A DNA stretch of 64,000 nt from Pandoraea sp. (GTDB lineage: Bacteria > Pseudomonadota > Gammaproteobacteria > Burkholderiales > Burkholderiaceae). Position numbers and translations under genes: made by a program. The DNA lies in the NCBI RefSeq assembly GCF_004297875.1, contig NZ_SCSK01000067.1, positions 124,001 to 188,000 of the forward strand, given 5' to 3'. Positions 1 to 64,000 of the stretch are shown piece after piece; the first letter of the stretch is position 1, and each line of letters begins with the position of its first letter. The notes beneath the pieces were generated by a model. That model worked only from the letters and a program-made list of their open reading frames with translations. It ran no database searches and had not been told where the DNA came from.

Positions 1-1
1 C

Positions 2-490
2 CCGGGCCTCGTGTCGGTGGCCATGGAGGAATTCACCAAGGTGCTGGGCGATCGCCCGAACCAGATCAGCAAGCGTCGTGACGACGTCAACGTGGCTGGC
101 AAGGACCTGCTGGAATTCCAGCCGGAGGCGCCGATCACCGAAAACGGTCTGCGCAACAACATCAACGTCGGCATCCACTATCTGGGCTCGTGGCTGGCAG
201 GCAATGGGTGCGTGCCGATTCACAATCTGATGGAAGACGCCGCGACCGCCGAAATTTCGCGCTCGCAAGTGTGGCAGTGGATCCGCTCGCCCAAAGGGGT
301 GCTGGACGACGGCCGTAAAGTGAGCGCGGAACTGGTGCGCGAGCTGATTCCGCAGGAACTCGCCAAGGTAAAGCAGACGGTTGGTGGCGAGACGCCGACT
401 TACGACCGTGCCGCCAAGATCTTCGAGGAAATGAGCACCAGCGAGCATTTCACCGAATTCCTGACGCTGCCGCTGTACGAGGAAATCTAA
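2..490 (+). CDS. aceB: Malate synthase A, C-terminal part (5' truncated by window edge)
   Basis: Reading frame open from window start; protein contains NGLRNNINVGIHYLGSWLAGNGCVPIHNLMEDAATAEISRSQVWQWI, characteristic of malate synthase A. Confidence 0.93.
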   Translation, partial: PGLVSVAMEEFTKVLGDRPNQISKRRDDVNVAGKDLLEFQPEAPITENGLRNNINVGIHYLGSWLAGNGCVPIHNLMEDAATAEISRSQVWQWIRSPKGVLDDGRKVSAELVRELIPQELAKVKQTVGGETPTYDRAAKIFEEMSTSEHFTEFLTLPLYEEI

Positions 491-535
491 GCCGACCGGC
501 ATCGAGGCGATGCGCAGTTTGCATCGCCGAACAAC

Positions 536-571
536 AAAAAGCCCCGCCGAATTTTTTCGGCGGGGCTTTTT
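536..571. terminator. Bidirectional intrinsic terminator between convergent aceB and rhlE
   Basis: Perfect 10-bp stem gccccgccga(541-550)/tcggcggggc(557-566) flanked by A5 and T5. Confidence 0.9.
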
Positions 572-591
572 ACTGCCTTGGCTGAAGCGGC

Positions 592-2199
592 TTAGCCGCG
601 CTTGCTGTGGCGCCCATAACCGCCGCCATTACCCCCGCCGTTACCGCTGCTTTTGCCGGCGTAACCGCCACCAAAGCCGCGCTCCGAGCGGTTGCCGCCG
701 TCACGGAAGCCGCCACCGCCTTCGCGGTTACCGAACGAGCGGCCTGCGCCTTGCCGGGCGCCGTCGCGTGAATTGCCCCAGTTGCCGGATCCGCCGGGTT
801 TGGCGGTTCGGCCATAGCCAGGGCGCTTGCCCGGCGCGGGTTTGTTGCCAGCCGGCGCGGCACGGCGCGGTTCGAAGCCAGCCACGACGTTGACCGCCAG
901 CGGTTGACGGGTATAACGCTCAATACGACGCACAGCATGCGCCTCACTGTGCTGCGCGAGGCTCACGGCCGTGCCGGTGCGTCCCGCACGACCAGTGCGG
1001 CCGATGCGGTGTACGTAATCCTCGGCGAATTTCGGCAAGTCATAATTGAATACGTGCGTGATGCCTGGCACATCGATGCCGCGCGCCGCTACGTCGGTGG
1101 CCACCAGGACTCGCAATCGCTTTTCACGCATGTCTTTGAGCGTGCGGTTGCGCACGCCCTGCGGCATGTCGCCATGCAGCGCGGCGCTGCTGAAACCGGC
1201 CTGATCGAGTTGATCGGCCAGTTGGTCGGCATCCCGTTTGGTCGAGGTGAACACGATCGCCTGATCCAGTGCGCGATCGCCCAGCAGATGCGTGAGCAGC
1301 CGGTCCTTGTGTTGGCGGTCGTCGACGTAATGCAGCGACTGCGCGATATTCACATTGGCTCGCTGGTCGTTGCGGGCGGCGATTTCGATGCGTTCCGGGT
1401 TGCGCAGCAGGCGATGTACGATCGTGCTGATCTTGCCGTCGAGCGTGGCCGAGAAAAGCAGCGTCTGGCGCGTTGCCGGCGTGGCGTCGACAATAGTTTC
1501 GATATCTTCGATGAAGCCCATGTCGAGCATGCGGTCGGCTTCGTCCAATACCAGGATTTGCAAGGCCGACAAATCAATCTTGCCGCTGGCGATGTGGTCG
1601 AGCAGGCGTCCGGGCGTTGCCACCAGAATTTCCGGCTGGCGCGCCAGCAACTCCAACTGGCGGCGATACGGCATGCCCCCGAGGATGCTGACCGTGCGCA
1701 GACGGCGCAGGTGCTTGCCGTAGGTTTCGGCCGCATTGGTGACTTGCAGCGCCAGTTCGCGTGTTGGCGTGAGCACCAGCAGGGCCGGTTGTGCCGGCGC
1801 GGGCCGCACGCGTTGACCCTTGCGGGGCTTCTCGCCCGGCGCGGCGACTTCGTTGCGCGGGTGTGCCGCGCGTGCCGGATGATTGGCTTGCCATTCGGCG
1901 AAGCGGTGAATCGCCGGCAACATGAATGCGGCAGTCTTGCCAGAACCGGTCGGGCTCGATACCAGCAAATCGCGGCCGGCCAGCGCAGCAGGGATCGCGC
2001 GCTGTTGCACGGGTGTTGGCTGGGTGTAACCGGCGGCCTCGAGCGCAGACAGAATGCCCGCGTTCAAGCCCATCTCGGCAAAGGTCGGTCCACTGGACGC
2101 GGCGGCTTTTGCCACCGGGGCCGAAGCTTGGGTGGTATTTTCTTCGGACGCAGCGAAGATCGTCTGCGCGAGCGCAGATAGTTTGGAAGTGATTTCCAT
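592..2199 (-). CDS. rhlE: DEAD-box ATP-dependent RNA helicase, RhlE-like, Gly-rich C-terminus
   Basis: Motifs SPTGSGKTAAF, PTRELALQV, VLDEADRMLDMGF, FSATLD, HRIGRTGRAGRTG; start chosen at MEITSKLSALAQ inside the longer ORF. Confidence 0.9.
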   Translation of the reverse strand: MEITSKLSALAQTIFAASEENTTQASAPVAKAAASSGPTFAEMGLNAGILSALEAAGYTQPTPVQQRAIPAALAGRDLLVSSPTGSGKTAAFMLPAIHRFAEWQANHPARAAHPRNEVAAPGEKPRKGQRVRPAPAQPALLVLTPTRELALQVTNAAETYGKHLRRLRTVSILGGMPYRRQLELLARQPEILVATPGRLLDHIASGKIDLSALQILVLDEADRMLDMGFIEDIETIVDATPATRQTLLFSATLDGKISTIVHRLLRNPERIEIAARNDQRANVNIAQSLHYVDDRQHKDRLLTHLLGDRALDQAIVFTSTKRDADQLADQLDQAGFSSAALHGDMPQGVRNRTLKDMREKRLRVLVATDVAARGIDVPGITHVFNYDLPKFAEDYVHRIGRTGRAGRTGTAVSLAQHSEAHAVRRIERYTRQPLAVNVVAGFEPRRAAPAGNKPAPGKRPGYGRTAKPGGSGNWGNSRDGARQGAGRSFGNREGGGGFRDGGNRSERGFGGGYAGKSSGNGGGNGGGYGRHSKRG

Positions 2200-2555
2200 T
2201 AATCCCTCAACAACACAGGTTTGAATAAGGCGTTGGCGCCAATCGGCAAACCCGGGTCGACGGCTGCTAATAGCAAATCGCGGGTGGGGCAGGGGAAGTT
2301 GAACAACGGGACTTCCCGAATCGTAAGCCGGGAGTGTGCTCGAGTGCTGCGTGAGCGAACGGAGAGGCTTATAACTGGATTGGGGCAAAACGCAAATAAT
2401 CCGTTGACAGGTGCAGCGCAGCAACGGAAGCCAAGATTATAGACTACTTGGGAAAATTCTGCTGGCCTTTATAAAGGCTTACGCCTGTGGTGCGGCGCAA
2501 AATCGCTGCACCATCACTGCGGCAGCCCTGTTATCGCTCGGAGGAGCATAGCAGT

Positions 2556-2584
2556 TTGACTCAAATCATTTCCGATATTATTAT
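2556..2584 (+). promoter_or_regulatory. Sigma70-like promoter of the marR(ectR)-ectABCD operon
   Basis: TTGACT (2556-2561), 17-bp spacer, TATTAT (2579-2584), in an AT-rich intergenic region. Confidence 0.65.
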
Positions 2585-2609
2585 TTCAGTACAAATTAAT
2601 TTATCGGAA
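2570..2609. promoter_or_regulatory. 40-bp dyad operator candidate: TTCCGATA-N5-ATTT-N6-AAAT-N5-TATCGGAA
   Basis: Concentric inverted repeats, both centred at 2589.5, overlapping the -10 box and predicted start site. Confidence 0.6.
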
Positions 2610-2628
2610 TTTTCCGGTTGCCCTGTCC

Positions 2629-3168
2629 ATGACAACGCCATCAACCAGCAGCCAGCCGTACGATTTGCGCATCCTGCGCGCACTGCGCCGCATCACGAGA
2701 TCGATTGCCCTGCATTCCCGGCAGTTGGCCGCCTGCAGCAACATTACGGCACCCCAATTGATTTGTCTGCGCGCTGTAATCGATCACGGCCCGTTGACCG
2801 CGACCGCGATCAGTCGGGAAATTCATGTCAGCGCCAGCACGGTGGTAGGCATTCTCGATCGCTTGGAAGACAAGGGGCTGATTCGCCGCGAGCGCGGACG
2901 CGAAGACCGACGGATCGTCTTTGTGTCGGCGACCGAGGCCGGCTTCAAACTAGCCAGCGAGACGCCCGCACCGATGCAGAAAAAGCTCTCGGAGGCGCTC
3001 AATGCATTACCCGAACTGGAACAGGCCACGATCACGATGGCGCTTGAGCGCGTTGTCGATCTGATCGAGTCGGGCGGTGTCTCCGCGGAATCGGCAAGTG
3101 AGCCCGCTCCACCGATTCTCGATGTACCTACGGGCGATGTGCCCCCCGAATCAGGATTGGTGGTTTGA
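2629..3168 (+). CDS. ectR: MarR family transcriptional regulator, candidate EctR
   Basis: MarR winged-helix pattern (LTATAISREIHVSASTVVGILDRLEDKGLIRRERGREDRRIVFVSATEAG); directly upstream of and overlapping ectA. Confidence 0.75.
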   Translation: MTTPSTSSQPYDLRILRALRRITRSIALHSRQLAACSNITAPQLICLRAVIDHGPLTATAISREIHVSASTVVGILDRLEDKGLIRRERGREDRRIVFVSATEAGFKLASETPAPMQKKLSEALNALPELEQATITMALERVVDLIESGGVSAESASEPAPPILDVPTGDVPPESGLVV

Positions 3169-3749
3169 TAGATAAAGACGGCGCTTACCCCAGCGAAAAT
3201 TCCAGGAGTCGCTTGGCCGTTCAAGATAAGCCCGGCTTATCCTTGAGGACACCCGATAGGCGCGATGGCGCGCAAATACATCGTTTGATCGAGCAGTGCC
3301 CACCGCTCGATCTGAATTCGCAGTACGCCTATCTTCTGCTGTGCGAGCATTTTTCGCCTACCTGCGTGCTGGCTCAAGCGGACCACCAGGTGCTCGGTTT
3401 CATCTCGGCCTATATGCCGCCGGCGCAGGCCGACGTGCTGTTCATCTGGCAAGTCGCGGTTCATCCGCAGGCACGCGGCCGTGGGCTCGGTCTGAGCATG
3501 CTGCAGACTTTGCTGCGACGACCGCATCTGAGTCACATTCAATTCATCGAAACAACGGTCAGCCCGCAGAACCAGGCCTCGCGGGGCCTTTTCGCGGCGT
3601 TGGCCACTGCATTGCAGGCCTCGATCCAAGAGCTGCCGCTGTTTGATCGTCATCTGTTTGCCGGCCACGGTCATGATGACGAACCGCTGCTGCGTATCGG
3701 CCCGTTCCAAGCCAGCCGGGTTTGGGCTCGGACAGACTGCGCGGCTTAA
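3165..3749 (+). CDS. ectA: L-2,4-diaminobutyric acid acetyltransferase EctA (non-ATG start; 3165 or 3213)
   Basis: GNAT protein LRTPDRRDGAQIHRLIEQCPPLDLNSQYAYLLLCEHF, typical EctA; followed by ectB, ectC and ectD. Confidence 0.93.
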   Translation: MIDKDGAYPSENSRSRLAVQDKPGLSLRTPDRRDGAQIHRLIEQCPPLDLNSQYAYLLLCEHFSPTCVLAQADHQVLGFISAYMPPAQADVLFIWQVAVHPQARGRGLGLSMLQTLLRRPHLSHIQFIETTVSPQNQASRGLFAALATALQASIQELPLFDRHLFAGHGHDDEPLLRIGPFQASRVWARTDCAA

Positions 3750-3825
3750 TGATTGGACGTGCGCGGAGGGATGTGCGCCGCCATGGCGCTCGTTGGCGCG
3801 TCCGATAAAACACGGAGAAACCGCA

Positions 3826-5133
3826 ATGGACTTAAAAATATTTGACCGAATGGAGTCGGAGGTGCGTGGCTACGTTCGGTCGTTCCCGGTGATTTTCAAG
3901 CAGGCCAGGGGTTCCGTGCTGATCGATGAAGTCAATAACGAATACATCGATTTTTTCAGCGGCGCCGGAACGCTCAACTACGGCCATAACAATCCGATTC
4001 TGAAAAAACGTCTGATCGAGTACTTGAATACCGATGGCCTGGTGCACGGGCTGGATATGGCGACATGCGCCAAAAAGCACTTTCTCGAGACGGTGGAGCG
4101 GGTGCTGCTCAAACCGCGCAACTGGCAATACACGCTGCAATTCACGGGCCCGACGGGCACCAACGCGGTGGAAGCAGCACTGAAGCTGGCGCGTCAGGTC
4201 AAGGGCCGCCAAAACGTCATCTCCTTTACTCACGGATTTCACGGCGTGACTGGCGGGTCGCTGGCTGTTACGGCCAACGCCAAGTTCCGCGGCGCTGCGG
4301 GGGTCGGGCTGGCCAACACAACTTTCATGCCGTTCGACGGCTATCTCGGCACCGACGTCAATACCATGGCTTATCTCGAGCGCATGCTGGACGACCCGAG
4401 CAGCGGTCTGGATCATCCGGCTGCAGTGATCGTCGAGACGGTGCAGGGCGAGGGTGGCGTGAACGTTGCCAGCAAGCGCTGGCTCAAGGAACTCGAGCGT
4501 TTGTGTCATCAGCACGACATGCTGTTGATCGTCGACGACATTCAGGTCGGCTGCGGACGCACCGGCAACTTCTTCAGCTTCGAGGTCGCCGGCATCAAGC
4601 CCGACATCATTACGCTGTCGAAATCGCTGTCCGGTTTTGGCCTGCCGATGTCGCTGGTGCTGATGAAGCCAGAGCTCGACGTGTGGAAGCCGGGCGCGCA
4701 CAGCGGGACATTCCGCGGCAACAACATGGCATTCGTCACCGCAGCGCAGGCGCTCGACACCTATTGGACGGATGGCACATTTGCCGATGAAACCGCGCGC
4801 AAGGAGCGCCTGGTGCGCGACTGGCTGGAGAATTTGGTTCATAGCTATCCCGGCGCGGGTTTGAGCGTGCGCGGCCGGGGGTTGATTCAAGGCCTCGCGA
4901 CCTCGGGGCGCAACGACATGGCAAATCGGATCGCGCGCGAGGCGTTCAGGCACGGCGTCGTGATCGAGACCTCCGGCGCCAACGACGAAGTTCTCAAAAT
5001 TCTGCCGGCGTTGACCATCGAGGACGACCTGCTCAAACGCGGGCTCGAAGTCATCGAGCAAAGTGTCGCGCACGTGCTGGCCAGCCAAGGCGCCGGCGCC
5101 CATGTCTTCAAATTCGGAGGGAACAAGCGATGA
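3826..5133 (+). CDS. ectB: Diaminobutyrate-2-oxoglutarate transaminase EctB
   Basis: MDLKIFDRMESEVRGYVRSFPVIFKQARGSVLIDE..., PLP aminotransferase with LIVDDIQVGCGRTGNFFSFE. Confidence 0.96.
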   Translation: MDLKIFDRMESEVRGYVRSFPVIFKQARGSVLIDEVNNEYIDFFSGAGTLNYGHNNPILKKRLIEYLNTDGLVHGLDMATCAKKHFLETVERVLLKPRNWQYTLQFTGPTGTNAVEAALKLARQVKGRQNVISFTHGFHGVTGGSLAVTANAKFRGAAGVGLANTTFMPFDGYLGTDVNTMAYLERMLDDPSSGLDHPAAVIVETVQGEGGVNVASKRWLKELERLCHQHDMLLIVDDIQVGCGRTGNFFSFEVAGIKPDIITLSKSLSGFGLPMSLVLMKPELDVWKPGAHSGTFRGNNMAFVTAAQALDTYWTDGTFADETARKERLVRDWLENLVHSYPGAGLSVRGRGLIQGLATSGRNDMANRIAREAFRHGVVIETSGANDEVLKILPALTIEDDLLKRGLEVIEQSVAHVLASQGAGAHVFKFGGNKR

Positions 5134-5528
5134 TCGTGAAAAATGTCAATGACGTGATCGGCACCAAGGACGAGATCAAGACCGATAACTGGCTGAGCCG
5201 ACGGGTGCTGCTCAAACAGGACGGCATGGGATTCTCCTTTCACGAGACCGTGATTTTTCCCGGGACCGAGACGCATATCCATTATCAGAACCATCTCGAG
5301 GCAGTCTGGTGCATCGAGGGTGACGGCGAAGTCGAAACCATTGCGGACGGAAAGAAATATGCACTGGGCCCAGGGGTCGTCTATGCGCTGAATGAAAATG
5401 ACGATCACTGGCTGCGCGGAGGAAAGGAGCCCTTGCGGGTGATTTGCGTTTTCAACCCGCCCTTGACTGGTCGGGAAGTGCACGATGCCGACGGCGTCTA
5501 TCCGATCGAGCAGCCTCAGGCCGCCTGA
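5130..5528 (+). CDS. ectC: L-ectoine synthase EctC
   Basis: MIVKNVNDVIGTKDEIKTDNWLSRRVLLKQDGMGFSFHET...HIHYQNHLEAVWCIEGDGEVE; cupin. Confidence 0.97.
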   Translation: MIVKNVNDVIGTKDEIKTDNWLSRRVLLKQDGMGFSFHETVIFPGTETHIHYQNHLEAVWCIEGDGEVETIADGKKYALGPGVVYALNENDDHWLRGGKEPLRVICVFNPPLTGREVHDADGVYPIEQPQAA

Positions 5529-5546
5529 GATGCAAAGGAGTACGAT

Positions 5547-6473
5547 ATGATTATATCGGTAAGCGATTTATACGCTTCTCGCACGACAGATGGCACTTCG
5601 GCCATCATTGCCCGGCAGGATCCGGTCGTCTATGACGGCGGACGCTATGCCGACGCACTGACTCAGGCGCAGTTGGCCGGCTATGAGCGAGACGGCTTCA
5701 TTTTGCTGGAAAATGTGTTCGACGACGCCGAGGTTCAGGTGTTGCTCGATGAAGTCAAGCGCATGAGCGCCGCGAAGGACATTGTCTCGCGCGACGAGGC
5801 GATTACCGAGCCGGGCAGCAACGCGGTGCGCTCGATTTTCCGGGTGCATGAACTCAGCGAGAAGCTGGGCCGGCTGGCGCGTGATCCGCGCCTGATTCAC
5901 GTCGCGCGCCAAATTCTGGGCTCGGAAGTCTATATGCATCAATCGCGCGCCAATATGAAACCCGGCTTCAAAGGCAAGGAGTTTTATTGGCACTCGGATT
6001 TCGAGACGTGGCATATCGAAGACGGCATGCCGGCCATGCGCGCGTTGAGCTGCTCGGTCCTGTTGACCGACAACAATGCCTGCAACGGCCCACTGATGCT
6101 GATTCCCGGATCGCAGCAGCAATTCATCGCCTGCCAGGGGCGTACGCCCGAGAACCACTATAAGCAATCGCTCAAGAAGCAGGAGTATGGCGTGCCCGAT
6201 CCGCTCAGCCTGAATCTGCTGGCGGAGCAGGGCGGCATTCAGGCAATGACGGCCAAGGCTGGCTCAGTCGTGTTTTTCGATTGCAACACGATGCATGGTT
6301 CGAACGGCAATATTTCGCCGTGGCCCCGCGCGAACGTGTTCATGGTCTACAACAGTGTCGAAAATACATTGGAGCCGCCGAAGCATGGGCTCGATCCGCG
6401 CCCCGAATACATTGCGGCACGCCGGAACTTCGCCGCCCTGGCGCCAATCGAGCAAGTCGCCATGGTGGCGTAA
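5547..6473 (+). CDS. ectD: Ectoine 5-hydroxylase EctD, Fe(II)/2-oxoglutarate dioxygenase
   Basis: Signature FYWHSDFETWHIEDGMPAMR plus distal DCNTMHGS iron-ligand motif. Confidence 0.96.
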   Translation: MIISVSDLYASRTTDGTSAIIARQDPVVYDGGRYADALTQAQLAGYERDGFILLENVFDDAEVQVLLDEVKRMSAAKDIVSRDEAITEPGSNAVRSIFRVHELSEKLGRLARDPRLIHVARQILGSEVYMHQSRANMKPGFKGKEFYWHSDFETWHIEDGMPAMRALSCSVLLTDNNACNGPLMLIPGSQQQFIACQGRTPENHYKQSLKKQEYGVPDPLSLNLLAEQGGIQAMTAKAGSVVFFDCNTMHGSNGNISPWPRANVFMVYNSVENTLEPPKHGLDPRPEYIAARRNFAALAPIEQVAMVA

Positions 6474-6512
6474 CCTGTGACCCCGGCCGGCTTGCGGGCC
6501 GGTCGCACTTAG

Positions 6513-6547
6513 CCGGGCCATGTCCTCGCGGACTGGTCCGGTTTTTT
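6513..6547 (+). terminator. Intrinsic terminator after ectD
   Basis: ccgggcca-t-gtcc-tcgc-ggac-tggtccgg hairpin followed by T7. Confidence 0.75.
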
Positions 6548-6585
6548 TGTATGCGCGGCGCGCGCGCGGCTGGTGCGATGGTCCG

Positions 6586-7358
<773 letters not shown>

Positions 7359-7362
<4 letters not shown>

Positions 7363-8051
7363 CGCAGGGGCAATCCTCGTTTAGGCAGTCGCCTGTCGAG
7401 ATAACGCACGGCGGCCGAGGCAAACAGTGTCAGAATCATATAGAGGCCGCCCACCATCGAGAGCGGAATCAGGTAGTTGAAGGTGCGGTCGCCAATGATT
7501 TTGGCGACGTTCAGCATTTCGAGTACCGAGACGACCGAGAGCACGGGCACATCCTTCATGATCGATACCAGGTAGTTTCCGAGCGCCGGAATGATGCGCG
7601 GGATGGCCTGCGGCACGATGACGACGCTGAAAGTGCGCAATCCGGAGAGATCGAGCGCGCGGGCGGCCTCGGTCTGGCCGCGCGGAATCGACTCAATGCC
7701 GGCGCGATAGACTTCCGAGGTATAGGCGCTGTATTGCACGCCCAGCGCAAGCGCGCCGGTCATGAACGCCGGCAGGACGATTCCGTAGTCGGGCAGCACG
7801 TAATACAGAAAGAACAGCTGCGCCAGTAGCGGCGTATCGCGCAGGAATTCGGTCAACAGTTGCGCCGGCCAGGCGACGATACGCAAGCTCGACGATTTGA
7901 GTGCAGCCAGCATCAGGCCGAGGACTGCCGCTACCACGAAGCCCAGCAGCGACGCTTCGATCGTGATGAGCATCCCCCTGAGCAGGATGGGCAGGATCGA
8001 TTCGGCGAATAGCCAGTTATTCGCCGTGTTCCAATGAAATCCGAACAACAT
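7359..8051 (-). CDS. ehuD: Ectoine/hydroxyectoine ABC transporter permease EhuD
   Basis: His/Glu/Gln-type permease (RGMLITIEASLLGF..., EAARALDLSGLRTFSVVIVPQAIPRIIPALGNYLVSIMKDVPVLS). Confidence 0.85.
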
Positions 8052-8053
8052 GC

Positions 8054-8725
8054 TCAGGCTCTCCGCGCACGCCAGCGGCCGACCGAGCGCTCAAGCAATT
8101 TCATCACTGCGGTCAGAACTAGGGCCATGGCGAAATACATGAGCAGCAGCACCGTGTAGACGGTCGTGCTGTCCTGGGTGAAGTTGCGGATCTGCTCGGC
8201 GCGAAACGCAAGGTCACCCAGGCTGATCAGAGAAACCAGTGCCGTGTCCTTGAGATTTTGCACGGCCAGATTGCCGAAGCTCGGCATCATCTCTGGAATG
8301 GCCTGCGGCAACGCAATGCGCCATAGTGTTTGGCGCGCGGTGAAGTCGAGCGCCTTGGCGGCTTCGTGCTGAGCCAGAGGGACGGCTTGAATCGCGCCGC
8401 GCACCACCTCGGCGCCATAGGCGCCGATATTCAGGCTCAACGCCAGCGTGCCTGCCACGACCGGCGGCAGCCGCAGATCGACGCCGGCCAACTGTCCGAG
8501 CACCGGCAGCGCAAAATACAGCCAGAACAATTGGACCAGCAGCGAGGTGCCGCGAAAGATCTCGATGATGCCGATCGAAAGACTCTTGATCGGCCAATAG
8601 CGCGAGAGCTTGCCCAGGCCGAACAAAAAGGCGAAGAAGGCGCCCAGCAGCGTCGAATAGACCGTGAGCTGTGCCGTAACCCACGCCCCTTGAAGCAGGG
8701 GCGTGGCGTAGCTGATCCAATGCAT
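8054..8725 (-). CDS. ehuC: Ectoine/hydroxyectoine ABC transporter permease EhuC
   Basis: Permease with EAAKALDFTARQTLWRIALPQAIPEMMPSFGNLAVQNLKDTALVS; start MHWISYATPLLQGAWVTAQ. Confidence 0.85.
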   Translation of the reverse strand: MHWISYATPLLQGAWVTAQLTVYSTLLGAFFAFLFGLGKLSRYWPIKSLSIGIIEIFRGTSLLVQLFWLYFALPVLGQLAGVDLRLPPVVAGTLALSLNIGAYGAEVVRGAIQAVPLAQHEAAKALDFTARQTLWRIALPQAIPEMMPSFGNLAVQNLKDTALVSLISLGDLAFRAEQIRNFTQDSTTVYTVLLLMYFAMALVLTAVMKLLERSVGRWRARRA

Positions 8726-8735
8726 GGTTCGACGC

Positions 8736-9593
8736 TTACTTGGTGCACAGTTGTGCCGTGGTCTTGTCAAAGGACGCCTGGGCATCCTTGTCGGTGAAGC
8801 CATAGTGCTTCATCAACTGCTTCCAGCCAGGGGTTTTCTTGAATTGAGCCAATTGGGTGTTGACGGCGTTGCGCAGATCCGTCGAATTCTGCGCGAAGGC
8901 GAAGCCCCCCCAACTGCGTGCCGGCTGACCGTGAACGATTGGATCAGTAAAGGGCTTGGCGGCTTGCACCTTGCCGCTCTTGGCCGCCAGCTGATTCACC
9001 GTCAGACCCGTTGCAGCATAGGCGCTGGCGCGGCCGGTCGTTACCGTTGAGATGGCATCGGCGTTGCTCGCGATAGTCACGATATTGCTGCTGGGCACGC
9101 CCAGTGCCTGAAGCATGTCGAGCTGATCGGCGCCCGCCATGATCGCGACCTTCTTGCCCGATTTGGCGAACGCTTCATACGAATCAAGATGAGCCGGATT
9201 GCCTTTGGCGACCAGCAAGCCCTCGCCATAGGAGCTGTCCGGCTCCGAGAACAGCACCTTTTCGCAGCGCGGCGGCAGGATCGCCATTTCCGCCGCAACC
9301 ATATCGAAACGGTTGGCTTTCAGACCGGGGATCAACGAGCCGAAGCCAGTGACGACCCATTTGATTTTCTTCACGCCGAGCTGCTTCATCACCTGCTTGG
9401 CAACGTCGGGGCCGATGCCTTTGGCTTGCTCGGACAGGTTCATGTAGCCGTATGGAATTTCATTGGCGATGGCGATGCGCACATAACCGCGCTGCTGGAT
9501 TTCCTTGAGCGTGACTGCGCCGGCTTGCTGTGCCAACCCGGTCGCCAAGGCGACGAATACCGTGGCGAGGGCTGTTGTGCGGGCCTTTTTCAT
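8736..9593 (-). CDS. ehuB: Ectoine/hydroxyectoine ABC transporter substrate-binding protein EhuB
   Basis: Signal peptide plus family-3 solute-binding protein; start MKKARTTALATV chosen because AAAGGA lies 7 nt upstream (rather than 9599). Confidence 0.87.
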   Translation of the reverse strand: MKKARTTALATVFVALATGLAQQAGAVTLKEIQQRGYVRIAIANEIPYGYMNLSEQAKGIGPDVAKQVMKQLGVKKIKWVVTGFGSLIPGLKANRFDMVAAEMAILPPRCEKVLFSEPDSSYGEGLLVAKGNPAHLDSYEAFAKSGKKVAIMAGADQLDMLQALGVPSSNIVTIASNADAISTVTTGRASAYAATGLTVNQLAAKSGKVQAAKPFTDPIVHGQPARSWGGFAFAQNSTDLRNAVNTQLAQFKKTPGWKQLMKHYGFTDKDAQASFDKTTAQLCTK

Positions 9594-9671
9594 AAGCATG
9601 TCCTTTGGGGAAAAATTGACCGAAATGACTTCCGCGCTTATTTGATTCGTCTAGCAACGATAGCAGAAATA

Positions 9672-9707
9672 ATTATACACAATGAAACGATTTCAGTTGA
9701 AATTAAT
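9672..9707 (-). promoter_or_regulatory. Promoter/operator candidate of ehuBCDA with ATTTCAGTTGAAATTAAT element
   Basis: TATAAT on the minus strand (9672-9677) with weak -35 (TTCAAC, 18-bp spacer) embedded in ATTTCAGTTGAAATTAAT (9690-9707), which contains the perfect palindrome ATTTCAGTTGAAAT. Confidence 0.6.
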
Positions 9708-9803
9708 AGCGTACCGAATCAACTCGGCGCCGCCTATCCCGGGAAAACTATCCGGCAGTCGCCCGACCGCCTGTGCGACGGCTTCGGCGATTACAATATC
9801 GGC

Positions 9804-10559
9804 ATGTCTGCCATTTCCATACTTGCTCTCGATACGTCGACCGAATTTTGCTCGGTAGCCCTGTATCTGAATTCACTCGGCACCGAACGCGTGATCGTCC
9901 GCCATCGCCACACCGGGGCGGTTTCCAGTGCACACGTTCTTCCGTTGATCCGGGACGTGCTCGACGAAGGGGGGCTGGCGCTCGGCGCGTGCCATGCGAT
10001 TGCCTTTGGCGCCGGGCCAGGCTCCTTCACGGGATTGCGCACTGCCTGCGGCGTGGCGCAAGGGCTTGCCTACGGCGCCGGCTTGCCGGTGATTCCGGTC
10101 AGCACCTTGCTGGCTTGTGCCGAAATGGCCCGGGCGCAGCGTCCCGCGCCCGGCCGGGTCATGGTGGCGCTCGACGCCCGCATGGAGGAGGTCTACTGGG
10201 CCGATTACACCTGGGACGGACCGTCCCAGGGCTGGGTCGTCAATCACGACGCGGCGCTCGATGCACCCGACGCATTGCCACAACCTGACGAGCCATTCAT
10301 GCTGGCCGGCAACGCCGCGGCGATTTTCGGGGATCGCCTGCCACTGGCAGGACAAGCCCGTGCCGTGTTGTCCGAGGCGTTGCCGCACGCCCGCGCGGTG
10401 GCCGTGCTGGCCGCGCGCGATTATGCGTTGGGGCGGACGCTGCCGGCGCACGAGGCGGCACCTTTCTACATTCGCAACAAGGTCGCGCAGACGGTGGCTG
10501 AACGGCAGGCCGCCGCCGGGCATCGCGCCACATTGGCGCACTTGGCGGAGGGGCGCTGA
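9804..10559 (+). CDS. tsaB: tRNA threonylcarbamoyladenosine biosynthesis protein TsaB
   Basis: ILALDTSTEFCSVAL, GAGPGSFTGLRTACGVAQGLAYG. Confidence 0.95.
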   Translation: MSAISILALDTSTEFCSVALYLNSLGTERVIVRHRHTGAVSSAHVLPLIRDVLDEGGLALGACHAIAFGAGPGSFTGLRTACGVAQGLAYGAGLPVIPVSTLLACAEMARAQRPAPGRVMVALDARMEEVYWADYTWDGPSQGWVVNHDAALDAPDALPQPDEPFMLAGNAAAIFGDRLPLAGQARAVLSEALPHARAVAVLAARDYALGRTLPAHEAAPFYIRNKVAQTVAERQAAAGHRATLAHLAEGR

Positions 10560-11047
10560 TGGCGGTGCAAGCTCACCGGTTCGCGGCGATGACCGAAGCC
10601 GATCTCGATGAGGTCATGGAGATCGAAACGCGCGCCTATCCATTTCCGTGGAAACGGGTAAATTTCGTCGATTCGCTGCGCGCCGAGGGCCCCAGTCAGG
10701 ATGCCTGCTGCCTGCGCGGTGAAGGCAGCGACCTGCTTGGTTACTTTATTTGCATGCCGGTGGTCGACGAGAATCATGTGCTGAATGTCTGCGTCGACCC
10801 ATCGCATCATGGGCAAGGCTGGGGCGTGCGCCTGCTCGATGAGATCGTGCGGCGCACGCGGGCCCAGGGCATGACTGGCGTGCTGCTCGAAGTGCGGCCC
10901 TCCAACAGCCGCGCACTGACGATTTACGAACGCTACGGATTTCGGCAGATTGGCTGTCGCAGGGGGTATTACCCCTCGTATCACGGCCGGCGCGAGGACG
11001 CCATCGTGATGCGCTTGACGCTGGAGGATCGCCGTGCCGCTGCCTAA
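10559..11047 (+). CDS. rimI: Ribosomal protein S18 alanine N-acetyltransferase
   Basis: GNAT fold: VCVDPSHHGQGWGVRLLDEIVRR, LLEVRPSNSRALTIYERYGF; follows tsaB with TGATG overlap. Confidence 0.92.
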   Translation: MAVQAHRFAAMTEADLDEVMEIETRAYPFPWKRVNFVDSLRAEGPSQDACCLRGEGSDLLGYFICMPVVDENHVLNVCVDPSHHGQGWGVRLLDEIVRRTRAQGMTGVLLEVRPSNSRALTIYERYGFRQIGCRRGYYPSYHGRREDAIVMRLTLEDRRAAA

Positions 11048-11792
11048 ACCGATACTGGAAGAATTTGGATTGTGGCCGTTATGGGCGCGCCGCCTCGCAC
11101 CGACCGAGACGTCTGCCGACGTGTCGTCCGACATGCCGCCGGCCGCGCACGCGCAGGCGCGCGACGCGCTTGCCGGCGGCAGCCCGGACGATGGTGACGC
11201 GACGCCCGTCGAGCAACTCGATTGGGATGCGCTGGCCGCGCGAGTGGCGGGCTGCCGCGCGTGCTCATTGTGCGAGCATCGCACCCAGACGGTATTCGGC
11301 GTTGGCGACCGCCAGGCTGATTGGTTGCTGGTGGGCGAAGCGCCAGGCCAACAAGAGGACTTGCAGGGCGAGCCGTTTGTCGGGCAGGCCGGCAAGCTGC
11401 TGGACAATATTCTTGCCGCGGTCCAATTACAACGTGGCAAGAATGTCTACATTGCCAACGTGCTGAAATGCCGGCCGCCCAACAATCGCGATCCCGAGCC
11501 GGCTGAAGTGATGCAATGCGAGCCTTATCTGAAGCGACAGGTCGCGCTGTTGCAACCGAAATTGATCGTCGTGATGGGGCGCTTTGCCGCACAGAGCATC
11601 CTGAATTCGCAGGCCAGCATCGCCAGCATGCGAGGGCGGATCCATCATTACGAGGGCGTGCCGGTGATCGTGACTTACCATCCGGCCTACTTACTGCGCA
11701 ATTTGCCTGACAAGGCCAAGGCCTGGGCCGACTGGTGTCTGGCGCGCGCCACTTACGAATCGCTTTGCAACCCGAGCGCTACCGCACTTTGA
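11034..11792 (+). CDS. Uracil-DNA glycosylase, Fe-S type (family 4/5-like)
   Basis: GCRACSLCEHRTQTVFGVG, LVGEAPGQQEDLQGEPFVGQAGKLLD, NVLKCRPPNNRDP, HPAYLLR; GTG start inside rimI. Confidence 0.92.
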   Translation: MPLPKPILEEFGLWPLWARRLAPTETSADVSSDMPPAAHAQARDALAGGSPDDGDATPVEQLDWDALAARVAGCRACSLCEHRTQTVFGVGDRQADWLLVGEAPGQQEDLQGEPFVGQAGKLLDNILAAVQLQRGKNVYIANVLKCRPPNNRDPEPAEVMQCEPYLKRQVALLQPKLIVVMGRFAAQSILNSQASIASMRGRIHHYEGVPVIVTYHPAYLLRNLPDKAKAWADWCLARATYESLCNPSATAL

Positions 11793-12835
11793 TGCCCCAA
11801 TTGCGCGAGGCCCCGGTGCGGGATCTCGCGTGGTTACTGCTGTCTTCCGATTTGCTGCGCGCCGACGCATTCCCCGCCGAGTTGGGCAACGTCACACCCA
11901 GCGACGCCGAATTGGCAATGGTGGAGCGCTGGCTGCTGGCGCAGGATCGGCAACCGGCATCGCTAAAGGCGTTTCTCGCCGCCGGCGAAAGCGCCCGACT
12001 CGGGCGATACGCCGAGCGCCTGCTGCAGTTCTACCTGCGTGACGGCCCCGGTTACGAATTGATGGCCGCCGGCCTGCAAGTGCGCGATCTGCGGCAAGGA
12101 GGGCAGACTCTTGGGGAATGCGATTTTCTGATCAGGCATTTGGCCAGCCGACGAATGCTGCATTGGGAACTGGCGGTCAAGCTGTATCTTTACGTGCCTC
12201 CCGGGGACGACGATATGGCCATGGATGGTCTATCCGTTGCGCATGCCGAGCAATATCGATGGCTCGGACCAAACCTTGCCGACAGTCTCGGCGACAAGCT
12301 GCAGCGCCTGCTGCTGCATCAGTTGCGCCTGACGAGCATGGCGGCGGCCCAATCGATACTGCCGCATGCGGGACCGTGGCAGGCGCAGGCCTACTTGAAA
12401 GGATGGATGTTTCATCCACTCGGTGCCGGGCGCGACGCGGCGCCAACTGTGCCATTGCCGGCGGTGATCTCCGCCGAGCACGGGCGAGGATGGTGGGCCA
12501 CGCTGGCCGAATGGCAACGGGCGAGCGACACGGCGGCCAACGGCTCCGCAGTCGCCGCCTGGAGCGTGTTGCCGCGCGTTCACTGGCTGGCGCCAGCGCG
12601 CCTGACGGGGTCAGAGACTATGGATCGGTCGGCGCTCGGCGCGCGCATCGCCGCGCTCTGGCAAAACGGTCTGCCGCATGAACCCCTGCTGGTGGTTGGT
12701 CTGGCGGAAAACCCCGACGGCACTTGGGACGAGACCCAGCGCGGATTCATCGTGCCGGACGACTGGCTGGCGCGTGCGCGCCGGCGCATGGTCGAACTTT
12801 GGCAGCGCGCTGCGCAGCGGGGCCACACGCGCTGA
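11792..12835 (+). CDS. DUF1853 family protein, putative PD-(D/E)XK-like fold
   Basis: GECDFLIRHLASRRMLHWELAVKLYLY pattern; start MPQLREAPVRDLAWLLLSSDLL shares one base with the UDG stop (TGATG). Confidence 0.75.
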   Translation: MPQLREAPVRDLAWLLLSSDLLRADAFPAELGNVTPSDAELAMVERWLLAQDRQPASLKAFLAAGESARLGRYAERLLQFYLRDGPGYELMAAGLQVRDLRQGGQTLGECDFLIRHLASRRMLHWELAVKLYLYVPPGDDDMAMDGLSVAHAEQYRWLGPNLADSLGDKLQRLLLHQLRLTSMAAAQSILPHAGPWQAQAYLKGWMFHPLGAGRDAAPTVPLPAVISAEHGRGWWATLAEWQRASDTAANGSAVAAWSVLPRVHWLAPARLTGSETMDRSALGARIAALWQNGLPHEPLLVVGLAENPDGTWDETQRGFIVPDDWLARARRRMVELWQRAAQRGHTR

Positions 12836-12843
12836 GCGGGTCA

Positions 12844-13662
12844 TCACGACTGACGGGGCCACCAGGCGTGAAAGTGATGCAGCGGGCCGATGCCGTGGCC
12901 AACCTGCAGCGCATCGCTCGAACCCAGCGCCTGACTCAGGTATTGCTTTGCGGCGCGCACGGTGTCTGGCCAGTCATCATGTTGGGGGCGCAGTGCGGCG
13001 AGCGCGGCCGACAATGTACAGCCCGTGCCGTGGGTATTGCGCGTCGGCAGGCGCGGGGCGTCGAACCTTTCGCTGCCCTGCTCGGTGAGCAGCCAATCGG
13101 GGCTGTTGACGCCCCCCAGATGTCCGCCCTTGAGCAGCACGTTGCGCGCGCCCAGGCCGCGCAGTGCCTGCGCCTGGGTCGCCATTGCGGCTTCGTCGGT
13201 CGCGGCTTGTTGATCGAGCAGCACGGCTGCTTCCGGCAGATTGGGCGTGATCAGGTCGGCCAGCGGCAGCAGTTCGCGGCGCAGTGCCTCGACCGCTTCC
13301 GGCGCGAGCAGGGCATGCCCGTTTTTCGACACCATGACGGTATCCAGCACGACGTGACATGGCCGGTAGCGCCGCAGCGCCTGGGCTACCGCGCGCACGA
13401 TATCGGCGTTGGCCAGCATGCCGATCTTCACCGCGGCACATTCGATGTCGCCGAACACGGCGTCGAGTTGGGCGCTGACGAATGTGCTCGGCGGTACGTG
13501 CACCGCGCTGACGCCAAGGGTGTTTTGCGCAGTCAGCGCAGTGATCGCGCTCATGCCGTAGACGCCAAGCGCCGAGAAGGTCTTGAGATCGGCCTGGATG
13601 CCGGCGCCGCCGCTCGGGTCGGATCCGGCGATGGTCAGTACGTTGAGAATGCGAGCCGACAT
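12844..13662 (-). CDS. thiD: Bifunctional hydroxymethylpyrimidine kinase/phosphomethylpyrimidine kinase
   Basis: [62 protein letters not shown]. Confidence 0.94.
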
Positions 13663-13667
13663 CGTAG

Positions 13668-14972
13668 TCAGTGCTTGATTTCGCCGATCAGCGCCACTGA
13701 ATCGAACTGGCGTTGATTGGCTTGATGACGGCGCATCACCAGCCACATGGTGCAGCATACGAAAGTGCCGAACAGCACGATCACCACGCCGACCGGCACG
13801 TTGAACCAGATCAGCAGCGCATAGAGACACAGCATCAACAGCACCGACAGGTTTTCATTGAAATTCTGCACCGCGATGGAGTGCCCCGCCGACAGCAGGA
13901 CGTGGCCGCGATGTTGCAGCAGGGCGTTCATCGGGACGACAAAAAAGCCTGCCAGGGCACCCACCAGAATCAGAAACAGATAGGCAACGATCAGATAGAA
14001 CGGAACATGCCAGATGCCAATCTTGATCGGCCAGTCCGGCAGTGTGTGCTTCGAAAAAAAGGCCATGCCCATCACGACGATGCCCATGGCAATGCCGACC
14101 GGCAACACAGACAGGGATTTTTTCAGAGGTATCTTGGCAGCCGCAAGCATGGCGCCGACAGCCACGCCCAGCGCGGACACCGCTTGCAGGATCGCGCCTT
14201 CGGACAGATTCATGCCAAGCGCCTTCTCGGCCCATTTCAACACGATGAACTGGAGGGTGGCGCCGGCGCCCCAGAACAGCGTGGTGACGGCCAGGGAGAT
14301 CTGGCCGAGCCGATCACGCCACAGCGTCGCGAAGCAACCGGCGAAGTCGGTGACCAGGCGTATCGGGTTGCGCTGTTGGCGCCGGTAGCGTGCTCCGGTG
14401 TCGGGGATGCCGAGGTTGATCAGCGCGGCGATGATATAGATGCCCATGATGACCAACATGGCGGCGTCGGCCGAGGTGTGGATGGCCGCTGGCGTGCGAG
14501 CGATGATGTAGTGGGCGATGTGCGGGTTGACGAGCGCGCCGCCCAGGACGGTGCCGAGAATGATCGAGGTGACCGTCAGGCCTTCGATCCAGCCGTTGGC
14601 GGCGACCAGCCGCTCGGCTGGGAGCAGTTCGGTAAGAATGCCGTACTTGGCCGGCGAGTAGGCGGCGGCACCGAAGCCGACGATGCCGTAGGCGATCAGC
14701 GGATGGGAGCCCGCCATCATCATGATGCAGCCGATCACCTTGATGCTGTTGGTGATGAACATGACCTTGCCCTTGGCCATGGAATCGGCGAATGCTCCGA
14801 CAAATGCCGCCAAAATGACGTAAGACAACACAAAAAACAGCTTAAGAAGCGGCGTCATCCATTGTGGTGCATGAGAGTCCTTGAGGAGCGCTATCGCGGC
14901 GATAAGCAATGCGTTGTCGGCCAGCGACGAAAAAAACTGCGCTGCCATGATGGTGTAAAAGCCTGTCTTCAT
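13668..14972 (-). CDS. lplT: Lysophospholipid transporter LplT (MFS)
   Basis: MKTGFYTIMAAQFFSSLADNALLIAAIALL...; multiple TM segments. Confidence 0.88.
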   Translation of the reverse strand: MKTGFYTIMAAQFFSSLADNALLIAAIALLKDSHAPQWMTPLLKLFFVLSYVILAAFVGAFADSMAKGKVMFITNSIKVIGCIMMMAGSHPLIAYGIVGFGAAAYSPAKYGILTELLPAERLVAANGWIEGLTVTSIILGTVLGGALVNPHIAHYIIARTPAAIHTSADAAMLVIMGIYIIAALINLGIPDTGARYRRQQRNPIRLVTDFAGCFATLWRDRLGQISLAVTTLFWGAGATLQFIVLKWAEKALGMNLSEGAILQAVSALGVAVGAMLAAAKIPLKKSLSVLPVGIAMGIVVMGMAFFSKHTLPDWPIKIGIWHVPFYLIVAYLFLILVGALAGFFVVPMNALLQHRGHVLLSAGHSIAVQNFNENLSVLLMLCLYALLIWFNVPVGVVIVLFGTFVCCTMWLVMRRHQANQRQFDSVALIGEIKH

Positions 14973-15278
14973 CTCAGCTTGGATCGGTTCCCGACGGCGG
15001 TTTTGCGTCCGTCCCATATCACCGGCGCTTGCCGCCGGCCAAGTGTAGCCCGGCGCGGCCAAGCACTCGGCGGCTCCTCTGATGGGAGAAAGAAATCGGC
15101 AAAACAAGTTGTGCGCACGGCTTTATAACACGAAAATATGCATAATCCTAACCGAGTCCGGCCATGGCCGGCCGCATCGCGGCGTCGGTCATAGTCCAGC
15201 TCGCTGGGCTGCCAGCCTCGCACGGTGGCCGTCGCAAGACCATAAACTCAATCACTCTCTCGTTCGAAACTCACCGTC

Positions 15279-16349
15279 ATGCCCCGTCCTATTCGTGCCA
15301 CGATCCACACCGCAGCGCTCGCCAATAATCTCGATGTCGCCCGGCGCCACGCGCCCGAGGCCAAGGTCTGGTCCGTGGTCAAGGCAAATGCCTACGGGCA
15401 TGGCATCGAACGGGCTTTTCCCGGCCTGCGCGAGACCGATGGCTTCGGCCTGCTCGATTTGAACGAAGCGATACGCTTGCGCGAACTGGGGTGGGCCGGT
15501 CCGATTTTGCTGCTGGAAGGTTTTTTTGACCCCGCAGACCTCAAGATCATCGACGAATATGGCCTCACTACAACCGTGCATTGCGATGAGCAACTGCGCA
15601 TGCTCGAAGGTGCTCGGCTGTCGAAGCCGCTGACGGTCCAACTCAAGATGAATAGCGGCATGAACCGCCTGGGCTTCGTGCCTGAGCGATTTCGCGCGGC
15701 CTGGGAGCGGGTCCGTGCGATGCCCGGGGTCGGCCAGATCGTGCTCATGACACATTTCTCGGACGCCGACGGCGAACGCGGTGTCGACTATCAGATGGAG
15801 GCGTTCGAGCGCGGCGCGCGCGATATTCCCGGCGAGCGCTGCCTGGCGAATTCGGCGGCGACGTTGTTTCATCCGCAAACGCATTACGCCTGGGTGCGGC
15901 CAGGCATCATCCTGTACGGGGGCTCACCCAGCGGCAAAACGGCGGATGTGGCAGGACTCGGACTGCAACCCGCGATGACCCTCGAGAGCGAGCTGATTGC
16001 CGTGCAGGAGCTCAGCACCGGACAGACCGTTGGCTATGGCAGCGTGTTCACCGCCGAGCGGCCGATGCGCATCGGAGTCGTGGCCTGTGGCTATGCCGAC
16101 GGTTACCCACGCCACGCCCCAACAGGCACGCCCGTATTGGTTGCCGGGGTGCAGACCCGGGTGGTCGGTCGCGTTTCGATGGATATGCTGATGGTCGATC
16201 TGAGTACCGTGCCGGAGGCCCGCATGGGCAGCAAGGTCGTGCTGTGGGGACGCGGGCTGCCGATCGACGACGTGGCCGCCGCATGCGGAACGATCGGCTA
16301 CGAGCTGATGTGCGCACTGGCGCCACGCGTGCCGGTGATCGAGCAATAA
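15279..16349 (+). CDS. alr: Alanine racemase
   Basis: [45 protein letters not shown] lysine motif and C-terminal racemase domain. Confidence 0.95.
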
Positions 16350-16399
16350 GCGCTCGACACGCCGAGCGTCATTCCCGTTATTTTTGAGATCAGTCCCGG

Positions 16400-17758
16400 A
16401 TGGCCAAAGCCAAGACGATTTACACCTGTTCGGAGTGCGGCGGCCAGTCGCCGAAATGGCAGGGTCAATGCCCGCATTGCAATGCCTGGAATTCGTTATT
16501 GGAAACCATCGCAGAAACCGCCTCGGGGCATCGCTATCAGGCGCTGGCCAAGAGTGCGCCGGTGCGCCGGCTGGCGGATATCGAGGCCGCGGACGTACCG
16601 CGTTTTTCGAGCGGTATCGGCGAATTCGACCGGGTGCTGGGCGGCGGGTTGGTGGCCGGCGGCGTGGTGCTCATCGGCGGCGATCCGGGCATCGGGAAAT
16701 CGACGCTGCTGTTGCAATCGCTGGCTCAGGTTGCGCGCGAACGGCCGGCGCTTTATGTCAGCGGCGAGGAATCGGCCGCACAGATCGCACTGCGGGCGCA
16801 ACGCCTTGACCTGACCGGGCCGGCCAGCGGCGAGCTGCATTTGCTGGCTGAAATTCAGTTGGAGAAGATTTTGGCGGCGATCGAGAGCGAGCGCCCCGAG
16901 ATCGTCGTGATCGACTCTATCCAGACCGTTTATTCCGAGGCGCTGACCTCCGCGCCCGGCTCCGTCGCTCAGGTACGCGAATGCGCCGCGCAGCTCACGC
17001 GCACCGCCAAGCAATCCGGCGTGACGGTGATCATGGTCGGGCACGTGACCAAGGAGGGCAATCTGGCCGGACCGCGCGTGCTGGAGCATATCGTCGATAC
17101 AGTGCTTTACTTCGAGGGCGATACGCACTCTTCGTTTCGGCTGGTGCGCGCGTTCAAGAACCGCTTTGGCGCCGTCAACGAGCTTGGCGTATTTGCCATG
17201 ACCGAAAAAGGATTGCGGGGTGTCTCCAATCCATCCGCGCTGTTCCTGTCGCAGCACGACCAGACAGTGCCGGGCTCCTGCGTGCTGGTCACGCAGGAGG
17301 GCACGCGCCCGCTACTGGTCGAAATCCAGGCCTTGGTCGATACCGCGCAGGTGCCGAACCCCCGGCGCCTGGCCGTCGGGCTCGAACAGAATCGACTGGC
17401 AATGCTGCTGGCGGTGCTGCATCGGCATGCCGGCATTGCGTGTTTCGACCAGGATGTCTTCCTCAATGCCGTGGGCGGCGTGAAAATCACCGAACCGGCG
17501 GCCGATCTGGCGGTCATGCTGGCAATTCACTCATCATTGCGCAATCGACCGCTGCCACGCGGCATCGTGGCGTTCGGCGAGGTCGGTCTGGCTGGCGAGA
17601 TACGACCCAGCCCGCGCGGACAGGATCGTTTGAAAGAGGCCGCGAAACTCGGCTTTTCGTTGGCCATCATCCCCAAGGCCAATGCGCCCAAGCAACCCAT
17701 CGATGGACTCGAGGTGCGTGCGGTCGACCGTATCGACCAGGCTATCGCAGCGCTCTAG
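16400..17758 (+). CDS. radA: DNA repair protein RadA
   Basis: N-terminal C4 zinc finger (YTCSECGGQSPKWQGQCPHCNAWN), Walker A GGDPGIGKSTLLLQ, KNRFG motif. Confidence 0.97.
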   Translation: MAKAKTIYTCSECGGQSPKWQGQCPHCNAWNSLLETIAETASGHRYQALAKSAPVRRLADIEAADVPRFSSGIGEFDRVLGGGLVAGGVVLIGGDPGIGKSTLLLQSLAQVARERPALYVSGEESAAQIALRAQRLDLTGPASGELHLLAEIQLEKILAAIESERPEIVVIDSIQTVYSEALTSAPGSVAQVRECAAQLTRTAKQSGVTVIMVGHVTKEGNLAGPRVLEHIVDTVLYFEGDTHSSFRLVRAFKNRFGAVNELGVFAMTEKGLRGVSNPSALFLSQHDQTVPGSCVLVTQEGTRPLLVEIQALVDTAQVPNPRRLAVGLEQNRLAMLLAVLHRHAGIACFDQDVFLNAVGGVKITEPAADLAVMLAIHSSLRNRPLPRGIVAFGEVGLAGEIRPSPRGQDRLKEAAKLGFSLAIIPKANAPKQPIDGLEVRAVDRIDQAIAAL

Positions 17759-17782
17759 CGCCGTCGTGTCAGCGGTGGCCGG

Positions 17783-19735
17783 TCAGGCGATCTTGTCGAT
17801 CGCTTCCTGTGCGTCGAGCCATGCGCTCTCGACCTCGGCCAGTCGGGCCATGACCTCGCCCTGGCGCTTCAGGCTATCGGTCAACAGCGTTTTGTTGGAT
17901 TCGTCGTAGGTGGCCGAGTCCGCCAGAATCGCGTCGAGCCGTTGCTTCTCCTGCTCGAGCTCGGCCAGTTCGTTCTCCAGCTTGGTAATCCTGTTTTGCA
18001 GCGGTTTGCGCAATTGGGTCAGCCGTTGCCGCTCCTCCGCCTCGGCGCGGCGCTGCTCCTTGCGGTTGGCGCCGGTGTCCGTCGCCGCGCTGGCCTCCGG
18101 TTTGGCCGCGGCGCGCATTGCGTTGCGTTTGGCGGCGGCGTCCTGCAGCAGCCAGTCGCGGTAGTCGTCCAGGTCGCCATCGAAGGGTTGCACGCGCCCG
18201 CCGGCGACCAGCAGGAATTGGTCGGTGGTGGCGCGCAGCAAATGCCGGTCGTGCGACACGAGAATCAAGGTGCCATCGAATTGCGCGAGCGCCATGGTCA
18301 ACGCATGGCGCGTTTCCAGGTCGAGGTGGTTGGTCGGCTCGTCCAGCAGCAGCAAATTCGGCTTTTGCCAGATGATCAGCGCCAATGCCAGCCGCGCTTT
18401 CTCGCCGCCTGAGAATGGAGCAATCGGCGCGCTTGCCATGTCGCCACGGAAATTGAATCCGCCGAGAAAATCGCGCAATTCCTGCTCGCGGGTATCCGGC
18501 GCCAGACGCGCCATATGCTGCAACGGGGAGTCGTCGTGGCGCAGCGTTTCGACCTGATGCTGCGCGAAGTAACCGATCTGCAGGCCTTTGCCGTGCTTGA
18601 CGCGGCCAGCCAGTGGCGCGAGCGTGCCCGCCAGTGTTTTGATCAGGGTCGATTTGCCCTGGCCGTTGGCGCCCAGCAAGCCGATGCGCTGCTCGTTTTG
18701 CACCGACAGTGTGACCGCCGGCAGGATGACTTTCTCGGCCATGGCGGCATCGCCGTCTTCGCCAACACGATAGCCGCAGCGCACGTCCTCGAGAACCAGC
18801 ATCGGGTTGGGCGCGGCGTTGGGTGCCCGGAATTCAAAAGTGAAGGGTGAGGCGACGTGAGCCGGCGCGATCAGTTCCATGCGCTCGAGCGCCTTGACCC
18901 GGCTCTGCGCTTGCCGAGCCTTGGTGGCCTTGGCCTTGAAACGGTTGATGAAGCTTTCCAGATGGGCGATGGTTTTTTGCTGCTTCTCATAGGCGTTTTG
19001 CTGCAGGGCGATCTGTTGAGCCCGCAGCACTTCGAATTGACTGTAGTTGCCGCCGTAGCGCTTGATCTGCTGATTTTCGATGTGCAGCGTCACATTGCAC
19101 ACGCCGTCTAGAAACTCGCGGTCGTGCGATATCACGATCAACGTGCCGGCATAGCGGCGCAGCCAGTCTTCGAGCCAGACGATCGCATCGAGGTCGAGGT
19201 GATTGGTGGGTTCGTCCAGCAGCAGCAGATCAGACGGACACATTAGAGCCTGCGCGAGGTTCAGCCGCATGCGCCAGCCGCCCGAAAAGCTGGCTACTGG
19301 CTGGCGTGTTTGCTCGAGCGTGAAGCCCAGCCCGAGCAGCAGCGCCTCGGCCCGCGCCGGCGCGGTATAACCGTCGACGTCGGCGAAGGCGGTATGCGCT
19401 TCCGCTTCGGCGTGGCCGTCGTGCCGGTGCTGGGCGGCTTCGATGGCGGCCTCGGCCGCGCGCAGTGCGGTATCGCCATCGAGCACGTAGTCGAGCGCAT
19501 TGCGCTCGACTGCCGGGGTCTCCTGCATGACGTGCGCGATGCGCCAGCTCGGCGGCATTGTCACCTCTCCGCCATCGGGATGCAGCGCGTCGCGCAATAG
19601 CGCGAAGAGTGTGGTTTTGCCGGCGCCGTTGGCGCCGATCAGTCCAACCGCCTCGCCGGGATTGATCAGCACCGAGGTGTTATCGAAAAGTGGCTTGGTG
19701 CCACGCGACAGGCTGAGGCGTTCGAATCGAATCAC
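17783..19735 (-). CDS. ABC-F family ATPase (YheS/Uup-like)
   Basis: Two ABC domains (GANGAGKTTLFALL; GANGQGKSTLIKTLAG), LSGG-like and C-terminal coiled coil. Confidence 0.9.
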   Translation of the reverse strand: MIRFERLSLSRGTKPLFDNTSVLINPGEAVGLIGANGAGKTTLFALLRDALHPDGGEVTMPPSWRIAHVMQETPAVERNALDYVLDGDTALRAAEAAIEAAQHRHDGHAEAEAHTAFADVDGYTAPARAEALLLGLGFTLEQTRQPVASFSGGWRMRLNLAQALMCPSDLLLLDEPTNHLDLDAIVWLEDWLRRYAGTLIVISHDREFLDGVCNVTLHIENQQIKRYGGNYSQFEVLRAQQIALQQNAYEKQQKTIAHLESFINRFKAKATKARQAQSRVKALERMELIAPAHVASPFTFEFRAPNAAPNPMLVLEDVRCGYRVGEDGDAAMAEKVILPAVTLSVQNEQRIGLLGANGQGKSTLIKTLAGTLAPLAGRVKHGKGLQIGYFAQHQVETLRHDDSPLQHMARLAPDTREQELRDFLGGFNFRGDMASAPIAPFSGGEKARLALALIIWQKPNLLLLDEPTNHLDLETRHALTMALAQFDGTLILVSHDRHLLRATTDQFLLVAGGRVQPFDGDLDDYRDWLLQDAAAKRNAMRAAAKPEASAATDTGANRKEQRRAEAEERQRLTQLRKPLQNRITKLENELAELEQEKQRLDAILADSATYDESNKTLLTDSLKRQGEVMARLAEVESAWLDAQEAIDKIA

Positions 19736-19780
19736 GGTACGGTCAAAATTGGTGAAACCCGTATTTTAGCGGGCGAGCAA

Positions 19781-21217
19781 TTACAGGATGGGAGCGAACA
19801 GCCGCGCGACGTGCATCGCGATGCGTCGCCAGAACGGCAAGCGGTAGTAGGCGTCAAGCGCCATCGGCCTGGCCTGGGCGAAATCGGTATCGAGCATGCG
19901 CTCGACGTTCTTGGCGAAGACGTCATCGACGGTCAATAGCATGATCTCGAAATTGAGCCGGAACGAGCGATTATCAAGATTGGCGCTGCCTACGGCGGCG
20001 GCGGCGTCGTCGATCAGCACGACCTTCTGGTGAACGAAGCCAGGCTGGTATTGATAGACCCGGATGCCGGCGCGTACCGCGTCGTAAGCGTATAGCGTGG
20101 TGGCCTCGAACACGACGTAGTGATCGCGTCGGCTTGGAATCAAGAGACGCACGTCGACGCCGCGCAGCACGGCCAGCCGTAGCGCCGAGAAAACTGCCTC
20201 GTCGGGGATGAAGTATGGCGTGGTGATCCAGATCCGCTGCCGGGCGGCATTGATGCACTCGACGAAAAACAGCGAGCAGGTCTCGAGCTGGTCGGCGGGG
20301 CCGCTGGGCACGACCTGGCAATGCATGCTGGCTCCGGAGGGCGCCGGCAGGCGCTTGACCGGTGGAATCTCGCCGGTGGCCCAATGCCAATCCTCCACAA
20401 AAGCGCGCTGAATACCAACCACGGCCGGCCCGGTGATGTCGATGTGCGTATCCCGCCAGGGCGACAAAGGCGGTTTTTGGCCGAGATATTCGATGCCGAC
20501 ATTGTGCCCGCCGATGAAGGCGCGGTCGCCGTCGATCACGACGATTTTGCGGTGATTGCGGAAATTGAGCTGAAAGCGGTTGAGGAAGCGCTTGATAAGG
20601 CCGCGCTGGGTGGCGAAAGCGTGTGCCCGGACTCCGCCGGCGCGCAGCGTCTCGGTGTACTGCGCAGGCAGATCGTAGCTGCCGATGCTGTCATACAGGA
20701 AATACACCCCGATGCCGGCGGCGGCGCGCTCAAGCAGAATCTGCTGCAATTCCCGGCCCAGCGCGTCGTCGTGCACGATGAAGAACTGCACGATGATGTA
20801 ACTGCGCGCCTGGCGCAGCGCATCGAATATGGCCGCGAAGGTCGCGTCGCCATTGACCAGCAGCCGCACGCCGTTGTTCGCGGTAAACGGCATGCCGGTC
20901 AGGCGCGTGAGCGCGCTGAACCCGACGTCATGACGCAACGCGCTCGCCTGACCGGCGTGCCAGTCGATTTCACCGACGCGCGAATGCATGACCCGGTTCT
21001 GCTGGCGACGCGCCTCGACGTAGCCGGAGAACTTGCTGCGCCCCAGGATCAGATAGGGAATCAGGGTGAAGTAAGGCGCGGCGAGCAGCGACACGGCCCA
21101 TGCGACCGCGCCTTGCGAGGTGCGCACCGTCAGGATGGCGTGGGCCGCGGCCAGTATGCCCAGCAGATGCAGCAGCGCGAGCAGCGATCCGAGATGAAAC
21201 GGCGTGAGCGACATCAT
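19781..21217 (-). CDS. cls: Cardiolipin synthase (PLD superfamily)
   Basis: Two HKD motifs (HRKIVVIDGDRAFIGGHN; HQKVVLIDDAAAAVGSANLDNRSF), two N-terminal TM segments. Confidence 0.93.
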   Translation of the reverse strand: MMSLTPFHLGSLLALLHLLGILAAAHAILTVRTSQGAVAWAVSLLAAPYFTLIPYLILGRSKFSGYVEARRQQNRVMHSRVGEIDWHAGQASALRHDVGFSALTRLTGMPFTANNGVRLLVNGDATFAAIFDALRQARSYIIVQFFIVHDDALGRELQQILLERAAAGIGVYFLYDSIGSYDLPAQYTETLRAGGVRAHAFATQRGLIKRFLNRFQLNFRNHRKIVVIDGDRAFIGGHNVGIEYLGQKPPLSPWRDTHIDITGPAVVGIQRAFVEDWHWATGEIPPVKRLPAPSGASMHCQVVPSGPADQLETCSLFFVECINAARQRIWITTPYFIPDEAVFSALRLAVLRGVDVRLLIPSRRDHYVVFEATTLYAYDAVRAGIRVYQYQPGFVHQKVVLIDDAAAAVGSANLDNRSFRLNFEIMLLTVDDVFAKNVERMLDTDFAQARPMALDAYYRLPFWRRIAMHVARLFAPIL

Positions 21218-21239
21218 CTGGAGGGATTGGCTGTCGTGG

Positions 21240-22124
21240 TCACGGCAGCGCCGCGGCGTGCACCAAAAAGACCATGTCGTCGCCAGCGCTGGTGCTCAGC
21301 CACGTCATCTCCAGATCGGGGAAGGCCGCCTCGACGTGAGTGCGCTCGTGACCGACCTCGACCGCCAGCAAGCCGTCGGGCGTGAGCCATTGCCTGGCAT
21401 CGGCGATGATGCGCCGCACCACCGCCATGCCGTCGTTGCCGCCGGCCAGGGCCATGCGGGGCTCGTGTCGATATTCCGCAGGCAGGCTCTGCATTGCCTG
21501 GTCGTTGACATAGGGGGGGTTGGTCAGGATCAGGTCGTACCGCCTGGATGGCAGCGACGCGTACAGATCGCCTTTGTGCAAGGCGATGCGATCCTGCAAT
21601 TCGTAGTCCCTGACGTTGATCGCGGCGACTGCCAGGGCGTCGCCAGACAGGTCGACTGCATCGATGTGGGCCTGCGCGAATGCGTCCGCGGCCAGAATCG
21701 CCAGGCAACCGGAGCCGGTGCAGAGTTCAAGCACGTGACTAATCTGATCCGGCTGTGCGATCCAGGGAGCGAACTGATCCTGCAGCAATTCGCCGAGGAA
21801 GGAGCGCGGTACGATCACGCGCTCGTCGACGTAGAACCGGTAGCCGTGCATCCAGGCTTCATTGGTGATGTAGGCGGCGGGCACGCGCTCGCCGGCGCGC
21901 CGGTTGATGACCGACAACACGCGCTCGATTTCGGCCGGCAAGAGAGTCGCGTCGAGAAACGGATCGAGCGTGTCGAGCGGCAAATGCAGCGTGTGCAGGA
22001 CCAGGTAGGCGGCCTCGTCGTACGCCGACGCGCACCCGTGGCCGAATGCCAGCTTGGCTTCGGTAAAACGCGAGACGGCATAGCGCAACAGGTCGCGCAC
22101 CGTCGTGAAGGGATGGTCGGACAT
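21240..22124 (-). CDS. prmB: 50S ribosomal protein L3 N(5)-glutamine methyltransferase
   Basis: VLELCTGSGCLAILAA, DLILTNPPYVN. Confidence 0.93.
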   Translation of the reverse strand: MSDHPFTTVRDLLRYAVSRFTEAKLAFGHGCASAYDEAAYLVLHTLHLPLDTLDPFLDATLLPAEIERVLSVINRRAGERVPAAYITNEAWMHGYRFYVDERVIVPRSFLGELLQDQFAPWIAQPDQISHVLELCTGSGCLAILAADAFAQAHIDAVDLSGDALAVAAINVRDYELQDRIALHKGDLYASLPSRRYDLILTNPPYVNDQAMQSLPAEYRHEPRMALAGGNDGMAVVRRIIADARQWLTPDGLLAVEVGHERTHVEAAFPDLEMTWLSTSAGDDMVFLVHAAALP

Positions 22125-22185
22125 GGACTTCTCCAGATGGACGTCGCCGGCGGCCGGCAGAGCGGAAGATCGTTATTGGGGAAAC

Positions 22186-23355
<1,170 letters not shown>

Positions 23356-23703
23356 TCAGAACAGCGCTTGATAGAGTTCGGGCTTGAAGCCGACGGTGAC
23401 GCGCCCGTGGGCAACCAATACGGGACGTTTGATCAGCGAGGGCTGGGCCGTCATCAGGGCGATCGCGCCGGCTTCGTCATTGGCGCTGGCCTGTTCGCCC
23501 GGCGTGAGTTTGCGCCAGGTGGTGCCGCGGCGATTGAGCAACGTCTCGAGCGGCACTTGTGTCAGCCAGTCCCGGAGCATGGCGGCGCTCACACCGGCTT
23601 TCTTGAAATCGTGGAATGTGTAGGCCACGCGCTGCTCGTCGAGCCAGACGCGGGCCTTTTTCACGGTGTCGCAATTGGGAATGCCGTGCAGCACCGCGCT
23701 CAT
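23356..23703 (-). CDS. ArsC/Spx/YffB-family reductase-like protein
   Basis: MSAVLHGIPNCDTVKKARVWLDEQRVAYTFHDFKKAG, LIKRPVLV; start inside the longer ORF. Confidence 0.88.
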   Translation of the reverse strand: MSAVLHGIPNCDTVKKARVWLDEQRVAYTFHDFKKAGVSAAMLRDWLTQVPLETLLNRRGTTWRKLTPGEQASANDEAGAIALMTAQPSLIKRPVLVAHGRVTVGFKPELYQALF

Positions 23704-23705
23704 GG

Positions 23706-24533
23706 TCAGTCGCCCCGCAGCAGTTCGTTGATGCCGGTCTTGGCACGGGTCTGGGCGTCGACTTTCTTGACGATGACTGCGCAGTAGAGGCTGTACTTGC
23801 CGTCCTTCGAAGGAAGGTTGCCCGGCACCACCACCGAGCCCGCCGGCACGCGGCCGTAATGCACCTCGCCGGTTTCGCGGTCGTAGATTTTGGTGGATTG
23901 GCCGATGTAGACGCCCATCGAGATAACCGAGTTTTCCTCGACGATGACGCCCTCGACGACCTCGGAGCGCGCGCCGATGAAGCAGTTGTCTTCGATGATC
24001 ACTGGATTGGCCTGCAGCGGCTCGAGCACGCCGCCGATACCGACGCCGCCCGACAGGTGCACGTTCTTGCCGATCTGCGCGCACGAGCCGACGGTAGCCC
24101 ACGTGTCGACCATCGTGCTTTCATCCACGTAGGCACCGATATTCACATACGAGGGCATCAGCACGACGTTGCGGGCGATGAACGAGCCGCGCCGGGCCAC
24201 CGCGGGGGGCACCACGCGAAAGCCGCCGGCCGCGAAATCTTCCGCGGTGTAATTGGCGAACTTGGTCGGCACCTTGTCGTAGAACTGCGAAAACCCGCCA
24301 GCCGGCATCGGCACGTTGTCTTCCAGGCGGAACGACAGCAGCACCGCCTTCTTGAGCCATTGGTTGACGATCCACTGGCCGTCTTTCTTTTCGGCCACGC
24401 GCAGTGTGCCCCGGTCGAGCTCGCCGAGTACGTGATTGACCGCTTCGCGCACGTCGGCCGGTGCGTTCTTGGCGGAGATCTCAGCGCGGTTGTCCCAGGC
24501 TTGGTCGATGATGTTTTGCAATTGTTGCGGCAT
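23706..24533 (-). CDS. dapD: 2,3,4,5-tetrahydropyridine-2,6-dicarboxylate N-succinyltransferase
   Basis: Left-handed beta-helix acyltransferase; [49 protein letters not shown]. Confidence 0.97.
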
Positions 24534-24557
24534 GGTATGGATCGATGAAAAAAGAAA

Positions 24558-25760
24558 TTAAAGACTTCGGCAGCATTGCACGATGCGTTGAGCACCTTCG
24601 GTGCATTCGTCGACTTCTGCCACCAGCGCGATGCGTACGAAATTCTTTGCCGGGTTGGTCCCCTGGCTTTCCCGGCCAAGAAACGAGCCGGGCAGGACAG
24701 TCACATTGTAGTCGGCCAGCAGGCGCCGGGTGAATTCGGTATCCGACAGGCCGGTTCGCTGGTCGACGCGGGCCCACAAATAAAAGCCTGCGTCGGGCAT
24801 GGCGACGTCCAGTACTTCGCCCAGCAGCGGCGCGATCGTCTGGAATTTGCGCACATATTTGCTGCGGTTGAGCCGCACGTGGGCTTCGTCGCTCCAGGCG
24901 GCAATGCTGGCGGCCTGGATTGCCGGGCTCATCGCACAGCCATGATAGGTGCGGTAAAGCAGGAATTGCTTGAGCAGGGCCGCGTCACCCGCAACGAACC
25001 CGGAGCGCATGCCCGGCACGTTGGAGCGTTTGGAAAGGCTGGAAAACACCACCAGGCGGTCAAAATTCCGGCCCAACTGGTGCGCTGCCTCCAACCCGCC
25101 GAGCGGCGGGCGTTCTTCGTCGAAATAAATCTCGGAATAACATTCGTCGCTGGCGATGGTGAAGCCGTACTGGTCGGACAGCGCAAACAGTTTGCGCCAG
25201 TCGTCCAGGCCGAGTACCGCGCCGGTTGGATTGCCCGGCGAACAAACGAACAGCAACTGCACCTGTTGCCAAATTTCCGCTGGCACCGCATCGTAATCGG
25301 GCGCAAAATTGCGCGCCGGATCGCTGTTGGCGAAATAGGGTGTCGCCCCGGCCAGTAACGCCGCGCCTTCGTAAATCTGATAGAACGGATTGGGACACAG
25401 CACGAGCGCATTGGGCCGGCTGCCGTCGATCATTGCCTGGGCGAAGGAAAACAGTGCCTCGCGGGAGCCGTTGACCGGCAGCACCTCGGTCGCCGGGTTG
25501 ACGTTCGGCAGCCGGTAACGCTTTTCGAGCCAGCTGGCGATGGCTTGCCGCAAGGCCTCGGTGCCCTGCGTCGCCGGATAGCTGGACAAGCCGCCGAGCG
25601 CATCGCTCAGGGCTTCCTTGATGAACAGTGGGGTGGGATGCTTGGGCTCGCCAATGCCGAAACTGATGGGTTTAAAACCGGCCGCCGGCGTGATGTCTTG
25701 TACCAGGGCTCTGAGCTTCTCGAAGGGGTACGGCTGGAGTTTTGCGAGTAACGGATTCAC
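24558..25760 (-). CDS. dapC: Succinyldiaminopimelate transaminase
   Basis: MNPLLAKLQPYPFEKLRAL, PLP class I/II aminotransferase; next to dapD and dapE. Confidence 0.93.
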   Translation of the reverse strand: MNPLLAKLQPYPFEKLRALVQDITPAAGFKPISFGIGEPKHPTPLFIKEALSDALGGLSSYPATQGTEALRQAIASWLEKRYRLPNVNPATEVLPVNGSREALFSFAQAMIDGSRPNALVLCPNPFYQIYEGAALLAGATPYFANSDPARNFAPDYDAVPAEIWQQVQLLFVCSPGNPTGAVLGLDDWRKLFALSDQYGFTIASDECYSEIYFDEERPPLGGLEAAHQLGRNFDRLVVFSSLSKRSNVPGMRSGFVAGDAALLKQFLLYRTYHGCAMSPAIQAASIAAWSDEAHVRLNRSKYVRKFQTIAPLLGEVLDVAMPDAGFYLWARVDQRTGLSDTEFTRRLLADYNVTVLPGSFLGRESQGTNPAKNFVRIALVAEVDECTEGAQRIVQCCRSL

Positions 25761-25919
25761 GGGCGATGAGAATTTTCGATCAATGCATCGGAGTGTTCAT
25801 GCCGACGCGCAGTGATAGCGCGAAATCGGCTAAACGAAAATTATACCGTGGTAAGGCGCCGCGGCGCTGAATGCCTGCGTCGATGGCGAGGCATTGGTCG
25901 GCTTTTTTTGGGGGGGGAC

Positions 25920-26882
25920 ATGACGGAAGCGGTTCGCTCGGCGCCGCCAGCGCCGGGGTGGGCGCCGGCACTGTCGATCCTGGTCGGATCGTCGGTATGG
26001 GGCATTTCGTGGTATCCGTATCGGATGCTGCTGACGTGGGGAATCTCCGCAGCGCTGGCGCAAGTGTTGACCGCGGTGGTGGCGACGCTATTTATCAGCG
26101 TGGTTTACTGGCGCAGGTTTTCGACGCTGCGCGCCTCATGGCTGCTGCCGGCTATTGGCCTGGCAGCCGGCGTGGCGAATATTTGTTTCATCTGGGGGAC
26201 CACCCACGGCTATGTGATGCGGGTTCTGCTGCTGTTTTACCTGAGCCCGGTGTGGACGGCCCTGCTGGCGCAATGGCTGCTGAGCGAGCGGCTCACCGTT
26301 GCTGGAGCGCTGCTCATCGCGTTGGCACTAAGCGGCGCCGCGCTGATGCTTTGGCCGGCCAAGGGCGGGTGGCCGGTACCGGCCACTCCGGCCGAGTGGA
26401 TGGGGCTACTGGCCGGGGCGGGGTTTGCGGCCAACAATGTGCTGGTGCGGCGAGCCAGCCAGGTATTGCCGGAGATGCGGGGAGAAATGCGCACCTGGGT
26501 AATGTTTGTCGGTTGTGTGGTCACTGGCGTGCTGTCATTGGGGATCATGCCCGAGGCCCTGGTCCACGGCGCTGTACCGGTGCCGCAACGCGTGCCTGCC
26601 GCGCTGGTGCTGCTCGCGCTGGGCGTGACGATCGCCGCCACCAATGTGATCGTTCAGTTCGGCCTGGCTCGGGTCGCTGCCAATCGCGCGGCACTGATCA
26701 TGCTGTTCGAGATTGTCGTGGCGGCAGTGTCCTCGTGGCTGATCGCGGGCGAAGTGCTCGGTTTGCGCGAAGTTGCCGGAGGTATTTGCATTGTTGCGGC
26801 AGGTGCTATCGCTGGTTTGTTGCCTGAGACCGCGCATCGCGATGCCGGGAAAAGGGCCCGAGCCGGGGATGCGATGGTATGA
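25920..26882 (+). CDS. EamA/DMT superfamily permease
   Basis: About ten hydrophobic segments, LSPVWTALLAQWLLSERLT, internal EamA repeat. Confidence 0.87.
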   Translation: MTEAVRSAPPAPGWAPALSILVGSSVWGISWYPYRMLLTWGISAALAQVLTAVVATLFISVVYWRRFSTLRASWLLPAIGLAAGVANICFIWGTTHGYVMRVLLLFYLSPVWTALLAQWLLSERLTVAGALLIALALSGAALMLWPAKGGWPVPATPAEWMGLLAGAGFAANNVLVRRASQVLPEMRGEMRTWVMFVGCVVTGVLSLGIMPEALVHGAVPVPQRVPAALVLLALGVTIAATNVIVQFGLARVAANRAALIMLFEIVVAAVSSWLIAGEVLGLREVAGGICIVAAGAIAGLLPETAHRDAGKRARAGDAMV

Positions 26883-27002
26883 TTCACACCCATGAATCCG
26901 GCTCCCTGATGCTGCCCTGGCGCGATCAGGGCCGACAGGGTGTGCTGACGCTGCTGTGGGCGTGTCCAGCGTTTTTCCAATGACCGTATAAGCGAACCTG
27001 CC

Positions 27003-30000
27003 GTGCGTCTGACCTCCATCAAACTGGCTGGCTTCAAATCTTTCGTCGATCCGACCCATTTTCACGTGCCAGGGCAACTGGTGGGGGTAGTCGGGCCCAA
27101 CGGTTGCGGCAAGTCGAACATCATCGACGCGGTGCGCTGGGTGCTCGGAGAGTCGCGCGCTTCCGAATTGCGCGGCGAGTCGATGCAGGACGTCATTTTC
27201 AACGGCTCGACCACTCGCAAGCCCGCCAGCCGATCCAGCGTCGAGCTGATTTTCGACAATAGCGATGGCCGCGCGGCCGGCCAATGGAGCCAGTACGCCG
27301 AGATCGCGGTCAAGCGCGTGCTGACGCGCGACGGCACATCGAGCTATTACATCAATAATCTGCCGGCACGCCGCCGCGATATCCAGGACATTTTCCTTGG
27401 CACGGGCCTGGGTCCGCGCGCCTACGCGATCATCGGGCAGGGCATGATCTCCCGCATCATCGAGGCCAAGCCCGATGAGTTACGGGTATTCCTGGAAGAG
27501 GCTGCGGGCGTATCCAAATACAAGGAGCGCCGCCGGGAGACGGAAAACCGCCTGCACGATACGCGCGAGAATCTGACGCGGGTCGAGGACATTCTGCGCG
27601 AGCTGGCGAGCAATCTGGAAAAGCTCGAATCCCAGGCGGCGGTCGCGCAACAGTTCAAGGCCCTGCAGAGCGATGGCGAAGAAAAGCAGCAGTTGCTGTG
27701 GCTGCTGCGCAGAAATGAAGCTCAGGCCGAACAGGAGCGCCAGCAGCGCGCGATCGAGCAGGCGCAGATCGACCTGGAAGCTCAAATGGCCCGGCTGCGG
27801 GCCTCGGAGTCCGAACTGGAAACCCTGCGCGCCGCGCACTACACTTCGACCGACGCCGTGCAGGCTGCGCAAAGCGGGCTGTATGAAGCGAATGCCGAGG
27901 TCAGCCGGCTCGAGGCGGAAATCCGTTTCGTGGTGGAATCGCGCAACCGGGTGCAGGCGCAACTCGCTGCCCTGAGCGCCCAGCGCGAGCAGTGGCTGGC
28001 GCGCTCGGCCCAGGCGCAGGACGAGCTGGCCGAGGCGACCGAGGAATTATCAATCGCCGAAGAGCGCAGCGCGCGAGCGCAGGACGAGGCGGCCACCCAA
28101 GGCGACGCATTGCCGGCCATGGAAGCTCGCTGGCGCGATGCTCAGGCCAAGCTCAACGAGCAGCGTGGCGAGATTGCCCAGGTCGAGCAGGCCCTCAAGC
28201 TGGAGGCCGCGCATCAACGCAACGCCGATCAGTCGCTGCAGCAATTGCAGCAGCGCCAGGAGCGCTTGCAGGGCGAGGCGCACGGGCTAGACAAGCCCGA
28301 CGAAGTCCTGTTGGAAAATCTGCGCGGCGAGCTGGCCGAGCAGCAGGCGCTGCGCGATGACGCGCAGGCGGCACTGGCCGAAGCGCAAGAGGCATTGCCA
28401 CGCCTGGAAGAGGAGCGCCGGTCGGCACAGGCACGGGTGCAGTCCGAAGCGGCCGTGATCGCGCAGCTCGAAGCACGCCTTGCGGCGCTCAAGCAGTTGC
28501 AGCAGAGCGTGCAGACCGAGGGCAAGATCCAGCCATGGCTTGATAAGCACGAGCTCGCGCAATTGCCGCGCCTGTGGAAAAAGCTGCATATCGAGCCGGG
28601 CTGGGAGAATGCGCTCGAGTCGGTATTGCGGGAGCGGCTGGCCGCGCTCGAAATCAGCAATCTCGATTGGATCAAGGCGTTTGCCAGCGATGCGCCCCCT
28701 GCCAAGCTGGCGTTTTATTCGCCGCCGACGGCGGGTCGCCCGCTCGAGTCGCCGGCGGGATTGCGGCCCTTGACGGCGTTGCTGCGCATCGATGACCCGG
28801 GATTGCGGGCGGTGTTGCAGGAATGGCTGGGAGCCGTATTCGTGGCCGACGACATGGCGCAGGCGCTGGCGCTGCGCGCGCAACTGCCGGCTGGCGCGAC
28901 GCTGGTCGTGCCTGCGGGCCATCTGGTCAGCCGCGTTGGCGTGCAGTTGTATGCGGCCGACTCCGAGCAGGCGGGGCTTCTCGCCCGGCAGCAGGAGATC
29001 GAAAACCTGAGCAGGCAACTGCGTGCGCAGATGCTGCTGGGTGACGAGGCCAAGACCGCCGCGGTGCGTTGTGAGGCTGCCTACAGCCAGGCCAGTCAGG
29101 CGCTTGGCGAGACGCGAGTGCGCGCCGAGCGGGCGACCCAACAGGTCCATGCATTGCAGTTGGAGGTGCTCAAGCTCAGCCAGGCGCACGAGCGCTACAA
29201 CGCCCGCAGCACGCAAATCGACGATGAGTTGCGCGAAATCGCCCTGCAAATCGAGGAGCAACTGGCGCTGCGGGCTGAGTCGGAAGCCAATTTCGAACAG
29301 GCGGACGGCCGGCTGGCCGAGTTGCAGGCGCACTTCGAGGATGGGCAGCTCGAGTTCGAGTCGCTTGACACGATGCTCGGCGAGGCGCGCAATCAACTGC
29401 GCGATCTCGAGCGCGGTGCACAGGAAGCCAAGTTCGCCGAAAAGAATATTGAAAATAAAATCAATGAATTAAAAAGAAATATTCAGACATCACATGAGCA
29501 GGCGGAACGTCTCGTTGCGAGTATCGAGCAAGCTCAGGTGGAGTTGGTAAAGATTACGGAACAAACTGTCGAGAACGGTTTGCAGGATGCACTGACGGTG
29601 CGGGCCGAAAAGGAGGAGATCCTGACTGCGGCGCGCTCCGAGCTGGATGCCCTGACATTGCAGTTGCGCCAAATGGACGAACAGCGCCTGACGGTCGAGC
29701 GAGGTTTGCAGCCGCTGCGCGATCGCATCACCGAGCTGCAGTTGAAGGAACAGGCGGCGCGTTTGAACCGGGAGCAGTTCGCCGAACAACTGGCGGCCGC
29801 GCAGGTCGACGAGGCGGCGCTGGCAGCCCGGCTGCACGCTGACATGAAGCCCTCATGGCTGCAAGGCGAGGTGACGCGGATCAACAATGCGATCAACGCG
29901 CTCGGACCGGTCAATATGGCCGCCCTGGACGAGCTAACCGCGGCGCGCGAGCGCAAGACGTTCCTCGACGCTCAATCGGCCGATCTGACTGAAGCGATCA

Positions 30001-30518
30001 ATACCCTTGAGGACGCGATCCGCAAGATCGACCAGGAAACGCGCACCTTGCTGCAAGGTACTTTCGACGAAGTCAACCGGCATTTCGGCGAGCTTTTCCC
30101 GTTGCTGTTCGGCGGCGGCCAGGCCAAGTTGATGATGACCGGGGAGGAAATCCTGGACGCTGGCGTGCAGGTGATGGCGCAGCCGCCGGGCAAGAAGAAT
30201 TCGACCATCCACCTGCTGTCGGGCGGGGAGAAAGCGCTGACCGCGATCGCATTGGTGTTCGGCATGTTCCAGCTGAATCCGGCACCGTTCTGTCTGCTCG
30301 ACGAAGTTGATGCGCCGCTCGACGACGCCAATACCGAGCGTTATGCGAAGATGGTCGAGCGGATGTCAAGCAAAACGCAATTTGTGTTCATTTCACACAA
30401 CAAGATCGCCATGGAAATGGCCCACCAGCTGATCGGCGTTACCATGCAGGAGCAGGGTGTGTCGCGCATCGTGGCGGTGGATATGGAATCGGCCGTGAAC
30501 ATGGTGGAGTCCAACTGA
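27003..30518 (+). CDS. smc: Chromosome segregation protein SMC
   Basis: GPNGCGKSNIIDAVRWVLGE N-terminal ATPase, long coiled coil with hinge, HLLSGGEKALTAIALVF and LLDEVDAPLDDAN C-terminal. Confidence 0.97.
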   Translation: MRLTSIKLAGFKSFVDPTHFHVPGQLVGVVGPNGCGKSNIIDAVRWVLGESRASELRGESMQDVIFNGSTTRKPASRSSVELIFDNSDGRAAGQWSQYAEIAVKRVLTRDGTSSYYINNLPARRRDIQDIFLGTGLGPRAYAIIGQGMISRIIEAKPDELRVFLEEAAGVSKYKERRRETENRLHDTRENLTRVEDILRELASNLEKLESQAAVAQQFKALQSDGEEKQQLLWLLRRNEAQAEQERQQRAIEQAQIDLEAQMARLRASESELETLRAAHYTSTDAVQAAQSGLYEANAEVSRLEAEIRFVVESRNRVQAQLAALSAQREQWLARSAQAQDELAEATEELSIAEERSARAQDEAATQGDALPAMEARWRDAQAKLNEQRGEIAQVEQALKLEAAHQRNADQSLQQLQQRQERLQGEAHGLDKPDEVLLENLRGELAEQQALRDDAQAALAEAQEALPRLEEERRSAQARVQSEAAVIAQLEARLAALKQLQQSVQTEGKIQPWLDKHELAQLPRLWKKLHIEPGWENALESVLRERLAALEISNLDWIKAFASDAPPAKLAFYSPPTAGRPLESPAGLRPLTALLRIDDPGLRAVLQEWLGAVFVADDMAQALALRAQLPAGATLVVPAGHLVSRVGVQLYAADSEQAGLLARQQEIENLSRQLRAQMLLGDEAKTAAVRCEAAYSQASQALGETRVRAERATQQVHALQLEVLKLSQAHERYNARSTQIDDELREIALQIEEQLALRAESEANFEQADGRLAELQAHFEDGQLEFESLDTMLGEARNQLRDLERGAQEAKFAEKNIENKINELKRNIQTSHEQAERLVASIEQAQVELVKITEQTVENGLQDALTVRAEKEEILTAARSELDALTLQLRQMDEQRLTVERGLQPLRDRITELQLKEQAARLNREQFAEQLAAAQVDEAALAARLHADMKPSWLQGEVTRINNAINALGPVNMAALDELTAARERKTFLDAQSADLTEAINTLEDAIRKIDQETRTLLQGTFDEVNRHFGELFPLLFGGGQAKLMMTGEEILDAGVQVMAQPPGKKNSTIHLLSGGEKALTAIALVFGMFQLNPAPFCLLDEVDAPLDDANTERYAKMVERMSSKTQFVFISHNKIAMEMAHQLIGVTMQEQGVSRIVAVDMESAVNMVESN

Positions 30519-30577
30519 GCGGACGACCAGGGAATATTGAATAGCAATGCCTACGGAGCGAGAGAAGGAAGCCGCGC

Positions 30578-31870
30578 ATGAATGAGCTGCAGCTGGGACT
30601 GATTGGCACAGGGGTCGTGATATTGCTCGGCGTGGTGGCTTACAACGCCTGGCAAAGCAGTAAGGTGAAACGGAGAATTCCCAGGTCGATGAAGGGCGGT
30701 AGCCAGGGCATGGTGCCGGCGTCGGCGGCCGAACATGAAGACGAGCGTCCGTTCATCGAGCCGAGCCAGCCTGCGGTCGGCAGGCATCATCCGGCGAGTA
30801 CCGAACGGCGCGAGCCGACACTGGCCCGAACGGCAGCCGACGCGCCACACGCGCCATCGACCGACGGCGCGCCCCCGGAGCCGGATGTGGCCCAGACGCC
30901 GGTACCCGTGGTTGGCGAGTCGCCGGTCGCGATCGATGACGCCGCGGTGGCGCCGGATGAAGGCGCGCGCCAGGCGCGCGAGCCGAGCGAACCGTCGGCG
31001 GAGGCAGGCACCCGGAAGCCGGTCTCGCCGACGAACAACGCGGCGATCGCGCCGGCCGTCGTGGACGAGCGTATCGATTGTGTCGTGAATTTGCCGCTGG
31101 GTGGCACGATCAATGCCGAACGGGTGTTGCCGCTGGCGCAACGGATGCGGCGTGCCGGTGGCAAGGCCGTACACGTCGAAGGATGGGTGGAGGATCCCCC
31201 GCATTGGGAATTGCTGCGCTCGGGCGGACGCTATACGCAACTGCGCATGGCGGTGCAACTGGCAAATCGCGCGGGTCCGCTCAATGAAGTCGAGTTTTCG
31301 GAATTCATCAGCCAGGTACAGGCGCTGGCCGATGCAGTGGACGCCCTGCCGGAATTGCCCGACATGATGGAAACCGTCGGCAAGGCGCGTGACCTCGACA
31401 GCTTCGCCGCACAGTGCGACGCGCAATTGTCGGTCAACGTGCTGTCCGACGGCGCGCCCTGGTCTGCAAACTACATCCAGGCGGTGGCGACCCAGGATGG
31501 CCTGCTCCTGTCGCGCGACGGCACGCGTTTCGTCAAGCTCGACACGCGCCAGAATCCGGTGTTCACGCTGCAATTTGGCGACACCAATTTCCTGCGCGAT
31601 GATCTGACATACAAGGGCGGCGACCTCATCACGCTGTTGCTCGACGTGCCGGTGGCGGACGAAGACTTGCTGCCGTTCCGGCTGATGTGCGATTACGCCA
31701 AGTCAATCGGTCAGCGCATCGGCGGGCGGGTTGTGGACGATCAGCGCCGCTTGTTGCCGGAGACCGCACTGACGGGCATCGAAACTCAATTGATGTCGCT
31801 TTACGCGCGGCTGGAGCAGCGCGGATTGCCGGCCGGCGCACTGTCGACACGTCGCCTGTTCGGTCAATAG
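30578..31870 (+). CDS. zipA: Cell division protein ZipA-like
   Basis: N-terminal TM (LGLIGTGVVILLGVVAYNAW), Pro/Ala-rich linker, ZipA C-terminal-like domain; between smc and ligA. Confidence 0.8.
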   Translation: MNELQLGLIGTGVVILLGVVAYNAWQSSKVKRRIPRSMKGGSQGMVPASAAEHEDERPFIEPSQPAVGRHHPASTERREPTLARTAADAPHAPSTDGAPPEPDVAQTPVPVVGESPVAIDDAAVAPDEGARQAREPSEPSAEAGTRKPVSPTNNAAIAPAVVDERIDCVVNLPLGGTINAERVLPLAQRMRRAGGKAVHVEGWVEDPPHWELLRSGGRYTQLRMAVQLANRAGPLNEVEFSEFISQVQALADAVDALPELPDMMETVGKARDLDSFAAQCDAQLSVNVLSDGAPWSANYIQAVATQDGLLLSRDGTRFVKLDTRQNPVFTLQFGDTNFLRDDLTYKGGDLITLLLDVPVADEDLLPFRLMCDYAKSIGQRIGGRVVDDQRRLLPETALTGIETQLMSLYARLEQRGLPAGALSTRRLFGQ

Positions 31871-31941
31871 CAGGGCCCCGGCATCGGCCTGATTGGCGCT
31901 CAAGTTGCGCGGTACAAACCGCGACTTCATTGGCATAATGA

Positions 31942-34059
<2,118 letters not shown>

Positions 34060-34075
34060 AAAGGGAGAGCACTCG

Positions 34076-34609
34076 ATGGTTCATGAAATTCTCAAGATGG
34101 GCGATGCGCGGCTGCTGCGCATCGCCAAGCCCGTCGAGCAATTCGATACGCCGCAATTGCATGAGCTGGTGCGGGATATGTTCGAGACCATGCATGCAGC
34201 CAACGGTGCCGGCCTGGCGGCGCCGCAAATCGGCGTCGACCTGCAGTTGGTGATTTTCGGTTTCGAGCAAAACGAGCGCTATCCGGACGCGCCGGCCGTT
34301 CCGCAGACGGTGCTGATCAATCCGGTGATTACGCCGCTTACGCAAGACATGGACGAAGGTTGGGAGGGCTGCCTGTCGGTGCCCGGATTGCGCGGCATGG
34401 TCAACCGCTTTTCGATGATCCGTTATGAAGGAGTTGACCAGTACGGCAAGCCGATTGACCGGGTCGCCGAGGGGTTCCACGCGCGCGTGGTGCAGCACGA
34501 ATGCGATCACCTGATCGGCAAGCTATACCCGATGCGTATTACCGATTTTACAAAGTTTGGCTATACCGATGTGCTGTTCCCGGGGCTCGACGCGCCGGCC
34601 GATGATTGA
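34076..34609 (+). CDS. def: Peptide deformylase
   Basis: [31 protein letters not shown]. Confidence 0.97.
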
Positions 34610-34631
34610 GCGGCAGGCCCGCTCAATCATC
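34601..34631. terminator. 13-bp perfect hairpin overlapping the def stop codon, between convergent def and rluB
   Basis: gatgattgagcgg-caggc-ccgctcaatcatc; no T-tract. Confidence 0.55.
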
Positions 34632-34633
34632 GT

Positions 34634-35824
34634 TCAGAACTGCTCGTCAGGGCGCAGGTAACGCCACTGCCCCTGCGGCAGATTGCCCAGTTTGATCCGC
34701 CCCATCCGAATACGCTTGAGGCCAGTCACGCGCAGGCCGACGAGTTCGCACATGCGGCGGATCTGCCGCTTTTTCCCCTCGCGCAGCACGAAGCGAAGCT
34801 GCTCCGGATTTTGCCACTCCACCTCGGCCGGCTTGAGCGGCACGTCGTCGAGCGAGAGGCCATGCCGCAGCTTGTCGAGCAGGGCCGCAGGGAAGTGCGT
34901 CCGCACGTCCTCCTCATGGGTTTGGTAAGCGACCCGCACCAGGTATTCCTTGTCGATATCCGAATCCGCGCCGATCAACTGGCGGGCGATGCGCCCGTCC
35001 TGGGTGAGAATCAGCATGCCGGTGGAATCGATATCGAGACGGCCGGCTGGCGCCAGCCCCCGAAGTTGCTGGGGCGAGAAGCGAATCCTGGCATCGTCTT
35101 CCTGCCAGCGATTGGCTGCGGTAAGCAACGCAGCGGCAGGCGGATAGTCGTCCTCCGGTTGCCCCGAGACGTAGCCGATCGGCTTGTGCAGGACAAAGGT
35201 GACTCGCTGAGCCTGCTCGTTGCGTGCGGCGCGCTCGACCGTGATGCTCTGTTCCGGACGGATCCTGCTGCCAAGCTCGGATACGACGGCGCCGTCCACC
35301 CGGACCCAGCCTTTGACGATCCACTCATCAGCTTCCCGCCGTGAACAAATACCCAGTTCCGACATGCGTTTGGACAAGCGCACCATGCCTTCGTCATTCG
35401 GCCTGGCGGCGCCGTGCCGCTTTTGCTGGGAAGCGGGCGATTGGCCTGTCTGACGCGTTGCCCGAACGGGCGCCGCTGAAGCGGGGCGCTTTGCGCCGAC
35501 CGACGACGCTCGTCCCTTGGCCGAAGCCGATTGTTTTGTTGCGCGGCCGGGTGAAGCGGGCGGCGCTGGGCGTGGCTTGCGCTCCGCTCCCGGTTTCGTG
35601 TCGGCACGCCTGCCGGCGGGGGCCTTGGTTTGTCGAGCGGGCGCTGCCGTTGTGTTGCGCGCTGGCGTGGTGGGCGCCGTGTTCGGCGCTGTATTCTGTG
35701 CCGCGGTCTCGGACGGTCGTCGACGCTGTACCGCGCCAATGCCGCCCGGGCGCACCGGGGCACGTGTGCGCTCGGCCGGACGGGGATGCTTAGCGCTGAG
35801 TTTAGCGCGCGGTGTGTCGCTCAT
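34634..35824 (-). CDS. rluB: 23S rRNA pseudouridine synthase, RluB-like, with long basic low-complexity N-terminus
   Basis: S4 domain ([23 protein letters not shown]), [30 protein letters not shown]. Confidence 0.88.
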
Positions 35825-38385
35825 ATTTCCAGGGTTTCAAGTAATTCGGTTTCAAGTGCGATTTGCAGACGATTGTCCTGCAAGCCGCGGCCATCGAGCA
35901 GAAATATATCTTCGACGCGTTCTCCGAGGGTGTTGATACGGGCCGCATGCACGCTGATGCGGTGCCGCGCCAGGACGCGGGCGATGGCGTACAGCAGGCC
36001 CGTGCGGTCGTTGGCCGAGATCGAAAGCAGATAGTATTGGCCGCGCTCGTCGGCACGCAGATCGACACGCGGCGTGATCGGGAAGGTGCGTGAGCGGCGC
36101 GGCAATCTGCCCTGATTCGGTTCGGGCAATGGCGACTGGCTGCTTAGCCGCTGCACCAACTCCGCTTCGACCAGATTGATGATGTCCCGGTAACTGGTGC
36201 CGGCGCCGGGGTCGGTGATCAGGAAGTTGTCGAGCGCATAGCCGTGGCGCGTGGTGTGAACCTTGGCGTCCAGAATCGACAGCCCCTTGCGCTCGAAGTA
36301 GCCGCAGATTCGGGCAAACAAGTCGGGTTGATCCGGCGCGTAGATAAATACCTGCAGGCCTTCACCGATGGGCGCCGGGCGTCCCTTGACGATCGGTGTC
36401 GGTGTATTGACGAAGCGGCATAGGTGACGTGTCTGCCAGGCAATGTCGGCAGCATCATTACGCAGGAAGTAAGCCACATCCAACTGATTCCACAAGGCTT
36501 CGTGGGCATGCTCCGGCACGGTGTACAAACGCAGCAGACTCAAGGCCTCGGCCTTGCGTGCTTTGAGTTGCGCGTGCGGATCGGGTTGTTCGCCGCCGAG
36601 CACCTGGCGGGTGATGCGGTACAGATCCTCGAGGAGTTTGCCTTTCCAGGCATTCCAGACTTTCGGGCTGGTGCCGCGGATGTCGGCCACGGTCAGCAGG
36701 TACAGTGCCGTCAGATAGCGCTCGTTGCCGACGACCTCGGCAAAACGCCGCACGACCTCCGGATCGGTGGTGTCCTGTTTTTGGGCGACCTGGCTCATGG
36801 TCAGATGCTGTCCGACCAGCCATACAACCAGCTCGGTATCTTCCGCGTCCATGCCGTGCTTGACGCAGAAGCGGCGGGCGTCGGTCATGCCGAGCTTGGA
36901 GTGATCGCCGCCGCGGCCCTTGGCGATGTCATGGAACAGCGCGGCGACAATCAGCACCCACGGACGGTCGAAATTGGCAATCAGCTGGCTGCAGAACGGG
37001 TATTCGTGGGCATGTTCGGCGATCATGAAGCGGCGTATGTTGCGCACCACCATCAGGATATGCTGATCGACCGTGTAGACATGGTAGAGGTCGTGCTGCA
37101 TCTGGCCCACGACGCCGCGAAAACTGAGCAGATAGCGGCCCAGCACGCTGGTCTGGTTCATCAGTCGCAAGGCGTGTGTAATACCCCGCGTCTGCTGCAA
37201 AATCTGCAGGAAAAGGTGTCGATTTTCCGGGTTTGCACGCCACTGGACGTTCATCAGCTCGCGAGCGTTATAAAGCGCCCGCAGGGTGCGTGCCGATAGT
37301 CCCTTGGGGCCGACGATTTGCTCGTAGAGCAGGAAGGTTTCCAGAATCGCAGTCGGATGACGTTGATAGAGATCGTCATCGGCAATTTCGATCATGCCCT
37401 GTTTTTCGACAAATCGATCGTTGAGCACGCGCGTCACCCCGCTGCTTTGCGGGAACAGCCGCGCTTCGACGTTGAGCAGCAGAATGGTATTGAGTTGCGT
37501 GACGGCCTTGGCAGCCCAGTAATAGCGGCGCATCAGTTGTTCGCTGGCGCGCTTGGCGGCCGTCGGCTTGATGCCGAAGCGTTCGGCCAGCGGTGTTTGA
37601 AGGTCGAACACGAGGATGTCCTGGCGGCGTTGGGCGAGCAGGTGCAGGCGCGCGCGGATATTTTTCAGCAGACGCTCGTTACGTCGTAGTTCCTTGACCT
37701 CCCGAGCGGTCAGCAAGTCGCGTTGGTAAAGTTCGTCCCAACTGTTGCCCAGACCGGCTGCGCGCGTCATCCATAAAATCGTCTGCAAGTCGCGCAACCC
37801 GCCGGGGCTTTCCTTGCAGTTCGGCTCCAGGCTGTAAGGCGTGTCCTGGTATTTGGCGTGGCGCTGGCGCATTTCGAGTTGCTTGCCACGAAAGAATGCG
37901 CGAGGGTCCAGGGACGCTTTGAAACGGGCTTCGAATTGCGCGAATAAAGCGTGATCGCCGGTAATGAAGCGCGCCTCCAGCAGGCTCGTCTGGATCGTGA
38001 TGTCGCTCTCGGCTTCGCTCAGACATTGCTCGACGGTGCGCACGCTGCTGCCGATTTCCAGGCCGATGTCCCACATAAAGCCGATGAAGCGCTCCAGCCG
38101 GCCCGCTATCGACTCATCGAGCGTGTCGGGGTGCAGGAGCAGGATGTCGACATCCGAGTAGGGAAACAACTCACCGCGCCCGTAACCGCCTACGGCAACG
38201 AGTGTCAGTTGCGGGGGTAACTCGCAGACTTGCCAGGCTTGTGTCGCGATCGCGTCGACGGTTCGGCTCAGGCCGCGCAATAGCGGATCGATTTTGCCTT
38301 GCTGACTGTAGTGTTCGAGCAAGGCGTCCTTGCGGGATTTGAGAGCCTGGCGAAGCGGATGAGGGGCGCGAGCATGGGCATGCAT
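35821..38385 (-). CDS. glnD: [Protein-PII] uridylyltransferase
   Basis: [23 protein letters not shown] nucleotidyltransferase, HD domain ([12 protein letters not shown]), ACT repeats. Confidence 0.97.
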
Positions 38386-38549
38386 GGGCGGATTTTCCTG
38401 GCGCGGGGGCGGAAGGCCGCGCAAAGCACCTGCATGAATGCACGGCGCGCGCGGAGCCGATCGAATTATCGCATCAATTCGTTATAAGACGCGCGTGGCG
38501 CGAGCCGTCCGAATCAAGCTAATGGCTTCCCGGGCGCCGCAAAATGGCG

Positions 38550-39365
38550 TTATGAAGCGAGCGCTTCCAGGACGCTCGCGGGCCGTGCGGGGGTACCGGC
38601 CGAGACCGTCAGCACCTCATGCCCGGTTTCGGTGACGAGGATGGTGTGCTCCCACTGGGCCGAGAGGCTGCGGTCGCGCGTCTTGACCGTCCACAGGTCG
38701 GGCATGGTCCGAATGTCCCGCTTGCCGGCGTTGATCATCGGTTCAATGGTGAAAATCATGCCAGGCTGAATCTCCAGGCCAGTTCCCGGGCGACCGTAAT
38801 GCACGACCTGCGGATCCTCGTGGAACACCTGGCCAATGCCATGTCCGCAGTATTCCCGCACGACGCTGAAGCCTTGTGCCTCGGCATGGCGTTGAATGGC
38901 ATGGCCGATGTCGCCCAGGTGCGCGCCGGGCCGCACCTGCTCGATGCCCAGCCACATGCATTCGTAGGTGACATTCACCAGGCGCTTGGCCAGGATGGAG
39001 CCCTCGCCGACGATGAACATCCGGCTGGTGTCGCCGAAATAGCCATCCTTGATGACGGTAATGTCTATATTGAGAATATCGCCGTTCTTGATGACCTTGT
39101 CGCCGGGAATGCCGTGACAGATGACATCGTTGACGGAGATGCAGGTGGCTTTTGGGTAGGGCGGGTAGCCGGGCGGCTGGTAATTCAGGCACGCGGAAAT
39201 GGTGTGCTGCTCCTGTTCCATATACTCGAGGCACAACCGGTCGAGCTCGCCCGTCGTCACCCCGGCTTTGACGTAAGGGGTGATGAAATCCAGTACCTCA
39301 CTCGCCAGGCGACAGGCTACACGCATTTTTTCGATATCGTGAGCGGTTTTCAGGGTAATGGCCAT
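38550..39365 (-). CDS. map: Methionine aminopeptidase type I
   Basis: MAITLKTAHDIEKMRVACRLASEVLDFI, GYPPYPKATCISVNDVICHGIPG, REYCGHGIG. Confidence 0.96.
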   Translation of the reverse strand: MAITLKTAHDIEKMRVACRLASEVLDFITPYVKAGVTTGELDRLCLEYMEQEQHTISACLNYQPPGYPPYPKATCISVNDVICHGIPGDKVIKNGDILNIDITVIKDGYFGDTSRMFIVGEGSILAKRLVNVTYECMWLGIEQVRPGAHLGDIGHAIQRHAEAQGFSVVREYCGHGIGQVFHEDPQVVHYGRPGTGLEIQPGMIFTIEPMINAGKRDIRTMPDLWTVKTRDRSLSAQWEHTILVTETGHEVLTVSAGTPARPASVLEALAS

Positions 39366-39484
39366 GGTTTTGCGCAAAAAAACGAAAATATCGATCATTA
39401 TCGCACCAAGTGAGGCCAACCGGTGCTCACGGCGTTTGAGTATGGCGCACCGGCCGGCGTCGATTTGGCGCGCGGTGGCGCGGC

Positions 39485-39514
39485 TTGAGCGTGCGGCTGC
39501 GCGGATGCTATAAT
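39485..39514 (+). promoter_or_regulatory. Strong sigma70-like promoter of rpsB
   Basis: TTGAGC - 18 bp - TATAAT, about 220 nt upstream of the rpsB ATG. Confidence 0.7.
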
Positions 39515-39737
39515 CTCCGGCTAAGTCGGGTTCTGTCCGCGGGTTTTGCGGGATGGCGCAGTTCGAGCAGGATTGTCGTGATCGACGCGGCGGCGAATAA
39601 AGCCCGGACTTGGTAGTGAAATGTTTGTTAGCGCGCGAACCGATGCATCCAGGGTGTTTCCGTTGCGCAGGCCTTAGCGAGAGGCTGCGCCGGGAATGCG
39701 GCAATCGGTTTAAGACCCAACCCTTTTGGAGAATTTT

Positions 39738-40490
39738 ATGTCCGCAACGATGCGTGAAATGCTGGAGGCGGGTGTCCACTTCGGCCACCAGACCCGTTTC
39801 TGGAATCCCAAGATGGCTCCGTATATCTTCGGCCATCGCAACAAGATTCACATCATCAATCTGGAGAAAACGCTGCCGATGTACCAGGATGCGCTGAAAT
39901 ACGTGCGTCAATTGGCAGCCAATCGTGGCACCATCCTGTTCGTCGGCACCAAGCGCCAGTCGCGCGAAACCATCGGCGAAGAAGCCGCGCGCGCCGGCAT
40001 GCCTTATGTCAACAGCCGCTGGCTGGGTGGCATGCTGACCAACTTCAAGACCCTGAAGTCTTCCATCAAAAAGCTCAAGGACATGGAAGCCGCGGTTGCC
40101 GCAGGCGAAACCGAGCGGATGAGCAAGAAGGAAAGCCTCATGTTCCAGCGTGAGATGGCCAAGCTGGAGAAGTCGATCGGCGGCGTCAAGGATATGGGCG
40201 GTATTCCCGATGCGATTTTTGTGATCGACGTCGGCTACCACAAGATTGCCATCACCGAAGCCGTCAAGCTGGGCGTGCCGGTGATTGCGGTGGTCGATAC
40301 CAACCACTCGCCCGAAGGCGTCGACTACATCATTCCGGGTAACGATGACTCGAGCAAGGCCGTGGCGCTGTACGCCCGCGGTGTGGCCGATGCGATTCTC
40401 GAAGGGCGCGCCAACGCCGTCAACGAGGTCGTCGAAGCGGTGCGTGGCGACGGCAGCGACGAATTTGTCGAAGTTAGCGACGAGGCGTAA
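39738..40490 (+). CDS. rpsB: 30S ribosomal protein S2
   Basis: [36 protein letters not shown]-like and [20 protein letters not shown]. Confidence 0.98.
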
Positions 40491-40514
40491 TCCCTCGCGC
40501 AGGCAAACCACAAA

Positions 40515-40541
40515 GGGGCCGCGGTTGAGCCCCTTTTTTTT
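40515..40541 (+). terminator. Intrinsic terminator/attenuator between rpsB and tsf
   Basis: ggggc...gcccc stem followed by T8. Confidence 0.8.
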
Positions 40542-40647
40542 GAAGTAAGCGTTTGAGCAGCCGAGGCTGAACCGTGGCACAGCAGCCAGGCAGCCGCCCG
40601 AGACGGGTGGGGCGTGTTCGACAGATTTTGAATTTCAGGAGTGACAT

Positions 40648-41541
40648 ATGGCGGCAATTACTGCAAGCATGGTGGCCGAACTGCGTGGCAAGACCGACGC
40701 GCCGATGATGGAGTGCAAGAAGGCGCTGACGGAAGCCGACGGCGATATGGACAAGGCCGAAGAGATTCTGCGCGTTAAATTGGGCAACAAGGCCAGCAAG
40801 GCTGCCAGCCGGGTGACAGCCGAGGGCATCGTGGCCGCGTGCATCGAAAGCCAGGGCGCGGGAAGCCTGGGCGCTTTGGTCGAGTTGAACTGCGAAACCG
40901 ATTTCGTCGCCAAGAATGACGATTTCCTCGCGTTCGGCAAGACCGTGGCCGAACTGGTGGTCAAGCAGAACCCGGCCGATCTGGCGGCATTGTCGGCACT
41001 GCCGTTGCAAGGTTCGACGGTTGAACAGGTGCGCAAGGATTTGATCGGCAAGATCGGTGAAAATGTCGCGATTCGGCGCTTCGTACGCTACGACAGCCCA
41101 GTCAAGCTGACTTCCTACCTGCATGGTACCCGCATTGGCGTGCTGGTCGAATACGATGGCGCCGAGGAGCAAGTTGGCAAGGATGTGGCCATGCACATTG
41201 CGGCTATGAAGCCGGTGTCGCTGTCGGCCGAGCAAGTCCCGGCCGAGCTGATCGCCAAGGAGCGCAGCATCGCCGAGCAAAAGGCCGCCGAATCGGGCAA
41301 GCCGGCCGAAATCGTTGCCAAGATGGTGGACGGCAGCGTACAAAAATACCTCAAAGAGGTATCGTTGCTGAACCAAACGTTCGTCAAAAATGACAAACAA
41401 ACCGTCGAACAGATGCTCAAGGCCACCAATACCGCGGTGAAGGGGTTCACGTTGTATGTCGTGGGCGAGGGCATCGAGAAGAAGCAGGATGACTTCGCAG
41501 CGGAAGTCGCTGCCCAAGTGGCTGCCGCCAAGCAGGCGTGA
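40648..41541 (+). CDS. tsf: Elongation factor Ts
   Basis: [41 protein letters not shown]. Confidence 0.98.
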
Positions 41542-41629
41542 TGCTGACGGAGGCGGCGCGCCAGCCGCCTCCGGAAAACTTTGTTTCAAACTCGATCACA
41601 GTGCCCACCTAGACCCTGCAAGGATCCTT

Positions 41630-42343
41630 ATGCCTACTGCTTATAAGCGCGTACTTCTCAAGCTTTCCGGTGAGGCCCTGATGGGAGATGATGCTTTTGG
41701 CATCAATCGGGCCACGATCGAGCGCATGGTTGCCGATATCGCCGACGTCGTTCGTCTGGGCGTCCAGATGGCGATCGTGATCGGCGGCGGCAACATCTTT
41801 CGCGGCGTCGCGGGTGGCGCGGCCGGCATGGACCGTGCGACGGCCGACTATATGGGCATGCTGGCGACCATGATGAATGCCCTCGCGTTGCAGGATGCCA
41901 TGCGCCACGCCGGAATCGAAGGCCGCGTGCAATCCGCGCTGCGTATGGATCAGGTGGTCGAGCCCTACATTCGGCCGCGCGCCATTCGCCAGCTCGAGGA
42001 GGGCAAGGTGGTGATCTTCGCCGCCGGCACGGGCAATCCGTTTTTCACCACCGATACCGCGGCGGCATTGCGCGGCTCCGAAATCGGCGCCGAGGTCGTG
42101 CTCAAGGCGACCAAGGTCGACGGAGTATACTCGGCCGATCCAAAGAAAGTGGCCGATGCGGTGAAGTACTCGACAATCAGTTTCGATGAGGCAATTTCAA
42201 AAAACCTGCAAGTCATGGATGCCACGGCATTTGCGCTGTGCCGCGATCAGAAATTGCCGATCCGCGTTTTCTCCATCGTCAAGCCCGGCGCGCTCAAGCA
42301 TGTCGTTTTGGGCGAGAACGAAGGAACGCTCGTACACGTTTGA
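41630..42343 (+). CDS. pyrH: UMP kinase
   Basis: [42 protein letters not shown]. Confidence 0.98.
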
Positions 42344-42359
42344 TATTCCAAATTGAACG

Positions 42360-42393
42360 AGAATTTGCGCATGCGCAAATTCTTCTTTTTTTC
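42360..42393 (+). terminator. 24-bp perfect palindrome plus T-rich run between pyrH and frr
   Basis: agaatttgcgcatgcgcaaattct followed by tcttttttt. Confidence 0.7.
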
Positions 42394-42416
42394 TATTCCC
42401 TGGCTCGGAGGTTTTC

Positions 42417-42977
42417 ATGACCGTTGCTGACATAAAACAGAATGTCCAGCAAAAAATGCAAAAGTCCATTGAGGCGTTCAAGGCCGATCTGGCCAAGGTA
42501 CGCACCGGTCGGGCTCACACCGGGTTGCTGGATCACGTGCAGGTCGACTATTACGGCTCGATGGTCCCGATTTCCCAAGTGGCCAACGTCACGCTCGTCG
42601 ATGGCCGCACGATTGGCGTGCAGCCGTGGGAGAAGAAAATGGTCGCCGCGGTCGAAAAGGCCATCCGCGAGTCGGATCTGGGGCTCAACCCCGCAACGCA
42701 AGGGGACCTGATTCGAGTTCCGATGCCCGCGCTGACCGAAGAGCGTCGTCGCGAGATGACCAAAGTGGTCAAAAGTGAGGCCGAAGGCGCCAAGGTCGCC
42801 GTACGGAACCTGCGTCGGGAGGCCAACGAGCAACTCAAGAAATTGCTCAAGGACAAGGAAATTTCTGAAGACGATGAGCGTCGCGCACAGGACGATGTCC
42901 AGAAGCTCACGGACAAATTCGTGGCTGAAATCGACAAGCTTGGCCAACAGAAAGAAAGCGAAATCCTGACGGTCTGA
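42417..42977 (+). CDS. frr: Ribosome recycling factor
   Basis: [27 protein letters not shown]... Confidence 0.98.
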
Positions 42978-42996
42978 GACCGCGGTTGCACGGAGG

Positions 42997-43788
42997 GTGA
43001 CTGACATCCTGATGGCTTATTCGAGTTCGACGCTGGCGGTGCCGGAGACTGTCGCGGTGCCGCGTCATATCGCCATTGTGATGGATGGCAATGGTCGCTG
43101 GGCGACGCGGCGTAAATTGCCTCGCGTGGCCGGACATGCGCGTGGCGTTGAGGCCGTGCGGGGCACGGTCGAGGCGTGCATGCGGCGCGGCGTTGAATAT
43201 CTGACGTTATTCGCTTTCAGCTCCGAGAATTGGCGCCGCCCCGGCGAGGAAGTCTCCTTCCTGATGAAGCTGTTCATCGGCGCGCTGGAGCGCGAGATCG
43301 ACAAGCTCGACGGCAACGGTATTCGCTTGCGGGTGATAGGAGCGCTCGAAGCGTTCGATCCCCGTATCCGAGAGTTGGTGCAGCAGGCCGAAGCCAGGAC
43401 CGCGGGCAATACGCGGCTGACGCTGACGATCGCGGCGAACTACGGGGGGCGCTGGGATATCCTGCAGGCAGCGCGTCGTATGGCGCTTGAGGCCGGGGCC
43501 CAGAGCCTGTTGCTCGAGGGCGAGCCGAGCGAGGAGATGCTGGCGCGGCACCTGAGCATGGCCTATGCGCCTGAGCCGGATCTGTTTATCCGCACCGGGG
43601 GGGAACAGCGCATCAGCAACTTCCTGTTGTGGCAGCTCGCCTACACCGAACTTTACTTCACCGACACATACTGGCCGGATTTCGACGCTGCGGCGCTTGA
43701 TCAAGCGATTGCTTCGTACCAATTGCGCGAGCGTCGTTTCGGGCGGACCAGCGCGCAAACCAAGAAAAATTCCGGAAAAATTCGATAA
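42997..43788 (+). CDS. uppS: Isoprenyl (undecaprenyl) diphosphate synthase; start 42997 or 43012
   Basis: [51 protein letters not shown]. Confidence 0.96.
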
Positions 43789-44598
43789 ATGCTGAAGACA
43801 CGCGTCTTGACCGCGCTGATTCTGCTGGCAATAGTGCTTCCCGCTCTGTTTCTCGGCACGCCAGGACAATTTGGTTTGGTGGTCGCGTTGGCGGTGATTT
43901 TGGGCGCCTGGGAATGGGCGCGTTTGCTGGGACTGCCGTTGGCTGGAAGCGTGCCCTATGCGCTGGTCGCCTTGGCTGGCGTGGCGGCCAGCTATGCGGG
44001 GGTTATTCCTTCGTCAGCCTGGCTGAGCCCCGCAGTGCTTTTTTGGCTTTTGATCGGCCCCTATACGCTATGGCGCAAACCGCAGACTTCCGGTGCATGG
44101 CGTGTTTTTCTTCTTCTGGCGGGTTGGGTAGTCCTGGTTGCCGCGTGGCAAGCGATCTGGCTGGCGCGCCAGCATGGCGTGATCTTTCTCTTGTCCGTGC
44201 TGGTTGTCGTCTGGCTGGCCGATTCCGGGGCCTATTTCGCGGGCAAAGCGTTTGGTCGGCGTAAATTGGCACCAGGCATCAGCCCGGGAAAGACCTGGGA
44301 GGGGGCGGCAGGAGGCTGGCTTCTGGTGCTGCTGGCCGCGGCCGTCGTGATGCTGATCGGTCGCCACGGGGAACCGACGCTGGTTTCGGTGCTGGTCGAC
44401 CGCTTCGGGGTTGCAACTGGCGCGGTATGCTTGACGATACTGGTGATATACAGCATCGTGGGAGATCTTTTCGAGTCGCAACTCAAGCGCCAGGCCGGCA
44501 GAAAAGATTCCAGTGGATTGTTGCCCGGGCATGGAGGGATATTGGATCGTATCGATGCCCTTTTGCCTGTTCTGCCGCTTGTCATGCTATTTGTCTAA
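43789..44598 (+). CDS. cdsA: Phosphatidate cytidylyltransferase
   Basis: Polytopic; [39 protein letters not shown]. Confidence 0.96.
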
Positions 44599-44599
44599 T

Positions 44600-45784
44600 A
44601 TGACACAACGCCTCGTCATACTTGGCTCTACCGGATCGATCGGCGACAGCACGATCGACGTGGTGGCGCGTCATCCCGACCGTTTCAGTGTGCATGCGCT
44701 GACGGCCCACCATAATCTCGACAAGCTCTTCGAGCAATGTTGCGCGCTGCGCCCGGCCCTAGCCGTCATTGGCGATGCCGACAAAGCAGCCGAGCTCGAA
44801 CGGCGGCTGCGTACCAAGGGGCTTGCAACCGAGGTCGCGTATGGTCCGCAGGCGTTGTGCGCCGCCGCTGCCGCGCCGGAAGCGGATACCGTGGTCGCGG
44901 CGATCGTTGGCGCTGCGGGGCTGCCGCCAACGTTGGCGGCAGCGCGAACCGGCAAGCGTATCCTGCTGGCAAACAAGGAAGCGTTGGTCATGTCCGGGGC
45001 GCTTTTCATGCAGGCCGTCGCGGATGGCGGCGCCGAGCTGTTGCCGCTGGACAGCGAGCACAATGCCATCTTTCAGTGCCTGCCGTTTGCCACTGGCGCT
45101 TCGTCGCGGTCCGGCACCGGCGTGGAGCGCCTTGTATTGACGGCGTCGGGCGGGCCGTTTCGTGAGCGTGAACTGGCAACGCTCGCGAACGTTACGCCCG
45201 ATGAGGCTTGTGCCCACCCGAACTGGGTGATGGGCCGCAAGATTTCGGTCGATTCGGCGACCATGATGAACAAGGGCCTGGAAGTCATCGAGGCGCACTG
45301 GCTGTTCGGCATGCCGGCCTCGCGCATCGAAGTGTTGATTCACCCCCAAAGCGTGATCCACTCGATGGTTTCTTATGCAGATGGCTCGATACTTGCTCAG
45401 TTGGGTAATCCTGACATGCGTACACCGATCGCGCATGCGCTCGCTCATCCGCAGCGCATCCAGTCGGGCGTCAAGCCACTGGATCTTGCCGAGGTGGCGC
45501 GCCTGACTTTCGAGCGTCCCAATTTGCAGCGCTTTCCATGCCTGCGTCTGGCATTCGAGGCGCTCGAGTTGGGCGGCACGGCGAGCACCATTCTGAATGC
45601 GTCCAATGAAGTGGCCGTTGCGGCGTTTCTCGATCGCCGTATCGGTTTTACCGCGATCGCGACGCTCGTCGAAGACGTTCTCAAGCGCATGCCGTCGAGC
45701 CAGGCTACATCGCTCGACGACGTGCTTGAAGTCGACCGGCGCGCTCGCGCGTTATCACGCGAAGTACTCGCGCGCCTGGGGTGA
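44600..45784 (+). CDS. dxr: 1-deoxy-D-xylulose 5-phosphate reductoisomerase
   Basis: [45 protein letters not shown]. Confidence 0.97.
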
Positions 45785-45796
45785 TCGGAAGCCCAG

Positions 45797-47158
45797 ATGA
45801 TTGACTTCACGACCACGATCCTGGCTTTTGTCGTCGCTATTGGCGTGCTCGTGGTTATTCACGAATTCGGTCATTACTGGGTGGCGCGACGATGCGGTGT
45901 GAAGGTGCTGCGATTCAGTGTAGGTTTTGGCAAGCGGTTATTCAGTTGGCGGCATGGTCCTGACCAGACCGAATTCGCCGTTTGCGCGTTGCCGCTTGGC
46001 GGCTACGTGCGCATGCTCGATGAGCGCGACGAGACCCAGCAGGTGCCCGCGAATGAGGCGCACCGGGCCTTTAACCGGCAGACCGTAGGCAAGCGCTTCC
46101 TGATCGTGCTGGCCGGACCCGTCGCGAATTTCCTGTTGGCAATTCTCCTGTACGCGAGCCTGAATCTGGCCGGCGTGCTCGAGCCGTCTGCCCGGCTGGC
46201 GCCGCCGCCTGCCGGAACGATCGCAGCCGCCGCCGGGCTCAGCGGTGGCGAGACGGTGGTGGGAATTCGCGATCGAGACGGTAGCGTCACGCCGGTGCGA
46301 TCCTGGGATGATCTGCGTTGGCAAATGCTCGACCCAGTCGTCAGCGCGGGTTCGATCACGTTGGTCGCCGGCGGTGATCAGGCGGGGCGCGATTATCGGC
46401 TCAATCTCGCTGGAAGCCGCATCGGCACTGATGACGACTTCATGCGACGGCTCGGCTTGCAACCAGCCGCCCAAATTTTCATTAGTGACGTCATTTCAAA
46501 TGGGTCGGGTGCCCAAGCAGGCTTGCGGGCTGGTGATCAAGTGATCGAAATCGACGGGCGACCACTGTATTCCGCCTCGACGCTGGTGTCTGCCGTGCAT
46601 GCCGACGCCGGGCGTGCCGTCCAGTTGACCGTGCTGCGCAATGGACAGACGCAAACGCTAACCGTGACGCCTCGTGCGCAACGCGACAGTAAAGGGAATT
46701 TGGAAGGCAAGATCGGCGTTGTCCTGGTCAACCGAATGCACACCGTGGAAGTTCGCTACGGTCCGCTGCAAGCCATTCAACGCGGCGTACAACACACTTG
46801 GGACGTGACCCGATTCTCGTTTCAGATGCTGGGCAGGATGATTGTCGGGCAAGCGTCGCTGAAGAATCTTAGCGGGCCTGTCACCATCGCTGATTACGCC
46901 GGTCAATCGGCGCGCTTGGGGCTCAGCTATTTCGTTGCTTTCCTGGCGCTGGTCAGCATCAGTCTCGGCGTGCTGAATCTGTTGCCGATTCCGGTTTTGG
47001 ACGGGGGCTATCTGTTATATTATGCGGTCGAAGCAATCACTGGTCGAGCAGTTCCCGAGCAGTGGCAGGGTGTGTTGCAGCGGATCGGTTTGATTTGCAT
47101 TGTGCTGCTATCCGCCGTTGCCCTATCTAACGACCTGTCAAAATTGCTGCATTTTTGA
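45797..47158 (+). CDS. rseP: Intramembrane zinc metalloprotease RseP
   Basis: VVIHEFGHYWVARRCGVKVLRFSVGFG (HExxH), PDZ domain, LLPIPVLDGGYL. Confidence 0.96.
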   Translation: MIDFTTTILAFVVAIGVLVVIHEFGHYWVARRCGVKVLRFSVGFGKRLFSWRHGPDQTEFAVCALPLGGYVRMLDERDETQQVPANEAHRAFNRQTVGKRFLIVLAGPVANFLLAILLYASLNLAGVLEPSARLAPPPAGTIAAAAGLSGGETVVGIRDRDGSVTPVRSWDDLRWQMLDPVVSAGSITLVAGGDQAGRDYRLNLAGSRIGTDDDFMRRLGLQPAAQIFISDVISNGSGAQAGLRAGDQVIEIDGRPLYSASTLVSAVHADAGRAVQLTVLRNGQTQTLTVTPRAQRDSKGNLEGKIGVVLVNRMHTVEVRYGPLQAIQRGVQHTWDVTRFSFQMLGRMIVGQASLKNLSGPVTIADYAGQSARLGLSYFVAFLALVSISLGVLNLLPIPVLDGGYLLYYAVEAITGRAVPEQWQGVLQRIGLICIVLLSAVALSNDLSKLLHF

Positions 47159-47226
47159 TGGCGTCACATGTCCGCCGGCGGCGGGAAATCCGATATTACG
47201 GTTAAATAGTTTCTTGGGGAAGCAAG

Positions 47227-49533
47227 TTGTCCAAAAAATATCACCTTCTTCCGAAAACCCTGGTGACGGCAGTGTTGGCTGCTTACGGACTGGCCGCTCA
47301 TGCGGTGACGCCCTTCGTCGTGAAGGACATCCGGGTTGAAGGTTTGCGGCGTATCGAACCGGGCACCGTGTTTGCCTATTTGCCGGTCAAGACCGGCGAG
47401 TTGTTCAACGACGAGAAAGGCACTGAAGCGATTCGGGCGCTTTACGCGACGGGATTGTTCAGTGACGTAAGTGTCGAAGAAGCACCCGGCGACATACTGA
47501 TGATTCACGTGGACGAACGTCCAGCGATCTCGTCCGTCGATTTTCTTGGCATCAAGGAATTCGATAAGGATGCGCTGACCAAAGCGCTTTCGGCGGTCGG
47601 ATTGGCCGTGGGTCAGAGCTTCAACCGCAACTTGCTCGACAAGGCCGAGCAAGAACTCAAGCGGCAGTACCTGACCCGCGGCTATTACGCGGCCGAGGTC
47701 AAGACCACTGTCACGCCGATGGACAGCAATCGGGTTGGCATCCAGTTTTCCGTGACCGAGGGACCGAAGGCCGAGATTCGGCAGATCAACTTCGTGGGCA
47801 ACAAGGCATTCTCCGCTTCGGACCTGCGTGCCGAAATGGAGCTGGGGACGCCCAACTGGTTTTCCTGGTACTCGAAGAACGATCTGTATTCGAAGGAAAA
47901 GCTGACCGGCGACCTGGAAAAACTACGCTCCTTTTACTTGAATCGCGGTTATCTGGAATTCAACATCGATTCGACTGACGTGTCGATCACGCCAGACAAG
48001 CAATCGATGTATCTGACGCTCAATTTGCACGAAGGCGAGCCCTACAAGGTGTCTGGCGTCAAGTTGGTCGGAGACATGCTCGGCAAGCGCGACGCGATCG
48101 AAAAGCTGGTGCAACTGAAGGCAGGCGACACCTTCTCGGCAGCCAAGCTGCAAGGTACCACCAAAGCCATCACGAGCATGCTCGGAAATTATGGCTTTGC
48201 GTTTGCCAGCGTCAGCGCTCAGCCGCAAGTCGACCGCAAAAAGCATACCGTCGCGCTTACACTGGTGGTGGAGCCGGGGCGGCGCTTCTATGTCAACAAG
48301 ATCAACATCGTCGGCAACTCTCGCACGCGCGACGTGGTGATTCGACGCGAGATGCGCCAACTCGAGAGTTCCTGGTTCGACGCAGCGAAACTCAAGCTGT
48401 CGAAAGACCGCATCAATCGTCTCGGCTATTTCACCGATGTCGACGTGACCACGCAGCCGGTGGCCGGCTCACCCGACCAGGTCAATATCACGGTCAGAGT
48501 CAAGGAAAAGCCGACAGGCACCATCAACGTCGGGGCCGGCTTCTCGTCGACCGATAAGGTCGTGCTGACAGCGGGCATCAGCCAGGACAACGTCTTTGGG
48601 TCGGGCACCAGCCTGTCGATGAATGTGAATACGGGCAAGACCTATCGAACCCTGACAGTTACCCAGGTCGATCCCTATTTCACGGTCGATGGCATCAGTC
48701 GTATCACCGATCTCTACTACCGCACGTATCAGCCGCTGTTGCTGACGAGCAATAGTGATTTCCGTATCAACACGACGGGCGGTAGCCTGAAGTTCGGTAT
48801 TCCGTTCTCCGAGAGCGACACAGTTTACTTCGGCATCGGTATGGAGCAGACCAAGCTTCATCTGACTAACGATGGAACTACGCCGCAACGCTATATCGAT
48901 TACGCGAATCAGTTCGGCTATGTCAGCAACAATTATCCGTTCACGATCGGATGGTCGCGGGATACCCGTGACAGCGCGCTGGTGCCTACGGAAGGTCATT
49001 ATCAGCAGGCCAACATCGAAGTCGGTACCCCGATCGGCACCACCAAGTATTACCGGGCGTTCTACCAGCACCAGTTCTACTATCCGATCGCTCGCGGCTA
49101 TACGTTGTCGATGAATGGCGAAATCGGATATGGCCACGGTTTTGGCGGCGAACCGTTCCCGATTTTCAAGAACTATTATGCTGGCGGTATCGGATCGGTG
49201 CGTGGCTATTCACCGAGTTCCCTGGGGCCGCACGACACCAATGGCGATCCGCTGGGCGGCGCGTCGGAATTGATCGGCAATATCGAAATGAGTTTCCCGT
49301 TGCCGGGCACCGGCTATGACCGCACGCTTCGGGTGTTCACCTTCCTGGACGGCGGTAACGTGTTCGATGAAGGGCAGCCCTACAAACTTAACGAGTTGCG
49401 TTACTCTTACGGCTTTGGTTTGTCGTGGATTTCGCCGATTGGCCCGCTGAAAATCAGTATGGGTTTCCCGCTGGTTCGCAAGGCCGGGGATCAGTATCAG
49501 AAATTCCAGTTCCAGGTCGGAACATCGTTCTAA
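47227..49533 (+). CDS. bamA: Outer membrane protein assembly factor BamA (TTG start)
   Basis: Signal peptide, POTRA repeats, C-terminal beta barrel with VRGYSPSSLGP. Confidence 0.96.
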   Translation: MSKKYHLLPKTLVTAVLAAYGLAAHAVTPFVVKDIRVEGLRRIEPGTVFAYLPVKTGELFNDEKGTEAIRALYATGLFSDVSVEEAPGDILMIHVDERPAISSVDFLGIKEFDKDALTKALSAVGLAVGQSFNRNLLDKAEQELKRQYLTRGYYAAEVKTTVTPMDSNRVGIQFSVTEGPKAEIRQINFVGNKAFSASDLRAEMELGTPNWFSWYSKNDLYSKEKLTGDLEKLRSFYLNRGYLEFNIDSTDVSITPDKQSMYLTLNLHEGEPYKVSGVKLVGDMLGKRDAIEKLVQLKAGDTFSAAKLQGTTKAITSMLGNYGFAFASVSAQPQVDRKKHTVALTLVVEPGRRFYVNKINIVGNSRTRDVVIRREMRQLESSWFDAAKLKLSKDRINRLGYFTDVDVTTQPVAGSPDQVNITVRVKEKPTGTINVGAGFSSTDKVVLTAGISQDNVFGSGTSLSMNVNTGKTYRTLTVTQVDPYFTVDGISRITDLYYRTYQPLLLTSNSDFRINTTGGSLKFGIPFSESDTVYFGIGMEQTKLHLTNDGTTPQRYIDYANQFGYVSNNYPFTIGWSRDTRDSALVPTEGHYQQANIEVGTPIGTTKYYRAFYQHQFYYPIARGYTLSMNGEIGYGHGFGGEPFPIFKNYYAGGIGSVRGYSPSSLGPHDTNGDPLGGASELIGNIEMSFPLPGTGYDRTLRVFTFLDGGNVFDEGQPYKLNELRYSYGFGLSWISPIGPLKISMGFPLVRKAGDQYQKFQFQVGTSF

Positions 49534-49575
49534 ATGCGATAGGCGACCGTTCGGACGCGTCGCTATTGAAGGGGT

Positions 49576-50130
49576 ATGAGATTGAACAGAATACGCAAGC
49601 ATTGGACCACCGGCTTGGCAGCGGTGCTGTTGGCGTGCACTGCGCTGCACGCGTCCGCGCAGGAGGCTCGCATCGCCGCGGTGAACTCCGACCGCATCCT
49701 GCGAGACTCGTTGCCGGCCAGGGTGGCGCAAGCCAAGCTCGAGAAAGAGTTTTCAAAACGGGATCATGATCTTCAATTGATGGCGCAGCGCCTTAAAACC
49801 ATGTCCGAGAAGTTGGACAAGGACGGCCCGACGCTGTCGCCGATCGATCGCGCCAATCGTCAGCGTGAGCTGAACGATCTGAATAACGAGTTCCTGACCA
49901 AGCAGCGTGAATTCCGCGACGACTTGAATCAGCGCCGCAATGAAGAGCTGGCGTCGATTCTCGATCAGGCGAATCGTGTCATCAAGCAGATTGCCGAGAA
50001 GGACAAATACGACCTCATCGTGCAAGAAGCGGTCTACGTCAGTCCTCGGATCGATATCACCGATCAGGTGTTGCGCGTGATGAACGGCGGCACGCTGTCA
50101 CCGAACGCCGCGAGTGCGCCGAGCAAGTGA
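49576..50130 (+). CDS. skp: OmpH/Skp family periplasmic chaperone
   Basis: Signal peptide, [28 protein letters not shown], coiled coil; between bamA and lpxD. Confidence 0.92.
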
Positions 50131-50140
50131 GAGCGCTGAA

Positions 50141-51205
50141 ATGACGTCGTTCTCGCTGGCGGAACTGGTGGCGAAATTCGGCGGTGAACTCATCGGCGAT
50201 AGCGAGACGACGGTCACGGGACTGGCGCCGCTGGAACATGCCGAGCGCGGTCAACTGGCGTTTTTGTCGAATCCGCTGTATCTGAATCAGGTTGCGTCGT
50301 CTCGCGCCGGCGCGATCATTTTGGCGCGTCGCGATTTCGAAAAGGTCGAACGCACCTCTGGCCGTAACTGGATTATCGCGGCAAACCCCTACGCTTATTT
50401 TGCTCGCGTTGCGCAGTTGCTTGCCGCCTCCAATGCCCCTGCGGTGATTCCCGGCGTGCACGCCAGCGCAGTCATAGATCCATCGGCCCGCATTGCCGCC
50501 AGCGCGAGTATTGGGCCGAATACCGTCATCGAAGCCGGAGTGTTGATTGGCGAGCGGGTGTGCATACAGGCCAATTGCTTCGTCGGGCGCGGTACCGTGA
50601 TCGGCGACGACACGCTGATCTATGCCAATGTCACCCTCTATCATGGCAGTGTGATTGGCGCTCGCAACATCCTGCACGCAAGCGTGGTAATCGGTGCCGA
50701 CGGATTCGGATTTGCCCCCGATTTCTCCTCGCAGGGCGGCGAGTGGGTGAAGATCCCTCAGGTCGGTCGAGCGGTTCTAGAAGACGATGTCGAGGTTGGC
50801 GCCAGCACCAGCATCGATCGCGGTGCGATGGCTGATACCGTGATCGAGCGAGGCTGCAAAATCGATAATCAAGTGCAGATCGGCCACAATGTCCGGGTTG
50901 GCGCCTACACGGTGATCGCGGGTTGCGCGGGTATCGCGGGCAGCACGACGATCGGGCGCTACTGCATGATCGGCGGGGCGGCAGGTATCGCAGGGCACGT
51001 CACCATAGCCGATAGAGTGACGATCGCGGCAAAATCCGGGGTCACCAAATCGATCTCCAAGCCAGGCACCTACAGCAATGCCTTGACAGCAATTCCTCAT
51101 GCCGAGTGGAATAAAAATGCCGCCATCGTGCGCAATCTCGACAAGATGCGCGATCGAATCAAACAACTCGAGGCGATCGTCAAAGATTTGCAGAACACCA
51201 AATGA
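50141..51205 (+). CDS. lpxD: UDP-3-O-(3-hydroxymyristoyl)glucosamine N-acyltransferase
   Basis: [17 protein letters not shown], hexapeptide repeats, [13 protein letters not shown]. Confidence 0.97.
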
Positions 51206-51666
51206 ACCAGAACACCGTCAAAATCGATATTCACCAGATTCTCAAGCTGCTGCCGCACCGCTACCCCATGCTGTTGGTTGATCGCGTCATCGAGCTCGAG
51301 CCCCACAAGAGCATCACGGCGATCAAAAACGTGACGATCAATGAGCCGTTCTTTACTGGTCATTACCCGCAACGGCCCGTGATGCCCGGGGTGCTGATCA
51401 TCGAGGCCCTGGCGCAGACCGCGGCTTTATTGACATTCTCAGAAGACACCGAGCACGGTGAGGATTCGCTGTATTACTTCGTCGGCATCGATGGTGCTCG
51501 TTTCAAGCGGCCCGTCGAGCCGGGCGATCAGATGGTGCTTCATGTCGACTTCGAGCGTTTTTTGCGCGGCATCTGGAAGTTCAAGGGGCGGGCAATGGTT
51601 GATGGCGTCGTTGCTGCAGAGGCCGAGTTCATGTGCATGATCAAGAAGAACCCTGAAGCCAACTGA
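51202..51666 (+). CDS. fabZ: 3-hydroxyacyl-ACP dehydratase FabZ
   Basis: [53 protein letters not shown]. Confidence 0.97.
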
Positions 51667-51682
51667 CGGGTACCGGAACAAG

Positions 51683-52474
51683 ATGGCGAATATCCACTCC
51701 ACCGCGATTGTCGACCCGAAAGCGACACTGGCAGACGACGTGTCGATCGGCCCTTATGCGGTCATTGGCCCCGATGTCACGTTGGGCAGCGGTACTCAAA
51801 TCGGTTCTCACAGCGTGGTCGAAGGGCATACGACGCTTGGCAAGGACAACCGCATCGGCCATTTCGCCTCGGTCGGCGGCATGCCGCAGGATATGAAATA
51901 TCGGGGTGAGCCGACTCGGCTGGAGATCGGTGATCGCAACACAATCCGCGAATTCACCACGATTCACACGGGCACCGCGCAGGATGCGGGAGTCACCCGT
52001 ATCGGCAACGATAACTGGATCATGGCCTACGTGCATATCGCGCACGATTGCCAGGTCGGCAACAATACGGTGTTCTCCAGCAACGCCCAGATTGCTGGGC
52101 ACGTGCATGTCGGTGACTGGGCCATTCTCGGCGGCATGGCGGGGGTGCACCAATTCGTGCGCATCGGCGCGCACGCGATGCTCGGTGGCGCCTCTGCACT
52201 CGTGCAGGACATCCCTCCCTTCGTGATTGCCGCCGGCGACAAGGCGGTACCGCACGGCGTCAACGTCGAAGGTCTGCGGAGGAGAGGATTTTCCGCCGAG
52301 ACCATTGCCGCGCTGCGCAACGCATACAAACTGGTCTACAAGAGCGGTTTGACACTCGAGGAAGCCAAGTTGCAGATTTCCGCGTTGGCGGCCGCTGAGA
52401 CGGGGGCCGTGGCCGACGCGCTGCGCTGTTGGCTCGATTTCCTGAATACGGCCACACGCGGCATCATTCGCTGA
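51683..52474 (+). CDS. lpxA: UDP-N-acetylglucosamine acyltransferase
   Basis: [29 protein letters not shown]; hexapeptide repeats. Confidence 0.97.
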
Positions 52475-52491
52475 GGTCTGAGGGCCACGCG

Positions 52492-53661
52492 ATGACTATG
52501 CCATCGGGAGGACTGCGCCTGGCAATGGCCGCCGGAGAGCCCTCCGGTGACCTGCTGGGCGGCGCATTGCTGTCGTCCTTGTCGGCGCGACTGCCGATCG
52601 ATACCACCTATTTCGGCATTGGCGGCCCCAAGATGAGCGCCGCCGGTTTTCACGCAAATTGGCCGATCGACAAGCTGGCCGTACGCGGCTACGTCGAGGT
52701 ACTGCACAATTTGCGGGATATCCTGGCGATTCGCCGTGATCTGCGGCGCACCTTGCTCGCCACGCCGCCGGATATCTTCATCGGCATCGATGCGCCTGAT
52801 TTCAATTTTTCTGTCGAGGAAGCGCTACGCGCGGCCGGCGTGCCGGTTGCGCATTTCGTCAGCCCGTCGATTTGGGCATGGCGCGGAGGCAAGATAAAAA
52901 AGATCCGGGGCGCGGTCGACCACATGCTGTGTCTGTTTCCATTCGAGCCGGAAATCTATCATCGCGCCGGCGTTGCCGCGACGTTCGTCGGGCACCCGTT
53001 GGCAGACGTCATTCCCATGTGCCCCGATCCGGCTGCTGCACGCCGGCGTCTCGGCCTCTCTGAAGAGGGCCAGATCGTCGCGGTCTTGCCCGGCAGTCGG
53101 CGTGCCGAAATTGCATTGCTGACACCGGTCTTCCTTGCCGCGATGGCATTGATGCAGACGCGTCAGCCTGGTTTGCGGTTCGTGCTGCCGGCTGCCTCCG
53201 AGACGCTGCGCGAGCAGTTGCGGCCGCTGCTCGCCGCCTATCCCGAACTGGCGCTGACAGTGACCCGGGGAGCCTCCCACGATGCCCTCGAAGCCGCTGA
53301 TGCGGTATTGCTGGCCAGCGGAACGGCAACGCTGGAAGCCGCCTTATACAAAAAGCCGATGGTCATTTCCTACAAGGTCCCTTGGCTGACAGCGCAACTG
53401 ATGAAGCGCATGGGGTATTTGCCCTACGTCGGCTTACCGAATGTGCTCGCCGGTCGCTTCGTCGTGCCCGAACTGCTGCAGGAGGCCGCTACGCCGGAGG
53501 CGCTCGCCGAGGCGACGCTCTCGCAGTTGAACGACGATGACAATCGACGCACCCTGGCTGATTTGTTTACCGAAATGCACGTCACGCTCAAACGGGATGC
53601 CGCCGCGCGCGCGGCCGACGTGATTGTCGGAATGCTGCCGGCCGGCCGGAGCGCAGGATGA
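52492..53661 (+). CDS. lpxB: Lipid-A-disaccharide synthase
   Basis: [39 protein letters not shown]. Confidence 0.97.
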
Positions 53662-54284
53662 ACCGCCGGCACAACGCCTCGCAAATCGCCCTTGCGTTCG
53701 ACGCCCCCGACGATCTGGCGTGCGGCGTCGACGAGGCTGGGCGCGGCCCGCTTGCCGGCCCGGTGGTGGCCGCCGCGGTCATTCTTGATCCGGCCCGGCC
53801 AATCGGCGGGTTGGCCGATTCCAAAAAGCTTACGGCAAAGCGGCGCGAAGTGCTTTACGAGCAAATCCAGGAAAGGGCGTTGGCATGGCATATCGCGCTT
53901 GCCGACGTCGAGGAAATCGATCGCCTGAACATTCTGCATGCAACCATGCTGGCGATGCAGCGTGCGATCGCTGGATTGCAGCCACAGCCGACGTTGGCCC
54001 TGATCGACGGTAATCGCTGTCCGACCCTGCCGATGCGCGCCGAGGCAATCGTCAAGGGCGATGACAAGGTCGCCGCGATTTCCGCCGCGTCGATTCTGGC
54101 CAAGGTATCGCGTGACCGGATGCTTTGCACGCTGCACGCAAGCTACCCGCAGTATGGCTTCGATGTCCATAGTGGCTATCCGACGCCGCAGCATTTGGCC
54201 GCGTTGCGTGAATTCGGTGCGACCCCTCATCATCGGCGATCCTTTGCCCCGGTGCGTGACGTATTGGCGGCGACCAGCGCTTAA
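53658..54284 (+). CDS. rnhB: Ribonuclease HII
   Basis: [36 protein letters not shown]. Confidence 0.97.
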
Positions 54285-54293
54285 GGACCCGGC

Positions 54294-55076
54294 ATGAAGC
54301 ACATCACCTCCAAGGACAATGCGTTTTTCAAGCACCTGAAGCAGCTCGCGCACTCCAGCCAGCAGCGGCGCCGGGCCGGCAATGCGCTGCTCGAGGGCAT
54401 CCATCTGGCCGATGCCTATCTGGATGCCTGCGGTCAGCCGCTGCACTGCGTGGTGTCGGAGTCGGCGCTGGACAGCGCCGGCGTGCAGGACGTGCTCGCG
54501 CGGGTCGACAGCGAGCGTCTGATCTGCCTGCCCGAGGCGCTCTTTCACGGCCTGAGCACCGTCGTCAACGGTATCGATCTGCTTTTCGTGGTAACGGTGC
54601 CAACGGGGCGGTTACCGGAGCATCAATCCACGGACTGCGTGATTCTCGACGCCGTACAGGACGCCGGTAATGTCGGCTCAATTCTGCGCAGTGCGGCTGC
54701 CGCCGGTATTCCGGACGTCTATTGCACCGCGGGGACAGCCTTTTGCTGGTCGGCCAAAGTATTGCGGGCCGGCATGGGGGCGCACTTCCTGCTCAATATC
54801 GTGGAGCACTGCACATTCGAAGGACTGGCTCCGCGGCTCTCGGGGCAAATTCTGGCAACTACCTCCCACGCCGACCAGACCATCTACCAACAGGATCTGA
54901 CGCAACCGGTAGCGTGGATTTTCGGTAACGAGGGCGCGGGGGTCTCGGAACCTTGGATGAGCGTAGTGACCCATCCAGTCAAAATTCCGCAACCCGGCGG
55001 CATGGAGTCGCTCAACGTGGCGGCCAGCGCCGCCGTGTGCCTGTTCGAGGCGGTTCGCCAGCGCAGCCGGCCATAG
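54294..55076 (+). CDS. TrmH/SpoU family RNA 2'-O-methyltransferase
   Basis: LDAVQDAGNVGSILRSAAAAG, IFGNEGAGVSE, SLNVAASAAVCLFE. Confidence 0.93.
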   Translation: MKHITSKDNAFFKHLKQLAHSSQQRRRAGNALLEGIHLADAYLDACGQPLHCVVSESALDSAGVQDVLARVDSERLICLPEALFHGLSTVVNGIDLLFVVTVPTGRLPEHQSTDCVILDAVQDAGNVGSILRSAAAAGIPDVYCTAGTAFCWSAKVLRAGMGAHFLLNIVEHCTFEGLAPRLSGQILATTSHADQTIYQQDLTQPVAWIFGNEGAGVSEPWMSVVTHPVKIPQPGGMESLNVAASAAVCLFEAVRQRSRP

Positions 55077-55098
55077 GAGGCGGCCGCACGCAGGCTCA

Positions 55099-55950
55099 TC
55101 AATAGCCGTCGCGCTCCAGACGTACTTCTTGCAGGATCGTCGTGGCGATTTCCTCGATCGACTTGTGCGTGGACGACAGCCATTTGATGCCCTCGCGCCG
55201 CATCATGGCTTCAGCCTCGTTCACTTCATAGCGGCAGTTCTCGAGCGACGCATACTTGCTGCCCGGCCGACGTTCATTGCGAATTTCGGAGAGCCGCGTC
55301 GGGTTGATCGACAAACCGAACAGCTTGTGCTTGAAGTGGCTCAGCGCCGATGGCAGGCGACCGCGCTCGAAATCGTCAGGGATCAGCGGATAATTTGCCG
55401 CCTTGACGCCATATTGCAGTGCCAGATAGAGGCTGGTCGGTGTTTTGCCGCTGCGCGACACACCCACCAGAATGACATCGGCGCTCTCGAGATTCTTGTC
55501 GGACTGCCCGTCATCATGAGCCAGCGAAAAATTGATCGCCTCGATACGATTCTTATAGGCGTCGCTATCCGCATTCTGGTGAAAACGTCCGATCGCATGC
55601 GTCGACTTCAGCTCCAGCTCGTGTTCCAGCGGTTCGATGAATTTCTGGAACATGTCGAGCACCAGGCCCCGCGTGCGCGTCACGATCGCATTGGCTTTGC
55701 TGTTGACCAGCGTGGTGAATACGATCGGGCGAACCCCTTCGACGCGCTCCACCTCATTGATTCGGCTGGCCGCCTCGTATGCCTTGTCGACCGAGTCCAC
55801 AAAAGGCAACCGGATCAGGCGAAAGCGCATTTCGAACTGCGTGAGAATGGAATGCGCAAAGGTTTCAGCCGTAATGCCGGTGCCGTCCGATACCAAAAAG
55901 ACGGGGCGGGGCGGGCGATCGGTCACGGCAGGCAGGTCGGAGGAGTTCAT
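55099..55950 (-). CDS. ppsR: PEP synthase regulatory protein (bifunctional kinase/pyrophosphorylase, DUF299)
   Basis: [41 protein letters not shown]. Confidence 0.95.
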
Positions 55951-57086
55951 ATGGGGGGCGGCCAAGCGAGGGGCGGTTCGGTTTTTTGCATCGCAAAATG
56001 CAGCTTCGCACGGTAGAATAGCGGCAACTGTGCGACACGTGCTCGTGTCCGGATCGGACCTCGTCCGTAATAGAGGAAGCCCCAACCGTGAGGCGGGCGG
56101 TAGATTATAAAACGATTTATCTGAACAAGGCTTGTCCTTAGGGTCAGAGGAAACAGCAAAGTCGGGTCGTCACGGCCTGGCTTTGCCGGTGTAGAGACTG
56201 TTGGGCGGTTTCACCAACAGTCCTCGCACCGCAACTACCTGATTACCGTCAGGTACCGCAGTCGGCGGCATCATTTCCGCCGACAAGGCGGGGGTAATGG
56301 TTGTGCTTTCGAGCCTTCGAGCTCCGGATTGTGAAAAGGAAACGAGCGAAGCTCGGTGTGTCATTGTTCGACCCCATCCGAGGCTTGGGTGGGTGTAGTG
56401 AACCTGCTATACGACTAGCAGTAGCCTAGGAAGACATGCGTTGCTGGTAACGGCAGGGTGTGAAGCTCTTCCGACAACGTATCCCCCGGAAGTTTCGGGC
56501 GTGTCGATCCTGTGAAGGGTCGGTGCGGATACTCCTAGCAGCAAGGGGGTAAAGGAGCAAGGCTGGCTGAAATGGTCAACGTAAAGTGAACTGCTGATAA
56601 ACCTCGTCACTATTGAAGAGCCAAAGCTGCTTGCGGTATCGGGCTCTAGCCAAAATGGCATGCGGTCGGTTGACCCACTGGTTGCTTGGGTTACGTCGTC
56701 ATCAGACCGTCGGGGAAAAGGCAGGACCTGCCTCAGTCGTGTGACATGCCGGGAACGTGGTAAGCCCGTATCGTCGCTGGTCGAAGTCGACCAGCAAGGT
56801 GTTCCGCGAGGGGCACTGATGGCGGTGCGGGTATGGGATGACGGAAAAAGCGAAGGCTGGCCTGTAATCGGCCGGATAGGGGTTGAGACATTACCCCACG
56901 CGAAAGCGAGCCCACTTCCGTCTGGTCTACCGTCGTAAGACGGTCTGACTGACCTTTAGAAAACTGGTGGCGGTACGGACGTGTTCGTGCCGCCTTTGAA
57001 ATATTCCCCGCGGGGGGCGTTATCGCTCCCCGCAGGGGGAAGATGCGCCTCCCGTCTGGGGATTTCTTCCAGATGAGGAGAGCAGC

Positions 57087-58790
57087 ATGAAAGTATCAAT
57101 CCGAAAGGATGGATCTGCGCCCTCCCATGGGCCGGACGACTGGCACGCTATTGATTGGCGCCGGGTTGAACGGACCGTGAAGGGAATGCAGATTCGAATT
57201 GCGAAGGCGACGCGGGAAGGCAAATGGCGCAAGGTGAAAGCCCTGCAACGGATGCTGACCCGCACGTTGTCCGCGAAGCTGTATGCGGTACGACGTGTTA
57301 CGCAAAATACTGGCGCGCGAACGGCGGGAGTCGATCGCGAACTGTGGGAAACGCCTGAGAATCGACTGGCAGCAGTCGGCAGGTTGGAGCAGCGTGGGTA
57401 TCGACCTATGCCATTACGGCGGGTTTATATCCCGAAGGCCAATGGAAAGAAGCGTCCTCTGGGCATTCCGACCATGCGAGACAGGGCGATGCAGGCCCTG
57501 TATCTGCTGGCCCTCGAGCCGGTGGCAGAGTCCACGAGCGACCCGAACTCGTATGGGTTTAGGAGAAATCGCTCGACGGCCGATGCCATGTCCCAGCTGT
57601 TTGTTTCCTTATCCGCGAAGGTTTCGGCCAAGTGGGTACTGGAAGCGGACATCAAGGGATGCTTCGACCATATCAGCCATGACTGGCTGGAGAACCATGT
57701 CCCAATGGACAAGGTAATTCTTCGGAAGTGGCTGAAATCCGGTCTGCTGTATCAAGGTCGGTATCAGGCAACAGAAGCCGGTACGCCGCAGGGGGGCATC
57801 ATTTCCCCAACGCTGGCAAATATTGCGCTGAACGGGCTGGAATCGGAACTGGTGGCGCACCTTGGTGCGAAACTGGGCAAGGGGAAAGCCAGGAAGCTGA
57901 AAGTGAATGTGGTGCGGTACGCGGATGACTTCGTGATCACCGGCGTCTCGAAGGAGGTGCTGGAAAATGAGGTCCGACCTTGGGTGGAAGCTTTCCTGGC
58001 AGTACGGGGACTGCAACTATCTGAGGAGAAAACGCGGATTGTTCACATTGGCGAAGGCTTTGATTTCCTGGGGTGGAATTTCCGGAAGTACTCGGGAACG
58101 CTGCTCATCAAACCGAGCAAGAAGAACACGCAAGCGTTCTATCGCAAGGTGGCGGAAACGATCGGCAACAATATGACGGTGAAGCAGGAGAAACTGATTC
58201 GACTGCTGAACCCGATGCTACGGGGCTGGGCGCAATATCACAGTCCCGTGGTGGCCAAGCAGGCATACAGCCGCATGGAGCATCTGATATTTCAGAGGCT
58301 CTGGCGGTGGGCGAAGAGGCGACACTCCAACAAGAACACCGATTGGGTGAAAAAGAAATACTTTCACACAGTAGGTAAACGAAATTGGGTGTTTGCCACC
58401 CCCGCAGTCCGGAAAGATGGTAGTAAGGGGCTGCTCGAGCTGTACCAGATCAGCGGTACGGTGATTCAGCGGCACAAGAAGGTCAAAGGGGACTTTAGTC
58501 CCTTTGATCCGAGTATGGAGCAGTATGGCGAAGAGCTGCGACAGAAGCGTATGGAGAAATCCAGAAGCTATCTGAGACAGTGGTTCAGCCTGTACTCATC
58601 GCAGCAGGGCAACTGTGCACTCTGCGGTGAAGCACTCGAGTTTGATAATGGCTGGCACGACCATCATTTGGTGTACAAGATGCATGGCGGTACCAATGCG
58701 CTATCGAACCGAGTGCTGCTGCACCCTAACTGCCACCGACAGGTGCATGCTGGTAAAATTGCGGTAACTAAGCCGGTTCCGGTCAAGTAA
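57087..58790 (+). CDS. ltrA: Group II intron reverse transcriptase/maturase with C-terminal HNH endonuclease
   Basis: RT motifs ([47 protein letters not shown]), maturase X domain, HNH ([10 protein letters not shown]...[29 protein letters not shown]). Confidence 0.97.
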
Positions 58791-58827
58791 GACGGGACTT
58801 TGAATAGGAAACTATTAATGTAGATTG

Positions 58828-58861
58828 GAGCCGTATGCGGTGAAAGTCGCACGTACGGTTC
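58828..58861 (+). ncRNA. Group II intron domain V
   Basis: gagccgtatgcggtgaaagtcgcacgtacggttc, 34-nt canonical hairpin. Confidence 0.93.
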
Positions 58862-58864
58862 TTA

Positions 58865-58902
58865 GGGGGCTCCTTCTCTGCAAAGAGAGGGAGCTACCCG
58901 CC
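58865..58902 (+). ncRNA. Group II intron domain VI with candidate branch-point A (58896)
   Basis: gggggctccttctctgcaaagagagggagctAccc, bulged A in the closing stem. Confidence 0.75.
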
Positions 58903-58986
58903 TGTTGGATAAGCAATTGCCTCAGACGCCGAACCGGCGCGGCGCCGCCGGACTTTTCGGCGCCAGTCGATTCCTTATCCAACAGG
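58901..58986 (+). repeat. 13-bp perfect inverted repeat CCTGTTGGATAAG...CTTATCCAACAGG in the ppsA leader
   Basis: Arms 58901-58913 and 58974-58986 with a GC-rich 60-nt interior. Confidence 0.8.
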
Positions 58987-59050
58987 TTGTGTGTCGCACT
59001 GTAAAGCCCAGACATGCAGCTCAGAATTTTTTCTCACTTTAGGGGCTTTT

Positions 59051-61444
59051 ATGACTAACGCAGCACACGACGGCGCCTACGTGGTGCCGTTTGAGCATTT
59101 GCGAATGACGGATGTCGACTCGGTGGGCGGCAAAAACGCGTCGCTCGGCGAGATGATCAGCCAGCTTGCCGAAGCAGGTGTGCGGGTGCCGGGCGGCTTT
59201 GCCACCACGGCGCACGCCTTCCGTGATTTCCTGGCGCATAACAACTTGACCGAGCGCATCGCGCAACGTCTTGCCGGGCTCGACATCGATAACGTCAAGG
59301 CGCTGGCCCAGGCCGGCGCCGAAATTCGGCAATGGATCGTCGAGGCACCGCTTCAACCGAAGCTTGAGGAAGAAATTCGCACGCATTTTCAAAAGCTTGC
59401 AGGCGATTCTTCGAGTGAGATGTCATTCGCGGTGCGATCCTCCGCCACTGCTGAAGATTTGCCCGATGCGTCGTTCGCCGGGCAGCAGGAAAGCTACTTG
59501 AACGTGGTCGGCATCGATGATGTGCTCGATCGCATCAAGCACGTGTTTGCCTCGCTCTACAACGATCGGGCAATCTCCTACCGTGTGCACAAGGGCTTCG
59601 AGCATGCCGAAGTGGCGTTGTCGGCGGGCGTGCAGCGCATGGTGCGCTCCGACTGCGGCGCGGCCGGCGTGATGTTCACGATCGACACGGAATCCGGCTT
59701 CAAGGATGTCGTCTTCATCACCGCCAGCTACGGGCTGGGTGAAACGGTGGTGCAGGGCGCCGTCAATCCCGACGAATTCTACGTTTTCAAGCCGACGCTG
59801 CAGCAAGGCAAGTATCCCATCATTCGGCGCACGATCGGCTCGAAACTGATCAAGATGGAGTTCACCCAGGCGGGCGAGGCTGGTCGCGTCAAGACCGTCG
59901 ACGTACCGCTCGAAATGCGCAACCGCTACGCCATCAGCGACAGCGACACGGTGGAGCTTGCCAAGTACGCCGTCATCATCGAGAAGCACTACGGCCGCCC
60001 GATGGATATCGAGTGGGGCAAGGACGGCAAGGACGGTAAAATTTACATCCTCCAGGCTCGACCCGAAACCGTCAAGAGCCAGGCCGCCGGCACCGTCGAG
60101 CAAAGATTCAAGCTCAAGGGCGCCGCACCGGTGCTGACCACCGGACGCGCGATTGGCCAGAAAATCGGTGCGGGTCCGGTCCGTGTCGTTCGCGATGCCT
60201 CCGAAATGGAGCGCGTGCAACCGGGTGACGTCCTGGTCGCCGACATGACCGATCCGAACTGGGAGCCCGTGATGAAGCGCGCCTCGGCGATCGTCACCAA
60301 CCGTGGCGGCCGCACCTGCCACGCGGCAATCATCGCGCGCGAACTCGGCGTGCCTGCGGTGGTCGGCTGCGGTGATGCGACCGAACGGCTGAAGGACGGC
60401 TCGCTGGTCACCGTGTCTTGTGCGGAAGGCGACGAGGGCAAGATCTACGACGGATTGCTGGAGACCGAAGTCACTGAAATCCAGCGCGGCGAGATGCCCA
60501 ACATCCCCATCAAGCTCATGATGAATGTGGGCAACCCCCAACTGGCGTTCGATTTTGCCCAACTGCCCAATCAGGGGGTTGGGCTGGCGCGCCTCGAATT
60601 CATCATCAACAACAACATCGGCGTACACCCGAAGGCGATTCTCGAGTATCCGAACGTCGATGCCGATTTGAAAAAAGCAGTCGAGTCGGTCGCGCGCGGG
60701 CATGCGTCGCCGCGCGCCTTCTATGTCGACAAGCTGGCCGAGGGCATTGCCACCATTGCCGCTGCCTTCTACCCGAAATCAGTCATCGTGCGTTTGTCCG
60801 ATTTCAAGTCGAACGAATACAAGAAACTGATCGGCGGTTCGCGTTACGAGCCGGACGAGGAAAACCCGATGCTGGGCTTCCGTGGCGCCTCGCGCTACAT
60901 TGCCGAGGATTTTGCGCTCGCCTTCGAAATGGAGTGCCTGGCGCTCAAGCGCGTGCGCGAAGAGATGGGACTGACCAACGTCGAGATCATGGTGCCGTTC
61001 GTGCGGACCCTCACGCAAGCCGAACAGGTCGTCAACCTGCTGGCCAGGCACGGTCTCAAGCGTGGTGAAAACGGCTTGCGCCTGATCATGATGTGCGAGG
61101 TGCCGTCCAATGCCATCCTGGCTGAGGAATTCCTCGCATTCTTCGACGGCTTCTCGATTGGCTCGAACGATCTGACCCAACTGACGCTTGGGCTGGATCG
61201 CGATTCCGGCATGGAACTGCTCGCCAAGGATTTCGACGAGCGCGACCCGGCGGTGCTTTTCATGCTGAGTCGCGCCATCAAGGCGTGTCTGGCCAACGGC
61301 AAATACGTCGGTATCTGCGGGCAGGGGCCGTCCGATCATCCGGATCTGGCCGAATGGTTGGCAAGGGAGGGCATTGCGTCGATGTCGCTCAACCCTGACA
61401 CGGTGATCGACACGTGGCAGCATCTGGCCAAGCTCAAGCTGTAA
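59051..61444 (+). CDS. ppsA: Phosphoenolpyruvate synthase
   Basis: [56 protein letters not shown]. Confidence 0.97.
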
Positions 61445-61458
61445 GCAAAGGCCGAAAA

Positions 61459-61483
61459 ACGGCGCGGCGAGGTGCCGCGCCGT
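61459..61483 (+). repeat. 10-bp perfect hairpin just after ppsA
   Basis: acggcgcggc-gaggt-gccgcgccgt, no T-tract. Confidence 0.5.
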
Positions 61484-61507
61484 CAGTTGCGCGCCATTCC
61501 ATGTTAT

Positions 61508-61537
61508 AAACCCCGGTAGATGTTGCCGGGGTTTTTT
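61508..61537 (+). terminator. Intrinsic terminator between ppsA and nfeD
   Basis: aaccccgg...ccggggtt stem followed by T6. Confidence 0.8.
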
Positions 61538-61538
61538 A

Positions 61539-62006
61539 TTGGCATCGTTGCCGGGGAGCGATGTGGTGGACATGATGCTGTTCTGGTTCGGACTGGCCGG
61601 CTTGGCGGTCGTCGCCGAGTTGATGACCGGCACGTTTTATCTGCTGATGATCGCGATCGGCTTCGTGGCTGGCGGGCTGGCCGCCATTGTCGGCATGAGC
61701 CATCCGGTGCAGGTCGTGCTGACTGCGGTGATCGCTGCCACAGCTGTCGCGCTGCTCCGGCGCAGCCGCTTCGGGCGGCGCCGCAAACTCGAAGCGGCGC
61801 GTGACCCGAATGTCAATCTCGATATCGGCCAGCGCCTGCGGGTCGAGGCGTGGCAGGCCGACGGTCGGGCGCGGGTCTCTTACCGAGGCGCAGATTGGGA
61901 CGTTGAACTAGCCCCAGGGCAGGTAGCAGCAACCGGCTGGTTCGAGATACGCGAGGTGCGGGGCAGTCGCCTGATCGTCGCCGCAGTCGGTCAGCACAAG
62001 ACTTGA
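61539..62006 (+). CDS. NfeD family membrane protein (start may be 61572)
   Basis: MMLFWFGLAGLAVVAELMTGTFYLLMIAIGFVAGGLAAIVG plus OB-like C-terminus; upstream of an SPFH gene. Confidence 0.88.
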   Translation: MASLPGSDVVDMMLFWFGLAGLAVVAELMTGTFYLLMIAIGFVAGGLAAIVGMSHPVQVVLTAVIAATAVALLRRSRFGRRRKLEAARDPNVNLDIGQRLRVEAWQADGRARVSYRGADWDVELAPGQVAATGWFEIREVRGSRLIVAAVGQHKT

Positions 62007-62082
62007 TCGCGGCGCGACGGGCCAGCGACGCGACACTCATTCAATTGCCGGCAACTGCCGGCCTCCATCGCCAGGGGGCAAG

Positions 62083-63027
62083 ATGTTCGATATCAACAGC
62101 GTTGCGCTGATCATTTTTGTGATCGCAGTTCTGATTGTCGTCCGATCGGTCAAGATCGTGCCGCAACAACACGCCTGGGTCGTCGAGCGGCTCGGGCGGT
62201 ATCACACCACCTTGACGCCGGGTTTGTCGATCGTTGTGCCGTTTATCGATCGTGTTGCCTACAAGCATGTCCTGAAGGAAATTCCGCTCGATGTGCCAAG
62301 TCAAGTGTGCATCACCAAGGACAATACGCAACTGCAGGTTGACGGGGTGCTGTATTTCCAGGTCACCGACGCAATGAAAGCCTCGTACGGCTCCAGCAAT
62401 TTCGTCTCGGCGATCACGCAACTATCGCAAACCACCTTGCGCAGCGTCATTGGCAAAATGGAACTGGACAAGACCTTCGAGGAACGCACGCATATCAATC
62501 AAAGCGTCGTGGATTCGCTGGACGAAGCCGCGGCGAACTGGGGCGTCAAGGTGCTGCGCTATGAAATCAAGGATTTGACCCCGCCCAAGGAAATCCTGCA
62601 TGCGATGCAGGCACAGATCACCGCCGAGCGCGAAAAGCGTGCATTGATCGCATCCTCCGAGGGTAAGCGTCAGGAGCAGATCAATCTGGCAAATGGCGCG
62701 CGCGAAGCGGCCATTCAAAAATCGGAAGGGGAGCGGCAGGCTTTTATCAACCGCGCTCAAGGCGAGGCCTCGGCAATCCTGGCGGTGGCCGAAGCCAATG
62801 CCCAGGCGATTCAAAAAATTGCCTATGCGATTCAGACCCAGGGCGGCATGGACGCAGTCAATCTTAAAGTGGCTGAACAGTACGTCGGCGCGTTCGGCAA
62901 TTTGGCCAAGACAGGCAATACCCTGATTGTGCCCGGCAATCTGAGTGACATCAGCGGCATGGTCGCAGCAGCGCTCAAGATCGTTCGAGGCAGTGAGTCG
63001 GCTCCAGCTGACCCCGCCAAAGGCTAG
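62083..63027 (+). CDS. SPFH domain/band 7 (stomatin/QmcA-like) protein
   Basis: VKIVPQQHAWVVERLGRYHTTLTPGLSIVVPFIDRVAYKHVLKE; ALIASSEGKRQ, AEANAQAIQKIA. Confidence 0.93.
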   Translation: MFDINSVALIIFVIAVLIVVRSVKIVPQQHAWVVERLGRYHTTLTPGLSIVVPFIDRVAYKHVLKEIPLDVPSQVCITKDNTQLQVDGVLYFQVTDAMKASYGSSNFVSAITQLSQTTLRSVIGKMELDKTFEERTHINQSVVDSLDEAAANWGVKVLRYEIKDLTPPKEILHAMQAQITAEREKRALIASSEGKRQEQINLANGAREAAIQKSEGERQAFINRAQGEASAILAVAEANAQAIQKIAYAIQTQGGMDAVNLKVAEQYVGAFGNLAKTGNTLIVPGNLSDISGMVAAALKIVRGSESAPADPAKG

Positions 63028-63083
63028 TCGTTGGCGCGGCAATCGGTCCAATTGCCGCCGGACTGCCTGGTGGAGCGACTGGA

Positions 63084-63530
63084 TCAGCGCGGGTTGCGCA
63101 TCAGTCGTGCCTTCTCGCGCTCCCAGTCCCGCTTCTTCTCGGTCTCGCGCTTGTCGTGCAGCTTCTTGCCCTTGGCCAGGCCGATTTCGCATTTGACCAA
63201 GCCCTTGCTGTAGTGAAAGTTGAGCGGCACCAGCGTATAGCCGCGTTGCTCGACCTTGCCGATCAGGCGCCTGATTTCCTCGGAGTGCAACAGCAGCTTG
63301 CGGGTGCGTGTCGGATCCGGATGGATGTGCGTGGAGGCAGTGGGCAACGGACTGATGTGCGCGCCGATCAGGAACAACTCGCCGTCACGGATCACCACAT
63401 AGCCTTCCTTGATCTGACCGCGCCCGGCGCGAATCGCCTTGACTTCCCACCCCTCGAGCGCCAATCCGGCTTCATAGCGTTCCTCGATGAAATAGTCGAA
63501 GAAGGCCTTTTTGTTGTCGATTATGCTCAT
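63084..63530 (-). CDS. smpB: SsrA-binding protein SmpB
   Basis: [56 protein letters not shown]. Confidence 0.97.
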
Positions 63531-63652
63531 TGAGGAAGACTTTACGTGAAGTGGCGCTAGGCTCGGGTAAAATTACAATTTTAACAAACAGTCTCGGCGG
63601 TGTGGCTTGGCGATGGCGCGCGGGCTACTGTCAAATCACGATCGCGAACGCA

Positions 63653-64000
63653 ATGGCAGAAGTCATCAAAACTGTGCTGATCCAGCACTCGGCGGAGCAG
63701 ATGTTCGATCTGGTAACCAATGTCGCCGATTATCCAAACTTCCTTCCATGGTGCGGCGGGGTCGAAATTCGTCATCAAGATGAAACTTCGATGGAAGCTT
63801 CAATCCGAATAGCGTTCAAGGGCTTGCATCAGCAATTCACGACGCGTAATCGCCATGATCGGCCCACCGCTATCGACATGGAGTTCGTCGACGGGCCGTT
63901 TAAGAAATTCTCCGGCGCCTGGCGCTTCACGCCGCTGCGCGAAAACGCCTGCAAAATCGAGTTCCGTCTGCACTACGAGTTTTCCAGCCTGCTGCTGGAA
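63653..64000 (+). CDS. ratA: RatA/COQ10-like START-domain protein (3' truncated by window edge)
   Basis: Manual translation: MAEVIKTVLIQHSAEQMFDLVTNVADYPNFLPWCGGVEIRHQDETSMEASI...; divergent from smpB; absent from the ORF track because it has no stop in the window. Confidence 0.88.
   Translation, partial: MAEVIKTVLIQHSAEQMFDLVTNVADYPNFLPWCGGVEIRHQDETSMEASIRIAFKGLHQQFTTRNRHDRPTAIDMEFVDGPFKKFSGAWRFTPLRENACKIEFRLHYEFSSLLLE

Follow-up and report, generated by a model that had tools for sequence, protein, structure and literature searches.

The window, by which we mean the whole 64-kb stretch of Pandoraea sp. DNA that was analysed, carries the genes marR, ectA, ectB, ectC and ectD in this order, followed by a convergent ectoine-uptake operon, ehuBCDA. 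The plus-strand operon begins with a gene that encodes a MarR-family regulator (2629-3168), which was assigned to the EctR type based on profile and structure matches and a tree. It is followed on the same strand by ectA (3165-3749; TIGR02406, 198.8 bits), whose start codon, TTG, overlaps the stop codon of marR, ectB (3829-5133; TIGR02407, 644 bits), ectC (5130-5528; NF009806) and ectD (5547-6473; TIGR02408, 450 bits). On the minus strand, the uptake operon runs from ehuB, its first gene (8736-9599; TIGR02995 family match, 282 bits), to ehuA, its last (6586-7362; TIGR03005, 404 bits). The clustering of marR with ectABCD, including the overlap of marR and ectA, is kept in the relatives.

A promoter scan of positions 2380-2760 returned TTGACT-17-TATTAT as the sole sigma-70-like match, and both the -35 hexamer TTGACT (2556-2561) and the -10 hexamer TATTAT (2579-2584), on the plus strand and separated by a 17-bp spacer, were found exactly where an earlier note on this DNA had placed them. 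This distance is fixed in the relatives: TTGAC stands exactly 17 bp ahead of the TATsAT of the operator motif described below in 37 of the 57 non-redundant sequences, compared to about 1/57 at other positions. The -10 hexamer, which is also supported by the column conservation, lies inside the left half of the predicted operator; motif and -10 box of the TTGAC-17-TATsAT promoter are fused. The -35 region (TAGCAGTTTGACTCAAATCATTTC, 2549-2572), at a distance of 30 bp upstream from the main site, scored 9.1 on the operator PWM and may double as a weak operator site. In the predicted marR leader (2592-2628, approximately 37 nt), no clear Shine-Dalgarno sequence was seen ahead of the ATG at 2629.

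The predicted operator at the ect promoter

The operator motif was derived from 96 marR upstream regions, and its column conservation was calculated from 57 non-redundant sequences. The 24-bp motif TATsATTTsAgTAGAAATcAATTT was matched by the PWM in 88 of the 96 regions, and its columns reach up to 1.9 bits. In the window, it corresponds to TATTATTTCAGTACAAATTAATTT on the plus strand (2579-2602), which has its dyad centre at 2589.5 and scored 32.0 bits, whereas a random sequence of 4.42 Mb that matched the window in dinucleotide composition reached at most 13.9. Both the conservation and the score of this inner dyad are far beyond chance. The motif was also found upstream of marR in other phyla, including loci that have no ectA (L121, L126, L129 and L135). 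With offsets counted from the centre, the symmetry of the motif holds at 4-7 and 9 and is absent at 13-19. For the dyad in the window, a repeat search reported 17-bp arms that were 76% complementary.

The inner arms ATTT (2583-2586) and AAAT (2593-2596), which the earlier note had centred at 2589.5, were confirmed in the sequence. The 8-2-8 core that it had proposed on them, ATTTCAGT-AC-AAATTAAT, is centred at 2591.5 rather than 2589.5 and is 2 bp out of register with the dyad; the sequence and the symmetry profile instead give TTATTTCA-GT-ACAAATTA (2581-2598, plus strand) as the in-register pseudo-palindrome. The proposed likeness to EctR1 therefore had the wrong register, but it stands in kind, as an A/T-rich 8-2-8 operator that overlaps the -10 box matches the published descriptions (PMC5924519, PMC3979721). 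Two A/T-rich 8-bp half-sites with a 2-bp spacer are present and their dyad centre is conserved. The predicted site overlaps the -10 box, and the gene that comes first behind this promoter encodes a MarR regulator; this arrangement, which the earlier note had also pointed out, is seen in the window and conserved across the marR-ectA loci. We regard the predicted operator as real and as ordinary in kind.

The 15-bp register of AATsATT elements

The conservation profile contained four blocks of the AATsATT type in 15-bp steps, at 2564-2570, 2579-2585, 2594-2600 and 2609-2615 on the plus strand. Elements 2 and 3 lie within the main operator. Element 1 (AATCATT), one 15-bp step ahead of element 2, has a half-site score within the top 0.1% of the window, and an AATsATT-like 7-mer was present at its register in 25 of 57 sequences, compared to at most three at any other upstream position. 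As a part of the promoter spacer, it is also subject to other constraints. The register of element 4 (ATTTTCC) is conserved in the relatives and weak here, its half-site score in the window being not significant. A relative's promoter in which all four elements are present is that of L036. Downstream, the 7-mer counts were 12 and 10 at 2608/2609 and at most eight at any other position.

A flank-only scan, which used only the bases outside the 24-bp core and had 25 possible offsets per side, gave the same register. Of 56 sequences, 29 had their best downstream half-site precisely at +15 and 24 their best upstream half-site precisely at -15, against about two expected on either side, although the relatives are non-independent samples and binomial p-values overstate the significance of such counts. 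In the ehu promoters, whose promoter context differs from that of ect, -15 was the best non-core offset (mean 5.38/7 versus a background of 2.85 +/- 0.74). Moreover, two overlapping strong sites that are 15 bp apart were found in L048/L128 and in L050/L131. Inspection by eye showed a TATTAT-like hexamer approximately one 15-bp step upstream in L032, L080, L083, L086, L088 and L119, which indicates that the array and the -10 box may also be combined in a different phase.

These data have to be weighed against a simpler model in which EctR binds 2579-2602 only, as a single dimer, and the flanking elements are spacer or A/T-rich leftovers that do not bind. Most of the information is carried by the core alone, element 4 is not significant in the window, and a single 8-2-8 pseudo-palindrome has been published as the operator of EctR (PMC5924519). 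However, the exact 15-bp register on both sides, its recurrence in the ehu promoters with their different context and the loci that bear two overlapping strong sites all speak against such a model, and we consider it rather unlikely. The sequences of the relatives are best read as arrays of overlapping dimer sites and not as concentric dyads. Because AATsATT is nearly self-complementary, one element can serve two neighbouring dimers, and since 15 bp corresponds to approximately 1.4 helical turns, neighbouring dimers would be expected on approximately opposite sides of the helix. We found no description of a 15-bp operator architecture with overlapping dimers for the EctR family in the literature that was searched.

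A similar arrangement may exist in other bacteria. In the gammaproteobacterial ect loci L155, L160, L161, L162, L167 and L168, which have a divergent MarR gene, there are tandem palindromes of the TTTAGTG/TACTAAA type that are 14 or 16 bp apart. While the step is 15 bp in the array described here, the second gammaproteobacterial site is 14 bp away in L160, L162, L161 and L167 and 16 bp away in L155 and L168, distances that were partly read by eye. These tandem palindromes are possibly a parallel array.

The regulator, its relatives and the second site at ehuB

The regulator was matched by MarR-family models and by solved MarR structures (best 2rdp, 4e-14), which places it in the MarR superfamily; because no curated equivalog cut-off was reached, it has no named NCBIfam subfamily. 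Two congeners (G025 and G029) encode the regulator with 97-98% identity, and no close copy was found in the other congeners that were examined. The next relatives share 65-82% identity, and the named ones among them belong to the Alcaligenaceae. In the tree, the regulator is nested among these relatives (node support of 100), while its host belongs to another family, and this pattern suggests that the locus was acquired by transfer into a small Pandoraea clade, with loss in the other congeners as the alternative. The regulator was placed as sister to ect-linked gammaproteobacterial MarR proteins (SH-aLRT 91 and 89, with several long branches) in a set that also comprised seven paralogues and other MarR proteins and no named EctR1 sequence. 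It is likely a member of the EctR subgroup, the sister relation being moderately supported.

Earlier studies describe EctR as a repressor of the MarR superfamily whose A/T-rich operator is made up of two 8-bp half-sites around a 2-bp spacer and overlaps the -10 box; the EctR of Methylomicrobium alcaliphilum controls its own gene, and ectR is carried by alpha- and betaproteobacterial ectoine producers (PMC5924519, PMC3979721). The locus studied here resembles those of EctR/EctR1 in M. alcaliphilum and Methylophaga in that a MarR gene lies beside the ect genes and an A/T-rich 8-2-8 pseudo-palindrome lies on the -10 box. Unlike in those bacteria, marR heads the ect operon and is not divergent from it. 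The identity of the regulator to the ect-linked MarR proteins of the gammaproteobacteria is only 30-40%, and the half-site is TnATTTsA here, whereas it is of the TTTAGTG type (TTTAGTG/TACTATA) at the gammaproteobacterial ect loci. The EctR-type proteins of the Alcaligenaceae (Bordetella, Achromobacter, Pusillimonas and Castellaniella) are closer, with 65-82% identity, the same marR-ectA order and the same operator motif on the -10 box. Their promoters differ in that the downstream element 4 is often better and the outer arms discussed below are absent.

Among the more distant relatives, the marR genes of L117, L123 and L125 (approximately 3001 to 3440-3490; Myxococcota, SAR324 and other MAGs) adjoin genes for a proVW-type glycine betaine/proline transporter and not ectA, and dyads similar to ours occur near some of them. 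Because of these neighbours, the wider family looks like a regulator of compatible solutes.

A second predicted operator, which was missed by the earlier note along with the 15-bp array (the main site was recognised), was found on the plus strand at 9686-9709 (AACGATTTCAGTTGAAATTAATAG), approximately 87 bp upstream of the ehuB start. Its PWM score of 24.8 bits is lower than that of the ect site and well above the random maximum. The site recurs at the same place in both congeners (29.2 bits) and in six further Burkholderiales genomes. Predicted operators are thus present both at ect, for synthesis, and at ehu, for osmoprotectant transport, and these two promoters of one locus hold the two top-scoring sites of the host genome in a pattern search that allowed three mismatches and which weaker sites may escape. 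Among the sampled Burkholderiales genomes, the ehuB site was present in seven of the 11 that have both the EctR type and ehuB, being absent in the other four, and in none of the seven that have ehuB without the EctR type (Fisher p = 0.013).

Other matches were rejected. A third site, in L139 (1499-1522, score 19.2), precedes a gene for a GlcD-like oxidase, but its congener copy scored only 11.4 and lies beside a different dyad. The scores of L138, L143 and the other pattern matches fell inside the random range. Conserved intergenic palindromes, one of which resembles the EctR motif, occur upstream of this gene for a GlcD-like FAD-linked oxidase in the host (L139) and in G025 (L182); they probably belong to another regulator.

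The L139 site, a further MarR-like site of moderate score in the genome, could be taken to mean that the conserved operator is bound by some other regulator, such as a global osmotic or salt regulator, and not by the adjacent MarR protein. We consider this highly unlikely because the motif tracks the MarR type at ehuB, precedes marR in other phyla even where ectA is absent and has the 8-2-8 dyad geometry that is typical of MarR sites. In Vibrio, the MarR regulator CosR, which is 51% identical to EctR1, represses ectABC-asp together with osmoprotectant transport genes (PMC7876524). Its possible likeness to the system studied here would be that of a MarR protein acting on ectoine synthesis and transport genes; it was drawn from the description of CosR and concerns predicted operators on our side.

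The outer arms and the proposed regulation

The earlier note had described the site as a 40-bp concentric dyad, and its outer arms are indeed present as described: TTCCGATA at 2570-2577 and TATCGGAA at 2602-2609 (both plus strand) share the centre 2589.5. If the whole dyad were the site, a second dimer or some larger complex would make contact with the outer arms. The exact 8-bp arms have a probability of approximately 3e-4 when the core is fixed and the flanks are shuffled, and they are retained in one of the two congeners (L003). However, concentric dyads with 8-bp and 4-bp arms are not rare in 64 kb, with 12 placements at six centres in the window, one of which is a terminator-like hairpin at approximately 554, and 2.4 +/- 1.7 placements in first-order Markov sequence. 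Hence, the geometry by itself is weak evidence. In the other congener, G025 (L004), the left arm reads TTTCTAAC and only four of the eight pairs are left, even though this congener retains the -35 hexamer, the core and the right flank. Across 56 relatives, the pairing of the outer arms at offsets 13-20 was 2.14/8 per sequence compared to 2.37/8 in a cross-sequence flank shuffle, and the GAA of the right arm, which is not conserved as an arm, is accounted for by the conserved half-site of element 4. The conservation of the dyad across marR-ectA upstream regions with their flanks kept, which the earlier note had proposed as a check, thus holds for the inner core and fails for the outer arms. Without such conservation, the concentric double-dimer geometry is unsupported; we give it very little probability, and chance is the most likely origin of the outer arms. 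A role of the dyad in the leader RNA, as a hairpin, an attenuator or a terminator, which an inverted repeat close to the start site might bring to mind, is very unlikely given the geometry, as the dyad spans the -10 box and its right half alone would be transcribed, and neither a terminator-like site in the promoter-region scan nor conservation of the would-be stem arms was found.

With a probability of roughly 0.78, we propose that the site serves as operator for the EctR-type MarR repressor encoded next to it, which would autoregulate ectR-ectABCD, co-repress ehu and act on an operator that is extended in 15-bp steps. An EctR dimer on the conserved dyad (2581-2598, within the motif at 2579-2602) would sit over the predicted start site as well as the -10 box and block initiation at the ectR-ectABCD promoter, so that EctR would repress its own gene along with ectoine and hydroxyectoine synthesis. 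The same protein on the second copy at 9686-9709 would repress the ehuBCDA operon, and synthesis and uptake would then be released together, presumably at high osmolarity. We infer binding, repression, co-occupancy and the osmotic signal from sequence. Because a published ectR mutant was still osmotically inducible, osmosensing cannot be attributed to EctR alone (PMC5924519); work on this regulator has been limited to a few methylotrophs (PMC5924519). With AATsATT every 15 bp, the right half of one dimer site would be the left half of the next, and dimers on roughly opposite faces could allow co-occupancy and graded repression. More tentatively, EctR-type MarR proteins might form a cooperative row of overlapping dimers on this repeat, the occupancy of which would set a graded, jointly tuned level of synthesis and uptake; this is a possibility that we hold with some doubt.

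The biology of EctR is already known, while the predicted operator sequence, the proposed extension of the regulon to ehu and the putative array architecture are new. The site also illustrates that a long and conspicuous palindrome can be misleading if selection acts on its core only. A conserved, quantitative operator model for a large betaproteobacterial branch makes the regulon, which comprises both synthesis and uptake, predictable, and the 15-bp array offers a concrete possible reason for a graded response.

Follow-up and report, generated by a model that had tools for sequence, protein, structure and literature searches.

Genes and promoters of the ect–ehu locus

The analysed stretch of Pandoraea sp. 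DNA (64,000 nucleotides in full, referred to as the window) contains on the plus strand the gene ectR (2629..3168), encoding a MarR-family regulator of 179 aa (Pfam MarR PF01047, 7.1e-16) of an EctR/CosR-like clade, and four genes of the metabolism of ectoine, which protects cells against salt: ectA (3165..3749, exact start uncertain), encoding diaminobutyrate acetyltransferase (TIGR02406, 198.8 bits, cut-off 120.6); ectB (3826..5133), encoding diaminobutyrate transaminase (TIGR02407, 644 bits, cut-off 552); ectC (5130..5528), encoding ectoine synthase (NF009806, 194 bits, cut-off 128); and ectD (5547..6473), encoding ectoine hydroxylase (TIGR02408, 450 bits, cut-off 336.5). The Ehu transporter is encoded on the minus strand by ehuB (8736..9599), the gene of the ectoine-binding protein (TIGR02995, 282 bits, cut-off 190.9); ehuC (8054..8725) and ehuD (7359..8051), the permease genes (TIGR03004, 268 bits, cut-off 197, and TIGR03003, 287 bits, cut-off 205, respectively); and ehuA (6586..7362), the ATPase gene (TIGR03005, 404 bits, cut-off 345). 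These gene names, proposed earlier from the letters alone, were upheld by profile searches, with NCBIfam equivalog cut-offs passed by EctA, EctB, EctD and the four Ehu subunits and a family cut-off by EctC. The gene ectR is the first of the ect operon and reads into ectA here and in relatives; ehuBCDA runs in the opposite direction and converges on ectD. No EutD above the cut-off was found in 21 genomes including the source (best in the source genome, 68.6 bits vs the cut-off of 613), and Ehu is therefore probably used for osmoprotection.

In the phylogenetic tree, EctR is placed among MarR proteins of other Proteobacteria that are ect-linked or CosR-like, and is separated from the remaining MarR proteins; the support of this branch, in a tree built without the named EctR1 and CosR sequences, is 93/88, just below the 95/80 mark. 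The recognition-helix region STVVGILDRLEDK is invariant in 48 EctR proteins. The best PDB matches are generic MarR proteins, and no solved structure of EctR itself was found. Another MarR homologue with 35% identity, encoded in a further genome (G004), has no ect or ehu genes nearby.

The sigma-70-type promoter of ectR-ectABCD (2556..2584, plus strand) consists of TTGACT, a spacer of 17 nt and TATTAT, with 10/12 consensus matches. The minus-strand −10 box TATAAT of the ehuBCDA promoter is present at 9672..9677, as had been described. Next to these promoter elements, the earlier note paired two 18-mers, at 2583-2600 and 9690-9707, as one operator-like element. Direct sequence check confirmed both positions and the difference in the central two bases alone, and also that the second 18-mer overlies the −35 region of ehuB. 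The perfect 14-bp palindrome claimed for 9690-9707 did not hold, since the reverse complement of ATTTCAGTTGAAAT is ATTTCAACTGAAAT; the inner palindrome is ATTTCA-GT-TGAAAT, with 6-bp arms and a 2-bp spacer. On the plus strand both 18-mers have the same reading direction, so that their orientations relative to their genes are opposite.

The 22-bp palindrome in the genome and in relatives

Each 18-mer is part of a 22-bp palindrome, WWTVATTTSWRYWSAAATBAWW, found upstream of ectR and ehuB alike by means of a symmetric matrix refined on the promoters of relatives. The predicted EctR operator of the ehuBCDA promoter (9686..9707, no strand assigned; 24.1 bits) contains the 18-mer 9690-9707 and is kept in two congeners and in most relatives with EctR. 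The predicted operator of the ectR-ectABCD promoter (2579..2600, no strand assigned; 22.6 bits) contains the 18-mer 2583-2600 and begins with the −10 box as its first six bases. Matrix scanning of the window revealed only these two sites of at least 8 bits, 9686..9707 being the higher.

The whole-genome search proposed in the earlier note was run on the source strain (4,420,788 bp, 70 contigs) by pattern matching with up to 3 mismatches, not by matrix scoring, and its strong matches were confined to ect and ehu. Exact matches of ATTTCAGTNNAAATTAAT are located at 2583-2600 and 9690-9707 only, and the next-best have 2 mismatches. The two sites with 2 mismatches are probable background: C4:54871 (13.3 bits), between a histidine kinase gene and an azoreductase-like gene, has no match in congeners, and C47:105756 (13.6 bits), upstream of an FAD-oxidase-like gene, is partly kept in one congener only. 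In 20 whole genomes of relatives, 1-5 sites per genome were found at up to 2 mismatches, those of ect and ehu foremost.

Scanning for EhuB yielded a sample of 80 ehu loci, of which more than 30, nearly all from Alcaligenaceae, have the convergent ehuBCDA / ectDCBA-ectR layout. In dozens of Alcaligenaceae the palindrome is kept at both promoters despite diverged flanking promoter DNA, with leave-one-out operator scores of mostly 15-29 bits; for 8400 shuffled promoters the 99.9% point was 11.3 bits. The EctR-bearing loci, 835 kb in total, contain 78 sites of 14 bits or more, 75 of which fall in ectR and ehuB promoters. Burkholderiales EctR proteins with 48-58% identity have related, mostly weaker, palindromes upstream. 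Chance resemblance between two AT-rich promoters can be given practically no weight: the two 18-mers are the sole matches in the window at up to 3 mismatches, and two matches did arise in 2 of 100 window shuffles (mean 0.07 matches), but this reading is refuted, as dozens of diverged loci have the palindrome at both promoters, as it co-occurs with EctR and as none of the shuffled promoters reached 20 bits.

A close EctR (97-98% identical) was found in only 2 of approximately 30 sampled congeners; these two share the locus and its two operators, and their promoter DNA is variable elsewhere. The ect–ehu block (window 2579-9707) is thus patchy in the genus and may have been gained or lost, and its proteins are closest to those of Alcaligenaceae.

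Occurrence of the ehuB site with EctR and at separated loci

With a matrix trained on ectR promoters alone and a threshold of at least 10 bits, the site was present at ehuB in 42 of the 48 loci whose genomes encode this EctR, vs 0 of 13 whose genomes were searched and lack it; reverse training recovered the site in 35 of 42 ectR promoters. The corresponding P = 4e-9 is indicative only, as the loci are non-independent and the EctR-minus set comprises mostly other taxa (Salinicola, alphaproteobacteria, Tepidiphilus). Two loci, L091 and L095, have low ehuB operator scores, and in Advenella the site is present at ectR and absent from the unlinked ehu, although EctR is encoded. Judging by these sites, EctR control of ehu is not universal.

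In Corticimicrobacter populi, ehu is located apart from ectR-ect, yet a site of approximately 26 bits is present at each promoter. In eight assemblies (L059, L084, L085, L091, L092, L102, L103 and L105), ectR adjoins ehu without ectACD. The gene ectC was found elsewhere in the genome in seven of them, mostly inside a distant ectABCD cluster (EctC approximately 50% identical), and in L084 no ectC was found in the genome. The remote ectA promoter carries a site of 19-27 bits in six of these seven; in the seventh, L092, it lies off the contig. The ehuB site is usually retained in the eight assemblies, being weak in some (approximately 5 bits in L091), and the site of ectR itself is lost in seven. 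Since the site is kept at unlinked ehu and at remote ectA, the operator follows the ectoine genes and not the neighbourhood. The single regulon for ect and ehu predicted in the earlier note is accordingly supported at the sequence level by the restriction of sites genome-wide, their conservation, their co-occurrence with EctR and their presence at moved genes.

The same observations bear on whether EctR itself is the binder. A different regulator could target the palindrome and control both operons, given that the binding of EctR is deduced and that in several relatives the ectR promoter has lost its site; nevertheless, these relatives keep the site at ehuB and at remote ectA, the palindrome co-occurs with this particular EctR, no regulator gene other than ectR is kept beside the ect and ehu operons, and the layout 8 + 2 + 8 agrees with the described EctR1 operator (PMC5924519). 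Control by such a regulator is thus highly improbable, and EctR is preferred as the binder.

Distant ectABCD clusters with EctC approximately 50% identical to that of the window (L182, L183, L185, L186, L187 and L188) have the same operator before ectA, as if it had been acquired after replacement of the cluster. An intact EctB-like protein (47-50% identical) is encoded between ehuA and ectR in L102 (12906-14150, minus strand), as well as in L084, L085, L091, L103 and L105. This protein has arginine in place of the PLP lysine and has lost the GTFRG motif, and by these residues it is likely a pseudo-transaminase. Related EctB-like copies with the lysine retained were found in L059 and L092.

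Predicted regulation and comparison with known systems

The sites, their placement and their association with EctR very probably reflect a repressor of the EctR/CosR type with a regulon of two operons, for ectoine synthesis and Ehu uptake; DNA binding, repression and salt response are predicted from protein families and operator position. In the ectR promoter the −10 box is the first arm of the operator, and in relatives (TTGAC-17-TATNAT) the distance from TTGA to the operator is identical in 32 of 34 promoters. In the promoter of ectR-ectABCD, an EctR dimer on 2579-2600 would lie over both the −10 box and the start region, and EctR would thus also control its own gene. In the ehuBCDA promoter the operator centre is 19 nt upstream of the −10 box, and in 43 of 47 ehuB promoters a TANNAT box begins 19 nt past the operator centre, which places the operator over the −35 element; a dimer on 9686-9707 would cover this region. 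Both placements, over −10 at ectR and over −35 at ehuB, fit steric repression. At low salt EctR would repress both operons, and at high salt repression would be lifted, so that ectoine is made and imported together.

EctR might instead bind both sites and, at ehu, act as an activator or merely fine-tune an otherwise constitutive transporter. MarR proteins can activate, and the −35 element of the ehuB promoter is poor, as in some activated promoters. This is unlikely, as the operator is centred approximately 31-32 nt ahead of the expected start and overlaps the −35 element and spacer, which favours blocking of polymerase, and as repression is the role described for EctR1 and CosR (PMC5924519, PMC7876524). 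Repression at both operons remains the preferred reading. Osmotic control may not depend mainly on EctR, because in Methylotuvimicrobium (Methylomicrobium) alcaliphilum salt induction persists after loss of EctR1 (PMC5924519).

EctR1 of M. alcaliphilum 20Z is likewise an ect-linked MarR repressor, and by description its operator is also an AT-rich pseudo-palindrome of two 8-bp half-sites with a 2-bp spacer, overlapping the ect −10 box (PMC5924519, PMC3979721). However, its gene is divergent from ect, whereas ectR heads the ect operon here, and EctR1 is known to act on ect and on its own gene, with no Ehu target described, whereas a second operator is present here at ehuB. Control of ectoine synthesis and solute uptake by one MarR repressor of the EctR/CosR type has an established precedent in CosR of Vibrio cholerae and V. 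parahaemolyticus, an EctR-related protein (51% to EctR1) that represses both ectoine synthesis and uptake of compatible solutes (PMC7876524). Its transporter targets are BCCT3, ProU and betIBA-proXWV (PMC7876524) and not Ehu, and its gene is mostly unlinked and its action more global, in contrast to the local regulon considered here. The ehuABCD-eutABCDE genes of Sinorhizobium meliloti, controlled by EnuR, encode a transporter of the same EhuABCD family, but this system is catabolic; its inducer is ectoine, not salt, and its repressor is a GntR/MocR protein (PMC5924519).

The co-location of ectR and ehu has been reported (PMC13342039). A regulatory link between EctR and Ehu, of which the earlier note was likewise not aware, was not found in the literature searched; most subscription papers lie outside it, and an earlier report is possible. 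In Devosia limi, ehuBCDA comes last in an ectABCD-ask-ehu operon placed under an EctR-like gene that is divergent from it, with a similar layout in Cereibacter. After ectD, on the same strand and with tiny gaps, come the aspartokinase gene and ehuBCDA (D. limi, L135:7408-13079; similarly Cereibacter flavus, L137:8535-12995), apparently as one operon. Co-control of ect and ehu would be achieved via a shared operon in Devosia and Cereibacter and via a second operator in Alcaligenaceae.

Work on EctR has so far dealt almost solely with its repression of ectoine synthesis. With the dedicated importer Ehu as a conserved second target, EctR would act as one switch balancing synthesis against import, the costs of which per ectoine molecule are approximately 40 ATP and 2 ATP, respectively (PMC13342039). 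It can be tentatively proposed, at somewhat less than even probability, that EctR of Burkholderiales is a regulator of ectoine homeostasis. Its operator would then be passed on to every set of ectoine genes that is gained or moved, as with distant ect clusters and unlinked ehu, and in individual species to further osmotic genes, for example those of a mechanosensitive channel and a sodium:solute symporter. With the 22-bp consensus, the regulon is testable in culturable strains of Alcaligenes, Pollutimonas and Corticimicrobacter, and Advenella, with ehu lacking the site, offers a clean natural contrast.

In Paracandidimonas soli, a site of 25.7 bits (L194:5296-5317) is located approximately 440 bp upstream of a sodium:solute symporter gene. 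In Pusillimonas caeni, the gene of a mechanosensitive channel (NF033912) is possibly a third target of EctR, as a site of 21.7 bits (L196:5167-5188) lies approximately 80 bp upstream of it.
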